The notes below the pieces were generated by a model. It had not been told where the DNA came from. It made no database searches and saw only the letters and a list, made by a program, of their open reading frames with translations. From positions 1 through 48,803 of the forward strand of contig JACPTF010000010.1 in the NCBI GenBank assembly GCA_016192915.1: DNA of 48,803 nt, in the 5' to 3' direction. This DNA comes from Candidatus Woesearchaeota archaeon (GTDB lineage: Archaea > Nanobdellota > Nanobdellia > Woesearchaeales > UBA10216). Of the stretch, positions 1 to 48,803 are shown in pieces; position 1 is the first letter of the stretch, and each line of letters starts with the position of its first letter. Both the position numbers and the translations under genes were made by a program.

Positions 1-1
1 C

Positions 2-676
2 GGAATGTGGCACATTGACACTGCAGAGATGTACAGTTCTGGGCATGCCGAGGAAATAGTTGCGGCAGCGATAAAAGATGTGCCAAGAAAATCTGTGTTT
101 ATCACAACAAAAGTGTTGCCTTCGCACCTGAAACACGATGACCTCATTGCCGCTGCGGAGAAAAGCCTGAGGCGGCTGCAGCTCGAATACATTGACTTAT
201 ACCTGATACACTGGGTTAATTCAACTTCACAGATTAAGGAAGCCATAGCGGCCATGGACGAGCTCGTTGCAGCTGGAAAAGTCAAGCACATTGGCGTCAG
301 CAATTTTACGTTGAAGCAGCTGCAGCTGGCGCAGTCGTTTACAACGAATAAAATTGTAACAAACCAAGTAGAATATAACCTCCTTGAGCGCAGCTGCGAG
401 GAAGAGCTGCTGCCTTACTGCCAGGAAAATGATGTCATCCTGACAGCTTACAGCCCATTGGCGCAGGGAAAACTGCTGAAAAACAAAACGCTGGCTGAAA
501 TTGCTGCAAAACACGGCAAAACAACAGCGCAAGCCGCCCTTAACTGGCTTGTTTCCAAGAAAAACGTCATCGCAATACCAAAAGCAGCTGACGTTGAGCA
601 TGTGGCAGAAAACGCTGGAGCGGTTGGATGGAAACTCAGCAAAGACGATTTGGAAGCTATAGAGAAAGAATTCTAA
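2..676 (+). CDS. Aldo/keto reductase, 5' end cut by window edge
   Basis: NAD(P)H-dependent reductase of the aldo/keto reductase superfamily, a cytosolic TIM barrel that reduces carbonyls; the substrate cannot be told. The frame is open to the left edge, so the true start and roughly the first 45 residues lie outside. Seen in order: the HIDTAEMY motif with the catalytic Tyr, the TTK segment with the catalytic Lys, LIHW with the active-site His, GVSNF, and near the C-terminus the cofactor-binding IPKAA segment. The remaining length fits a family of about 270 residues. It ends at TAA and is followed by a gene-poor region with its own TATA-like sequence, so it appears to close its transcription unit. 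Confidence 0.92.
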   Translation, partial: GMWHIDTAEMYSSGHAEEIVAAAIKDVPRKSVFITTKVLPSHLKHDDLIAAAEKSLRRLQLEYIDLYLIHWVNSTSQIKEAIAAMDELVAAGKVKHIGVSNFTLKQLQLAQSFTTNKIVTNQVEYNLLERSCEEELLPYCQENDVILTAYSPLAQGKLLKNKTLAEIAAKHGKTTAQAALNWLVSKKNVIAIPKAADVEHVAENAGAVGWKLSKDDLEAIEKEF

Positions 677-734
677 ACTAAGCAGTTAGCAATAAATTTA
701 CTATATACCCAAGATTTAAATAGCCGTTTGACTA

Positions 735-925
735 CTGTAGCTATTGTCCTGAACAGGGATAAGTTGCGAGGTGATGCAGAAAGTGTTTGCGAATAAGGAA
801 TTTCAGGACACAAGCTAACAACCGTGAAAGCGACAGGCTGATGAGAACTTCGGATGCCTAACGATGCGGTGGCGTAAAACGGCAATAGTGGCTTTGCGTA
901 AAAAGCAAACGGTCACAACAAGTTG
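735..925 (+). ncRNA. Candidate structured RNA, unidentified
   Basis: No credible protein is encoded here. A TATA-like sequence (ATTTAAATAG, about 714-723) lies where a promoter for an RNA starting near 740 would be. The stretch can fold: TGTCCTGAA near 748 pairs exactly with TTCAGGACA near 807, and flanking AGCT arms extend the stem across small internal loops. GC-richer stems follow. I compared it by eye with RNase P, SRP, box C/D and H/ACA signatures and found no convincing match, so the class is left open. Confidence 0.3.
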
Positions 926-1537
926 CCTCAGCCAAATCGAACAAAGAATAAAACGCCACTAAAAACCGCATTGGCCGGTTGGAAGCTTGATTATATACTA
1001 CACATAATTCTGGCTAAATTGGTTCTAACTTTAAAAATTTTTAAACAATTGTTGTTACAGCTGCTGCTTCGAGAGCTAAAAAACAGGCAAAAGCACAGAA
1101 ACAGGCAGAGTCCAATACCCTTTTTGAATGCTTTTCCATACTAGTATAATAGTATTACGTTGTAGTATATATATTTAAATTGCGAAATGCTTAAATACTT
1201 TATATAACAGGAAAAGGGTTCATTTTAGTTTTTTTGGGATAAAATCAGAAATCGGGATCAAATCCGCTCGTCTGGACAACGACCGGGTTTAATCGGACAT
1301 CATCAGATAAATTGTTTTTGGACAAATCAACACACAGTTTGACTGGACATCAAAACTGCTTGTTCTAGTTGGAGATATACACGACTGTAGTATTTAAACA
1401 TTACTGTCACGTAAACTACATAATATAAAACATATGTTGCAGTAGATAAGTTTATGATTGCAGTTGCGTATGAAACCCTTTTAGCAAAAGGGTTTATCCA
1501 AAAAATAAAAACAACAAAAACTGCGAAAGCGGGGTGG
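926..1537. other. Gene-poor AT-rich region upstream of ftsZ
   Basis: No supported gene. The stretch holds several TATA-like sequences (TTTAAATT near 1174, CTTTATATAA near 1198, ATAATATAAAA near 1420). It also holds four copies of GGACA at about 1274, 1295, 1320 and 1345, spaced 21, 25 and 25 nt. Even spacing next to a cell-division gene could mark regulator sites, but that is inference. Confidence 0.4.
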
Positions 1538-1543
1538 ATGAAA

Positions 1544-2626
1544 ATGGACTTTATCGTGCAAGACGCACTGAAGAGTGCACAGGATTTAGACGTGAGCCAG
1601 GCAATGGTTGGGCAAGCCAACATAAAAGTGATTGGCGCAGGCGGCGCAGGAAACAACATGGTGTCCTGGCTGTACAAGAAGGGAATTAAAGGCGCAGAGA
1701 TTATAGCATGCAACACAGACAAGCAGCACCTTGACATTTCTTCTGCTGACAAAAAGTTCCTTATTGGAAAGGACCTGACTCGCGGCCTTGGCTGCGGCGG
1801 CTACCCTGAAAAAGGGGCGGAAGCAGCAAAGGAGGCGATGCAGGAGATTAAGGAAGCCCTCAAAGGGGCAGACATGGTATTTGTCTGCGCAGGAATGGGA
1901 GGAGGAACAGGAACAGGCTCAGCTCCGGTAGTTGCCAAGGTTGCAAAGGAAAACGACGCAATCGTAATCGGGACTGTCACTATGCCTTTCAAGATTGAAC
2001 GTGCCAGGATAGACAAGGCAGAGTTCGGACTCCAGCAGCTGAGGCAGGTTTCAGACACGGTAATCGTTATTGACAACAACAGGCTTGTGCAGATTGCAGG
2101 AAACCTTCCGATTGAGCAGGCATTTGCCGTAGCTAACGAGCTCATCGCGACAATGATTAAGGGGATAGTTGAAACAATAGCCGTGCCATCGCTGGTCAAC
2201 CTTGACTTTGCAGACGTGAAGGCAATAATGAGCAACGGAGGAGTTGCGGCCATAGGCGTAGGAAGCTCAGACACCAACAACCGTGTTGAAGAAGCAGTAC
2301 AGGGCGCATTGAGCAACCCACTCCTTGACATAAGCTACAAGGGAGCAACCGGGGCCCTTATTCACGTATCCGGAGGACCGGACATGACCCTTGATGAAAT
2401 CAACAGGATAGGAGAGCTCGTTACAGAAAGCCTTGACGAAGATGCCAACGTCATCTGGGGAGCCAGGGTATCCGAGCAGATGAAGGGCAAGGTAACTGTG
2501 ATGACAATCATCACCGGAGTAAAGAGCCCGTGGATCCTTGGAAAGGTTGACAAGCAGAGGGCAGCAGCCGCAAGGATGAGCATGGCAAGCCGCATAGATG
2601 ACGAGCTCGGCATCGAGATAGTCTAG
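1544..2626 (+). CDS. ftsZ: Cell division GTPase FtsZ
   Basis: Tubulin-like GTPase that polymerises at midcell to form the division ring. Seen: the N-terminal nucleotide-binding segment IGAGGAGNNMV, the tubulin signature GGGTGTGSAPVVA, and the T7 synergy loop NLDFADVKAIM that completes the GTPase site of the next subunit. About 360 residues, normal for archaeal FtsZ. The frame is open upstream to 1454, but GGGGTGG at 1531-1537 is correctly spaced for ATG 1544; ATG 1538 is the alternative. The short tail lacks a long linker or an obvious partner-binding peptide. It is a single gene with its own AT-rich promoter region and a strong hairpin/T-run after it. Confidence 0.97.
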   Translation: MDFIVQDALKSAQDLDVSQAMVGQANIKVIGAGGAGNNMVSWLYKKGIKGAEIIACNTDKQHLDISSADKKFLIGKDLTRGLGCGGYPEKGAEAAKEAMQEIKEALKGADMVFVCAGMGGGTGTGSAPVVAKVAKENDAIVIGTVTMPFKIERARIDKAEFGLQQLRQVSDTVIVIDNNRLVQIAGNLPIEQAFAVANELIATMIKGIVETIAVPSLVNLDFADVKAIMSNGGVAAIGVGSSDTNNRVEEAVQGALSNPLLDISYKGATGALIHVSGGPDMTLDEINRIGELVTESLDEDANVIWGARVSEQMKGKVTVMTIITGVKSPWILGKVDKQRAAAARMSMASRIDDELGIEIV

Positions 2627-2673
2627 GCGAAGGACAAGCAAAGGACTCACATTCACCACTTAGGTGAGCTTTC

Positions 2674-2765
2674 TTTGCCTTCATTTACCACCCCCAACAA
2701 CCAACAATGAAGGCAAAAAAGGACAGCGTCCTCAAGCAATCGCTTGGGGACCTTTTTCTTTTTTG
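2674..2765 (+). terminator. Inverted repeat followed by terminator-like hairpin and T-run
   Basis: Two stems follow ftsZ. TTTGCCTTCATT (2674-2685) is exactly complementary to AATGAAGGCAAA (2706-2717). Then GTCCTCAAGC (2728-2737) pairs with GCTTGGGGAC (2742-2751) around an AATC loop, followed directly by a T-rich run (2753-2765). The second is a plausible terminator for ftsZ. Confidence 0.6.
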
Positions 2766-2847
2766 AAATCTTAACAAGGCACCTTGAACAGCTTTTCCTG
2801 CCATAAAAATAGTAAGACTTAAATATAAGTATGACTTTTCTTATGGT

Positions 2848-3099
2848 ATGACTCTGACAGCGGTAAGTAAAATCGGGCCGAAGGGGCAGATTGTGCTCAA
2901 AAAAAAGCTGCGGGAAGAAGTCGGACTGCAGGAGGGGGAAATGATAGAGGCGCAAGTGACCAAGGAAGGGATACTCATAAGGCCGTTTGACGCAGACAAG
3001 TTGATGAAGTCATTAGAGGAAACAGCAGCAAAGGTTACTGCAAAGTGGCCTAAAGGCCTTACTGCTGTAGAGGCGGTCAGGCGGGAAAGGAGATATTAG
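2848..3099 (+). CDS. AbrB/MazE-type antitoxin
   Basis: Small DNA-binding antitoxin with an N-terminal swapped-hairpin AbrB fold: SKIGPKGQIVLKKKLREEVG followed by a LQEGEMIEAQV strand, the usual start of this family. The C-terminal tail (about residues 50-83) is charged and probably wraps the toxin. TATA-like ACTTAAATATAAG (about 2817-2829) sits only about 20-30 nt before ATG 2848, which suggests a nearly leaderless message. The PIN-domain gene starts 16 nt downstream. Known pairs of this type repress their own promoter, which is expected here but not shown by an obvious operator. Confidence 0.85.
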   Translation: MTLTAVSKIGPKGQIVLKKKLREEVGLQEGEMIEAQVTKEGILIRPFDADKLMKSLEETAAKVTAKWPKGLTAVEAVRRERRY

Positions 3100-3115
3100 C
3101 ACAGAGGTGAGGCCA

Positions 3116-3526
3116 ATGAACTTATTCTTGGATACTTCCTGCATGGTTTCCTTTTTCATATCAGACAACCGTCACCAACAAGCAAAGTCTGTAATAGACA
3201 AGGTACTGAAGGGCGAAATTCAAGGATTGATATCGGCATTATCCCTGACAGAACTCTGTGGTGCCGTGAGAAGAAGAACTGACCAAGCCACGGCGAAACA
3301 AGTCAAAAATGACATAGCAGGCCTTGTTGAGAAAGGAATAGTAAACATCATTCCAATAACGAACTCGGATGCTTATCTGGCAAGTGACCTTGCCATATCA
3401 ACAGGTCTTAGGGGCGCAGATGCCTTGATTGTCAACGCAGCAAAACAGGCGGGATGTGAACTGTTCACGTTTGACGAAGAAATGAAAGCACGCACAGAAG
3501 GTGTAGTTGAACTTTACGAACCGTAA
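3116..3526 (+). CDS. PIN-domain ribonuclease toxin (VapC-like)
   Basis: Toxin partner of the preceding AbrB-type antitoxin; PIN toxins cleave RNA with a metal bound by acidic residues. Seen: N-terminal FLDTSCMVSFF with the first Asp, the mid-protein LSLTELCGAV with Glu, and RGADALIVNAA plus FTFDEEM with the further acidic residues of the PIN active site. About 136 residues, typical. The start is ATG 3116 because GAGGTGA at 3104-3110 is well spaced for it; a GTG at 3107 lies inside that ribosome site. It ends 1 nt before the convergent rio1 stop. Confidence 0.88.
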   Translation: MNLFLDTSCMVSFFISDNRHQQAKSVIDKVLKGEIQGLISALSLTELCGAVRRRTDQATAKQVKNDIAGLVEKGIVNIIPITNSDAYLASDLAISTGLRGADALIVNAAKQAGCELFTFDEEMKARTEGVVELYEP

Positions 3527-3527
3527 A

Positions 3528-4256
3528 TCAAACCTTCTTTGTGCCAACAGCAACAATTTCCTTGTACACTTTTTCGCTGTCGATCTTCACGCCAAGGCGG
3601 CGGAAGAAGTCTGCAACGTTCTCAACATCCCTGCTGAGGTATTCGTAGGCGTTTGGAGCATTCATCGGCACCATCTGCGAGAAGTCTATCAGGACCGGGC
3701 GCTGGTTGTCGTTGAGGATGTTGAACTTTGACAAGTCTGAATGTACATAGCCGTAATGGTAGAGCTTCTTGACGTCTTCTATGATTTCCCTGAAAAACTG
3801 CTGAGGCTTCTTCGGAACATCATCCTTCATCTTTTGAGCGGGGGCATGCTCACCAACCTGGGTCATTACAAGGATATTCTTAAGGAATGCCAGAGGCAAT
3901 GGCGCCCTCACGCCTGCTTCCCTACAAGCCAGCAGGTTTCTGTACTCCCTCTGGCACCATGCAAAGACTATCTCCCTCGGCCTCTTCTTCAGGCCAGAGT
4001 AGCGCGGGTCAGGAGAAATGTATCTGTACATGCTGTTAAAGTCGCAGGTTTCAAGCCTGTAGATTTTTATGACAACTCGCCGCCCTTCGCCTTTAGCAGC
4101 TGCCGTGAATATGTTGGCCTCCTTGCCAATTGAGAGCGGGCTGAGCGTTCCTTCCACAAAATGGTCCTTGCTGCCCAGAACGAACAAGTTGCGGATTGTG
4201 AACTGGTCAAACACGTCATTAAGCGTCTTGAAGCGCTCTCGGAACTTCCTTGCCAT
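3528..4256 (-). CDS. rio1: RIO1-family atypical serine kinase
   Basis: Kinase/ATPase of the RIO family, used in late small-subunit ribosome maturation. Seen: the ATP-binding loop SIGKEANIF (RIO1 consensus STGKEA), the lysine of VVIKIYR, the hinge ILVMTQVGE, the catalytic loop VHSDLSKFNIL with Asp and Asn, and metal-binding LIDFSQ (RIO1 usually IDVSQ). At 242 residues it is the compact archaeal form with no N-terminal winged helix, which separates it from RIO2. TATA-like CTCTATAAACCC lies about 25-35 nt upstream on the minus strand, so the message is close to leaderless. Convergent with the toxin gene. Confidence 0.93.
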   Translation of the reverse strand: MARKFRERFKTLNDVFDQFTIRNLFVLGSKDHFVEGTLSPLSIGKEANIFTAAAKGEGRRVVIKIYRLETCDFNSMYRYISPDPRYSGLKKRPREIVFAWCQREYRNLLACREAGVRAPLPLAFLKNILVMTQVGEHAPAQKMKDDVPKKPQQFFREIIEDVKKLYHYGYVHSDLSKFNILNDNQRPVLIDFSQMVPMNAPNAYEYLSRDVENVADFFRRLGVKIDSEKVYKEIVAVGTKKV

Positions 4257-4439
4257 AACTGCAGAAGTAATGTGATGGGTTTATAGAGTTTTTGGAACTA
4301 CGGATTTCGCAGCCGCAAGCATTCCAAGGTCGTAAGGCTGTTCCAACGCGCTAGCATTAATATGCTTTACCATTTATAAACCTTTCCATTATTGCCACTA
4401 TTAAGTGAATACTACATCATACAAAACTTTATTAATAAG

Positions 4440-4680
4440 CTTCCTACTCTATGATGCACGTATTCAACGAGAGTGCATATTCGGTCCTTCCGCAACCGGG
4501 CTGCGAAAGCCTTGGGATGAACGGGAGCCACAATGTGCGCTCGGCCCGGTACAGAGTTACCCGGACAAGCTTGCCCAATGGCTGGCCAGGAATTCGGGAG
4601 TTAGTGTCGGGCAACATTTTCATTCACGATCAAGACGGTTTTGGAAATCCCAAGAACCATAACAGAATTTAAGGCACAAT
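4440..4680. ncRNA. Candidate structured RNA between rio1 and dnaG
   Basis: No believable protein, although two overlapping open frames exist. Local composition is GC-richer than typical spacers, and helices are visible: ATGCAC/GTGCAT near 4452-4476, and ACCGGGC (about 4495) exactly complementary to GCCCGGT (about 4544), enclosing smaller stems. TATA-like TTTATTAATAAG (about 4428) precedes it on the plus strand. The family was not recognised; RNase P RNA, SRP RNA and H/ACA RNA were considered without a match by eye. Confidence 0.35.
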
Positions 4681-4770
4681 GCGCCAGAAAGTAACAAGCA
4701 CAACTATCATAGCGGCTAAGAGCCGCATCAAGTTTCAAAGGAAAAGCCTTTTGATTTACATTCATATGAC

Positions 4771-4843
4771 CCCAAATTCGCCTCGCGGCGAATGGGCCCA
4801 GTCGTGTTGCACACGACTTGGGTTTTTGTGAAAAAGGTCAATC
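4771..4843. repeat. Paired-hairpin repeat, copy 1
   Basis: Two adjacent hairpins: CCCAAATTCGCC/GGCGAATGGG, then CCCAGTCGTG/CACACGACTTGGG (4771-4822), followed by GGTCAATC (4836-4843). The outer frame CCCAA...TGGGCCCA...TTGGG is shared with copies in dnaG and in the tRNA-Leu-like gene, while the inner stem sequences differ but stay paired. This indicates a dispersed palindromic family. Confidence 0.7.
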
Positions 4844-4946
4844 AAAAAGTGCTAAAAAAACGCTATGAAGAGTTTGGTTAAGTTTAACCAAAAGTTGTGA
4901 CTTGTTCTTAAAGCTGGCGTTGTGCCTAAACACGGGGCGATTTGAA

Positions 4947-6488
4947 ATGGGAAAGATAAGTCCGGTATCGGCGAAGTACATCATACACTCCACCATCCAG
5001 ATTGATGGCGTTGTCGACAGGCCAGACGTGATTGGGGCTGTATTCGGCCAGACCGAAGGCCTTCTTGGGGCTGACCTCGAGCTGAGGGAGCTGCAACGAT
5101 CAGGAAGGATTGGCAGGATTGAGGTAGACACTGAAATCAGAAGCGGAAAGACATCCGGTGCAATAACCGTTCCGTCTTCCCTTGACAAGGCAGAAACCGC
5201 AATCATAGCGGCAGCCCTTGAGATAATCCAGAGGATAGGGCCCTGCAACGCCAAGCTTAAGGTCGAAAGCATTGAGGATGTCAGGGTGAGCAAGAGAGGC
5301 TATGTCATTGACAGGGCAAAGGAGCTCCTAAAGACAATGGTTGACACAGTAATGCCTGACTCGGGTGAGTTGGCCGAAGAGGTTTCAAAGGCAGTCAGGG
5401 TGATGGAAGTGGTGGAGTACGGCACCGACAGGCTTCCTGCTGGACCGGCAATTGCCGAAAGCGAAGAGGTCATTGTTGTTGAAGGAAGGGCAGACGTCCT
5501 CAACCTGCTCAAGCACGGCTTCAAGAACGTGATAGGCATGAACGGAACCTCTGTTCCCCCAAGCATTTCAGAGCTGAGCAAGAAGAAAGTGCTCACGGCA
5601 TTTGTTGACGGCGACAGGGGAGGGGACCTTATATTGAAAGAACTCATTGATGTTGCCGAGATAGATTATGTGACCAAGGCACCTGACGGAAAGGAGGTTG
5701 AGGAGCTTGAAAAGAAGGAGATTCACAAGGCCCTAAGGGCAAGGGTTGTTCCTGAACAGCTCAGGCTGGAAAGGGCAGAGAGAATAGAGAAGCAAGACAA
5801 AAACCAGGCTGACAAGGCTGAACGGGAGGAGTTCCAGCAAAACAGTCCAGCCAGTCCAACTGGTCCAAGAGAAGAGTTCAAGCCGCGAGAGGAATTCAGG
5901 CAGGAACGCTACCCAAATCAGTTTGGGCAAGGCCAGCAGCCGGGCCAGGCCAGAAGGTCGCAGATGATGCCGAACCGCAGGCCGATGCAGAGAGAGCAGA
6001 GGTTTGAAAGGGAGCAAAGGTTTGGCAGGGAGCCAAGGCCTGAGCAGCATGACCTTTTTAGCGAAAAACCCAAGTCGGCAGCAGCCGACTGGGCCCAGTC
6101 GCCACAGCGACTTGGGGGTCAATCAAACCCAAATCGTGAATACACGATTGGGCCCCGTCGCAGCAGCGACGTGGGAACAGAGCCAAAGCAGCAGCTTTCC
6201 CAGAACGAGAAAACCGTTTTCAGGGAGATTTCCGGGGCGCTTATCGGCACAAGAGGAGCTTATCTCTTTGATGAGAAGCTCACCGTCCTTGGAAAGGTGC
6301 CCCTTGCTGAGCTCCAGTCAACGCTCAGAAGCCTCAACAATGTTTACGCAATAGTGCTTGACGGCACCATAGACCGCGACCTTGTCAAGGCAGCCGAGAT
6401 TGCCAATGTGAAATGCGTCGTGGCAATGGACTCGAAGATAAGGCCTGATGAGACAAGGCTGGCTGTTGCAACACTAAGCGAGCTGTAA
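4947..6488 (+). CDS. dnaG: Archaeal DnaG-like primase, with in-frame palindromic insert
   Basis: Toprim-domain protein of the archaeal DnaG family, linked to priming and also to the archaeal exosome. Seen: the family N-terminus GKISPVSAKYIIHSTI, the FGQTEGLLG motif, a Toprim domain at about residues 170-270 with VVEGRADV (catalytic Glu) and VDGDRGG (DxD), a Gln/Arg/Glu-rich linker (about 290-430), and a conserved C-terminal domain from NEKTVFREISG. Start ATG 4947 matches the family's MGKIS and is preceded by GGGGCGA; an upstream in-frame ATG at 4902 would add an unrelated extension. The linker is unusual: about 36 residues are encoded by two tandem palindromic elements (6069-6175) in frame, so it is longer than usual. 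A T-rich run follows the stop. Confidence 0.95.
   Translation: MGKISPVSAKYIIHSTIQIDGVVDRPDVIGAVFGQTEGLLGADLELRELQRSGRIGRIEVDTEIRSGKTSGAITVPSSLDKAETAIIAAALEIIQRIGPCNAKLKVESIEDVRVSKRGYVIDRAKELLKTMVDTVMPDSGELAEEVSKAVRVMEVVEYGTDRLPAGPAIAESEEVIVVEGRADVLNLLKHGFKNVIGMNGTSVPPSISELSKKKVLTAFVDGDRGGDLILKELIDVAEIDYVTKAPDGKEVEELEKKEIHKALRARVVPEQLRLERAERIEKQDKNQADKAEREEFQQNSPASPTGPREEFKPREEFRQERYPNQFGQGQQPGQARRSQMMPNRRPMQREQRFEREQRFGREPRPEQHDLFSEKPKSAAADWAQSPQRLGGQSNPNREYTIGPRRSSDVGTEPKQQLSQNEKTVFREISGALIGTRGAYLFDEKLTVLGKVPLAELQSTLRSLNNVYAIVLDGTIDRDLVKAAEIANVKCVVAMDSKIRPDETRLAVATLSEL
6069..6175. repeat. Two paired-hairpin repeats inside dnaG
   Basis: Two 48-nt elements in tandem (6069-6116 and 6128-6175), joined by GGTCAATCAAA. 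Each reads CCCAA-stem-TGGGCCC-stem-(T/G)TGGG: arms GTCGGC/GCCGAC and GTCGC/GCGAC in the first, TCGTG/CACGA and GTCGC/GCGAC in the second. Length and frame keep the dnaG reading frame open, so the element is translated within the linker. Confidence 0.75.
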
Positions 6489-6513
6489 AAGCCCGCTTTT
6501 TCTTTTTTATTTC

Positions 6514-6656
6514 TAAAGAACCACCCGTCTCTGACGGGTGGGATTATGTGACTATTGTGACGGGTGGTTCTTAGTGCTCAGAATTTTCCAGTCTGCAAAA
6601 TGCCAACAGCAAGCGAAGCTTGCCATCAGTCATAGACTGATGGAAAATTCTGACAT
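6514..6656. repeat. Two consecutive long inverted repeats
   Basis: AAGAACCACCCGTC (from about 6517) is complementary to GACGGGTGGTTCTT (to about 6573). A second arm pair follows: TCAGAATTTTCCA (from about 6578) with TGGAAAATTCTGA (to about 6655), around a smaller internal palindrome. The pair fills the gap between dnaG and the convergent lipoprotein gene. It may act as a bidirectional terminator or be a relic of a small mobile element. Confidence 0.6.
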
Positions 6657-6660
6657 TTTA

Positions 6661-7320
6661 TCAGCTGGGCACGGCAACAATCAGGACATCAGCATTTGTT
6701 TTGAGAAACTCTATGTAAGCAGCCCTTTGTTCCCTTTGGCGGTAGGCAGTGAGTGAGTCAACGATGTTTTTCTCAACCTTTTCAAGGGGAACGCCCGATA
6801 AGGGGAACATGCTTGAGTTGTAAGCAGCCTCAACATCCTCGCGCTTTATAATGAGCTGAGCCGGCACTTTCTTGTCAAGAAGCTTGCTAATCAAAACCTG
6901 CTTCTTCAAAGCGACTTTGAACTTCTCCAGTGAGCTTTTTCTCACGTCAAGCTGCTCCTTCAGCTGGGCCTCTGTCAGGTTGCTTGCCAGCAAGAAGTAG
7001 TCATACTCGCTGTCAACTTCATCGTCAGTTGCCGCAAGTTTTTCCTTTAGCGCTGCCTGGTATAATACTTCCCTTTCAATGAGGAAGGAAAGCGCATCCG
7101 CCTTTGTTATGTTTGCGCGCTGCTCCGGGGCCAATGACGCGTATTCGTCATTAACATCATCAAAATATATGTTGGCTCCGTTGACAAGGGCTGCGACTTC
7201 CCTGCCTTTTCCTTCAGGATTTACCTTATCACTACTGCAGCCGCCAAGAAAAGCCAGTGCGACAACTGCAAAGAGAATAATTGCCGCAGCCGAAACCGCC
7301 TTACATTGTTCATTACCCAT
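6661..7320 (-). CDS. SurA-N/PpiC-like chaperone lipoprotein
   Basis: Predicted lipid-anchored protein outside the membrane. The N-terminus from ATG 7320 has a hydrophobic stretch (about residues 8-27) ending in a lipobox-like FLGGC, followed by a short linker and a SurA-N-like helical domain: AALVNGANIYFDDVNDEY, then SFLIEREVLYQAA. Proteins of this type act as periplasmic or extracytoplasmic folding chaperones. No parvulin isomerase domain follows, so it is chaperone-only. The start is 7320 rather than 7368 because a TATA-like TATTTAAAGG lies about 25-35 nt upstream and the leader must begin at the hydrophobic segment. Confidence 0.7.
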   Translation of the reverse strand: MGNEQCKAVSAAAIILFAVVALAFLGGCSSDKVNPEGKGREVAALVNGANIYFDDVNDEYASLAPEQRANITKADALSFLIEREVLYQAALKEKLAATDDEVDSEYDYFLLASNLTEAQLKEQLDVRKSSLEKFKVALKKQVLISKLLDKKVPAQLIIKREDVEAAYNSSMFPLSGVPLEKVEKNIVDSLTAYRQREQRAAYIEFLKTNADVLIVAVPS

Positions 7321-7384
7321 TTTAAGCCAAAAAGCCCCACAACCTTTAAATAATTTCCGAATTGGCATATTGGCGGTTAAGGCA

Positions 7385-8680
7385 ATGAAAAAGAGGCAAA
7401 CAGCACCGTTTTACACGTCAAAAAAAGCCATTGCGGTGGACTTTGACTGGATAATAAGCCTGGGCATATTCCTCATCTACCTTGGGGTGTTTTTTGTTGC
7501 AATAAGGCAGCTGCCAACGCAGCAAAGCCCTGCAGCAGTGCTCCTTGAAAACGTCCTCAGCGGTATTACTGACTCAACGAAATGGAGCGTGCAGAAGCTG
7601 CCGCTTGTAATAATGTCAAACATATCAGGGGCGGAGCCAATTATAGTGAGATTTCCATACGACTGGAAAAACTTTTCATTCAGGGACAAAAGCAGCTTTG
7701 ACAGGAAAGACGGCAGGCTAATATTCACAAAACCGCTGAGCCAGGGAAAGAACATCTTTGAGCTTGTAACGTCAAGCGAGAACTACACCCAGCCGCTCGC
7801 GGTTTTTGAGCTCACGGCAAGCCCCAACTCTGCCTCGGTTGATACGGAAAGGTTCCTCTCAGAATTCCAAAACTCCCTTCTTTTAAGGGTTAGCCACTTT
7901 GACAAGGAAAGGCTCTCAAACTTCAACATAAGCATTTCAGGACTTGAGCTAAAGCATGAAACAGCGGCCTCAACAACAGGCATCACGCCGCTTTCGGCCC
8001 AGTACATGCTGGGCTTTACGCAGCTTAACCACACCTCAATAATTGTTGCAGGCTACCCAAGGATATTTAACTATGTAACCACAGATGTGAAGGAGCCGCA
8101 CGATATCGACATATCCGCAACGCTAAGCAACTACACATTCTTCTACATAAATAACGCGCTTTTCGGTGCAATAAACTACACAACGGGAGGATGCGTTGAA
8201 AGCAGCGGAAGGTATATTGACTTTTATGATGACATCAGTGGGGTGTCATTTGTCCTGCCCCAAGGAGGCAGCATAAGCTTTTGCGCAGGAAACACAACAG
8301 TCCGGCTGGGCTTGCAGTTCCCAATAGGAAATGAAACAAGATATGACCTAATATTCCACCATGGCGATTACAATGGCACGCTCAAGTATGTCTCGCCATA
8401 CAAAACAGCGTTAGGCATCGTTGAAAACGTGACAGGGCTCTCGCTGCAGCTTTACACCAAAATAAACGGGACAGACTACCAGGCACTGAAAAAAGACTGG
8501 AGCTACCCCAACTCAAGGGAGTTTGGCTTTGCGCTTTACAACTATACGGGAGAACTTTTCCTGAACTACCAGCCGAAGGCGTCAGGGATTACAAATGTCT
8601 TTGTCAAGGAAGCGGACGTGTTTGTCCTGGATAAATACGCGACAAAAACAAGGCACAAGCTGAGGATAAAAGGATGGTAA
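7385..8680 (+). CDS. Membrane-anchored surface protein, pilus-associated by context
   Basis: About 431 residues. A short basic N-terminus (SKKAIAVDFDW) precedes one membrane helix (about residues 23-42), leaving a large external domain rich in Asn-x-Ser/Thr, Tyr and beta-strand-like segments. It ends in a basic tail (ATKTRHKLRIKGW). I recognise no enzymatic motif. The next gene on the same strand encodes a class III prepilin-like protein, so this may be a minor pilin or surface-assembly component; that is inference from context. ATG 7385 follows a short leader and is the first Met before the membrane helix; an upstream in-frame extension to 7079 is antisense to the lipoprotein gene and unlikely. 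Confidence 0.6.
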   Translation: MKKRQTAPFYTSKKAIAVDFDWIISLGIFLIYLGVFFVAIRQLPTQQSPAAVLLENVLSGITDSTKWSVQKLPLVIMSNISGAEPIIVRFPYDWKNFSFRDKSSFDRKDGRLIFTKPLSQGKNIFELVTSSENYTQPLAVFELTASPNSASVDTERFLSEFQNSLLLRVSHFDKERLSNFNISISGLELKHETAASTTGITPLSAQYMLGFTQLNHTSIIVAGYPRIFNYVTTDVKEPHDIDISATLSNYTFFYINNALFGAINYTTGGCVESSGRYIDFYDDISGVSFVLPQGGSISFCAGNTTVRLGLQFPIGNETRYDLIFHHGDYNGTLKYVSPYKTALGIVENVTGLSLQLYTKINGTDYQALKKDWSYPNSREFGFALYNYTGELFLNYQPKASGITNVFVKEADVFVLDKYATKTRHKLRIKGW

Positions 8681-8681
8681 G

Positions 8682-8790
8682 GACCCTTTTATTCGCCTGC
8701 GGGCGAACAAAAGCGCCCCCGGAAAACGAAACGCGCGTCGAGCAACAAGCTCGACGGCGCACAGTCGCAACAGCGACTTGCGGCTTGACC
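8682..8790. repeat. Composite hairpin repeat with shared CGCCCCCGGAAAA core
   Basis: Between two pilin-like genes lie hairpins TTCGCC/GGCGAA, GTCGAGC/GCTCGAC and AGTCGC/GCGACT. Between the first two is AAAAGCGCCCCCGGAAAA, which recurs at about 17061 and in shorter form near 17477. GGACCCTTTT also precedes both the first and second copies. The last hairpin belongs to the GTCGC-AACA-GCGAC type also found in dnaG and in the tRNA-Leu-like gene. Confidence 0.6.
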
Positions 8791-8820
8791 AAAACTGCTC
8801 AACCAAAAAGAAAAACGAAA

Positions 8821-9207
8821 ATGAAAATAAATAAAAAAGGAGTGTTCAGGACACTTGAGGCGCTAATAGCAATATTCATCACGTTCCTTTTCCTTCTCGT
8901 GTTCATACCGCAGCAGCGCGAGCTGTCAGTCCCGGAAACGCCGCCAAACATCCTGGCGGGGCTAAGGGACAGCGAGGACTTCAGGAACTGCGTAATCCTG
9001 AAAAACAGCACGTGCGTTAACCAAACACTGGATAGGCACATTGAGGATAAGTATGACTTCAAGTTCAACCTGTCAGAAGACCCTAACGTTGCTGTTCCCG
9101 GGCTGCCGCAAAAAAGGATATACGCAAACTCCATCTTTATAGGAGGCAACACGACCAATGCCACCAGGCTTGTTGTGAGGCTCTACTTCTGGGCCAAGCC
9201 TGCGTAG
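8821..9207 (+). CDS. Type IV prepilin-like protein
   Basis: About 128 residues. The N-terminus MKINKKG-VFRTLEALIAIF is a classic archaeal prepilin start: basic leader, Gly at the cleavage site, Glu at about +5, then a long hydrophobic helix (to about residue 30). The rest is a small extracytoplasmic domain with two Cys in a NCVILKNSTC segment, which may form a disulfide. Expected processing is by a PibD-type peptidase before assembly into a pilus. ATG 8821 is chosen because the frame upstream runs through the palindromic repeat. Grouped with the preceding membrane protein gene. Confidence 0.7.
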   Translation: MKINKKGVFRTLEALIAIFITFLFLLVFIPQQRELSVPETPPNILAGLRDSEDFRNCVILKNSTCVNQTLDRHIEDKYDFKFNLSEDPNVAVPGLPQKRIYANSIFIGGNTTNATRLVVRLYFWAKPA

Positions 9208-9209
9208 AA

Positions 9210-9503
9210 TCAGTAAGGCACAACCTTAATGTCATCATCATCGCTGCCGGAGTTTTGCTGTGACGGTTCCTTTGGGCTGTCAAGGAAGTCATTAATGTCC
9301 ATGCCTCCACTGCTTTTACCCATCTGCTGCTGTTCTGAAGTGGAAGCTGCGGGGTCGCCGAACATGTCAAACAAGCCCTCACCGGTTGCCGGAGGCGTTC
9401 TTTCGCCGTAGCTGCTGCTTTCCCCAACCAAAGCCAAAAGCATCCGGATAAGCTTCCTGATCTCCTCAGGCGAGTCCTCTTTTGTGTCGATGGAGATTTT
9501 CAT
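9210..9503 (-). CDS. Small acidic protein, unknown
   Basis: 97 residues. The first 27 (ISIDTKEDSPEEIRKLIRML) are ordered and helix-forming; the rest is low complexity, Ser/Gln/Gly/Asp-rich, with an acidic SDDDD run near the C-terminus. I have the impression that similar N-termini occur in DPANN genomes, but no function is known to me. It is convergent with the prepilin gene with a 2-nt gap and has a clean ATG at 9503. Confidence 0.6.
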   Translation of the reverse strand: MKISIDTKEDSPEEIRKLIRMLLALVGESSSYGERTPPATGEGLFDMFGDPAASTSEQQQMGKSSGGMDINDFLDSPKEPSQQNSGSDDDDIKVVPY

Positions 9504-9570
9504 GCTAAATAACTACTTGCTATTGTTGGAGCAGCTTATTAATCTTTCTCATTAAACTTCACAACTAATT

Positions 9571-9600
9571 AGTGGTAAAAATAGAAAGATTTATATACTG
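9571..9600 (+). promoter_or_regulatory. Promoter shared almost identically with 15211-15239
   Basis: The AAAATAGAAAGATTTATATA segment lies 20-40 nt before ATG 9620 and recurs with one visible change over about 28 nt before the gene at 15274. It is a purine-rich recognition element plus TATA box. Confidence 0.65.
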
Positions 9601-9619
9601 GCTTTCCAATAATGCAATC

Positions 9620-10063
9620 ATGACGCAGGTAATCTTAGCCTTCCCAGGTACTGGAAAAACGTATTTCCAGCAGCACACACCCTTAAGAGTGCTTGACTCT
9701 GATTCAAGTAAATTTTCCTGGAGCAGCGAAGGAGTAAGGAATCCTGACTTTCCAGGCAACTATGTTGCTCACATAAGAGAGTCAATGGGAATAGCTGACA
9801 TCGTATTAGTTTCATCCCACGCCCCAGTTAGGGATGCTTTGGTGAGGGAAGGGATTCCATATACCCTAGTTTTCCCTTATAGAAACTTGAAAGACGAATA
9901 CATAGAGCGATTCAGGCAAAGGGGAAGTTCCGAAGCTTTTGTCGACCAGGTTGCTAAGAACTGGGACGGCTGGATTTCTGAATTGGAACAACAGGTTGGC
10001 TGCACTCCAGTTAGGCTGTCAGCTGGGCAATACCTGAGCGACCTTTTTCCACAAAAGACTTAA
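9620..10063 (+). CDS. P-loop nucleoside/nucleotide kinase-like protein
   Basis: 147 residues. The N-terminus VILAFPGTGKTYF is a Walker A P-loop; LRVLDSDSSKF follows and may bind the acceptor, and VLVSSHAPVRDALV resembles a Walker B region of small kinases. Similar proteins are annotated as adenylate-kinase-like or phage-encoded nucleotide kinases. The start is ATG 9620 because the TATA box at about 9591 fits a nearly leaderless message, and the more upstream frame would begin inside the promoter. It directly precedes the broken archease copy, whose promoter-like AAAGACTTAAAT overlaps its stop. Confidence 0.65.
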   Translation: MTQVILAFPGTGKTYFQQHTPLRVLDSDSSKFSWSSEGVRNPDFPGNYVAHIRESMGIADIVLVSSHAPVRDALVREGIPYTLVFPYRNLKDEYIERFRQRGSSEAFVDQVAKNWDGWISELEQQVGCTPVRLSAGQYLSDLFPQKT

Positions 10064-10089
10064 ATTGCCGGTTCTGAATCCTTCTTGAG

Positions 10090-10179
10090 ATGAAACAATA
10101 CGAATACCTTTCCCACACGGCTGACGTGAAATTCCGCGCATATGGGAAGTCAGTTTACCGAATGTCCAGTGGCATTTGA
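10090..10179 (+). pseudogene. Truncated second copy of archease 5' end
   Basis: A 29-codon frame encodes MKQYEYLSHTADVKFRAYGK, which matches the start of the intact archease 1.08 kb downstream (YEYLPHTADVKFLAYGK). It then runs into a 102-nt repeat element and stops. The promoter is duplicated too: AAAGACTTAAAT precedes both copies at comparable distances. Nucleotide divergence is substantial, so the duplication is not recent. Confidence 0.85.
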
Positions 10180-10265
10180 GGTGTTTTTGGGCTGCTTTGT
10201 GAATGAAACTCCGGAAGGCTTCCGGTTGTCACCGCAAGAATTCCGTAATTTTGGTCCCACTGGAC
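10164..10265 (+). repeat. 102-nt element, copy 1, with GTCCAGTG inverted ends
   Basis: Begins GTCCAGTG (10164-10171) and ends CACTGGAC (10258-10265), an 8-bp terminal inverted repeat. A second copy of exactly the same length is at 31977-32078; by hand alignment 73 of 102 positions match without gaps. One frame is open through both and gives related peptides sharing ETPE, FG and TG. A TATA box GGGTTTATAAAT follows within about 30 nt. Confidence 0.75.
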
Positions 10266-10322
10266 ACTGGACAACTGTGCGGCGAGGGTTTATAAATGAC
10301 AGATAGTATCTTATTGTGTAAA

Positions 10323-11153
10323 ATGGACACTCATACTGCGATGGTGGTATTTCAAGGCAAAAATATACGAAGGATTTGGTTCAATGAAGAATGGTGGTTT
10401 GTAGCTATAGACGTAATTGCAGCCTTAACAGACTCCGCAGACCCTTCAGGATATTTAAAGGACATGCGCAGGAGAGACGAAGGGTTCGCTCAAGGGTGGG
10501 TGCAAATTGCCACCCCCCTTCGAGTAGACACGCCTGGGGGAAGGCAGAACATGAGTTGTGTCTCAACAAAAGGAGCATTCAGGCTTATCCAGTCCATCCC
10601 CTCAAAAAAGGCTGAGCCGTTTAAACAGTGGCTTGCACAGGTAGGCTACGACCGCGTAAAAGAGATAGACAATCCTGAACTTGCCCAAAAGAGAATGCGC
10701 GAGATTTACGCAGCCAAAGGCTACTCTGACGAATGGATTGAGAAGCGAGTCAGAGGCATAGCAGTAAGAGACGAGCTTACCGGAGAATGGAAGAAGCGCG
10801 GAGTGCAAGAGGAAAATGAATATGCCATTCTGACTGCTGAGATATCAAAAGCAGCTTTCGGGCTGACTCCAAGCCAGTATAAGAAGCTTAAAGGGCTAAA
10901 ACAGGAGAACCTCAGAGACCACATGGATGACTTGGAACTGATATTCACAATGCTTGGAGAAGCCTCAACCACCAGAATCGCAAGAAACAAGGACGCACGA
11001 GGATTCGGTGAAAACGAAAAAGCTGCGGTTGAAGGTGGAGAAGTGGCTGGCGTGGCGCGCTCAGAGCTTGAAAAGCGAAGCGGACAGCCGGTAGTTAGCC
11101 CTGAAAACTTTCTGGAAGAGCCAGAGAAGGAAAAACGCAAAAGACTTAAATGA
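10323..11153 (+). CDS. BRO-N/DinD-like phage antirepressor-type protein
   Basis: 276 residues. The N-terminal part is a BRO-N domain: FQGKNIRRIWFNEEWWFVAIDVIAAL, then YLKDMRRRD, and VSTKGAFRLIQSIPSKKAEPFKQWLAQVG. The C-terminal half (about 120-245) resembles DinD/BRO C-terminal domains with RGIAVRDELTGEWKKRGV and ILTAEISKAAFGLTPSQYKKLKGL. Such DNA-binding proteins are common in viruses and mobile elements. ATG 10323 is preferred over 10296 because TATA GGGTTTATAAAT at about 10286-10297 would put transcription start near 10320. It sits between the broken and intact archease copies, so it probably arrived with the rearrangement. Its stop overlaps the archease upstream region. Confidence 0.82.
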   Translation: MDTHTAMVVFQGKNIRRIWFNEEWWFVAIDVIAALTDSADPSGYLKDMRRRDEGFAQGWVQIATPLRVDTPGGRQNMSCVSTKGAFRLIQSIPSKKAEPFKQWLAQVGYDRVKEIDNPELAQKRMREIYAAKGYSDEWIEKRVRGIAVRDELTGEWKKRGVQEENEYAILTAEISKAAFGLTPSQYKKLKGLKQENLRDHMDDLELIFTMLGEASTTRIARNKDARGFGENEKAAVEGGEVAGVARSELEKRSGQPVVSPENFLEEPEKEKRKRLK

Positions 11154-11173
11154 CCAATTCTGAGCGTATCCCC

Positions 11174-11608
11174 ATGAGCAAATCCCTAAAATACGAATAC
11201 CTGCCCCATACTGCCGATGTGAAGTTCCTGGCTTACGGAAAGACGTTGGAAGAGGCGTTCTCCAACGCAGCTGTTGCAATGTTCAACGTGATGGTTGAAA
11301 CCGCAAAAGTGAAGCCCAAAACAGCCAAGAAGATCGCTGCCGAAGGGGCCGATTTAGAATCGCTGCTGCAGAACTTTCTTGAGCAGTTCATAATCCTGCT
11401 TGACACTGACAACTTTTTCCTTTCAAAGATTAAAAAAATTGAAATCAGGAAAAGCAGCAGTAAATACTCCCTTAACGCTGTTGCAACCGGCGACGAAGCC
11501 AAAAACTACGAAACAATTGGACCCCAGGTAAAGGCGTGCACATACAATAGCATGCTCGTGCAGCAGAAGGGGAAAGCGTGGATGGTTCAGGTAGTGGTTG
11601 ACATATGA
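11174..11608 (+). CDS. Archease, RtcB ligase activator
   Basis: 144 residues. Archease stimulates RtcB guanylylation and turnover in tRNA splicing and repair. Seen: the family start KYEYLPHTADVKFLAYG with metal-binding Asp, EEAFSNAAVAMFNVM, the LLQNFLEQFIILLDTDNFFLS core, and the C-terminal KACTYNSMLVQQKGKAWMVQVVVDI. ATG 11174 (MSKSLKYEY) lies about 25-30 nt after TATA-like ACTTAAATG; upstream ATG 11150 overlaps the BRO gene stop and is less likely. The hydrolase gene start overlaps its stop and rtcB follows that, so archease and RtcB appear to be co-expressed. Confidence 0.95.
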   Translation: MSKSLKYEYLPHTADVKFLAYGKTLEEAFSNAAVAMFNVMVETAKVKPKTAKKIAAEGADLESLLQNFLEQFIILLDTDNFFLSKIKKIEIRKSSSKYSLNAVATGDEAKNYETIGPQVKACTYNSMLVQQKGKAWMVQVVVDI

Positions 11609-12342
11609 AGCCTGAAACAAAAGCGGCAGTTGTTGACCGGCGCAAAGTAAGGTACTTTCATGGCGGCAGAGGCAAGCCGCTTCTCTTCCTTCACGGCTGG
11701 CCAACAAACCCGCTCTCTTACAGGCACGCACTCACGCTGCTCGCGCAAAGCTTTACCGTCTATGCGCCTTTCATGTTTGACATGAAGTGCAGGAACGTCC
11801 GCGAGATTGCAAAATCAGTGTCGCTGCTGCTTCGGCAGCTGGGCATAAAAAAAGCCGCTGTTGTCGGAATATCCTTCGGCGGACTGGTCGCAAGCGTGCT
11901 TGCCAAAGACAAAAAATTTGCCTCACATCTCGTGCTGATAAACACCGCAGGAGTCCCCAGAGAGGCGTCATTCGCAAGAATGTTTGTCAACCTCTTAAAA
12001 AGCTCGACGTTCATGCTGCTGCAGGGCAATGCCGGGCACATAATCCACAGGTTCTCGGCATCGCTGAAATTCTTCTCATCGCTTCGCCAGCCTGAGGTAA
12101 GAGAGCTGTTTAGGCAAATAAGAGCCAGCCAACACACCCACGCCTGCTATGTCTTCCAAAGCATCAAAGCAGAAACCACGCTGTTATGGTGTGCAAACGA
12201 TTTCCTGTTCCCGCTTGCAAGCGGGCGCCAACTTCACAAGATGATAAAGAATTCCAAGCTCGTGGTGGTTGACGGAGACCACTACTGGCCCTTCCACAAG
12301 CCGAAGCATTTTGCACAGTCAGTAATTTCAGCGCTTAAATAA
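11605..12342 (+). CDS. Alpha/beta hydrolase
   Basis: 245 residues. Alpha/beta hydrolase fold with the oxyanion segment FLHGWP, nucleophile elbow GISFGG (Ser), an acid candidate in CANDFLFP, and the catalytic His in VDGDHYWPF. The substrate is unknown. Its ATG overlaps the archease stop by 4 nt (ATGA), showing translational coupling, and rtcB begins about 50 nt downstream. The position between archease and rtcB is unusual; whether it takes part in RNA repair or is just carried along cannot be told from sequence. Confidence 0.85.
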   Translation: MKPETKAAVVDRRKVRYFHGGRGKPLLFLHGWPTNPLSYRHALTLLAQSFTVYAPFMFDMKCRNVREIAKSVSLLLRQLGIKKAAVVGISFGGLVASVLAKDKKFASHLVLINTAGVPREASFARMFVNLLKSSTFMLLQGNAGHIIHRFSASLKFFSSLRQPEVRELFRQIRASQHTHACYVFQSIKAETTLLWCANDFLFPLASGRQLHKMIKNSKLVVVDGDHYWPFHKPKHFAQSVISALK

Positions 12343-12393
12343 CTTTTTAAATAACTGCGGTTGCCACAACGCAGCGGAGGTGAGATAACAACA

Positions 12394-13879
12394 ATGGAAC
12401 TGAAGAAAATATCAGAGTACGAGTGGGAAATACCGAAGCACGGCGGCATGAAGGTGCCTGCGAGGATTTTCGCATCTGAGAAGCTGGTGCAGAAGATACA
12501 GCAGGACAGGACTTTGATGCAGGCTGCCAATGTAGCCCACTTGAAAGGAATACAGAAATACTCTTACGTAATGCCCGATGCCCACGAAGGATACTAACTC
12601 AGCAAAATGCTGGTTTAGCCTTTGACGGTTTCCCGATTGGCGGCGTTGCGGCATTCGATACGGAAGAGGGGATTATCAGCCCGGGTGGCATAGGATTGAA
12701 TTAGGAGCCTTAGCTTCTATTCCCTAAGATGATGTCAACTGCGGCGTCCGCCTCATACGTACAGACTGGACTCCTGATGACATAAAGCCAAAGCTCAAGC
12801 AGCTTCTCGACACTCTTTTCGTTGAGGTTCCTTCAGGCGTTGGAAGAGGAGGCATCACGCGGCTTTCAGACGCAGAAATGGCAGAAATCCTCGCAAAAGG
12901 CTCTCGCTGGAGCCTGGAGCAGGGCTACGGCACAAAGGACGACCTGGCAACAACAGAAGATTACGGCTACATGAAGCAGGCAGACCCCGCAGCTGTTTCC
13001 AACACTGCAATAGCGAGGGGCAAGCCTCAGCTTGGTACGTTGGGGGCTGGCAACCATTTCCTCGAAATCCAGGCTGTTGATGCTGTTTATGACGAAAAAA
13101 CAGCCAAAGCATTTGGCATAGACGGAAAAGGGCAGGTTGTTGTGATGGTGCATTGCGGAAGCAGGGGATTAGGCCACCAGGTAGCTTCGGACTACATAAG
13201 GGAAATGGAAAAAAAGTACGGCTTTGCCGACTTGCCTGACAGGGAGCTGATAAACGCGCCATTCAACTCCGAATTGGGCCAGAAATACTTCAAGGCAATG
13301 TGCGCAGGCATGAATTATGCCTTTGCGAACAGGCAGATGATAGTTCATTGGATAAGGGACAGCTTCAAGAAAGTCATGGGCACAGACCACGGCATGAAAC
13401 AGGTCTATGATGTCTGCCACAATATCGGCAAGATAGAGAAGCACAAGGTTGACGGCGAAGTGAAAGAATTGTGCGTGCACAGGAAAGGCGCCACAAGAAG
13501 CTTCGGCCCCGGCAGGGAGGAAGTAAATGAAACCTATCGTGAAGTGGGCCAGCCGGTGTTCATCCCAGGAACTATGGGCACAGCAAGCTACGTTCTTGTA
13601 GGAACAGCAGAGGCAGAGGAGAAAAGCTGGGGCAGCACAGCTCATGGGGCAGGAAGGGAGATGTCAAGGTCAGAGGCCATAAAGCGCTTTAGGGGAGAGG
13701 TAGTTGCGAAAGAGCTGGAGCAGCACGGCATTCTGGTAAAGGCAGCGAGCTGGAAAGGCATAGCAGAGGAGCACGTTCCAGCTTACAAAGACGTGGACGA
13801 GGTATGCCGAGTTTCCAACGAGGCAAAGCTGGGAAAGCTCGTTGCGAGGCTGGTGCCGCTGGGAGTTGTAAAGGGGTAA
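12394..13879 (+). CDS. rtcB: RtcB RNA-splicing ligase, interrupted by two 32-nt BHB introns
   Basis: RtcB joins RNA ends bearing 2',3'-cyclic phosphate or 3'-phosphate and 5'-OH using GTP and Mn; it seals exons after archaeal tRNA splicing. Exons are 12394-12592, 12625-12696 and 12729-13879; the joined frame gives 473 residues, normal for the family. All catalytic positions line up with known RtcB: Asp92 and Cys95 (DVNC), Asn199/His200 (GAGNH), His232 (HCGSRG), His321 (CHNIG), guanylylated His396 (HGAGR) and Lys472 near the end. Without splicing, translation stops at TAA right after Gly-Tyr 67, giving an inactive fragment of 67 residues. GGAGGTGAG (12377-12385) is the ribosome site for ATG 12394. 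Last gene of the archease-hydrolase-rtcB group. Confidence 0.95.
12593..12624 (+). other. Predicted archaeal pre-mRNA intron 1 in rtcB (BHB, 32 nt)
   Basis: Removal joins GGAT to ACGG and restores the conserved EGYGFPIGG. BHB: central helix AAGG (12587-12590) with CCTT (12619-12622); 5' bulge ATA (12591-12593) and 3' bulge TGA (12623-12625), both cut after the second base. That gives exactly the boundaries the protein demands. The inner helix is CTAAC plus CAGCA with TGCTG plus GTTTAG, two single-base bulges and an AAA loop. The outer exon helix is short (two GC pairs). An in-frame TAA lies within the first bases of the intron. Confidence 0.88.
12697..12728 (+). other. Predicted archaeal pre-mRNA intron 2 in rtcB (BHB, 32 nt)
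   Basis: Removal joins GGAT to ATGATGTC and restores PGGIGYDVNCG. BHB: central helix TAGG (12691-12694) with CCTA (12723-12726); bulges ATT (12695-12697) and AGA (12727-12729), cut after the second base of each. The inner helix is GAAT with ATTC, one bulged T, then AGGAGC with GCTTCT around a CTTA loop. The outer helix is AT and CG pairs followed by GU-rich pairing. An in-frame TAG falls three codons into the retained form. It lies four residues before the catalytic Cys. Confidence 0.9.
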
Positions 13880-13932
13880 GTAAACAGATTATTTTATAAA
13901 AGCATAGCTACTCCCTCCTCTTTGTTGCAAAA

Positions 13933-14547
13933 ATGCCGCTTGATGATAATCTTTTACGCCAAATTTGCGAAGACCCCGGGATTGGGCGGATGCTTGACGG
14001 ATTTCCCATTGACAACAGAACACCTCCTGAAGACAGTAGTCTGGCAAGTGGTAAAGCGCCCCGGCCCTATCCCCCACCACCTCCCCCAAAGCTATCATTG
14101 CCTTTCGTCAAGCTTGAGAAAGCTGTGAGCGAGGTTTATGAAAAATACGCAGCAATTGCAGACCCTTCCCAAATTCATATGCAGCCCGGTCAGGGCTTTG
14201 ACGGGCTTATCAGGGTGTCGTACACAAAACTCAGCGACAGCTACACTGTCCACGCATTTGTCATGGGCAGAGGCGTTAATGCGCAGGACCTTAAAGGCAG
14301 CCCAGCTTTAGGGCAGGCAACATTTCCCATAAGAAGCCTTGCAAACTTTTCTGCGATGTACGAGGAACTTCTTGAGCGTATTGGCATCGCCTGGCACAGG
14401 AACAATCCACTGCGCCCAACCGACTCAGAGCCGTACGTCAGCTACGAGCTGATTCGCCCCAGCAACGATTTTGGCGGAGAGGCAACCCGCGAAACAGTTA
14501 AGGCAGCAACTTATTTGCTTCAAAGAAAATTTACCTCCCAAACCTAA
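13933..14547 (+). CDS. Uncharacterised protein with Pro-rich linker
   Basis: 204 residues. The N-terminal segment (LLRQICEDPGIGRMLDGF) is followed by a Pro-rich linker (YPPPPPPK, about residues 44-53) and a mixed alpha/beta C-terminal part with VSEVYEKYAAI, FDGLIRVSYTKL and YEELLERIGIAW. No family was recognised and no signal peptide is seen. It is convergent with the phosphoesterase gene, overlapping it by 4 nt at the stops. Confidence 0.6.
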   Translation: MPLDDNLLRQICEDPGIGRMLDGFPIDNRTPPEDSSLASGKAPRPYPPPPPPKLSLPFVKLEKAVSEVYEKYAAIADPSQIHMQPGQGFDGLIRVSYTKLSDSYTVHAFVMGRGVNAQDLKGSPALGQATFPIRSLANFSAMYEELLERIGIAWHRNNPLRPTDSEPYVSYELIRPSNDFGGEATRETVKAATYLLQRKFTSQT

Positions 14548-15146
14548 ACCTCTATAACCTTCCCAACCTTGCTCACGTTGACGATTCTTGTGACGCCAAT
14601 GGTCTCTTCCAAGCCGGATGCCTCGTGGACGTGGCTGCACAGCAGAAGGTCAGGCTTCAGCATTTCAATCGCCCTTGTCACTCCAGTGCTGCCCTTGACA
14701 AAATCCGAGAACTGCTCCATAAGCGACTCTGCAGGGTGGACATGAGTAACCATAATCCTCTTCCTTGCGTCCTTGACGTACTTGTGGCTTTTGTACAGGT
14801 GGTAGAAAATCTCGTCCTCGGAAAGCTGGAACATGCCTATATTGGCACCGCCACAGCCAAACAGGCCAACATCGCCGTGCTTCAAGCCGTAGCCGTGCAG
14901 GTTAGTAGCGCCGTACTTCTTGGCAAGGAAATCAGCTGTCGCAACGGTTTCATGGTTGCCGGGAACAAGGGCTACCTTCTTGCCCTTCTTTACAAACGGG
15001 CCTATGATGTTGTCAGTACTGCGCTCACCCAAAGTAAGGTCGCCGCACAGCACAACCAAGTCCACGTTCTCCCTCTCAGCCTGCTCAGCCAGGGATTCAA
15101 TCAATGTGCTGTTGCTGTGAATGCAGCCAGCTGCCAAGATTTTCAT
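14544..15146 (-). CDS. Metallophosphoesterase (calcineurin-like) with altered first motif
   Basis: 200 residues. Binuclear-metal phosphoesterase fold: VVLCGDLTLGE (motif GD), VPGNHET (motif GNH), VTHVHPAE and LLCSHVHE (two His motifs). Archaeal relatives are often annotated as YfcE-like or nuclease-like phosphoesterases. The first metal motif, normally D-x-H, here reads AAGCIHSN: Cys replaces the Asp while the His stays. If real, one metal site is altered. ATG 15146 is near the start of the first strand, as usual. Confidence 0.82.
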   Translation of the reverse strand: MKILAAGCIHSNSTLIESLAEQAERENVDLVVLCGDLTLGERSTDNIIGPFVKKGKKVALVPGNHETVATADFLAKKYGATNLHGYGLKHGDVGLFGCGGANIGMFQLSEDEIFYHLYKSHKYVKDARKRIMVTHVHPAESLMEQFSDFVKGSTGVTRAIEMLKPDLLLCSHVHEASGLEETIGVTRIVNVSKVGKVIEV

Positions 15147-15210
15147 AGTAAAACAGCAGCCTAAGCTACTATTTAAACCCTTCGCTGCCTCGATATAATA
15201 GCCACTTCTA

Positions 15211-15239
15211 AGTGATAAAAATAGAAAGATTTATATAGG
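15211..15239 (+). promoter_or_regulatory. Promoter copy matching 9571-9600
   Basis: AAAATAGAAAGATTTATATA and flanks repeat the promoter of the P-loop kinase-like gene almost exactly, about 35 nt before ATG 15271/15274. Confidence 0.65.
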
Positions 15240-15273
15240 AGAAAATATAGGTTGGGTATAGGGAAAAAACATG

Positions 15274-16329
15274 ATGAAGACCTCAACTAAACTGGCGAGC
15301 ACATTGCCACCCCTTGAAGAATTCGGGCAAACGGTAAGCACTGTAAACATAGCTATGGCAAATATTGGTTTACCAGGCATTAGGATTGAAGATACGCTAG
15401 TCACTATGCGTGGTTCCGTATGCTCTTACTTGCCTCTTGAAGGCTTAATACAGGTCACTACAGACACTGCTGCCAACAAAGGCAAAATAGGGCATGAGAA
15501 ATACCACCAGTATTCCATGGAAAGTGCACTAACCCCTGAGGAACTCTCAGTCCTCAACCGGCTTAGGTCTGGCATGACTGCAAAGATCAGGGGGGAGATA
15601 GTAGCCAGACACGGGCAAGTCGTTGATTATCTGCGAGGAAACAAGGTAAGAGGGGAGAGGCTTCAGAATTTTTTTCCCTACATAGCCAATTCACTTGACG
15701 AGGTTTTAGAGGGAAACTACCTGTTTCCGATTCCAGTTCCGACCAATACAATGTTCCTTTGGATGCCGACAGAGGACAAGCGGTTTCCGGCACTTGTCTT
15801 CCCAGAAGCTGGTTTTGTTGCTCAGGCAGGGAGTTGGGTCAAGGTGCCACATGCGCGGCGGGTAGTTTTCGATTACTTTAAACATGACATCTTATCCGAG
15901 GAAGAAAAACTGCTGATTGGAAGGCTTAACTATAGCGATGAGGCACTTGCCAGTTTCCATCCTGAAATAGCGGCCATAGCCGCAAACAGCATTTCAGCAG
16001 ACCCAGAAGTAGTACGTGTTATTGACAAGTTTGCAGCGAGGATGGAAATGCTCGTCGGAGTTGGCGAAGCGCCAGCTTACTTGGTAGGCGCATGGCTCTC
16101 AGGCAAGGACATGGATAATTACCAGGAACTGCGGAAGTATGTTGCAGAAGGCACTTACGCTTCCTCCGGCTTCGGAAAAGGAAATGGGAGGGAAGAAAGA
16201 CTCTCAGAATTGGTGGTTGGAAACTTTCAGAAGCTTAGAGAGTCGGGTGTATCCTTAGAAGACGCCATAGCACAGACAGTGAACATCCGAAACTTTCTTG
16301 GCATTGTTTCTCCCTCAACTCAAAATTAA
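15274..16329 (+). CDS. Uncharacterised protein with HExxH motif
   Basis: About 351 residues, no signal peptide or membrane helix. A GHEKYHQYS segment at about residues 73-81 contains HExxH, the zinc-binding motif of many metallopeptidases; a third ligand was not identified with certainty. The remainder has helical segments (SVLNRLRSGMTAKIRGEIVA, LIGRLNYSDEAL) and a C-terminal region with regular charge. No named family recognised. Two adjacent ATGs (15271, 15274) are possible. It shares its promoter with the gene at 9620, which suggests shared control or a shared mobile origin. Confidence 0.6.
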   Translation: MKTSTKLASTLPPLEEFGQTVSTVNIAMANIGLPGIRIEDTLVTMRGSVCSYLPLEGLIQVTTDTAANKGKIGHEKYHQYSMESALTPEELSVLNRLRSGMTAKIRGEIVARHGQVVDYLRGNKVRGERLQNFFPYIANSLDEVLEGNYLFPIPVPTNTMFLWMPTEDKRFPALVFPEAGFVAQAGSWVKVPHARRVVFDYFKHDILSEEEKLLIGRLNYSDEALASFHPEIAAIAANSISADPEVVRVIDKFAARMEMLVGVGEAPAYLVGAWLSGKDMDNYQELRKYVAEGTYASSGFGKGNGREERLSELVVGNFQKLRESGVSLEDAIAQTVNIRNFLGIVSPSTQN

Positions 16330-16339
16330 GCAGGAGCGC

Positions 16340-16912
16340 TCACCTCTCCACAACCTCAACCTCCTTCTCAAAGAGCTTGACAATTGTTGAGGGCTTGCCC
16401 TGCTTTTCGCCTTCGTAAATTATGAAGTCAACCTTCTGGCTAATACTCTCTTCAAGGTCATCAATCGAGGTCATGTAGGGCTCGCCTGTTATGTTGGCGC
16501 TGGTGCTGACTATTGGGATACTAAGTTCTGCAACGAGCTCTGAAATCCAGTGCCTTGGAATTCTAATGCCTAGTGTGCTGCTGCTTAAATTCACAGCTGG
16601 GGCAACTGCAGAGGAAGCCTTAAGCCTGAAAATGAGCGTATAGGGCCCTGGCAGCCTGTCAATCCACTTTTCGCCTTCCAGGGAAACCTCGCAGTTATCA
16701 AATACCCACCTTTTGGAAGGCACAATCACAGAGAAAGGCATTGATGTGCGCTGCTTTATGCTCCGGATGCGCTGCACAGCCTTCTCATTGGTCGCGTCAC
16801 AGCCTATTCCGTAGATGGTGTCGGTAGGATGCATGAATACGGCACCCTGGCTTATCAGCCTTAGATATTTTACCTTGCCCGCAACGAACTCCTCCTTTGT
16901 TACGATTTCCAC
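16340..16912 (-). CDS. sua5: L-threonylcarbamoyladenylate synthase (Sua5/YrdC/TsaC)
   Basis: 190 residues. Makes threonylcarbamoyl-AMP from Thr, bicarbonate and ATP for t6A37 on ANN-decoding tRNAs; the transfer step is done by KEOPS, which is not in the window. Seen: the family start FMHPTDTIYGIGCDATNEKAV, the K-Q-R-T segment VQRIRSIKQRTSMPFSV, the PGPYTLIFRL strand, GIRIPRHWI, and PIVSTSANITGEP near the C-terminus. Only the YrdC domain is present, no Sua5 C-terminal domain. Stand-alone, convergent with the HExxH gene. Confidence 0.95.
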   Translation of the reverse strand: MEIVTKEEFVAGKVKYLRLISQGAVFMHPTDTIYGIGCDATNEKAVQRIRSIKQRTSMPFSVIVPSKRWVFDNCEVSLEGEKWIDRLPGPYTLIFRLKASSAVAPAVNLSSSTLGIRIPRHWISELVAELSIPIVSTSANITGEPYMTSIDDLEESISQKVDFIIYEGEKQGKPSTIVKLFEKEVEVVER

Positions 16913-17058
16913 GACTGCAACGGTGATAAGTTGCTATAAAAAATTTGTTGTGGCAAATTGTGGCAGAAGTAGCCCCATCCCCAACCCACAAATTCAGCCT
17001 TTTAAGTCTTTAGAAGTAGTCTAGAGGTGGACCAGGACCCTTTTGTTCGCGGTCGTGC
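16913..17058. other. Spacer with a CGCCCCCGGAAAA-type repeat at its right end
   Basis: It carries the upstream region of sua5 and no clear gene. At the right end, GGACCCTTTT and the AAAAGCGCCCCCGGAAAA core match the repeat at 8682; the core overlaps the 3' end of the minus-strand miniprotein gene. Confidence 0.4.
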
Positions 17059-17220
17059 TCACAAAAGCGCCCCCGGAAAAACGTTTTTTCCTACAATCCT
17101 CAGCTCAGGCCTCCTGTTGCCATCCTTAAGCTCCTTCAAGCTGCGGATGCTCAACTCCTTAAAACGCCTGAAAAACAATTCACTTACCATACCCACGCTG
17201 AACTCTGTTGGCAAACCCAT
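17059..17220 (-). CDS. 53-residue basic miniprotein
   Basis: ATG at 17220 with GAGGTGAGG just upstream, one of the strongest ribosome sites in the window. The frame reads MGLPTEFSVGMVSELFF, then a basic helix-like stretch RRFKELSIRSLKELKDGN, and ends VGKNVFPGALL; the last codons fall in the CGCCCCCGGAAAA repeat. Its promoter (TATA GGGTATTTAAAGG near 17278-17289 on the minus strand) belongs to the CACTGGACACTGGAC module also found before the BRO gene. A GACCTTTTT/AAAAAGGTC hairpin lies in the presumed leader. Confidence 0.6.
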   Translation of the reverse strand: MGLPTEFSVGMVSELFFRRFKELSIRSLKELKDGNRRPELRIVGKNVFPGALL

Positions 17221-17235
17221 CTTCCTCACCTCATG

Positions 17236-17257
17236 ACCTTTTTACCGAAAAAGGTCA
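17236..17257 (-). promoter_or_regulatory. Leader hairpin between promoter and ribosome site
   Basis: GACCTTTTT pairs with AAAAAGGTC around a four-base loop, between the TATA module and GAGGTGAGG of the 53-residue miniprotein. The GGTCAATCAAA sequence next to it is the same as that joining the palindromic elements in dnaG and following copy 1. Confidence 0.45.
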
Positions 17258-17277
17258 ATCAAAAAACGTGCATTACC

Positions 17278-17318
17278 CCTTTAAATACCCTAGCCGGGCA
17301 GGTGTCCAGTGTCCAGTG
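17278..17318 (-). promoter_or_regulatory. CACTGGACACTGGAC promoter module
   Basis: On the minus strand this reads CACTGGACACTGGACA, then CTG, CGGC and AGGGTATTTAAAGG. The first 16 bases are identical to 10258-10273 and the whole is about 80% alike over 41 bases by eye. The tRNA promoter at 32071 is a shorter version. Confidence 0.6.
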
Positions 17319-17351
17319 GCACAGCCCTTTCCTCAACTGCGGTTGAGCAAA

Positions 17352-17470
17352 GCGCTGGCGGAAAACGGCTGGCGGAAAACGGCTGGCGGAAAACGGCTGG
17401 CGGAAAACGGCTGGCGGAAAACGGCTGGCGGAAAACGGCTGGCGGAAAACGGCTGGCGGAAAACGGCTGC
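17352..17470. repeat. Eight tandem copies of a 14-bp unit
   Basis: The unit GGCTGGCGGAAAAC repeats eight times at exact 14-nt spacing (CGGAAAAC at 17359, 17373, 17387, 17401, 17415, 17429, 17443, 17457), with no visible changes. As 14 is not a multiple of 3, the frames through it cycle, and the Gly/Trp/Arg/Lys peptides they predict are very unlikely to be real. It lies just upstream of the promoter module of the miniprotein gene. Confidence 0.9.
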
Positions 17471-17654
17471 TTGGTAAAGCGCCCCCGGAAAAGCGGCACC
17501 GAATTCCAGCGCGTTCGTATAACCCGCAAAAGCATACCTTTATATACTCCAAATAACCCCTAAAGCGCATACAGGATTTCTCGCAGTAGTATCGTGGGGG
17601 CCATGTAGAGAAGTATAAGCTATAGGAATTATAGCAATAGTAGGTGTATAGAGA

Positions 17655-17798
17655 ATGGCATTTGGCGAACCAAGAGAAATGAACACCATCACTTGCTCCG
17701 AATGTGGAGCACAGTCTGAGGTTCCTTTCAAGCCGGCTGAAGGCAGGCCTGTATATTGCAGGGACTGCTACGCAAAGCACAGAACGGCAAGACGATAA
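17655..17798 (+). CDS. 47-residue zinc-ribbon protein (CxxC...CxxC)
   Basis: Reads MAFGEPREMNTITCSECG, then about 18 residues, then VYCRDCYAKHRTARR. Two CxxC pairs form a zinc ribbon of the type frequent as stand-alone proteins in DPANN and CPR genomes; nucleic-acid binding is likely, but the specific role is unknown. The only ribosome-site-like sequence is a weak GGTG nearby. TATA CTTTATATACTCC near 17538 leaves a leader of about 100 nt, long for this genome. Confidence 0.75.
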   Translation: MAFGEPREMNTITCSECGAQSEVPFKPAEGRPVYCRDCYAKHRTARR

Positions 17799-17819
17799 TA
17801 CCGTCTCATGTTTCTAGTG

Positions 17820-17890
17820 CAATTCCGCAGCAGCGGAATGCACAATCGGCGCAAGCCGATTTGTGTGATTTTTTCTTTTTTTGTTTTTAT
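17820..17890 (+). terminator. Two hairpins and a long T-run after the zinc-ribbon gene
   Basis: ATTCCGC/GCGGAAT with an AGCA loop, then CACAATCGGC/GCCGATTTGTG with a GCAA loop, followed by a T-rich run. The paired-hairpin layout matches the dispersed family, here serving as a terminator. Confidence 0.6.
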
Positions 17891-17939
17891 TCTTCTTTTT
17901 TACTTTTAATAGCGGCTGCAACTATGAAGATATTGCTTC

Positions 17940-18005
17940 TACAACTAAATAAGTGAATACAGCATCGGTAACAGCCGATGCGTATTGACCAATGGGTCAA
18001 TAAAC
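17940..18005. repeat. Short hairpins before the thioredoxin-like gene
   Basis: CATCGG/CCGATG with a TAACAG-like loop (about 17963-17980), then TTGACC/GGGTCAA (about 17985-17997). The second uses the GGTCAAT sequence also found next to the palindromic repeats elsewhere. No gene lies in 17799-18010. Confidence 0.45.
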
Positions 18006-18010
18006 CAGAA

Positions 18011-19144
18011 TTACCCAAACGTGAACGTGTACAGCCTGAAGCCTTCTCCCTTGGCATTTATTTCTATTACCTTAGTGTAATAGCCGCTGTCGTAGACGAG
18101 GCTGTAGAGGCGCTGCCCATCAACCTTGGCAACTGAATCTGTCACGTCGCTGCCGCTGTTTGTTGAGTTAACGAAGCTGCCGTCGAGGATTACCTGCAGC
18201 AGCGACGGCTCCTGCCCAGGGCCGGCAACGATGTTTACAGCTCTGGCGGTGTACTTTAGAATCACCCTGCCTTCGCCAGAAACAAGCTCAAGGCTGTCAG
18301 GGTTGCTCTTCCACAACCCAGCGACGTACACAACGTTAGGCACGCCACTACCGGGCAGACTGTAGTTGACAACCGAGCCGGGCTGAAAACCCTCATCATT
18401 GCCAAGGTTAACCCGGGTATACTCATGGCCAAGGTAAATCTCAGGTGTTGCTATTGAAGAAAAGTCAACCGCCACTGCGTTTTTAGGAGAAGCTGTTTCC
18501 TCTTTGACCTCAATTTTCTCATTCATGGCCTTTGCCCGCTCCTTCAGAAGCGCCTGGATTGCCTTCTCAGTCTCGTCGTAGCCACCCTCGCCGATGTGGT
18601 CATAGCGGATTTTGCCATTCGCGTCAATGAGGTACTTGTGCGGCCAGTAGTTGTTCTTAAACGCTTTCCAGGTCTCATGGTCGTTGTCAAGGGCTACAGC
18701 GTACTTTATGCCGTATTTTGTGACGGCCTTCTTCACATTGTCAAGGTCTTTTTCAAAATCAAACTCGGGCGAGTGAACTCCTATAATGACCAGGCCCTTA
18801 TCACTGTATTTGTCGTTCCACATGCTCAGATAAGGCAGCGTCCTTACGCAGTTTATGCACGTGTAAGTCCAGAAGTCAACCAGGACAACCTTGCCCTTGA
18901 GTTCAGCTATGGTAACGGGGTCTGAGTTTATCCACGCAGATATGCCCTGAAGCTCAGGCGCTGCCAAGGACTTGTCAGAAATGCTTTCTAAGGCTTCTGA
19001 TTTCTCTGCAGCGGCTGCTGAAGGAGAGGCCCCTGCAACTGAGCTAGCGTCTCCTTGAGGAACCTCAACCTTAAGATTTCCAATAAAAATCAGCAGAGGC
19101 AGCACAACTGCCGCCAATATAAGCCCAACCAGCCACTTATTCAT
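18011..19144 (-). CDS. Secreted or membrane-anchored thioredoxin-like protein (TlpA/DipZ type)
   Basis: 377 residues. One N-terminal membrane helix (about residues 4-22) anchors it outside. A thioredoxin domain (about 65-220) carries WTYTCINCVRTLPYL, a CxxC active site of the TlpA/DipZ type, and GVHSPEFDFEKD. A C-terminal beta-rich domain (about 235-377) has IYLGHEYTRVN and LPGSGVPNVVYVAGLW, typical of the DipZ C-terminal domain. It likely handles disulfides of exported Cys-rich proteins, which this genome encodes in unusual number (36667, 45089, 19494). Start 19144 puts Met directly before the membrane helix; the longer frame overlaps the upstream miniprotein gene. Confidence 0.88.
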   Translation of the reverse strand: MNKWLVGLILAAVVLPLLIFIGNLKVEVPQGDASSVAGASPSAAAAEKSEALESISDKSLAAPELQGISAWINSDPVTIAELKGKVVLVDFWTYTCINCVRTLPYLSMWNDKYSDKGLVIIGVHSPEFDFEKDLDNVKKAVTKYGIKYAVALDNDHETWKAFKNNYWPHKYLIDANGKIRYDHIGEGGYDETEKAIQALLKERAKAMNEKIEVKEETASPKNAVAVDFSSIATPEIYLGHEYTRVNLGNDEGFQPGSVVNYSLPGSGVPNVVYVAGLWKSNPDSLELVSGEGRVILKYTARAVNIVAGPGQEPSLLQVILDGSFVNSTNSGSDVTDSVAKVDGQRLYSLVYDSGYYTKVIEINAKGEGFRLYTFTFG

Positions 19145-19190
19145 CAGGCAAAACACTAGCAGGGGCGTATTTATATTTTGCCTTATCTCT

Positions 19191-19349
19191 TTACCTGCTG
19201 CGGTGAATCCACACAGTCCTTTCAACCTGCACGTTCGGCCTCTGCGTAAGGCCATACTCCCTATACAGGGAAAGCTCCAGTGCCTGGCTTACGGTATCCT
19301 TCGCCTCTAAGGCGTTTCTCCTCACCACACTCACTAACTCGCTGCCCAT
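19191..19349 (-). CDS. 52-residue miniprotein upstream of the thioredoxin-like gene
   Basis: ATG at 19349 preceded by GGGGGTGG, a strong ribosome site. The peptide MGSELVSVVRRNALEAKDTV is amphipathic-helical; it continues with LSLYREYGLTQRP and ends VERTVWIHRSR. It has the same strand and close spacing (46 nt) as the thioredoxin-like gene, so they may be co-transcribed. No family known to me. Confidence 0.55.
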   Translation of the reverse strand: MGSELVSVVRRNALEAKDTVSQALELSLYREYGLTQRPNVQVERTVWIHRSR

Positions 19350-19493
19350 AACAACCACCCCCTTCACTCAATGCTGCTCACTCACTATCCATGATCGCGA
19401 AAATCTCCAACTTTCCCCACCTTCAACCAATATTAACACCTCTCTTATAGCCTTTTGACTATATAAGTTTAACGGCTGATTCTGCATGTGCGG

Positions 19494-19940
19494 CTAATAA
19501 CCGCCCCCTCCGCTGCTGAGGATGTGCTCAAAGCATTTATTGTTCTGGCATATCTGGCTTGAGTTGCAAGGCGGGTTGTTGTATTTGCACCCTGTTTTGA
19601 GAATGCACTGGTTGCCGATGCAGCTATGGTTCAAATCACAGGCAGGGTTGCTGTAGCTGCAGCCGCTCTTTAACAGGCAACTATTGCTGATACATTCATA
19701 GCTTGTGTTGCATGGCGGGTTGCTGTAGTCGCATCCGCTTTTTAGCGTGCAGGCATTGTCAACGCAGTCATAGCTTTCCCCGCACGGCGGATTGTTGTAG
19801 TCGCAGCCTTCTTTAACCGCAATTTCAGAAACATTCTCAGCTGCCGGCTGCTGAACAGCAGGCTCAACCCTGCCGCATGCCGCTACAAGTGCAGAAAGAG
19901 CTGCCAGAAATAAAGCAGCAATTATAACGCTCCGCTTCAT
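19494..19940 (-). CDS. Lipoprotein with four Cys-rich repeats
   Basis: 148 residues. The signal peptide ends in a lipobox-like LVAAC at about residue 22. After an Ala/Pro/Val linker come four near-identical repeats of about 24 residues: GC-D/K-Y-x-NPxC, then S-x-x-C-x-x-N-x-C-x-L. Cys spacing (four per unit) suggests two disulfides per repeat. The tail is Ser/Gly-rich (SSGGGGY). Function unknown; the repeat resembles small Cys-rich modules of the large proteins at 36667 and 45089. TATA is not obvious. Confidence 0.7.
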   Translation of the reverse strand: MKRSVIIAALFLAALSALVAACGRVEPAVQQPAAENVSEIAVKEGCDYNNPPCGESYDCVDNACTLKSGCDYSNPPCNTSYECISNSCLLKSGCSYSNPACDLNHSCIGNQCILKTGCKYNNPPCNSSQICQNNKCFEHILSSGGGGY

Positions 19941-20033
19941 GGCAGAACAAGGCGCAAGCCAAACTTAAAAACCTTCTGCTTCGCCCTTTCAGCTACCGCA
20001 AGCTTTAAAACAAAAACTTCCAAACCACTTCTT

Positions 20034-20315
20034 ATGGCAGCCAAGCGAATCCACGCGGTAGTAAAAGGAAAAGTCCAGGGAGTATTTTACAGGGAGTTCA
20101 CCAGAAGGGAGGCAGAAGCCCTTGGAGTGAGCGGCTTTGCGCGCAACCTGAAAGACGGCACTGTTGAGATAGTTGCCGAAGGCGAAGAGAGGCAGCTGAA
20201 GGAGTTTGAAAAGAGGTTCAGGAAAGGCCCCCTCATGGCATTCATTACGGATGTTGAGATGAAGGAAGAGCAGCCAACTGGAGAGTTTGAAGGGTTTGAC
20301 ATACGGTTTTCTTAA
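20034..20315 (+). CDS. acyP: Acylphosphatase
   Basis: 93 residues. Hydrolyses carboxyl-phosphate bonds of small acyl phosphates. Seen: HAVVKGKVQGVFYREFTRREA with the active-site Arg of the VQGVFYR loop, then GVSGFARNLKDGTVEIVAEG with the catalytic Asn. Ferredoxin-like fold of standard length. Monocistronic, with TATA-like CTTTAAAAC before it. Confidence 0.95.
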   Translation: MAAKRIHAVVKGKVQGVFYREFTRREAEALGVSGFARNLKDGTVEIVAEGEERQLKEFEKRFRKGPLMAFITDVEMKEEQPTGEFEGFDIRFS

Positions 20316-20398
20316 GACGCTTTTTTCTCCTGCGCCACCATAAACCCTTCAAATCCTCCTAAACAGGCATAAAACTAAGAAAAATCAAAAATAAAAAA

Positions 20399-21112
20399 TT
20401 ATGCCCTGGCATCGGCACCAGGAACCTGCGCAGCGCCGTATGAGCCGTTGCCTGAAACAGCGCTTGCTTTTCTGGCAGCCTCAAGCTTCGGCATAACAGC
20501 AGCAACCATCGCAACGTTGTAGCTTGCCAACACAGCAAGTTCAAGTGCGCCCTCCGGATCGTCCATGAGCCCTGCCTTGGATTTTTCAATAAACCGCTTC
20601 ACAACCAGTTCAGCATCCTTCAGGTATTGCCCAACGAAATCAACAGACCACTCAATGAACTGTCTCGGAGTTAAAGGCGCATAGCCTTTCTCAGTTTGCT
20701 CTTGGTTCAGCTGCCAGTAAGCTGCCAGCACAGAACGCTGTGGCAAGCCGTCAGAAGCGTGTTTCGGCTTTGCTGCTTCAAGCCTTTCCTCCAATCCAGC
20801 CTGCGTTTTTGCATAATCTTCGCTTAAGTCCTTAACTCCATGAACTCCGGCAGCAGCTGCAAGATGAAAGCGCTCTATCGTGTTGTAAGGGCTGCCCTCG
20901 CTAATAAGTCCTGCTGGCAATGCTTTATAGCCCTTCACGGCAGCGGGAACTTTGGCTTCTTCTTCCCTCTTAAGCCACCTTCCACCACCCAAGCCCATTT
21001 CCTTCGCAACGGCATGCCCAATCCTGAGCCTGCCGCTCCTGTCAGTTGTAACGCCCATATTGGCTAAAGTTTCCAAGTCGCTTTCACTAAACTGTTCTCC
21101 TAGCAATACCAT
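20399..21112 (-). CDS. Uncharacterised protein
   Basis: 237 residues. An N-terminal segment FSESDLETLANMGVTTDRSGRL could be a small helix-turn-helix, followed by a mostly helical protein rich in Ala/Lys/Glu (LEERLEAAKPKHA) and ending GNGSYGAAQVPGADARA. No signal peptide or membrane helix. It follows another unknown gene on the same strand with a 5-nt gap, so the two form an operon. No family recognised. Confidence 0.55.
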   Translation of the reverse strand: MVLLGEQFSESDLETLANMGVTTDRSGRLRIGHAVAKEMGLGGGRWLKREEEAKVPAAVKGYKALPAGLISEGSPYNTIERFHLAAAAGVHGVKDLSEDYAKTQAGLEERLEAAKPKHASDGLPQRSVLAAYWQLNQEQTEKGYAPLTPRQFIEWSVDFVGQYLKDAELVVKRFIEKSKAGLMDDPEGALELAVLASYNVAMVAAVMPKLEAARKASAVSGNGSYGAAQVPGADARA

Positions 21113-21117
21113 CTTTG

Positions 21118-21663
21118 TTACACCCCCAACTTAACTGCGCCTATCAGCCCACTCCTGCCATGCCCATTTGAGCCAGCAGTTCCAACCAAGCCTTCAAGCC
21201 CTATAACGCCTGCAACCTCAAACGGCACTGTCTCGCCGCTTGGCAAAGGAGCGTCAAACCTCGCCGGCTGCTGAAATATTCTAGCAGGACCCTTGTATCC
21301 TTCTGGCTCCATCCAGTAGTTGTCTGGAAGACCTTTGTCATTGTAAAAGGTGCCGCCGTGCCCTTCAATAACCCACGCTCTGTCTTGGGCTACTGCAACT
21401 CTAAACATAGGTACACGAAGCTCATCTTTTCGCCTTAACGGATTGCCGTGACCAAGGACAGTCCCATCCGCAACATGGTAATTCTCCTCAAAGCGAAGGT
21501 CAACCTCAGCAACTTTTCCGTGCCTAACAGCCTCCTCTACGGCAGCCGCTAAACCACGCAAATCGTACATATCTGAAGGCGCGTTTCTCCTCTTGGCAGT
21601 CTTAAACCCTCTCGCAGCCTGACTGTGCCTTACACTTTCCCCACGCCACCCTATCCTGCCCAT
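21118..21663 (-). CDS. Uncharacterised protein, first gene of a two-gene operon
   Basis: 181 residues. Basic N-terminus (GRIGWRGESVRHSQAARGF), central beta-rich part with VAEVDLRFEENYHVADGTV and RVPMFRVAVAQDRAWVIEGH, and a Gly-rich C-terminal third. TATA-like GGTTTATATACT lies about 25-40 nt upstream on the minus strand. The downstream partner starts just after its stop. Neither is recognised; they may be virus- or element-derived, but there is no direct evidence. Confidence 0.55.
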   Translation of the reverse strand: MGRIGWRGESVRHSQAARGFKTAKRRNAPSDMYDLRGLAAAVEEAVRHGKVAEVDLRFEENYHVADGTVLGHGNPLRRKDELRVPMFRVAVAQDRAWVIEGHGGTFYNDKGLPDNYWMEPEGYKGPARIFQQPARFDAPLPSGETVPFEVAGVIGLEGLVGTAGSNGHGRSGLIGAVKLGV

Positions 21664-21747
21664 TTTGCTTCAGGAGCAGCACTACAAGAAGTAGTATATA
21701 AACCTTTCGATATTTTTACTACTTTCAAGTTACGTTATTTATGCCTG

Positions 21748-22815
21748 TCAGAATTCTGTGAGCTTCTTCTCCTGGCCGAACTTCAGTATGGTTGTGCTGC
21801 CCTCGCTTCCCCCAACAACCCTCTCCGCTGAGATGAAGCGGTCTTCCTCAAGCTTTGCAATCCTGCGCTGAAAAGTCTTGTAAACCATGCTGCCGCCAGC
21901 TTCCTTGTAGGCCTCATAGATTTCGCCAATCTTCCTTCCGCTGTTTTTCTTGACTATGTTGAGAATGAACCTCGTTTCATCTTCAAGCTCCTCGGTTTTC
22001 TTGATGCTGAATTCTTCCAGCTTTTTAATCGCAGCGGCAACATCTGCCGCTGTCACTTTTCTGGAATTCCTCTCCTCAGCAGTATTTGCAGCCTCCTTCA
22101 TCAGGTAAAGGCCTGAACGGATGTCCTGCATGCTGAAGGCCTTCTGAACAACCGCCTCAAACGCATCTGGCTCCCAGACGCCAGGAGCAAAGACAAACTC
22201 CATTCGCTGTTGCAACACGCCGCGGGTCTCAGTAAGGTTATACGGCTTGAACTCAAGCACCTCAGCAGTCAGCCTTGACTTTATCCTGGTGTCCAAATCC
22301 GCAATCCAGTCCTTGTGGTTTGTAATCAGAATGATTGACTTGTTGAATACCTCCTCAACAACATTGTAGAGGAAGTCAACATCGTCAATCTTATCAACCT
22401 CATCAAAGACGAACACGGCAGCCTTCTTATTGATGTCCTTCTTGACTATCTCAAAGAGCTCATCCCCTCTTTTGTTCTGAGTGAACTTGTAGTTGATAAC
22501 GCTGCACATCTCAAGAAGCATCTTGAATGTGGTGTCATTCTTCCAGCAGTTGATGTAAAAAGGCATAATCTCGTCAGTTTCCTGCTCAAGCTCAAGCAGC
22601 AGGTTCCTGACAGCTGCAGTCTTGCCGACACCGGAAGGTCCGAAAACAAAGACATTCCTGCCGCTCCTTTTCTGGAACAAAGGCCGCATTGCCGCAGCCA
22701 CCTGCCGCATTTCCACCTCGCGGTACTTAACCAGCTTGGGCTGGTAATCGTAGTCGAGCCCCATTGGGTTTTTGAACAGGCTCTCGCCGCTGCCAGTGCT
22801 GCCGAAAAATGCCAT
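21748..22815 (-). CDS. cdc6: Orc1/Cdc6-type replication initiator
   Basis: 355 residues. Archaeal origin-binding AAA+ ATPase. Seen: Walker A GPSGVGKTA, Walker B VFVFDEVDKI, sensor-1 region IILITNHKDW, the sensor-2/lid segment after about 200, and a C-terminal winged helix (about 270-345) with ILNIVKKNSGRKIGEIYEAYKEAGG. TATA-like ACTATTTAAACA lies about 25-35 nt upstream of ATG 22815. Archaeal origins often lie beside this gene; I see no clear origin repeat in the flanking 300 nt. Confidence 0.88.
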   Translation of the reverse strand: MAFFGSTGSGESLFKNPMGLDYDYQPKLVKYREVEMRQVAAAMRPLFQKRSGRNVFVFGPSGVGKTAAVRNLLLELEQETDEIMPFYINCWKNDTTFKMLLEMCSVINYKFTQNKRGDELFEIVKKDINKKAAVFVFDEVDKIDDVDFLYNVVEEVFNKSIILITNHKDWIADLDTRIKSRLTAEVLEFKPYNLTETRGVLQQRMEFVFAPGVWEPDAFEAVVQKAFSMQDIRSGLYLMKEAANTAEERNSRKVTAADVAAAIKKLEEFSIKKTEELEDETRFILNIVKKNSGRKIGEIYEAYKEAGGSMVYKTFQRRIAKLEEDRFISAERVVGGSEGSTTILKFGQEKKLTEF

Positions 22816-22869
22816 AGCCGCAGCAGTGGCTGGAATGTTTAAATAGTTTGTTGTGCAGGTCTTTTTGGT

Positions 22870-23076
22870 TCAGCGGCCGTTGCCGACAGCGTAGGAGCAG
22901 AGTATACGGACAAGCCTTGCATTCCTATTCGGGGTTCCCATAGCATCCTGCACTTTCCTGTTCTCAGTTCCGCCCTCGAAGTCCAAATAGAAAAGGTACT
23001 CCCACCTTTTTCCCCTTAGCGGCCTTGATACGAATTTGGTCAGGTTGATATTATTCTCTGCAAAGCCATAATAGCA
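22870..23076 (-). pseudogene. Relic of prephenate dehydratase ACT domain
   Basis: About 66 codons without a start. The minus strand reads GFAENNINLTKFVSRPLRG, then KRWEYLFYLDFEGGTENRKV and DAMGTPNRNARLV, ending at TGA. FAE-x-INLTK-x-x-SRP and WEYLFYLDFEG are the hallmark C-terminal regulatory ACT sequence of PheA. The catalytic domain is absent, so the phenylalanine branch has decayed here. Confidence 0.8.
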
Positions 23077-23113
23077 CCAAATTTATTAACCACAAAATTT
23101 TCCCTTCAGGAAC

Positions 23114-23521
23114 ATGTTAGGAAACTCACCAGAAGGCATTGAATACTCCAGATCGCAGTTACTGTGTGAGGCTTATGAAGCGTTCAAAGATTCCTTCGTT
23201 ACCGGAGCCATGCTTGACCAGATTGGCAGAAAAATACCCGAATACTTGAGTTTCCAGCAGCACCAAATGGTGGGAGGATACAGCTGGTTCTGCGGGCTGT
23301 ACTTCAGGGCAGGCAACGGCATTCTTTCAATCATGCTGCCGTGGATGGGAATCTCTCAGGGCAAAAAGAGCCTTGAGCGGGCTGTTGAGATAAGAAAATT
23401 TGGAGAGGTCGGCAGCAGCGACGTTGAGGCAATAATAGAACGGCTTACCAGACTGCTGGCAGAGCAGAAGCGAGTAAACGACACTATTTTTCCAACACGT
23501 TCGTTTAGCACTTCCCAATGA
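23114..23521 (+). CDS. Uncharacterised 135-residue protein
   Basis: Helical, with a hydrophobic centre (YSWFCGLYFRAGNGILSIMLPWMG) that could be a buried core or membrane contact. The C-terminal helix VEAIIERLTRLLAEQKRVND follows. It overlaps the convergent serS stop by 17 nt. TATA-like AAATTTATTAACC lies about 25 nt upstream, fitting a leaderless start. No family recognised. Confidence 0.55.
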   Translation: MLGNSPEGIEYSRSQLLCEAYEAFKDSFVTGAMLDQIGRKIPEYLSFQQHQMVGGYSWFCGLYFRAGNGILSIMLPWMGISQGKKSLERAVEIRKFGEVGSSDVEAIIERLTRLLAEQKRVNDTIFPTRSFSTSQ

Positions 23522-24794
23522 CATTCTTTCCCAAGTAAGGCACCAGCACGTCAGGCACCGTGATTGTCCCGTCCCTGTTCTGGAAGTTTTCAACGATTGC
23601 AGCGATTGTCCTTCCGGCTGCGATGGCTGTTGCGTTTAGAGTGTGTAAGTATTCTTTTTCGCCGCTTTTGCCGCTGAGGTAGCGGATATTAAGCGCTGTT
23701 GCTTGGTAGGCTGTGCAGTTGCTGCAGCTTACAACCTCGCGGTAGTTGTTTTGCCTGGGGAACCAGGCTTCCAAGTCGTATTTTTTTGCTGCCACAGCTC
23801 CTATGTCTCCGGTGCAGACATTAACAACGCGATAAGGGATTCTCAACTGCTGCAGCAATTCCTCAGCGTTCTTTAGCAGCTCCTCATGCAGCTTCCATGA
23901 ATCCTCCGGCTTGCAAAAGGCAAACATTTCGACCTTGCTGAACTGGTGAACCCTGAACAAGCCGCGAGTGTCAACGCCATGGCTGCCAATCTCCCTCCTG
24001 AAGCAGCTGCTTATGCCGCAGAACTTCAGCGGAAGCTGCTTTTCGTCCAATGTCTCGTTCATCATCATGGCAGCAAGGGGGTGCTCGGAGGTTGCGATGA
24101 GGTAGCTGCTTTCTTTCTCCTTGCCGTCAATCTGATACATGACATTCTCAAAATCAGCCAGTGCAACAACGCCCTCGTACGGCTTCCTCTGCATCATCAG
24201 CGGCGGCTGGATTAAAGTGAAGCCCTTCCTTTCCATAGCTGCAGTTGCAAAGCTAATGAGAGCAAGCTCTAATTTTACCAAATCGCCTTTAATGAAGTAA
24301 AATCCGCTGCCGGCAATCTTAGTTGCCCTCTCAAAGTCAGCCAAACCAAGCTGCTCGAGGAGCTCGCCGTGGCTTTTGAGAGGGAAGGCTGGCTTTTTCG
24401 GCTGCCCCCACCTCCTGACTTCCTTGTTCTCGGTCTCGTCCTTGCCGACCGGCACTGACTCGTGAAGAACGTTTGGCAATCTTCGAAGAATGAAGTCAAT
24501 ACTCTGCTCAACCTGTTGCAGTTTCTGTTCTGCCGCCGCAATCCTCTGCGGAAGCTCCTTGACTTCCCTGACCTTTGTGGCTATGCTTTTGCCCTGCTTC
24601 TTGAGATGGCTAATTTCCTGGCTTAACAGGTTGCGGTTGTGGCCAAGCTTCTCCCACTTCTCCTTGAGCTCCTTCCACTCCTCATGCTTTTCAACTACCT
24701 CGGCTACCCAAGGGGCCTTCTCTTTTTCGCCACGCTTCTCCAAATCTTTCTTAACGGCAGCGGAGTTTGCCTTGATGAATTTAATGTCCAGCAT
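23505..24794 (-). CDS. serS: Seryl-tRNA synthetase
   Basis: 429 residues, class II. The N-terminal coiled-coil arm (about 1-110, HEEWKELKEKWEKLGHNRNLLSQEI) binds the long variable arm of tRNA-Ser. Catalytic core: TSEHPLAAMM, motif 2 SSCFRREIGSHGVDTRGLFRVHQF, the serine-site SNCTAYQA, and motif 3 LNATAIAAGRTIAAIVENFQ. It is the common bacterial/archaeal type, not the methanogen-specific form. TATA-like AAGATTTATATTGG lies about 25-35 nt upstream. Monocistronic. Confidence 0.97.
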   Translation of the reverse strand: MLDIKFIKANSAAVKKDLEKRGEKEKAPWVAEVVEKHEEWKELKEKWEKLGHNRNLLSQEISHLKKQGKSIATKVREVKELPQRIAAAEQKLQQVEQSIDFILRRLPNVLHESVPVGKDETENKEVRRWGQPKKPAFPLKSHGELLEQLGLADFERATKIAGSGFYFIKGDLVKLELALISFATAAMERKGFTLIQPPLMMQRKPYEGVVALADFENVMYQIDGKEKESSYLIATSEHPLAAMMMNETLDEKQLPLKFCGISSCFRREIGSHGVDTRGLFRVHQFSKVEMFAFCKPEDSWKLHEELLKNAEELLQQLRIPYRVVNVCTGDIGAVAAKKYDLEAWFPRQNNYREVVSCSNCTAYQATALNIRYLSGKSGEKEYLHTLNATAIAAGRTIAAIVENFQNRDGTITVPDVLVPYLGKNVIGKC

Positions 24795-24837
24795 GCCAGC
24801 AAGAGTTTAGGAATCCCAATATAAATCTTTGCCTGAC

Positions 24838-26727
24838 TTATTGGCCAGAAACAGTAACCTTCAAGCCAGAGCCTGAGCTGACAGCATCGGCAATTACCTT
24901 TCCAATTTTGTTCTTCCTTGAGATTTTGAAGATGCCGTCCTTGCCGACATTTGCGGTCATGACATAATCATCATCCGCGTAGATTTTGACGTTTTTGTTG
25001 GCAAAGATGCCGTCAACAGAGAACACGACGTGCTTCTTGCCTATCTGGGCATCAAACGCTATGTTATCATCCTCACCTTCACTGGCTGCAGCCGCTGCCT
25101 TTTTTGCGCTTAATGGCTGGACGTCAATGCCCACCCCAAGCCTTTCCTCGATTGCAGCAATGTTTTTCCCTTCTCGGCCAATCAGCCTTGCTATCTCCTT
25201 TTCGGGAACGTAAACTACGCATTTATTGTCAGAAGCCATCTCAACCCTTGCATTGCTGACGTATTCCTTTAACTTATCCTCAATGGCAGTTGCTGCAAAC
25301 TTTTGAATTGGGCTCCTGCTTCTGGCAAGGCTGCTGACCGGAATTACAACCGTTTCCTCGCCGTAGCTGTAAAGCTCATACTCAAGCTTTCCAGTTTCGA
25401 AGTCGTTCACCACAACAACAGGCCTTGCCAAGTCAGCTTCGGTCATCCCTTCAGGAACCTTTACAGTCATGTTCAGGCTCAGGATTTTGCCAACAAAGCC
25501 ATTTCTTATGAAAATGACCGTATCAATTATTTGCGGAATAACGCCCAGCTCAATCCTCCCAACAAATCGTTGTATGGCGTCTATGGGGTTTGTTGCGTGC
25601 ACAACGCCAGCTAAACCTATGCCGGCCAGCCTGAGGTCTGCAAAGAGCTGGAAGTCTGCTGTGTTGCGCATCTCGTCAAAGATTGTGTAGTCAGGCCTCG
25701 ACAGGAGCAGTATGTCGTGGATTTCCTGGGGCGAGCCGTGGCTGATTGCGTACTGGGTTATGGTATCAGGCAGCAAAAGGTCCCTCGGCGCTTCCACTGT
25801 CTTTACAATCTTGTCCTGCAATGCGTAATGCTCGGCAAGCGCAGTTGCAAAAGTACTTTTCCCATGGCCTGGGCTGCCTGCGATAAGAACCCCTTCAGCT
25901 TGCTCGTCAATTCTTTTTTTTAGCTTATCAGACAGTTTGTAATCTTCGAGACTAAGCTTCTTCACAGGCCTCACAGCTGTTATCTCCCAGCCGTCAGACA
26001 GTGGCGGCCTTGTGATGACAATCCTGTAAGGGCCAAGCTGGACTATGGTGCTGCCCTGCCTTTCAATCTCAACAAAGCCATCCCGCCTCACGCCTGCTTC
26101 CTCAATTATTTCCCTGCTCATTTCCTTGACTTCTTCCCTTGCGAGGGGCTTGCTGTCAATCTCCTTGAAAGTCCAGTTGCCTGGCATGCCTTTCTTTGCC
26201 TTTGGGCTTACATTCTCCCTCAAATGTACGCTCATGGTTGCCTCGTCAAAGTAGGACTCCATCCTGATTGCGTGCTGCATCTGCTCAATCTCAACAAAGA
26301 TTGTGGGAATGTTTTTAGCCCCAGAAACCTCTGCCTGGACCTTATCAGCTGTCATCAAGGTTCCGTCTGTCTCAAAGGCGAGCTGCCTTATCAACGCATC
26401 AATCTCGCCAAGCTTCGCATGGCGGATTTCAGCAGCGTGCGGCCTCAGCCCGGCAAACTCCAGCGAGAAGCCAAACTGGCCAGAAAGCTCCTTCAGGCGC
26501 TTAATCTCATCAAGCCCGAGAAAGCCGATGGTTTTGTTCATGTTAGCCTGGTGCTCAAGCTCGGCAATGACGGCCTCATGAATAAGAATGGCCGAGGGCT
26601 TTACCTCGCCCGATTTTATCTTCCTGCTTACCATGCCCTCAATAATTACAGAAGTGTCAGGAACGAGCTTCTCTATAACTCCCTGCTGCTTATTTTCCCT
26701 TGAAGGTTCCTTCGAAGCCTTTGCCAT
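24838..26727 (-). CDS. PIN-ATPase-KH protein (PilT/VirB11-like ATPase)
   Basis: 629 residues, an archaeal fusion conserved across many lineages. An N-terminal PIN domain (about 20-150, VPDTSVIIEGM and GEIDALIRQLA, TLMTADKV) is followed by a secretion-ATPase-like core (about 265-420) with Walker A GSPGHGKSTFATAL and Walker B region DYTIFDEMRNTAD. A KH-like RNA-binding domain (about 485-540, VPEKEIARLIGREGKNIAAIE) and a small C-terminal beta domain complete it. The PIN plus KH content suggests RNA handling rather than pilus retraction. TATA-like ATATTTATAAAG is just upstream. Confidence 0.92.
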   Translation of the reverse strand: MAKASKEPSRENKQQGVIEKLVPDTSVIIEGMVSRKIKSGEVKPSAILIHEAVIAELEHQANMNKTIGFLGLDEIKRLKELSGQFGFSLEFAGLRPHAAEIRHAKLGEIDALIRQLAFETDGTLMTADKVQAEVSGAKNIPTIFVEIEQMQHAIRMESYFDEATMSVHLRENVSPKAKKGMPGNWTFKEIDSKPLAREEVKEMSREIIEEAGVRRDGFVEIERQGSTIVQLGPYRIVITRPPLSDGWEITAVRPVKKLSLEDYKLSDKLKKRIDEQAEGVLIAGSPGHGKSTFATALAEHYALQDKIVKTVEAPRDLLLPDTITQYAISHGSPQEIHDILLLSRPDYTIFDEMRNTADFQLFADLRLAGIGLAGVVHATNPIDAIQRFVGRIELGVIPQIIDTVIFIRNGFVGKILSLNMTVKVPEGMTEADLARPVVVVNDFETGKLEYELYSYGEETVVIPVSSLARSRSPIQKFAATAIEDKLKEYVSNARVEMASDNKCVVYVPEKEIARLIGREGKNIAAIEERLGVGIDVQPLSAKKAAAAASEGEDDNIAFDAQIGKKHVVFSVDGIFANKNVKIYADDDYVMTANVGKDGIFKISRKNKIGKVIADAVSSGSGLKVTVSGQ

Positions 26728-26780
26728 CTCCTAAAGCTGATTTTAATCCGCTTTATAAATATTTGTTGGCTGCGAGTGGC

Positions 26781-27242
26781 TCAGTTAAGAGAACTCTTTT
26801 GCGCACCCCCTTGCGCATTGTCAGGGAACGAGGGCGGAAGAAGCTTATAAAGCAGCGGATAATAATTTGGACCAGACAGGGAGCAAGTAACAACCTGAAT
26901 GGGCACTCGACTTACAATTTTGCCAATTACCGCTGTTTGCAACCTTGAACTAGTGCCTGTTACGGTTATTCCAACATCAAAGCCATCTGGCAAGTCTTTG
27001 ATTTGTTTGCATGCCTCTGTGTTTCTGTAGTCGATTACTGTTGCCTTATATCCCTCACGGCTGCTGCCTTTGCCGTTATTGTGCACTTCTCCTGTGAAGG
27101 AATATGTTACTAAACCATTATCAAACTCAAACCTAGAAACATCTGCTTGAGGAAATAGTGACCGTATGGCTGATTCAAGGTCGCCTTCGCACTTTCCGAA
27201 CACGCTGCTTACGCCAATTTCCAACTCGTTGCCGATAGCCAT
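26781..27242 (-). CDS. Uncharacterised protein downstream of HTH regulator
   Basis: 153 residues. Mixed alpha/beta: VFGKCEGDLESAIRSLFPQA, FEFDNGLVTYSFTGEVHN, then GFDVGITVTGTSSRLQTAVIG. No catalytic motif recognised. It starts 2 nt after the HTH gene stop, so the two are surely co-transcribed and probably functionally linked. Confidence 0.6.
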   Translation of the reverse strand: MAIGNELEIGVSSVFGKCEGDLESAIRSLFPQADVSRFEFDNGLVTYSFTGEVHNNGKGSSREGYKATVIDYRNTEACKQIKDLPDGFDVGITVTGTSSRLQTAVIGKIVSRVPIQVVTCSLSGPNYYPLLYKLLPPSFPDNAQGGAQKSSLN

Positions 27243-27244
27243 GC

Positions 27245-28135
27245 CTACTCAAACTCCTTCAGGAATTTTATGAGCTCCTTTGCAGATCCCATTTCCATGA
27301 AGTCCCTTTTCTGCAGGGATGGTATGCCCTTTTTATTGTTTTTTGAATCCTTGTCAAAAATCACCAGCGCGTCAGCCCCAAGAAGCTGCCGCATGGACTC
27401 AAGCTGCGGATTCGCCTTGTCCTTTGACACATCAGTCAGGATAAGCTCCCTTTCCAGCTTGGCAACAACGTCAAACGGCGCCTTCTTTGTGTCGGAAGCC
27501 CTGAATCCGAGTTCGTAATACTTCTTAGCAATCACAGAAGGCCTTGTTCCATTCTTTCCCCCAACAGCTTCCTCAGCCACTCCAAAAATGTCCACCTTGC
27601 CAAAAATTTCGCTCCCGAAAATCCTGTTAAGGGCGATGGCGCTCCTCAGCGTGACATCCGCAGAATCGGCTTCGTACTTTGCAATCATCCTCTTCGAGAC
27701 GCCAACCTTCCTCGAGATGGTGCCAAGCGAGAGCCCCTTTCCTTCGCGCTGCTGCCTGAGCCTCTCTCCAATAACTGATGCTGCGAAGCCCGCTTTTGTG
27801 CTAATTATTATCGGGAAGCGGTTCTCAAGGCAGCTGCTTAGGGTACTGCAGCTGAACGTGTACACGCCAAAGCGCGAGTAGACGACACCATCCTCCAAAC
27901 GGCGGCCGGCTTTCTCAGCAACAATAATCGGGGAAGCGCCAATGTAGCTGCCGAGGTTCCTCATTGAGCTGGCGTACTCCCCGCTGACGCTGTTGGCATC
28001 CTCAAGCACCTTAATCATGAGCACCCTGCTCTCTTTCCTGGCAACCATGTCAAAGCTGCTGCCAGCAAGCGTCTTAACAGTGTAGCCGTGCCTCAGCAAA
28101 AGAACGCCGACTTCGTCCATGAGGGAGCGCTTCAT
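27245..28135 (-). CDS. Archaeal HTH transcriptional regulator (Cro/CI-type)
   Basis: 296 residues. The N-terminal part is a restriction-endonuclease-like or sensor domain (about 1-120) containing SRVLMIKVLEDAN. A Cro/CI helix-turn-helix follows (about 125-180): IGERLRQQREGKGLSLGTIS and KVGVSKRMIAKYEADSADVT. A C-terminal ligand- or dimer-like domain follows. This layout is a known archaeal family of putative HTH regulators. TATA-like GGTTTTTATATTCC is just upstream of ATG 28135. Its target is unknown. Confidence 0.88.
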   Translation of the reverse strand: MKRSLMDEVGVLLLRHGYTVKTLAGSSFDMVARKESRVLMIKVLEDANSVSGEYASSMRNLGSYIGASPIIVAEKAGRRLEDGVVYSRFGVYTFSCSTLSSCLENRFPIIISTKAGFAASVIGERLRQQREGKGLSLGTISRKVGVSKRMIAKYEADSADVTLRSAIALNRIFGSEIFGKVDIFGVAEEAVGGKNGTRPSVIAKKYYELGFRASDTKKAPFDVVAKLERELILTDVSKDKANPQLESMRQLLGADALVIFDKDSKNNKKGIPSLQKRDFMEMGSAKELIKFLKEFE

Positions 28136-28332
28136 AACATTGTTGGCAGTTAGACGGAATATAAAAACCTGTTCAATGCCGAAAAGCTAGGCAGGGTAGT
28201 AATAACGCATTTCCGTGAACTCCAGCACCCTTGCCAATGCAGCTTTCCCAAGCCCCTTTTTATCATTCTGCTGCGATTTCAGCTTTCCAAGATTTAAATG
28301 TGCCGCATATACTTACAGTAGGTGCTCTCAAG
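28136..28332 (-). pseudogene. Spacer with possible relic of a coding region
   Basis: A start-less minus-strand frame ending at TAG 28188 reads LGKLKSQQNDKKGLGKAALA, then RVLEFTEMRYYYPA. It looks like the tail of a protein, but no family can be named. The rest of the spacer is promoter sequence of the HTH gene. Confidence 0.3.
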
Positions 28333-28941
28333 TTACAGCTTTCTGAGTTCGTCAACAAGTTTTTCCTTTCTTCTCTTGAATTCTGACGGCGTGATGTTAA
28401 AATACTTATACTCACTAAAGCCCCTCACCAATTCAAGGAGCCGTATTATCAGCTCCTCTTTTTTGTTCGCGGCAACAACCTGCCTGTAGCGATGAAAATC
28501 AATAATTGAATCCAGCAGCAGGCTCATGACGTCTATCCTGTCCTTCTCACCCTTTTCACTGTGCCTCCTGTCCTTCTCAGCGCCCTGCTTCAATATCAGA
28601 AGCTCCTCCGGCCTTGCAACGTCAAATCCCTCAATTTTCAGCGACTCAACCTTCTCAACCGGCATCGCAAGCCGCGAATAGTAAGGCACGTAGATGTCAA
28701 CATCAACCTCATCAGCCTTAATCTCATATTTTCGCAACGCATCATTTTTCCTTAAATCATACTCATTTTTAAGCCGCTGCAGAGTATTCACGTCAACGAT
28801 TATATCTACATCTTTTGACTTTTGAGTCCTTGCGAGAAGGTAAACCGCCCAGCCGCCAATGAGTATGAATTTGAATTTTCCTCGCAACTGCTGCAGCAGC
28901 TTCCAGCTCTTTTCTGTAATAAGGTCATGCCAGTATTCCAT
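28333..28941 (-). CDS. AbiEii-like nucleotidyltransferase toxin
   Basis: 202 residues. A nucleotidyltransferase fold with FILIGGWAVYLLART (GG-x-A-x-x-L) followed by KSKDVDIIVDV (DxD), and a later acid in VDVDIYVP; RPEELLILKQGAEKDRRHSEKGEKDRIDV has the Lys/Arg pattern of AbiEii-type enzymes, which transfer nucleotides to tRNA ends or similar. Its start overlaps the upstream winged-helix gene by 17 nt. The pair has the layout of a type IV AbiE toxin-antitoxin module. Confidence 0.8.
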   Translation of the reverse strand: MEYWHDLITEKSWKLLQQLRGKFKFILIGGWAVYLLARTQKSKDVDIIVDVNTLQRLKNEYDLRKNDALRKYEIKADEVDVDIYVPYYSRLAMPVEKVESLKIEGFDVARPEELLILKQGAEKDRRHSEKGEKDRIDVMSLLLDSIIDFHRYRQVVAANKKEELIIRLLELVRGFSEYKYFNITPSEFKRRKEKLVDELRKL

Positions 28942-29515
28942 GCATCTTTTCCTCCAATGCTTTTACAAAGTCCTTTGCATACCACTCCTTCATGTTCCAC
29001 AGGTCAACAAACATCTGGGCCAGGGGCATTTCCTTATCGGCAAAGTCTTTCCTGAGCACAAAGAGGTTCGGATTGTTGTTTTTCTGCGGAAACCTCTTCA
29101 TTACCTCCTTCAAACCCTCGTTGTCGCCGTAAACATAAACCTCTGAATAATCTGCCGGCACGTCTTTGAACGTGAGCTTGTAAGCTGTGTAAGCGGCAAA
29201 CACGACATTTGGCGGCATTCCCTTCTCGATTTCGGCAACTGTGCCTTTGATTTCAACACGTGTTTTGTAAACAACATCCCTCTCAAGATTCCTCACGCTT
29301 GCCCAGTAGTACAGCAGCTTCTTAGCATTGGCAACCTCAAAGTTCCTCCTTTTAACCCTGACTGCAGCCATTTTCCTCAAGGGCAGCAGGGCGTTGTTGA
29401 CTGTGCTCAGCGAAATGCCCAGCCTTCTGGCTAATTCAAGCTGCGTGAAAACTGCCGTTTTTTCCTCAACGAAGCCCCGCAGCAGTTCCCTGTAGACGAG
29501 CTCGGACTTCCTCAT
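28925..29515 (-). CDS. AbiEi-like winged-helix antitoxin
   Basis: 196 residues. The N-terminal winged helix ELVYRELLRGFVEEKTAVFT and LELARRLGISLSTVNNALLP is followed by a domain with VVFAAYTAYKLTFKDVPADY and YSEVYVYGDNEGLKEVMKRF. Such proteins repress their operon and counteract the nucleotidyltransferase. It directly overlaps the toxin gene. A TATA-like sequence (GATTTATAAATAAGC on the minus strand) lies about 20-30 nt before ATG 29515, so the message is nearly leaderless. Confidence 0.78.
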   Translation of the reverse strand: MRKSELVYRELLRGFVEEKTAVFTQLELARRLGISLSTVNNALLPLRKMAAVRVKRRNFEVANAKKLLYYWASVRNLERDVVYKTRVEIKGTVAEIEKGMPPNVVFAAYTAYKLTFKDVPADYSEVYVYGDNEGLKEVMKRFPQKNNNPNLFVLRKDFADKEMPLAQMFVDLWNMKEWYAKDFVKALEEKMHGILA

Positions 29516-29667
29516 ATTTCGCTAATTATGTTAGCTTATTTATAAATCTTTCGATTTTTATCGAAATTAATTTAAATAACTTTTACATAAAAAAGAAAGT
29601 CATTTTTTCCTGCCGTAGCAGTCGCCCATGCCACAATTTAAATACAAAACCGCAAACCAATGCGCAC

Positions 29668-31515
29668 ATGCAACGCAGAATAGCAGTAATTGAGAAGGAC
29701 AAGTGCAACCCAACCGGCTGCGGCGGGTATTTGTGCATCAGGGTAAGCCCCGGGAACAGGATGGGTAGGGAGGTGTTCGTTGTCGGGCCTGACGGAAAGG
29801 CGCAGGTGAATGAAGAAGTGTGTACCGATGCCGAGAGCATCACCGTGAAAAAATGCCCCTTTGGTGCCATACACATGGTGAAGCTGCCCGAAAAGCTCAC
29901 TGAAAAGCCCATACACAGGTTTGGGGTTGATGGCTTTTCGCTGTTCAGCCTGCCCGTTCCATTGTTCGGGCAGGTCAACGGGATACTGGGCGTCAACGGC
30001 ATTGGAAAAAGCACAGCAGTAAAGGTCATCGCGCAGCTTCTCAAGCCGAACTTTGGAATATCAGCAGCAACAGGAGAGACTGAAGAAACTCAAAAAGAGT
30101 CCATAAACAAGCTGATTCAGATGTTCAGGGGCTCAGAGGCACAGGTTTTCTTTGAGAAAGTAAGGGACAGAAGGATAAAGGTATCAATGAAGCCCCAGGC
30201 GGTTGATGCAATCCCAAAAACATTCAAAGGCACGGCAAAAGAGTTGCTTCGAAAGGTATGCAGCTATGAAAAGAAAATAAATGATGCTGCAGCCGCGCTG
30301 GAGATAAGCGATGCCTTGGAAACTGACATTAGCAAAGTCTCAGGAGGGGAGCTTCAAAGGATAGCAATCGCAGCTGCTGTGCTGAAAGACAAAGGCACAA
30401 CAAACGTGTACCTGTTTGACGAGCCAACATCATACCTTGACATAAAACAAAGGATAAAGGTAAGCGACTTTCTCAGGAAACTGGCAAAGCCCGAAACTGC
30501 TGTTGTTGCGGTTGAGCACGACCTCATAGTCCTTGACTACCTGGCAGATTCTGTCCACATCATGTATGGGGAATCCGGGGCATATGGGGTGGCAAGCAAG
30601 CCCAGGCCAACCAGAAACGCCATAAACGCATACCTTGAAGGCTACCTCAAGGATGAAAACATGCGCTTCAGGCAGCACGGGATAAAGTTTGACTCAAAGC
30701 CCCCAAAGAAAGCAATCAGCAGGGAAAGCCTTGTAAAATGGGACAGCCTAGGCAAAAAACTTGGAAAATTTCACCTTACGGCTGAAGCGGGAGATTTGCC
30801 AAAAAAGCACGTTATCGGAGTGCTGGGCGAAAACGGGCTTGGAAAGACGAGCTTTGTCAAGATGCTTGCCGGCGAGATAAAGCCCGACACCGGAAGCATA
30901 CACATCGGGATGCGCCCGATGGTACATTCCGCTAATGGCGGAATTGTAAGCGCAAACATCAGGATTTCTTACAAGCCGCAATACATACACTCAGGCGAAT
31001 TCGGCGACAAGCAGGTAACTGATATACTCACAAAAGCCCAAAATGACTCCCAACTGATGGCCAGATTGGAAATTGAGCCGCTGCTGCTGAAAAAAGTTGC
31101 CGAGCTTTCGGGAGGGGAACTGCAAAGGGTTATGATTGCCAAATGCCTTGCAGAGGATGCAGACCTCTATTTGCTGGATGAGCCGGCAGCATACCTTGAT
31201 GCAGAGCAAAGGATAGCAGTCTCAAAGCTGCTTCGGGAGAGGATGGACCTGCACGGCAAAACAGCCCTTGTCGTTGACCACGACCTCCTGCTTATCGACT
31301 ATGTTTCTGACATGCTCATGGTTTTTGAAGGCGAGCCAGCGATAAAAGGGGAAGCAAAAGGGCCTTTCTCAATGGAGGATGGGATGAACAGCTTCCTCCG
31401 CAGCCTTAACATCACACTGAGGCGCGATAAGGACTCAAACAGGCCGAGGATAAACAGCCCTGACTCAAGGCTGGACAGGGAGCAGAAGGTAGAGGGAAGG
31501 TACTACTATTCGTGA
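29668..31515 (+). CDS. abcE1: Ribosome-recycling ATPase ABCE1/RLI
   Basis: 615 residues. Splits ribosomes after termination. N-terminal ferredoxin-like Fe-S region: CNPTGCGGYLCIRVSPGN and CPFGAIHM. Twin ABC modules: Walker A GVNGIGKST and GENGLGKTS, signature SGGELQRIAIA and SGGELQRVMIA, Walker B YLFDEPTSYLD and YLLDEPAAYLD, H-loops VEHDLIVLDYL and VDHDLLLIDYV, and a basic C-terminal hinge. The second Walker B has AAYLD where SAYLD is more usual. TATA AATTTAAATAC about 25 nt upstream. The 5' neighbour is the divergent AbiEi-like gene. Confidence 0.97.
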   Translation: MQRRIAVIEKDKCNPTGCGGYLCIRVSPGNRMGREVFVVGPDGKAQVNEEVCTDAESITVKKCPFGAIHMVKLPEKLTEKPIHRFGVDGFSLFSLPVPLFGQVNGILGVNGIGKSTAVKVIAQLLKPNFGISAATGETEETQKESINKLIQMFRGSEAQVFFEKVRDRRIKVSMKPQAVDAIPKTFKGTAKELLRKVCSYEKKINDAAAALEISDALETDISKVSGGELQRIAIAAAVLKDKGTTNVYLFDEPTSYLDIKQRIKVSDFLRKLAKPETAVVAVEHDLIVLDYLADSVHIMYGESGAYGVASKPRPTRNAINAYLEGYLKDENMRFRQHGIKFDSKPPKKAISRESLVKWDSLGKKLGKFHLTAEAGDLPKKHVIGVLGENGLGKTSFVKMLAGEIKPDTGSIHIGMRPMVHSANGGIVSANIRISYKPQYIHSGEFGDKQVTDILTKAQNDSQLMARLEIEPLLLKKVAELSGGELQRVMIAKCLAEDADLYLLDEPAAYLDAEQRIAVSKLLRERMDLHGKTALVVDHDLLLIDYVSDMLMVFEGEPAIKGEAKGPFSMEDGMNSFLRSLNITLRRDKDSNRPRINSPDSRLDREQKVEGRYYYS

Positions 31516-31534
31516 ATTGGGATGAGCCAGAAAT

Positions 31535-31939
31535 TTAGAATAATCTTATCGGTTTAACTCTTATTCCAAACGGGTCATAAGGAGACTTGGGCTTTGGTTT
31601 ACTGGGCTTACCAGGTTTTTCTTTACCTTTCGAAAAATATTTTTTGTATCTCTCTGGAAAGTTTCTTTTCATGTAAATCTTTAGGTTTTGTTTTCCCATT
31701 CCCCTATTACAAATTTTACAAATAAGCCTAGTATCAGGAACAGAGTATTGCCCTCCAGCTTTTATGCGACCGGCTTCTACATGTTCATAACTTATTTTTC
31801 TTCCGCAACAGAAACATGGTCCTTCATATTTTCCCTTCCACCATTTGACTCTTAATTGGTCACGGATAGTTTTCGGGCAAGACTTTTTTGAATTAGATGG
31901 TGTTTCCCACACATTCGGAATATCAAAATTTATGGACAT
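31535..31939 (-). CDS. HNH endonuclease
   Basis: 134 residues. Zinc-knuckle HNH fold: CFCCGRKISYEHVEAGRIKA, then LICKICNRGMGKQNLKIYM; two CxxC pairs and the EHVEAG catalytic segment are visible. A basic Pro/Lys-rich tail (KPGKPSKPKPK) follows. Homing, phage or restriction roles are all possible. AT-rich, unlike its neighbours, which suggests acquisition. It lies beside the second 102-nt element. Confidence 0.82.
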   Translation of the reverse strand: MSINFDIPNVWETPSNSKKSCPKTIRDQLRVKWWKGKYEGPCFCCGRKISYEHVEAGRIKAGGQYSVPDTRLICKICNRGMGKQNLKIYMKRNFPERYKKYFSKGKEKPGKPSKPKPKSPYDPFGIRVKPIRLF

Positions 31940-31976
31940 AGAATATCTAAATTTAAAGAAATATAAAAATCTATGT

Positions 31977-32078
31977 GTCCAGTGTCATTCTTGGCGTTTT
32001 TAATGGCTGTTGTGAGTGAAACTCCGGAAAGATTGCGGCGGCTGTCGGAAGAATTACGATTTTTTGGCTCCACTGGAC
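31977..32078 (+). repeat. 102-nt element, copy 2
   Basis: Ends GTCCAGTG (31977-31984) and CACTGGAC (32071-32078). Same length as the copy at 10164 and 73/102 alike without gaps. It is followed within about 12 nt by GGGTTTATAAG, the TATA box of the tRNA. Confidence 0.75.
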
Positions 32079-32087
32079 ATGTCCGGC

Positions 32088-32100
32088 TAGGGTTTATAAG
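32088..32100 (+). promoter_or_regulatory. tRNA TATA box
   Basis: AGGGTTTATAAGC, about 40 nt before the tRNA 5' end, directly attached to the end of the 102-nt element. Confidence 0.6.
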
Positions 32101-32138
32101 CAGATTCCCATCAGAAATTAAATGGCGGAATGTGAAAA

Positions 32139-32211
32139 GCCGCTATAGCACAATGGCAGTGCGCCGAGCCTAGTCAACTCGGAGGCGTGGGTTCGATTCC
32201 CACTGGCGGCT
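32139..32211 (+). tRNA. tRNA with 9-nt anticodon loop (Asp GUC or Thr AGU by position)
   Basis: Acceptor GCCGCTA/TGGCGGC, D-stem GCAC/GTGC, and T-arm GTGGG-TTCGATT-CCCAC all pair. The anticodon stem CCGAG/CTCGG encloses nine bases, CCTAGTCAA, instead of seven, so the anticodon is ambiguous: GUC (Asp) if an extra base sits before it, or AGU (Thr) if the inner pair is opened. The discriminator is U, more usual for archaeal tRNA-Thr than tRNA-Asp. No CCA is encoded. Confidence 0.75.
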
Positions 32212-32247
32212 CACAAATCGCCACATTAAATACCGAGCCTAGTCAAC
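32164..32247 (+). repeat. 15-bp direct repeat of the tRNA anticodon arm
   Basis: CCGAGCCTAGTCAAC occurs in the tRNA (32164-32178) and again at 32233-32247 in the spacer, 69 nt apart. It could be the mark of an old integration at the anticodon loop. Confidence 0.6.
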
Positions 32248-32299
32248 ACCAACAACAGTAACGATAGACATATTTAATGCTTTTGTAAAAAGAAAAAAG

Positions 32300-32438
32300 G
32301 CGCCGCTTAGCTTGGCGCAAGAGGTTGAGATCCTCTTGGCGGAAGCCTCGCGGGTTCAAAACCTTAGTGGGTGAAACCCAAATCGCCTGTGGCGATTGGT
32401 CCCGTCGCATCAGCGACGTGGCTCCCGCCGCCGGCGCA
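32300..32438 (+). tRNA. tRNA-Leu(GAG)-like gene interrupted in the T-loop; possibly a pseudogene
   Basis: Type II layout: anticodon arm AGAGG-TTGAGAT-CCTCT (anticodon GAG), long variable arm GGC-GGAA-GCC, T-stem GCGGG...CCCGC. The T-loop TTCAAA...T is split by 62 nt (32361-32422) that contain a paired-hairpin repeat. The D-arm is very short, and the acceptor pairs GCGCCG/CGGCGC with two spare bases on the 3' side. No four-base-pair BHB fits the interruption, so it is either an unusual intron or a dead gene. Confidence 0.4.
32361..32422 (+). repeat. Paired-hairpin repeat inserted in tRNA T-loop
   Basis: CCCAAATCGCC/GGCGATTGG then CCCGTCGC/GCGACGTGG (32377-32421), the same layout as the dnaG copies, preceded by a TGGGT/ACCCA hairpin. 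Confidence 0.6.
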
Positions 32439-32444
32439 TTAATT

Positions 32445-32834
32445 TTACCGCAGCTTGACCAGCTTCAGCCCCTTAATCCTCGAGAAATCCTTCACATTTA
32501 ATGTTGCAAGCTCGCAGCCGTTAACCATCGCAGTTGCCGCTATGAAAATGTCGCGAAATCCAATTGGCGTACCATTTTTTTCCAGTTCCTTGTCTATTTC
32601 GCTTGCACTTCGTGCAGCTTTTTCGTCAAAGCTGAGCAGGTGGGTCCTTACCATGAACAACTCAATAACATCTAAATTTGTTTTCCTGCGAAATAATTCA
32701 AACACGCTCGTTGTTGCCAAAAAGATATCTGCCTCCATTAAACTTGCGAAGAAAGCCCTCCCTATCGGTGTGTCTTTGATAAGCTCAATTGCAACATCAG
32801 TGTCTAGGCATACCTTCTGTCCCATTCCTTCCAC
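32445..32834 (-). CDS. vapC: VapC-type PIN toxin
   Basis: About 127-130 residues. PIN nuclease with VCLDTDVAIELIKDT (first Asp), TTSVFELFRRKT (Glu), and IGFRDIFIAATAMVNGCELA plus LNVKDFSRI (further acids). Overlaps the antitoxin gene by up to 31 nt; ATG 32825 (MGQKVCLDTD) is an equally good start. It ends only 6 nt after the tRNA-Leu-like gene on the opposite strand. Confidence 0.88.
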   Translation of the reverse strand: MEGMGQKVCLDTDVAIELIKDTPIGRAFFASLMEADIFLATTSVFELFRRKTNLDVIELFMVRTHLLSFDEKAARSASEIDKELEKNGTPIGFRDIFIAATAMVNGCELATLNVKDFSRIKGLKLVKLR

Positions 32835-33055
32835 TTCTTTTTCAGGTATTTTTTAACTTCATCATACTCTGTATCGCCTTTGAGGATACCTACAATATCT
32901 TTAAGGCCGGCACCTGTTTTCCTTCCAACCTTTGATGCCTCAAGCGCCTCGGCTATAACTTCGCTAAAGCTTCTATCAGCCCCTTTTGCCTTCTTCAAAT
33001 CCTCATAAATCCTGTCTGCAATCATTATCGTCTTGGCCACGCTATAGATATTCAT
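32804..33055 (-). CDS. vapB: VapB-type antitoxin
   Basis: 83 residues. The start MNIYSVAKTIMIADRIYEDL and DRSFSEVIAEAL are the ribbon-helix-helix type DNA-binding start of archaeal VapB; the charged tail YDEVKKYLKKKWKEWDRRY would bind the toxin. TATA-like CCTTTATATATATA sits about 20-30 nt upstream of ATG 33055. The long upstream frame overlapping the neighbouring gene is not used. Confidence 0.87.
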   Translation of the reverse strand: MNIYSVAKTIMIADRIYEDLKKAKGADRSFSEVIAEALEASKVGRKTGAGLKDIVGILKGDTEYDEVKKYLKKKWKEWDRRYA

Positions 33056-33110
33056 ACGTATATATATATAAAGGTTTTGTTTGCAACACTTACGACACTT
33101 CTTATGACAC

Positions 33111-33680
33111 TTATTTTTGCGAATAGTAGAGGTCGTGCGCTGACTGGAAATCAGCAGCGAATCTGCTCGACTTTCTCTTTGCAAAGTAATAAGCTGCCAG
33201 GCCAGCAAAAACAATGCTTGCGGAAAGGAGCATTCCGATAAATGCGTTTGCCGCGGCCTCTGCCTTTTTGAAGGCAGTTAATTTTACAGGAACGGCTGTG
33301 CCCAATTCCAGGCTTACTTCATTATGGCTGCCGTGACTGCCGAAGCTTATTATAACCTCGCCGCTTGTTTGGCCTATTTTCGATCCTGTCGCCGTCACCT
33401 CAACAGCCGCTGAGCCCTCGGCCTCAACAAAACCAGTTTCCGGACTCACCTTAATAACAACAGGGTCGCTGCTCTGCGCCCTAAACCCTGCGCTTTCCTT
33501 ACCTGTGTTGTAAATTATGAGATGCCTTGATGCTTGAGCCCCTTTTTCAACAACGAATTCCAAGCCGGATGGAGAAACGCCAAAGCCAGCACCAGTCACG
33601 TTTTGTGAGGCACTTATAGCTCCGGTTGCTGCCACAAAAAGCAAAAATAGAAAGTAATAAATAAAAAAAGAGCGCTGCAT
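33111..33680 (-). CDS. Secreted beta-sandwich protein with C-terminal membrane anchor
   Basis: 189 residues. Signal peptide (about 1-24), an immunoglobulin-like or MSP-like domain (FGVSPSGLEFVVEKGAQASR, then VKVSPETGFVEAEGSAAVEV), then one membrane helix (about 149-168) and a short basic tail facing inside. Its ATG shares bases with the stop of the upstream gene, so they are translationally coupled. Likely a surface pair. Confidence 0.75.
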   Translation of the reverse strand: MQRSFFIYYFLFLLFVAATGAISASQNVTGAGFGVSPSGLEFVVEKGAQASRHLIIYNTGKESAGFRAQSSDPVVIKVSPETGFVEAEGSAAVEVTATGSKIGQTSGEVIISFGSHGSHNEVSLELGTAVPVKLTAFKKAEAAANAFIGMLLSASIVFAGLAAYYFAKRKSSRFAADFQSAHDLYYSQK

Positions 33681-35071
33681 TAAGAATTCACCGCGACCAG
33701 CGATATCTTTCCAGAATAATTTCCGGGAATGGTTGCCAAGGGCAAATTGAGCCTTAGGCTAAGCCCGGCCATTGAGCCCGGATAGAGGTTTATATCCTTT
33801 CTTGCTTTGGCATTTGTCATGTTTCCGGCAAAAGAGCTGTTATTGTAGTTGCCGTTAAAGGTGTACTGAAGCCTTGACGGCTCTATGATGCTGCCGCCTG
33901 AGGTGAAGTTTGTTGACCACAGGTCGAAATCCAGCTGCACATTCCCTGCATTAAGCACGGTTATGTTGGTTGCCGTTGAACTAGACTCATCGCCAATCAC
34001 CTCATACATTGAGCCTGGGGACGCAAAGAACGCAATTGAGCTTGCGTCAACCTCAACAGCTGTCATTGTGAGGTATTCAAAGCTGGCCGATGAATTTGCT
34101 GAAAACCCAGAATTGTCAGCCGCTGTTGCCGTAATGGTGTAGTTTCCCGCTGCGAAGTGGCTTGAAAGGTTAAATGCTGCCGAATACACTGCTGCTGTTG
34201 CGTTAATATTGCTCTTTTTTGCCATAGCCGCTGTTAGATTGGCTGAATTAAAAGTCAGGATAACTGATGTGATGTCTGAAACCCCGTTGTCATCAGCAAC
34301 GACAGCTTCAACCGCTACAGTTTTGTTTTTATTCGGGACAGGGCTGACCTGGTTTCCGGGCAGGAAGCTGTCATCATTGGCCAAAATGCTTAATGAGTTT
34401 ATAACAGGGCCAGAGCCCGAAACAACAATCGTTATCTGGATTTCCGCATTTGCATTTGCCACAGCGGAAGGTGAAGAGCTGCTGTTCCGGAAGTTTGGCG
34501 TTGCTTCAACAAAATCATCTGAGTTGTTGTTGGTGTCAAGGTAACTGCTGTTAATGGTTCTTCTCTTCAGCGAATTCCCGCTGCTGCTGCCGATGTGGGG
34601 AATGCCCTCAAACAAGCCAGCACCGATATTCACAGGATTGCCCCAGCCAACAGCATCAACAACACTGCCGTTTGAGTCCTTTAAGGCAACGCCGGCATCG
34701 GAGTTGGCGAGAGTGATAGCCTCCTCATAATCTGCGTTTGCCCAACTAGCATTGTCCTTCGCATTTGACCAGTTTGAATCTGCCACAAGGTAATAGCAGC
34801 CGCTGCAGATAACAGCTCCCTGGGGGATTGTGGCGTCTGTTGGGGAGGTTTCCGTAGCCAAAACCCAGCCACTCACGTTTGCAGAAAAAGCTGTCGGGTT
34901 GTAAAGCTCAACGGCCTCCCCACCAGACTCTGAATTTACAGGGTCGTAAAGAGCTTGCGAGATTATTACGTTGCTCGGCTCGTTTGCAGCTGCAGCCATT
35001 GCCGCGTTTGCCCCTAGTACAACAGCTAGTACGGCCGCAGCTGCAATGAATTGAAAATAAAACTTTGACAT
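33680..35071 (-). CDS. Secreted protein with lamin-tail (LTD) domain
   Basis: 463 residues. Signal peptide to about residue 28. LTD domain (about 30-150): VIISQALYDPVNSESGGEAV, VELYNPTAFSANVSGWVLAT and VDAVGWGN, typical of the fold found in bacterial and archaeal surface proteins. C-terminal beta-rich repeats with many Asn-x-Ser/Thr follow. The start is ATG 35071 because GGAGGTG lies 6 nt before it. First gene of the two-gene surface operon. Confidence 0.82.
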   Translation of the reverse strand: MSKFYFQFIAAAAVLAVVLGANAAMAAAANEPSNVIISQALYDPVNSESGGEAVELYNPTAFSANVSGWVLATETSPTDATIPQGAVICSGCYYLVADSNWSNAKDNASWANADYEEAITLANSDAGVALKDSNGSVVDAVGWGNPVNIGAGLFEGIPHIGSSSGNSLKRRTINSSYLDTNNNSDDFVEATPNFRNSSSSPSAVANANAEIQITIVVSGSGPVINSLSILANDDSFLPGNQVSPVPNKNKTVAVEAVVADDNGVSDITSVILTFNSANLTAAMAKKSNINATAAVYSAAFNLSSHFAAGNYTITATAADNSGFSANSSASFEYLTMTAVEVDASSIAFFASPGSMYEVIGDESSSTATNITVLNAGNVQLDFDLWSTNFTSGGSIIEPSRLQYTFNGNYNNSSFAGNMTNAKARKDINLYPGSMAGLSLRLNLPLATIPGNYSGKISLVAVNS

Positions 35072-35125
35072 TACGAACACCTCCATCAAACAATTTCAGA
35101 ATACGTTGTTGTTCAGATTAAAATG

Positions 35126-35203
35126 CCTTTCGGCTGTTTTGTCGTCGAATTTCCGGAAGTTTCGCAGTTTTATCAAAGGCTGCCGCAAATTTACCGGTAA
35201 AAA
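35126..35203 (+). repeat. Possible degenerate relative of the 102-nt element
   Basis: A 25-codon frame reads MPFGCFVVEFPEVSQFYQRL. GCFV-x-E-x-PE matches the translated frame of copy 1 (GCFVNETPE). No inverted ends are visible, so relatedness is tentative. Confidence 0.3.
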
Positions 35204-35253
35204 GCCGAATTTTTGAAAGAAAAACGGAAAAGGTGAAAAATATTTGCACAGTT

Positions 35254-35814
35254 TTACGCCTTCCCTTTGCTCTCGCCGAGCTTTATGCCTGCAGCTATGA
35301 GGTGGGCAGTCCTTATGGGCTCAGGGATGTGGCTTCGGGTACAGGATATCTTCAGAAGCTCTTTAGCTTTTTCTAAGCTGCAGCCAGCAAGCTGGATGTG
35401 TATGTTGTCCACCTTGTGAATCTTGCCTGCTTTCCCAATAAGCCTGACCTTGCTTTTCATCCCAAGCCTATTCAGCGTTGATTTTATCTTCCCGAGTTCC
35501 GGATAGTCACGCATGACAACTATGACAGGAATCTTTGTTGCAGCTGCCAATTTCTGTATGTCAACGACATTGAATCCGCCAACTGCTATGCCGTTCAGCA
35601 TTATTGCCCTCAATTGGGTGTAGAATTTGCTCTTCTTAACCATTCTTATAATTCTGGCTGTGGCATTGCTGCCGTCAACCGCTGTTGTGGTGGTCATAAC
35701 ACCATCTAAGCTGCTGCCGCCGCGGAAAAAAGTCCCGATTATCAGGACTTCCTTGTCTTTGAACTTGTCAAAGGGGCTGTCGTCAATGCCCAGGATGCGG
35801 GCTTCCTTTTTCAT
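35254..35814 (-). CDS. DUF99 family protein (endonuclease V-like fold)
   Basis: 186 residues. The start EARILGIDDSPFDKFKDKEV with two adjacent Asp, then IGTFFRGGSSLDGVMTTTTAVDG, is the hallmark of archaeal DUF99; AIMLNGIAVGGFNVVDI and VIVVMRDYPE follow. The fold is related to endonuclease V, and a nucleic-acid role has been proposed. Normal length. ATG 35814; TATA-like CTATTTAAAC is just upstream on the minus strand. Confidence 0.9.
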   Translation of the reverse strand: MKKEARILGIDDSPFDKFKDKEVLIIGTFFRGGSSLDGVMTTTTAVDGSNATARIIRMVKKSKFYTQLRAIMLNGIAVGGFNVVDIQKLAAATKIPVIVVMRDYPELGKIKSTLNRLGMKSKVRLIGKAGKIHKVDNIHIQLAGCSLEKAKELLKISCTRSHIPEPIRTAHLIAAGIKLGESKGKA

Positions 35815-35859
35815 TATGCAGCAATAGGCTGATATTGAGTTTAAATAGTTTTTTTATGC

Positions 35860-36053
35860 TTAATTAATAATCAACGTGCCTGTAATCTCCGGATTCAGGT
35901 GGTCATGGTATCTCCAAGTGCCTTTTTTCGTGAACGTGAATGACCAGTTTTTTCTGGAGAAATGGGCCTTTTGGGGTCAAATTTCGGATATATCCTGTGT
36001 GTTGGGTGTATGTTTGAGGTAGGCCAGAAGTCTTCCTCGCCGTCATTCCAAAA
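35860..36053 (-). pseudogene. Frameshifted, truncated cupredoxin domain
   Basis: The minus strand reads FWNDGEEDFWPTSNIHPTHR, then IYPKFDPKRPISPEK; a run of six A then shifts the frame, which resumes as WSFTFTKKGTWRYHDHLNPE and ITGTLIIN before the stop. HPTH and WRYHDHLNPE carry the copper ligands of a cupredoxin. One missing A would repair the shift. The N-terminus is absent. Confidence 0.8.
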
Positions 36054-36097
36054 GCGACAATTTTATAAACAACAACCAGTATTTGTTCACCAATCAA

Positions 36098-36652
36098 ATG
36101 GCAGATTTGAACGCCTGGATTCAGGCGCAGCAAAAAAGAGGGTACACCAAGGAGCAGATTAACGCTTATCTTGCTAGAAAGGGCTATGCCAAATCTAACC
36201 AGTCTTCTGCAGCGGCACGGCTCGGCAAGGTAAACTTAAAAGCCTCAAAACCAAATTACAGGCTAATTATTCTGGCTGCGATAGCAATAGCAGGAATTGT
36301 TTCGCTGCTGCTTGCCGACAAGCTTCAGGGCACCGCGCAGTCAGAAGAGCAGCTTCTGCCAATTAGCAAGTACGTAGGCAACACAACCGGCAGGCCAGTA
36401 GAGATATACTCTGGTACAATAAGCAAGATTTCTCCGAAAAGCATAACGATTGCGAGCAACGGCAGAAGCAAGGATTTCCCAATTTCTAAGGAGAACCCTC
36501 CCAAATTTGGCGTGGGTGTGTTAGGCAATTCGACATTCCCTGTTGAGCTTAATGGCCTTCCTAATGTTGGCAAAGAAGTCACGGCTCTGTTCTTGTTAAC
36601 ATCCTCCTCGGGTGAAAGGTATGTGTCTGGCATAATTATAAGCCCACGTTAA
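36098..36652 (+). CDS. Small single-pass membrane protein
   Basis: 184 residues. N-terminal helical region ADLNAWIQAQQKRGYTKEQI (a small SHOCT-like or UBA-like helix pair), a membrane helix at about 58-75 (LIILAAIAIAGIVSLLLA), then an external beta-rich domain with IYSGTISKISPKSITIASNG. The start is ATG 36098, about 30 nt after TATA TTTTATAAAC; the upstream ATG 36083 lies in the leader. It precedes the giant Cys-rich protein by 14 nt and may be co-expressed with it. Confidence 0.7.
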   Translation: MADLNAWIQAQQKRGYTKEQINAYLARKGYAKSNQSSAAARLGKVNLKASKPNYRLIILAAIAIAGIVSLLLADKLQGTAQSEEQLLPISKYVGNTTGRPVEIYSGTISKISPKSITIASNGRSKDFPISKENPPKFGVGVLGNSTFPVELNGLPNVGKEVTALFLLTSSSGERYVSGIIISPR

Positions 36653-36666
36653 CGGATGAATATCAA

Positions 36667-39573
36667 ATGAAAGAAAGAAAACAGAAAGCAAATCAATCGC
36701 AGGCACTGAAGTTCCTAATCCGTAGCAGCTTCACCCTTACACTTTTTTTAGTTGTGTTGCCACTAGTGTTAGTTACGAATTCCAAAAAAGCTGAAGCAGA
36801 ATGCTATGGGGAATGTTATGATTATGGTGATGGTTGTTCCAGTGGCTGTGGTGATTGCACTTATGACAACACATGTGCTCCTCCTCCTTCTGACCCGTGT
36901 GGTGGGAGTTATGGTCAGTGTTGTGGCACTTGTGGCTGGGATGCTTGTGGTTATGAGTGCGGTACTTGTGGAGATGAAGCCTGCGCTCCTCCTTCTGACC
37001 CGTGTGGTGGGAGTTATGGTCAGTGTTGTGGCACTTGTGGCTGGGATGCTTGTGGTTATGAGTGCGGTACTTGTGGAGATGAAGCCTGTGCTCCTCCTTC
37101 TTCTGACCCGTGTGGTGGGAGTTATGGTCAGTGTTGTGGCACTTGTGGCTGGGATGCTTGTGGTAGTCAGTGCGGTACCTGTGGAGATGAAGCCTGTGCT
37201 CCTTCCTGCTCTCCTGTTAATGGTGTTATGAGTGCTTGCAGTGTTTCGTGTGGTGGCGGAACTCAGACATGTTCTGCTGCCAGCTGTGGCGGCAGTCAGC
37301 TTTGCGGACCTATCGGAACTTCGTCGTGCAACACCCAAGCGTGTTGTTCTCCTGTGAATGGTGTTTGGAGTGCTTGCAGTGTTTCGTGTGGTGGCGGGAC
37401 TCAGACTTGTTCTGCTGCCAGTTGTGGTGGTAGTCAGCTTTGCGGACCTGTTGGCGGAAGTCAGTCGTGCAATACTCAAGCGTGCTGTTCTCCCGAGAAT
37501 GTAGCGTGTGGTTCTGGCTGTTGTTCCGGGTTGTCTTGTACTACTGGCGGTTATGGTTGTCAGGAGTCTTGTTCTGATCATAAGAACGCTGCCGGCTGGT
37601 GTGGTGATGGTGTTGTTGATCCTAACGTATACTGTGCTGGTGGCAATATCATGTGTGATGACAGTTATGGTTGTGATTCAAACTCGGAATGCGTGAGCGG
37701 TAATTGTGTTAGCGGAACATGCCAGGCTCTGCTGAGCTGCACAAGTGCAACCCAACCTGGCAATAATCCTCCAGGCTGCGACCAATCGCTCGACTGCGGC
37801 TTCGCCTACTACTGCGACTGCAATGAAGAGTGCGGTGGTGGGAGAGTGTGCGGTGCTACAGGTGTATGCGTGTCATGCTCTTATGGTCCGCCGGATGAGA
37901 ACCCGAGCGTCTGCGACCCGAATCTGGACTGCCCTGACGGCTACCAAAGGCCTTACTGCAATGCTGAGTGCGCCAGCGGGCTCATGCTGCCCAATGCACC
38001 CAGCAGCGGCACCTATTGGTGCCAGTCATGCGCATTCAACACGAACAACTGCCAGTCTGCGCTTGACTGCGGGTATAGGAACAGCTGCGACTGCGATGCA
38101 GAATGCCAGAGCGACCACTGCCTTTACAACCCCGGCGAGAGCGTTTCACAGTGCAGAAACAGCTGCGGCGACTCCCCGCCGAAGAATTCCGCATGGTGCG
38201 GCGATAACGTAATTGATCCAGGAACATATTGCTACGGTGATAACCTCATGTGCGATAACGACAAAGGTTGTGATTCAAACTCGGAATGCGTGAGCAACAA
38301 TTGCTATAATGGCGTGTGCAAGGACCATTTCTACTGCGGTCCGTGGACAAACTGCGATGAGCTGTGCACGAGCTACGGCTATCCGAGCGGAACATACACG
38401 GCCGGGAATTGCTACTGCAACGGGCCAGCGCCTAGCAGCACAGGCTGTCCGTTTAGCGGCGCTGATTGCAGGTGCTATAGTAGCTGCTGCAAGATGACGT
38501 CTACTGCCTGCACTGGTTCTGCAGTGACAGAATTTGCAAGGTGCACCACAAGCACTGGCGCTTGGACTACCGACTGGACACCTAGCGGCACTTACGAAGT
38601 CCAAGTATATGATGACTTCGGTTGCACTGGATTCGCCTGCAATTCAAAACCCACCTGCAGCAGCAACCCCCTAGGATGCAATGACGGCAGCACGCCAGAT
38701 CTTGCAACGATGGCACAGGCAGACAAGTGCGGTGAGGGACAAACAGCGGACTGCCAAGCAGAATGTCAGCAGCTTAGCGCCTGGCCCTACATCGGCTTAA
38801 AGTACGACTCATCCACTGGGAAGTGCGTCCAGTGCCTTACTGACTCTGACTGCCCGGACTCGTGTAGCTCCAGTGGCACAGACGCACATAACAAACCCCT
38901 CTCCGGCATAACTGTAGACTGGTACTGCAACCAGGTAAAGCAATGCGCGTGGGCACCGAATGCGTGCGACCCGTGGACCCCTGGAGGAAGCCCGTCATGC
39001 AACCCGTCAGGGTACTACTGCGATGATAAAGGAGACTGGGCTTATTTTCCTGAAAGCGACCACTTTATCTCCTGCTGCACTACCATGAGCAAGGAAGGGG
39101 CACTGTGGGGAAGCTGTGTAGATTACGACAGCAACCCTTCTACTGGCTATCCGCTTGGGCCAAGCATTTCCGGGCAGGGCTATAGCTGCGTAGATACAAG
39201 GCCGCATACCGGTGCTTTTTATGCTGTGAACGAGTTGGGCCAGCAGGTCTCAGACTTCATGGCAATTGGAAAGCCTTACAGAATTCGGGCACAGATTTTG
39301 GATGACAATGGTGACCTCAACAATCCTGCTGCTGGCGTTTGGGTTGTGATTCTGGATGCTGCTGGCGTGTGCAGGCTTGGCAGCGACTGTAATTATCCTG
39401 ATGACAGCACGAAGATGAGCATTGCCAATGATATGTGCACGTGCACCAAGACTTGGCAGGGCAAGTGCACTGTTGCGCAGTGCCTGAGCACTTTTCAGAC
39501 CACACCGACTGCGAGCTGGTCAACCCCTGTAACTATAAAGGCTTATGCGTATGACGGGGGTGCCGGGAGTTGA
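36667..39573 (+). CDS. Giant secreted Cys-rich protein with thrombospondin-like repeats
   Basis: 968 residues. The signal/membrane segment (about 17-42) is followed by an extremely Cys-rich exterior. Three near-identical 35-residue repeats (DPCGGSYGQCCGTCGWDACG core) come first, then two thrombospondin type 1-like modules (WSACSVSCGGGTQTCS), then several EGF-like Cys modules (CDSNSECVSGNC). The C-terminal quarter (from about 840) is less Cys-rich with a beta-sandwich feel (MAIGKPYRIRAQILDDNGDL). No transmembrane tail. Probably an adhesin or symbiont surface protein; the exported thioredoxin-like protein at 18011 may help its folding. Its repeats are also preserved at DNA level. Confidence 0.75.
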   Translation: MKERKQKANQSQALKFLIRSSFTLTLFLVVLPLVLVTNSKKAEAECYGECYDYGDGCSSGCGDCTYDNTCAPPPSDPCGGSYGQCCGTCGWDACGYECGTCGDEACAPPSDPCGGSYGQCCGTCGWDACGYECGTCGDEACAPPSSDPCGGSYGQCCGTCGWDACGSQCGTCGDEACAPSCSPVNGVMSACSVSCGGGTQTCSAASCGGSQLCGPIGTSSCNTQACCSPVNGVWSACSVSCGGGTQTCSAASCGGSQLCGPVGGSQSCNTQACCSPENVACGSGCCSGLSCTTGGYGCQESCSDHKNAAGWCGDGVVDPNVYCAGGNIMCDDSYGCDSNSECVSGNCVSGTCQALLSCTSATQPGNNPPGCDQSLDCGFAYYCDCNEECGGGRVCGATGVCVSCSYGPPDENPSVCDPNLDCPDGYQRPYCNAECASGLMLPNAPSSGTYWCQSCAFNTNNCQSALDCGYRNSCDCDAECQSDHCLYNPGESVSQCRNSCGDSPPKNSAWCGDNVIDPGTYCYGDNLMCDNDKGCDSNSECVSNNCYNGVCKDHFYCGPWTNCDELCTSYGYPSGTYTAGNCYCNGPAPSSTGCPFSGADCRCYSSCCKMTSTACTGSAVTEFARCTTSTGAWTTDWTPSGTYEVQVYDDFGCTGFACNSKPTCSSNPLGCNDGSTPDLATMAQADKCGEGQTADCQAECQQLSAWPYIGLKYDSSTGKCVQCLTDSDCPDSCSSSGTDAHNKPLSGITVDWYCNQVKQCAWAPNACDPWTPGGSPSCNPSGYYCDDKGDWAYFPESDHFISCCTTMSKEGALWGSCVDYDSNPSTGYPLGPSISGQGYSCVDTRPHTGAFYAVNELGQQVSDFMAIGKPYRIRAQILDDNGDLNNPAAGVWVVILDAAGVCRLGSDCNYPDDSTKMSIANDMCTCTKTWQGKCTVAQCLSTFQTTPTASWSTPVTIKAYAYDGGAGS
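36892..37209 (+). repeat. Three in-gene tandem repeats of 105-108 bp
   Basis: Units begin at GAC 36892, 36997 and 37105 and are nearly identical in bases. The third has one extra codon and a few changes (TAT to AGT). Recent duplication is likely, so copy number may vary between strains. Confidence 0.85.
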
Positions 39574-39607
39574 TTAATTTCAAAATGTTTAAAGGAGGCT
39601 TTAGTAT

Positions 39608-40141
39608 ATGTTAACTGCCAAAAAATTTCTGGTGCTTGGCGCATTTGCATTAACTGGCATTGTTTTTCTTTATGTGTTCACTCTTTTGAGCGGTGGTGGG
39701 CAGCCTGCAGGATCAACAGCGCCTGGCACAGAAGGAGTTTCAGTAGCCACTGAGCAGCATTCAGAACCGTTACCCGCCAAGACAGAAACACAGTCACCGT
39801 TCTTGCCTCAAGCAATATTTAAGGCTACTTGCGCAAAGTATTCTGACCTGCCTCCTGATGTTGTGCCGTGCGAGCAGGCTTACGAGTTCATGCTCAAGAA
39901 CCATGACGCAGGCACATCAGGCCTGTGGCTGATGTACGAAGCTCAGGATGGCAGCTTAAAGCAGCTGGTGGGGAGCGAGTCTGAAATTAATGCGGTAATT
40001 GCAGCAGGTGTCAAGCGTTTGATGTGGTATGCTGTTTCAGAAACTGAACCTTATACAGTTACTGGGTCAAACACAACATCAGCAACAAAGTATGTCCTTC
40101 TCGACGCCAGAAACCTTTCTGTCATAAAAGAAACACCGTGA
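39608..40141 (+). CDS. Membrane-anchored protein downstream of the Cys-rich giant
   Basis: 177 residues. One N-terminal membrane helix (about 7-27), a Ser/Thr/Pro/Glu-rich stalk and a small external domain with ATCAKYSDLPPDVVPCEQAY (two Cys). A good GGAGG (about 39593-39597) precedes ATG 39608. It follows the giant gene closely on the same strand, so both probably form one unit. Function unknown. Confidence 0.7.
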   Translation: MLTAKKFLVLGAFALTGIVFLYVFTLLSGGGQPAGSTAPGTEGVSVATEQHSEPLPAKTETQSPFLPQAIFKATCAKYSDLPPDVVPCEQAYEFMLKNHDAGTSGLWLMYEAQDGSLKQLVGSESEINAVIAAGVKRLMWYAVSETEPYTVTGSNTTSATKYVLLDARNLSVIKETP

Positions 40142-40157
40142 AGCTGCTTAGAAGCTG

Positions 40158-40484
40158 TCACAGGCTTTTTGTGAACTCAACAAAGACATTGCCCTCAATG
40201 TCCGTTATGGACACGGCAGTATTCAGCTTCATCATCTTTACCTCCTTTTTGGTGTCAAAGTCAAGCGCCTTCTCAAAAACAAACATGTCAAAGCCATGCC
40301 TGTCCTTCACCAGCCTGGCAAGAATCTTCAGCTTGTACATAAGGGCGTAAAAGGTGCTGTGAGGTATCACTTTTACTACCTCTCTAAGCGAGATTACGGC
40401 GCTCTTGCTGAACATCTGGAGCAGCACAAAAAGCTGGGCGCTCCTCTTCTTATCAATCGGCAGTATTACCGTGCAGGTGTTCAT
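40158..40484 (-). CDS. Small winged-helix-like protein
   Basis: 108 residues. SKSAVISLREVVKVIPHSTF followed by YALMYKLKILARLVKDRHGF looks like a winged helix; the C-terminal part is a beta hairpin (AVSITDIEGNVFVEF). It follows the gene at 40499 with a 14-nt gap and is likely its partner. No family recognised. Confidence 0.55.
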   Translation of the reverse strand: MNTCTVILPIDKKRSAQLFVLLQMFSKSAVISLREVVKVIPHSTFYALMYKLKILARLVKDRHGFDMFVFEKALDFDTKKEVKMMKLNTAVSITDIEGNVFVEFTKSL

Positions 40485-40498
40485 TTTTGCTTCCCAAA

Positions 40499-41113
40499 TT
40501 AAAATCCCATACCTTCAAGTAATGTCTTGAACGGCTTTGGAATGTCTTCATTCCGTGATTTACCGTCCGAATTTGCGTCTGCGGCAGCATCTTCATCTTC
40601 TGATAAGTAACCCTTGAGGTATTCTTTCAGCTGTTCGGGTTTCAGGCCAAGCGGGAATTCTTCCAATTCGTCCATTTCATACAAGTTTGCCAGCCTGTAA
40701 AGCAAATAAGCCGAGCGCAAGCTGAGAGCGTAAGGGAACTCTACCCTTGTTCTTGCTATGATATCCTTGCGTGGCCGCCTGACAGACAAGACCCTTATTT
40801 CTGTCCCTTCGGAAGAGCTTATAAGAAACTCAAGCGTTGCGCCCTTTTTCCCAACAGCGTTTTTTCCAGTCACTTGGTTTCTAGTTACCTCGCAGCCCAT
40901 CTGTCCGGCTTCAAGAGAAAATTTGGCCATATCCTGGCGGCCAGGGATGCAACTTTCAGAGGTGTACCTCACCACTCCTGCATTTGGGTCGTAGCTTATG
41001 CGCGCATTATACCCCCTTTCTAGCATTTCAAGGATTTCTGAATTTCCAAAAAGGCGAATCTCCTCCCTTATTATCGCTTCCCTGTCTTTCATTTCTTTCC
41101 ATGCCGTTAACAT
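40499..41113 (-). CDS. Uncharacterised protein, probably autoregulated
   Basis: About 204 residues. Helix/beta mix: MLTAWKEMKDREAIIREEIR, RVEFPYALSLRSAYLLYRLA and a charged, acidic C-terminal third (LSEDEDAAADAN). ATG 41113 is preceded by GGGGGT and is preferred over 41134. A perfect-arm palindrome lies about 40 nt upstream between the gene and its TATA region, the position of an autoregulatory operator. With the small winged-helix gene downstream it forms a two-gene unit. Confidence 0.6.
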   Translation of the reverse strand: MLTAWKEMKDREAIIREEIRLFGNSEILEMLERGYNARISYDPNAGVVRYTSESCIPGRQDMAKFSLEAGQMGCEVTRNQVTGKNAVGKKGATLEFLISSSEGTEIRVLSVRRPRKDIIARTRVEFPYALSLRSAYLLYRLANLYEMDELEEFPLGLKPEQLKEYLKGYLSEDEDAAADANSDGKSRNEDIPKPFKTLLEGMGF

Positions 41114-41151
41114 CAAACCCCCGTAATTTGTCATTTTTCTTAAGTAATGAC

Positions 41152-41177
41152 AAATCTGTTATTACTTTACAGGGGTT
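41152..41177. promoter_or_regulatory. Palindromic operator candidate
   Basis: AAGTAAT-G-ACA, spacer AATC, TGT-T-ATTACTT: ten of eleven arm positions are complementary. It lies just upstream of the gene at 40499-41113 and next to a TATA-like sequence. Confidence 0.6.
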
Positions 41178-41545
41178 ATATATTAGGTTTTTCCTTATAT
41201 ACTATAAGGTTTTATATAAAACAGCGGGATTTGCTGTACTTGTGCATTGCCCTTGTTTGCCCGCATTTCCTTGCCACTTCCGGTTTTTTGTTATCCTGCT
41301 TTACAAGTTAACAGGCTTAAAGTGCCTTTCGGCGAAAAACCCGCAAGAATTCCGGCACTTCAGCAAAGTATCCGGCTTCTCCGGGAAATTTTTCGAAAAA
41401 GAAGCCTTTTTCCGGAAGATTTTCGGAAAGCTGAAAAGAATTTCGCTTATATACGGCCTTACGGCCTATCCGGTGGTGGCTCCCACCGTCTTATATAAGA
41501 CACAACCGCAGGTTTTAATTGTCCACGCATAAGCTATGCTGTCTT
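41178..41545. other. Gene-free CCGGAA-rich region with inverted repeat
   Basis: No supported gene. AAGTGCC (about 41321) and GGCACTT (about 41355) form inverted ends around CCGCAAGAATTCCG, a 14-base match to the interior of the 102-nt element copy 1. Further CCGGAA-rich short hairpins follow, then TTATATAAG, a TATA box about 45-50 nt before the zinc-ribbon gene. Confidence 0.4.
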
Positions 41546-41674
41546 ATGCCACTTGTAATGACGCTTCCCTGCACAGGCTGCGGGTTGAGGGTGCAGATTA
41601 GCGATATGAAGTACAGCATGAGCGGCAACAGGCTGCTATGCAAAAGCTGCTTTTGCTGTCAATTACGCCGCTAA
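41546..41674 (+). CDS. 42-residue zinc-ribbon protein
   Basis: Reads MPLVMTLPCTGCGLRVQISD, then MKYSMSGNRLLCKSCFCCQL. CxxC...CxxC pairs plus two more Cys. Second stand-alone zinc ribbon in the window; role unknown, nucleic-acid binding likely. A TATA box lies about 50 nt upstream. Confidence 0.6.
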   Translation: MPLVMTLPCTGCGLRVQISDMKYSMSGNRLLCKSCFCCQLRR

Positions 41675-41775
41675 TTTATGGCACCGGTTAAGCCTGGTGG
41701 CTACACTGGAAGCTCAACGTTCGTTCTCGCTGGAAACTAATAAGTGTATTATTCGTTTCTAACGGAAACAAATAA

Positions 41776-43071
41776 TTATTTTTCCTGCTTTATGGCTGAC
41801 GCGGCAGCTTTGCTGGAGAACAGCTTGAAAGCTGGAATTACGTGCACAGTTTTGCCATTAAAACTCTGGGAGTATTCAGATTCTTTGGATATTATGTATC
41901 CTTTGGCGACTTTAAACTTTTTCATGAATGCCAAAAGACCGTTTATGCTTATTTTTCCGTATTTTATCTCTACTGGTACCGGATTTCCTTCTTTGTCAGT
42001 TATTACGTTGTCTACTTCGTTTTTGTAGGGATCTCTCCAGAAGAATTTCGGCCGTAACTGGTTAATTGCCACGCATTCAAACACTTTTGACCTTGATAGA
42101 TTGTCATTCTTGAAAAGAAGTTCTGCTGACGGTAGTGTGGGGTAATATTTTTTTAGCCTTCTGACGCTTTTCCTTATGTTCCTGGAAAAATTGTACAACT
42201 TTCTCAGCAAGAACGACTCTTCAAGGTAGCCCAGATAATTTGAAATGGTCTGTCTTGATACTTTTAGCTCCATGGCCAGCTCTGAAACGTCCACAAGCTG
42301 ACCGGGTTCTTCTGTAAAAATCCGCAGCAAAGATTCCAATGCAGAGAGGTCACCGATTTTTACCAAAATGGCTAAGTCCCTGTAAATAACCTTCTCCACA
42401 ACGCTTTCGGAAACGTATTTCTTTATGATTTCTTTATCTTTTACGCCCACTAGTTCCGGCAGACCTCCTGTTAGCGTGAACTCCTCAAAGAGCCGCGCCA
42501 GTTCCTTTTCATAAACTCCTGCCGGCTTGAGGTTGACTTCTTTAAAGTCCAGAAATTCACTAAAAGTTAGCGGTTCAATTTTAAATTCAAAAAGCCTTCC
42601 CGCAAGAGTTTCCTTAGATTTTCTTCTTATGGTGAGGGATTCTGAGCCTGAAATCAGTATCTTCATGTTTTTGCCAAAGACGTCGTAAATGGCCTTGAGC
42701 TGGCTCTCCCAGTCCGCCAATTTTTGTATTTCGTCAAGCAAAAGCAAAAGTTTTCCATTTCGTAATTCGATTTCAGTCACTTTCTCGTACTCGGCCAAAA
42801 CATCTCTAACCCTTACTTCTTTGAATTCGTCAAAAGAAAAATATAGAACGTTTTTGGGGTTATTTCCCTTGCTAAGGAAATCTTCTGCAATTTTAAGCAT
42901 CAAGGTTGTTTTACCCACCCTTCTTAGCCCGATAAACGCAATAATCTGTGGCAATGGCATAAATTTTGCAATTTCCCCATAGATTTCTCTATCCTTAAAA
43001 TTTACCTTCAAATCTTCTTTCCACCACGGGTTGAAGTCCAACAGCGCATCCTTAATTTGTGCCATCTTCAC
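41776..43071 (-). CDS. AAA ATPase with DUF4143 C-terminal domain
   Basis: 431 residues. Archaeal ATPase family: Walker A FIGLRRVGKTTLMLK, Walker B LLLLDEIQKLADW, SGSESLTIRRKS as sensor, GRLFEFKIEPLTFSEFLDF, and the C-terminal DUF4143/nuclease-like part with CVAINQLRPKFFWRDPYKNE and VPVEIKYGKIS (E-x-K). Such genes are abundant, mobile and often associated with defence or toxin-antitoxin functions. Start 43071 or 43065. Confidence 0.9.
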   Translation of the reverse strand: MKMAQIKDALLDFNPWWKEDLKVNFKDREIYGEIAKFMPLPQIIAFIGLRRVGKTTLMLKIAEDFLSKGNNPKNVLYFSFDEFKEVRVRDVLAEYEKVTEIELRNGKLLLLLDEIQKLADWESQLKAIYDVFGKNMKILISGSESLTIRRKSKETLAGRLFEFKIEPLTFSEFLDFKEVNLKPAGVYEKELARLFEEFTLTGGLPELVGVKDKEIIKKYVSESVVEKVIYRDLAILVKIGDLSALESLLRIFTEEPGQLVDVSELAMELKVSRQTISNYLGYLEESFLLRKLYNFSRNIRKSVRRLKKYYPTLPSAELLFKNDNLSRSKVFECVAINQLRPKFFWRDPYKNEVDNVITDKEGNPVPVEIKYGKISINGLLAFMKKFKVAKGYIISKESEYSQSFNGKTVHVIPAFKLFSSKAAASAIKQEK

Positions 43072-43216
43072 TTAACTTAAAATCGATTTTACGTTAATTG
43101 CATTTAACACAAAATATATAAAGCTTTCGGTAAAACAGGTTCAGCACTTTTCACCCCTCCTTAATAACGACAAAATGGAAAGGTTTATAAAGTGAGGGTG
43201 CAACAATCATAGCAGG

Positions 43217-44953
43217 ATGAATCTTCGCCAGTCTCTGCGGCCTCTGTACGTTACAGCAGCATATTCTGTAATGGCCTTAGCTTTAGCTGTGGCAGTTGCC
43301 TGCACCCCAACTCCGGCGCCATCGCCGCAGCTTACGAGTACTCCCACTCCAACGCTTGAGGCTATTGCAGCCACGCCAACTCAGACGCGAAGGCCGGAGC
43401 CAAGCCCTACTGAAACTCAGCAATACGAAACTGCAACTAGTCCAACACCTACTCCGCCTACTCCAACGATAACGCCTACTCCTACTCGGACACCCACGCC
43501 AACACCTACTGCCACACCTACTCCGACGCCAACACCTAGCCCTACTCCGACTCTTACGCCTACTCCGAGTCCTACGCCTACTCCTACTCTGACACCTACT
43601 CCTACGCCAACGCCAACTCCCACTCCCAAGCCAAACCCTGCTGTTGTTTACGCGACCAATCTTGGCCTGAGCCAGGATGTTGTTTCTGGAGTTGCTGGTC
43701 TGGGTTTGGATTACATCCTTGACAGCACAGAGAAGGCGTTCATTGATGCTGTGGCTGCTAATCCGTTGGAAGTCCAGCTGGCGATGGTCAAGTCAACCTA
43801 CTTCACCAATAAGACTGTTTCGCTGGCTGATTTGGTTGCGGCTGCTGGTATCATGCAGAAGTATGATGCTAAGCTGAGGGAAGCTGTTTGGGCAATGCCT
43901 GACAAAAGCATCCAGCTTCCCAGTGGTGGTGGCATTAACCCTTCCTCAACGCTGGAGCTGGTTTTGAAGAAGGATGTCAAGGCTGTTAAGGTGCTTGATT
44001 ATATGCAGTCAAGGATTTTTGGCAACGCTGCTTTTTGGGAGGCTTTTAAGGAGGACAAACTGGTTACTGAAGACCCTCCAGTTCCGGGCACGAGGCAAAC
44101 CTGGGTGAGGTGGGATGCAAAGAAGTGGCCCAGCAACAACTGGCAGGCCATGGCTACGATGATGCTGAAGTACGACCCTTTCAACTACGTTGAAGACGAC
44201 CTTGATAAAATCCTTGACGAGCTTGGCGTATACCCTTGGCAATGCGTTTATTGCTTGGATAGTAATGGTAAACCCAAGGTGTGGTACACTACAGTAACAA
44301 GCGGTTTATTTATGAATCCGGACAACGGAAGTGCTGCTTATGGTAATTTGGTAGGCTCTGAAGGGAATATTGTGAGAGAATGGCTAAAATTCCTAATGGA
44401 CCAGACATACAAGGACGGAGAAGGAATGCTGATAAGAGGGTTTGCAACCAAGAACGCGGAAGAGCTTAGAAAGATATTCCAAAGAGACCCAGTAACAAAC
44501 GATTTCAATTTCACTTCTGCTTATGCCTTTGATGCCGTAACTTCCATGAATGCTACAACAAGAGATGGTAAGTTCATTACTTCTTATACTTTGGCCAGGG
44601 AACTAGTTCAAGGTCCTGACTGGAAAAACAAACCTCTTCCAACACAATCTGAAGCTGTTGAAGGCTTGAAATCCTGGGCATCACAAAACTTCAGGCATGT
44701 GCTTGCCAGTGATGAGGAGACGGCTTATGCAAAGATATTCCCTCAGAACCCTGGAACTCCTCCAACCTGGGCTATTGCTGAAGTGAAGTTAGTTGGCAGC
44801 GGTATGGTTGAGACTTTTTTTGTGTCTCTATGGAGATCACTAGGACTGGTTGCTAGTGTCACGTATCTGCCCAAAGGCAATCACGCTGCTGTAGTTGAAA
44901 CAGCTAATGGTATCCAGTCTCTGGATGGTAATAAGTACATGAATCGTAACTAG
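43217..44953 (+). CDS. Lipoprotein with long Thr-Pro linker
   Basis: 578 residues. Signal peptide ending in a lipobox-like AVAVAC (about residue 29), then about 110 residues of mainly TPTP repeats, a stiff or glycosylated stalk, then a globular domain of about 430 residues. The domain has no motif I can name with confidence; CVYCLDSNG and [12 protein letters not shown] with later Asp/Asn could form a Cys-His catalytic pair, which is speculative. TATA GGTTTATAAAG lies about 25-35 nt upstream of ATG 43217. Confidence 0.7.
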
Positions 44954-45088
44954 GAATTTTTTTGTAAGTTTTTTCAGCCATTGCTAACCGCTTGATTTTC
45001 CAAAAGCTATATATAAAAGCTATAATATAATAGGTGTTAGGATTTTCGGTTCAGGCAGCAGTTAATTAAAAAAGAGGAGCATGGGCAA

Positions 45089-46663
45089 ATGAAACTGAAG
45101 TTTTTGGCACTTTTGAGCTTGTTAGCGTTAAGTATGCTTATTGCTATGTTGCCTTCTGCTGTTGCACATTGGGACAGTTCTGGGCCGTTTATAACTGGGG
45201 AACATAGATGTGGTGATCCTGCCGATCCGCCTTGTTCAACTGGCCAGTACTGTTTCAACTTCAGGTGCGTTTCCTGTCAAGGCGGTCCTGGTGTGTGCCA
45301 GCAGTGGGAGTCTGGAGGAGGAGGATGCAGCGTTGTGAACCAGCCTGATGGAACGCTATGTGACGGAGCCGGATTCTTTTGCAGTTCAGGGAGTTGCGTG
45401 AACTGCCAGAGTTCTGGGGGGGCGTGCAGTAGTGATGTGAACTGCTGTGCTGGAAATAAGTGCGACATAAGCAATAGTAAGTGTGTAATGTGCGATGCTA
45501 ACAAGGTCCAGACAGCGCCTGTGCCTGCTTACGGCGGTGGAAAATGTGAGGCAAGCTGCGGGGCAAGCAGCCAGTGCGATGAGTTAGCTGCCGGGAGCTT
45601 TGCAGCTTCCGGAAAGTGCACTTTGCAATGTGCTTACTATGATGGCGACACTTCACAGGCTGTCTGCGATAGCGCTGTTGGAGTTGGAAGCTGGAATCTT
45701 GGAGCTGGGAGTGAGGTTGCGGCTACAACGTGCTGCGGTGATGACTCTGGGGAGTTCAGCAGGTTTAGGGACTGTGCTCCTGGTGCTTGCGTTGACAATT
45801 CAGCTGATAAGAAGTGTTGCAATGCTGATGCAGACTGCGTATTCAGCGGCAAGTGCTTCTACGATGTTAACGCTGCAGTTGCGGGCATTGTGGCTGAAAA
45901 CATGGGGTTCTGCGCCGGTAAGAACCAGAATGCCTGCACGAGTGGGCAGTCTAAAGTGAAGTGCCAGTGGGCAGGCGGCGCTTGCGTTGCGGCAGCCACA
46001 AGGGCAGCTGTGCAGTTCAGCCAGCAAAGCGGCGGGAGCTATGCTTCCTATGCTGATGTGAATGGTGATGGTGTCCAGGAGGTTTGCCAGGCTGCCAGCC
46101 CTGGCCAGTGGAGAGGCACATCAGGCTCGATAAGCGGCATGGTAAGGAACATCACAGATGTTGTTTCAGGAGCGCTGGTCAGGGTTCTTGGCACAAGCCC
46201 GCCGCTTACTGCAACAACAGCCGCTGACGGCAGCTATACGATAGGGAACATTCCAACCGGTGACCGCGATGTTACTGCTTCAAAAAGCGGTTACGAGGCA
46301 GGGACCAATTACGCTGTGCCGGTGTATGACGGAGGAACCACAACATCTGATTTTGTTCTTGTGCAGGCGTTGGGCGATTGCGAGGATGACTGCACGAAGG
46401 TCGGCTCGAACTTGTGCGATGCGAGCTGCCACGGAAAGGGCCTGTGCTGGTACTATAATGAGGAAACAAGGGTTGCCTGCGATGGCACTTTTGGAATTAT
46501 TGAAATGCCTGGTGGCTTGAACGTTGACTGCTGCAAGGGCCAGCCTTACTCCCCAGTCAAAGCTGATATTGCTGTGCCTTCAGAGAACGTGATTGTGTCT
46601 AAGAAGCCTGTTCTTTACCACGGAAAATTCATAAACATGGTAATGGTCGTTTTTAACAGGTAG
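45089..46663 (+). CDS. Secreted Cys-rich protein with carboxypeptidase-regulatory-like domain
   Basis: 524 residues. Signal peptide (1-26), a long Cys-rich part with many CxxC and EGF-like spacings, then a carboxypeptidase regulatory-like domain (about 350-430): ISGMVRNITDVVSGALVRVL and ADGSYTIGNIPTGDRDVTAS. The Cys-rich tail ends LYHGKFINMVMVVFNR, a sequence repeated without its gene at 47888. GAGGAG about 10 nt before ATG and TATA CTATATATAAAAG near 45005 fit. Surface function likely. Confidence 0.75.
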   Translation: MKLKFLALLSLLALSMLIAMLPSAVAHWDSSGPFITGEHRCGDPADPPCSTGQYCFNFRCVSCQGGPGVCQQWESGGGGCSVVNQPDGTLCDGAGFFCSSGSCVNCQSSGGACSSDVNCCAGNKCDISNSKCVMCDANKVQTAPVPAYGGGKCEASCGASSQCDELAAGSFAASGKCTLQCAYYDGDTSQAVCDSAVGVGSWNLGAGSEVAATTCCGDDSGEFSRFRDCAPGACVDNSADKKCCNADADCVFSGKCFYDVNAAVAGIVAENMGFCAGKNQNACTSGQSKVKCQWAGGACVAAATRAAVQFSQQSGGSYASYADVNGDGVQEVCQAASPGQWRGTSGSISGMVRNITDVVSGALVRVLGTSPPLTATTAADGSYTIGNIPTGDRDVTASKSGYEAGTNYAVPVYDGGTTTSDFVLVQALGDCEDDCTKVGSNLCDASCHGKGLCWYYNEETRVACDGTFGIIEMPGGLNVDCCKGQPYSPVKADIAVPSENVIVSKKPVLYHGKFINMVMVVFNR

Positions 46664-46719
46664 GAAAAGAAGCCTGATTTTACTCTTTTTTGTTTCAAGG
46701 AATGTGCTGCTTTGCAAAA

Positions 46720-47205
46720 TTAGACATATTTATCTCTTTCGCATAATTCAAATATGTTTTTGAAGAAAAATCGCGCGTTTTTTATGCTTTCTTGTGCTGG
46801 TTCCTGATTTGCTTGCGGGATTCTTCTGTAGGTGAATTTGCCTCTTTTTCCTTTCTCCAGCCCAAAAATATGCAGTAATGTATCTGCCTTTATGAGCATG
46901 TTTTGGTAGATTTTCAGCAATTCAACGTCAACTGTCCCTTTATCAACAAGCTTTGAGAATTCGTCAAATGTCTTCCTGTGCTCTTCTGGAGCTTCTGTCT
47001 TCATACCTTTTGTTAGAAGATATGCTTTGCTGGCGTAAAAGATGCAGTAGTATGCGTGCGATATTGTTGCGCTGTAATACGTGTCTGCTTGCATTCCAAA
47101 GACAGAAAGCTGCAGGTCTTTGTCGTCGCTTATTTTCATAATCATTAAAGATAGGTTAAGCTCGTTTTTTGCTCTTTGCAAGTATATTTTATAGTCTGAA
47201 TCCAC
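46720..47205 (-). CDS. HEPN-domain protein (toxin partner of MNT)
   Basis: 161 residues. HEPN fold: YKIYLQRAKNELNLSLMIMK, then YYSATISHAYYCIFYASKAY and the C-terminal LLIKADTLLHIFGLEKG. The canonical R-x4-6-H active site is not obvious. It overlaps the nucleotidyltransferase gene by 17 nt. HEPN/MNT pairs act as toxin-antitoxin systems in which MNT adenylylates the HEPN toxin. Confidence 0.82.
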   Translation of the reverse strand: MDSDYKIYLQRAKNELNLSLMIMKISDDKDLQLSVFGMQADTYYSATISHAYYCIFYASKAYLLTKGMKTEAPEEHRKTFDEFSKLVDKGTVDVELLKIYQNMLIKADTLLHIFGLEKGKRGKFTYRRIPQANQEPAQESIKNARFFFKNIFELCERDKYV

Positions 47206-47818
47206 GTTTCATCCCCTCTTTGACAACATCATAAAATATCTGATGATTATGTACGACAAGATGCTTTCTTGCTATTTGTTTTCCTAAATTTTCTTCCTCA
47301 TTTGTTAGCATTTCAATCATTTCTGCTTTTGGAATAACATGAGCATCTATCTCGATTAATGTTTTTAGTTTTGCGCTGTTTATTGCAGCTTCGATTTGCT
47401 TTCTTTTTTCTTCACCATCAATAAAGATGGCAGCATCTAAGTCAGATGATTCTTCTTGCACATTAACCGCAAAAGAGCCGAATATGACAATAGAATAAAA
47501 TTGTGTTATTTTGTCAATCTCACCTTTTAATCTTGTCACTGTGTTTTTTACTATTTTTCCTATTCTTTGATTGTTGCACAGAGCAATATAAAGAAAAGTT
47601 AAGTCATTATTCAAGTTAAGTGTCAAAAGGCCTGATTTTCCCACTTTCTTCTCCAACAAGACTTCTTCTTTTTTCAGCATGTTTATGGCCAGAGCTAATG
47701 CGTTGTTTGATTTCCCTTTTGATTCTTTTTTTATCTGCTTTCTTGTAAATTCTGCAAATGGTTTCCTAGCAAATATTTCAAATATTTTGAGTCGTTTTTC
47801 GGTTATCATATTAACCAC
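47189..47818 (-). CDS. MNT nucleotidyltransferase with winged helix
   Basis: 209 residues. N-terminal winged helix (TEKRLKIFEIFARKPFAEFT and RKQIKKESKGKSNNALALAI), then a minimal nucleotidyltransferase domain with VIFGSFAVNVQEESSDLDAA, the GSxA...DxD signature. A C-terminal helix follows. It neutralises HEPN by modification or binding. The region is strikingly AT-rich relative to neighbours, which fits recent acquisition. TATA-like sequence is just upstream of ATG 47818. Confidence 0.87.
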   Translation of the reverse strand: MVNMITEKRLKIFEIFARKPFAEFTRKQIKKESKGKSNNALALAINMLKKEEVLLEKKVGKSGLLTLNLNNDLTFLYIALCNNQRIGKIVKNTVTRLKGEIDKITQFYSIVIFGSFAVNVQEESSDLDAAIFIDGEEKRKQIEAAINSAKLKTLIEIDAHVIPKAEMIEMLTNEEENLGKQIARKHLVVHNHQIFYDVVKEGMKRGFRL

Positions 47819-47884
47819 TTTATTGGGTTATATGAACCAAAATATTGGTTATTTATATATTTTTCTATTTTGAGTAAACTCAAG

Positions 47885-47931
47885 CCCACGGAAAGTTCAT
47901 AAACATGGTAATGGTCGTGTTTAACAGGTAA
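47885..47931 (+). pseudogene. Relic of the 3' end of a 45089-type gene
   Basis: CACGGAAAGTTCATAAACAT and the bases after it repeat the last 14 codons plus stop of the gene at 45089 (HGKFINMVMVVFNR) with only a few changes. The rest of the gene is absent; the HEPN/MNT pair lies between. Confidence 0.8.
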
Positions 47932-47974
47932 TGTTGCCGTTATATACTTCTACGCTAATGTTAAAAATCTTTTT

Positions 47975-48143
47975 TTAATGGGCTTGAAGTGCTTTTAGTA
48001 ACGCTTTTATATGTGCCTGCAATAGTGCCTTGTTAAGGCGGCATGCGGATAATGCTTCTGAAAGAGCCTCAACACCTCCATAGAGCAGAAGCATGTCGCC
48101 TGATTTTTTCAACTTGTTAAGTTTCAATGCTTCGTGATTGACA
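47975..48143 (-). other. Spacer before glmS, with possible short minus-strand frame
   Basis: A minus-strand frame reads MLLLYGGVEALSEALSACRL and ends KALLQAHIKALLKALQAH; start and promoter are unclear. It may be a small helical protein or a relic. The region also must hold the glmS promoter. Confidence 0.35.
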
Positions 48144-48803
48144 ATGTGCGGTATAGTTGCATACGTGGGTCCTAAAAAAGCTAGTGAAATCCTACTGAAA
48201 GGAATAAAAACACTCGAGTATAGGGGATACGATTCTGTTGGAATAGCTACCCTTGCAGGTAATATCATATCTGTTAAGAAAGACATAGGAAAAGTTGATG
48301 AAGCAAACGCAACGCTGAACTTCTTGGCACTTGAAGGAAATATAGGAATAGCTCATACCAGATGGAGCACGCACGGCGGAGTTACTAAAGAAAACGCACA
48401 TCCGCACCTTGACTGTTCCGGCAAAATAGCTGTTGTGCATAACGGCATAGTTGACAATCACCAGCAGATTCGCGCAGGGCTTGGCAGCCACAGGTTCCTG
48501 TCACAGACAGACACAGAAGTAATCCCTCACCTTATTGAGGAACTTATGTCCAAAGAGGGATTGGATTTTGTTGCTGCTGTGAGGAAAGCAGCCAACACCC
48601 TGAATGGGAGGTCTGCTTTTGTCGCAATCAGCTCTGAAACCAGGCAGATGGCTGCAGCCAGGAAAGGGACACCCCTCATCATCGGGTTGCATGAGACCAG
48701 CAATGAGGAGTTCTTCATAGCATCTGACGTAACTGCTTTTCTGGATTACACCAACAAGGTCATGTACCTTGACGATAACGAGATGGCAGTTGTTGATGTA
48801 AAA
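48144..48803 (+). CDS. glmS: Glutamine-fructose-6-phosphate aminotransferase GlmS, 3' end cut by window
   Basis: First 220 residues only. Makes glucosamine-6-phosphate from fructose-6-phosphate and glutamine, for UDP-GlcNAc. The start MCGIVAYVG has the catalytic N-terminal Cys2 of class II amidotransferases; EYRGYDSVGIAT, GIAHTRWSTHG, and VVHNGIVDNHQQIR follow in order, then FLSQTDTEVIPHLI. The isomerase domains lie beyond the edge. ATG 48144 is fixed by the need for Cys at position 2. Confidence 0.95.
   Translation, partial: MCGIVAYVGPKKASEILLKGIKTLEYRGYDSVGIATLAGNIISVKKDIGKVDEANATLNFLALEGNIGIAHTRWSTHGGVTKENAHPHLDCSGKIAVVHNGIVDNHQQIRAGLGSHRFLSQTDTEVIPHLIEELMSKEGLDFVAAVRKAANTLNGRSAFVAISSETRQMAAARKGTPLIIGLHETSNEEFFIASDVTAFLDYTNKVMYLDDNEMAVVDVK

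Follow-up and report, generated by a model that had tools for sequence, protein, structure and literature searches.

A LexA-regulated SOS system has been stated to be lacking in archaea, and Halobacterium, in which radA1 is the most UV-induced gene, is reported to show no SOS-like response (PMC1224876). The UV-response hexamer of Sulfolobus lies at -39 to -44 (PMC5817253), and archaeal activators typically bind upstream of the BRE (PMC5512572; PMC4158304). Here, we describe a promoter element of Woesearchaeota that has a fixed geometry and most often precedes an operon encoding a small protein and RadA. Together with a predicted regulator, this operator probably governs a LexA-free, SOS-like response that would be induced by DNA damage. 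Literature searches on the motif and on SOS responses in Woesearchaeota returned nothing relevant.

The window, which is the whole 48,803-nt stretch analyzed (C3:1-48803 of genome G000, which comprises 1.198 Mb in 20 contigs), contains two copies of a 102-nt element (Table 1). The first-pass annotation had described both as exactly 102 nt long, with identical 8-bp ends (GTCCAGTG and CACTGGAC) and leading straight into a TATA box; this description is accurate, with each copy running into GGGTTTATAA, and only the ungapped likeness of the two needs correction, from 73/102 to 72/102. By chance, 0.0003 exact pairs of ends with this separation would be expected in a random genome of equal size. The genome-wide search proposed in that annotation did yield a third full copy in the same genome (G000:C14:19481-19590, 76% identity), as well as about ten additional copies across relatives (G001, G003, G004, G005, and G007 of the same genus and G009 of the same family), behind which lie BRO genes, a toxin-antitoxin-like operon, tRNA genes, and RadC. 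An inverted heptamer stands 91 to 95 bp ahead of the double site in 11 cases. At 31977, this heptamer points toward a TATA-like sequence and an oppositely oriented ORF, so that this copy may be a divergent promoter; such an arrangement was not seen in the other copies looked at.

Table 1. Features of the 102-nt element, the operator, and neighboring genes in the window
Feature	Coordinates	Strand	Remarks
Truncated copy of archease promoter and 5' end, on left flank of element-BRO cassette	10052..10149	+	Aligns to 11138-11242
102-nt extended control region (probable), copy 1	10164..10265	+	BRO gene downstream
Inverted single half-site GTCCAGTG	10164..10171	-	94 bp upstream of double site
Operator CACTGGACACTGGAC, two tandem heptads	10258..10272	+	
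TATA box TTTATAA of copy 1	10289..10295	+	16 nt past operator
BRO-family gene under copy 1 promoter	10296..11153	+	Bro-N, E=3e-14; ORF as listed
Archease gene (presumed), right of cassette	11150..11608	+	
Sua5-like gene (presumed), downstream of 17304 promoter	16340..16912	-	Behind 56-aa small ORF
TATA box TATTTAAA of 17304 operator	17280..17287	-	
Operator CACTGGACACTGGAC without 102-nt body	17304..17318	-	
102-nt extended control region (probable), copy 2	31977..32078	+	
Inverted half-site of copy 2	31977..31984	-	Leftward: TATA-like sequence, then ORF 31535-31939 (-)
Single half-site CACTGGAC of copy 2	32071..32078	+	Second heptad lost or never present
TATA box TTTATAA of copy 2	32093..32099	+	14 nt past half-site
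tRNA gene 3' of copy 2	32139..32212	+	ARAGORN, Rfam RF00005

A BLAST search with the element also picked up numerous short matches to its right end, the operator CACTGGACACTGGAC, which is built of the heptads CACTGGA-CACTGGA-CA. Exact occurrences of this sequence number 18 in the 1.2-Mb genome, whereas the reversed control gives 0; it is present in 36 of 98 relatives, and it stands mostly without the 102-nt body. A TATA hexamer begins 13 to 17 nt past the motif at 177 of 192 unique sites, which are not independent events because related sites share ancestry; the link to promoters drawn in the first-pass annotation is right, and stronger than could be known from the window. In sets compiled without TATA preselection, the box lies 14 to 18 nt past the motif at 36 of 38 sites. 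Measured from start to start, the distance from operator to TATA is about 29 to 31 bp, and the start codon most often falls 42 to 46 nt past the motif, matching leaderless genes. The motif with its TATA box was found in 47 of 371 genomes of a phylum sample, all in the window's order (Woesearchaeota), which gives 47/199 for the order versus 0/172 for the rest of the class, a division tallied by hand. For most of the order, no exact operator is seen, or just that of radA, and such absences are weak evidence because the genomes are mostly metagenome-assembled genomes (MAGs). A viral origin was considered and rejected: 15 hits on viral contigs look like chance, and 0 of the 14 unique ones have a TATA box at that spacing.

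A third module, previously proposed to drive a miniprotein at 17220, is real and consists of CACTGGACACTGGAC on the minus strand (17304-17318) followed by a TATA box. From its sequence, we presume the gene downstream to be Sua5-like. Tandem 15-nt repeats (GGCTGGCGGAAAACG units) occupy positions 17350 to 17470, directly upstream of this promoter. To judge by sequence, the inverted ends of the 102-nt element are regulatory half-sites, and its right-hand double site is the order-wide promoter element. The element as a whole is probably an extended control region built round the operator.

One frame stays open through both window copies, which had been taken as a hint of a short peptide or a coding ancestor. 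We reject a coding or peptide reading, as the frame has stops in many other copies, small indels occur, and the suggested comparison of substitutions by codon position gave 12/8/10, with no bias. The further proposal of a tiny mobile promoter element is borne out for a promoter-plus-gene cassette and unsupported for the 102-nt unit moving alone. The BRO gene, which more probably begins with the ATG at 10323, some 50 nt past the operator, precedes an ORF that, from its sequence, we presume to encode archease. The promoter and 5' end of this gene are imperfectly duplicated on either side of the element-BRO cassette (10052-10149 versus 11138-11242; alignment score of 55, compared with at most 26 in 200 shuffles), and no BRO gene was found beside archease at same-genus loci. 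The truncated archease sequence on the left and the relatives lacking BRO together indicate that a promoter-plus-gene cassette has moved; in the window, the unit of 102-nt element and BRO gene is inserted at archease. It is very unlikely that the 102-nt unit is itself a MITE-like mobile element carrying a promoter. Its inverted 8-bp ends, its fixed length, and the presence of copies 70 to 76% identical ahead of different genes would suit such an origin, but the ends are the operator, which stands alone at most sites, and the right end runs on into the core promoter. Moreover, no transposase was linked to the unit, and inspection of the flanks by eye showed no target-site duplication, for which a check had been advised.

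RadA is the archaeal RecA/Rad51. The operon in which radA follows a small protein of ~95 amino acids is the commonest target of the operator, accounting for 31 of 177 promoters, with the window's genome included; RadA was confirmed at two loci by matches to NCBIfam equivalogs that exceed the cut-off. A period-7 tandem is kept 28 to 33 nt before TATA in 51 of 90 radA upstream regions, while periods 6, 8, and 9 are found in 8, 2, and 7 of the 90, and the count drops at other distances. The two radA heptads have also changed alike, to CACTGGT in both positions in G036, to CACAGGA in G050, and to CACTTGC in G057 and G078, and one-step intermediates such as CACTGGTCACTGGACA exist in other radA operators. 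Matched change of this kind is as expected if protein subunits each read one heptad. The small protein, found in 83 of 98 genomes, is modeled as four strands and a long helix (mean pLDDT of 84), and neither fold nor sequence searches against PDB gave a significant match; only at a guess might it bind single-stranded DNA. At two loci, the operator of this operon is immediately preceded by an RPA-like gene (L118, 4759-5826; L170, 5034-6038).

Other targets are diverse. In the window's own genome, they include NreA, a Cas4-like PD-DExK nuclease, RNase_H_2, BRO, TnpB, and LAGLIDADG genes, and elsewhere, they include Hef, integrase, DNA Pol IV, RadC, MCM, TBP, DUF763, a radical-SAM repair protein, DinD (above its curated cut-off), primase, DNA methylase, and the YhcG nuclease, along with homing endonucleases and toxin-antitoxin-like pairs. 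To prevent hand-picking, 30 distinct first genes were drawn by script, together with 30 background genes located on the same contigs. Among those with Pfam annotation, DNA-handling functions, as labeled by the analyst, were assigned to 16 of 20 first genes versus 4 of 15 background genes (Fisher p = 0.002), a small sample. In the window's own family, the operator often precedes mobile genes or tRNA genes rather than repair genes. We interpret the target genes as a putative DNA-damage response set, and they also fit a replication-phase regulon.

Several arrangements behind the operator are worth recording. Locus L142 carries four operators in a row (positions 232, 1947, 3281, and 4502), each followed by a gene whose type is either mobile or unknown (RhuM, BRO-like, YhcG nuclease, and DUF3800), forming an island of separately promoted genes. 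tRNA or tRNA-like genes stand under the operator in the window (32139-32249) and at L022, L030, L031, and L054. By eye, those of the window and L031 have 9-nt anticodon loops, and copies of anticodon-arm sequence, for example, CCGAGCCTAGTCAAC near 32234, occur just before or after such genes. A conserved structured leader RNA of ~165 nt extends from the expected transcription start, ~43 nt past the operator, at L023, L024, L026, L029, L072, L085, L307, and L309, mostly before LAGLIDADG-type genes. It has 49 predicted pairs, of which 7 show double-sided changes, and the one copy tested had no match in Rfam up to E = 1. At L065, this promoter has the sequence CTCGGAGGTAAAGAAAATG and lacks the leader, which therefore resembles an insert.

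Two readings of the target list compete with a damage response. In eukaryotes, MBF/E2F time DNA-synthesis genes to S phase, and an operator that did likewise here, without any damage response, would account for MCM, primase, and TBP as targets and for the RPA genes that adjoin the radA operon in two loci. We consider such a cell-cycle or replication-phase regulon unlikely, as the targets DinD, DNA Pol IV, Hef, NreA, and RadC have roles in damage or repair and MCM and primase are represented by one locus each, versus 31 for radA. It is improbable, too, that the operator is simply a strong promoter spread by mobile elements and taken up by repair genes by chance. BRO, TnpB, LAGLIDADG, integrase, and toxin-antitoxin-like genes are indeed frequent targets, and a BRO cassette was inserted at archease, but the best-conserved site over many families is that of radA, in an orthologous position and with co-evolving heptads, and the site is rare in most of the order.

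The sequence data were also searched for the regulator. LexA was rejected, given that S24 domains are absent from 79 of 98 genomes; the matches in the other 19 are mostly short and cover part of the model, and many operator-bearing genomes have none (e.g., G026, G027, G042, and G056). Protein family A1 occurs in 85 of 98 genomes, including all with two or more sites, and in a few of them its own promoter contains the operator. Its candidacy is weakened because the operator-bearing genomes G036 and G042, which keep the radA operator, gave no match; fold and sequence searches with A1, whose structure model is weak, produced no significant match. Candidate origin recognition boxes (ORBs), reading TTCCACAGGAAAC or nearly so and in some cases followed by a G-rich tail, were noted near cdc6 at L248, L253, L254, L256, and L272. 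The operator could be conceived as an Orc1/Cdc6 (ORB-type) site, as in the Orc1-2 damage response of Sulfolobus. CCAGTG is common to GTCCAGTG and some archaeal ORBs. Orc1-2 is the damage regulator of Sulfolobus (PMC9738581). We nevertheless regard this identity as highly improbable: the order's own candidate ORBs near cdc6 have the sequence TTCCACAGGAAAC and a G-rich tail, and each genome has a single Cdc6 match above cut-off and, therefore, no spare paralogue.

Returning to the SOS-like response that we favor, a putative regulator would bind the two heptads with adjacent subunits, and the location of the site upstream of BRE/TATA makes an activator likely. Upon DNA damage or stalled replication, this protein would raise transcription of recombination, repair, and replication genes. 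In the 102-nt form, the inverted half-site 94 bp upstream may provide a second contact, through cooperative binding or looping, or may belong to a divergent promoter, as at 31977. Genes for DNA breakage (BRO, TnpB, homing endonucleases, integrases, and toxin-antitoxin-like pairs) would have acquired the same switch, and some may move with it. Whether this amounts to a true LexA-free SOS system, in which a new type of regulator reads and co-evolves with the radA heptads and selfish genes join via the operator, some of them as a 102-nt two-site promoter cassette, seems to us evenly balanced.

The radA-centered 15-bp operator makes the question of a coordinated DNA-damage regulon in archaea outside Sulfolobales testable from sequence and metatranscriptomes. 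Conserved across a large DPANN order, it allows regulon members and transcription starts to be predicted, along with a regulator that should co-vary with the heptad variants. It also places homing endonucleases, TnpB, BRO, and toxin-antitoxin-like pairs under one switch with repair genes.

Among known systems, MITEs share with the element the form of a short repeated unit with inverted ends; here, by contrast, the ends are operators that mostly occur without the body, and no target-site duplication was visible. The EarA boxes of Methanococcus, a set of four 6-bp sites that precede the BRE, and Ptr2 sites are likewise repeated short activator sites adjoining the BRE (PMC5512572), and the Woesearchaeota operator similarly keeps a fixed distance upstream of BRE/TATA, but its sequence and gene set differ from theirs (the archaellum operon and rubredoxin, respectively). 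The Sulfolobus damage-response element (DDRE), A(N)TTTC, with Orc1-2 and TFB3, is also a short nonpalindromic motif just upstream of BRE/TATA of damage-response genes (PMC5817253, PMC9738581). In contrast, the operator described here is a 15-bp heptad tandem, conserved across an order and centered on radA, in genomes that have one Cdc6 match above cut-off, and so no non-initiator Orc1 paralogue at that cut-off, and a different ORB; the motif is also other than the A(N)TTTC hexamer. Bacterial LexA-regulated SOS systems are alike in placing a shared operator before a RecA-family recombinase, a translesion polymerase, DinD, integrases, and toxin-antitoxin-like genes, just as a common operator here precedes recombinase and repair genes (radA at 31 of 177 promoters, Hef, Pol IV, DinD, and RadC). 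The S24 peptidase domain that, with a DNA-binding domain, characterizes LexA is absent from many of the genomes that bear the operator, and where LexA reads a palindrome, the Woesearchaeota operator consists of direct repeats, at the position of an activator, in an archaeal promoter.
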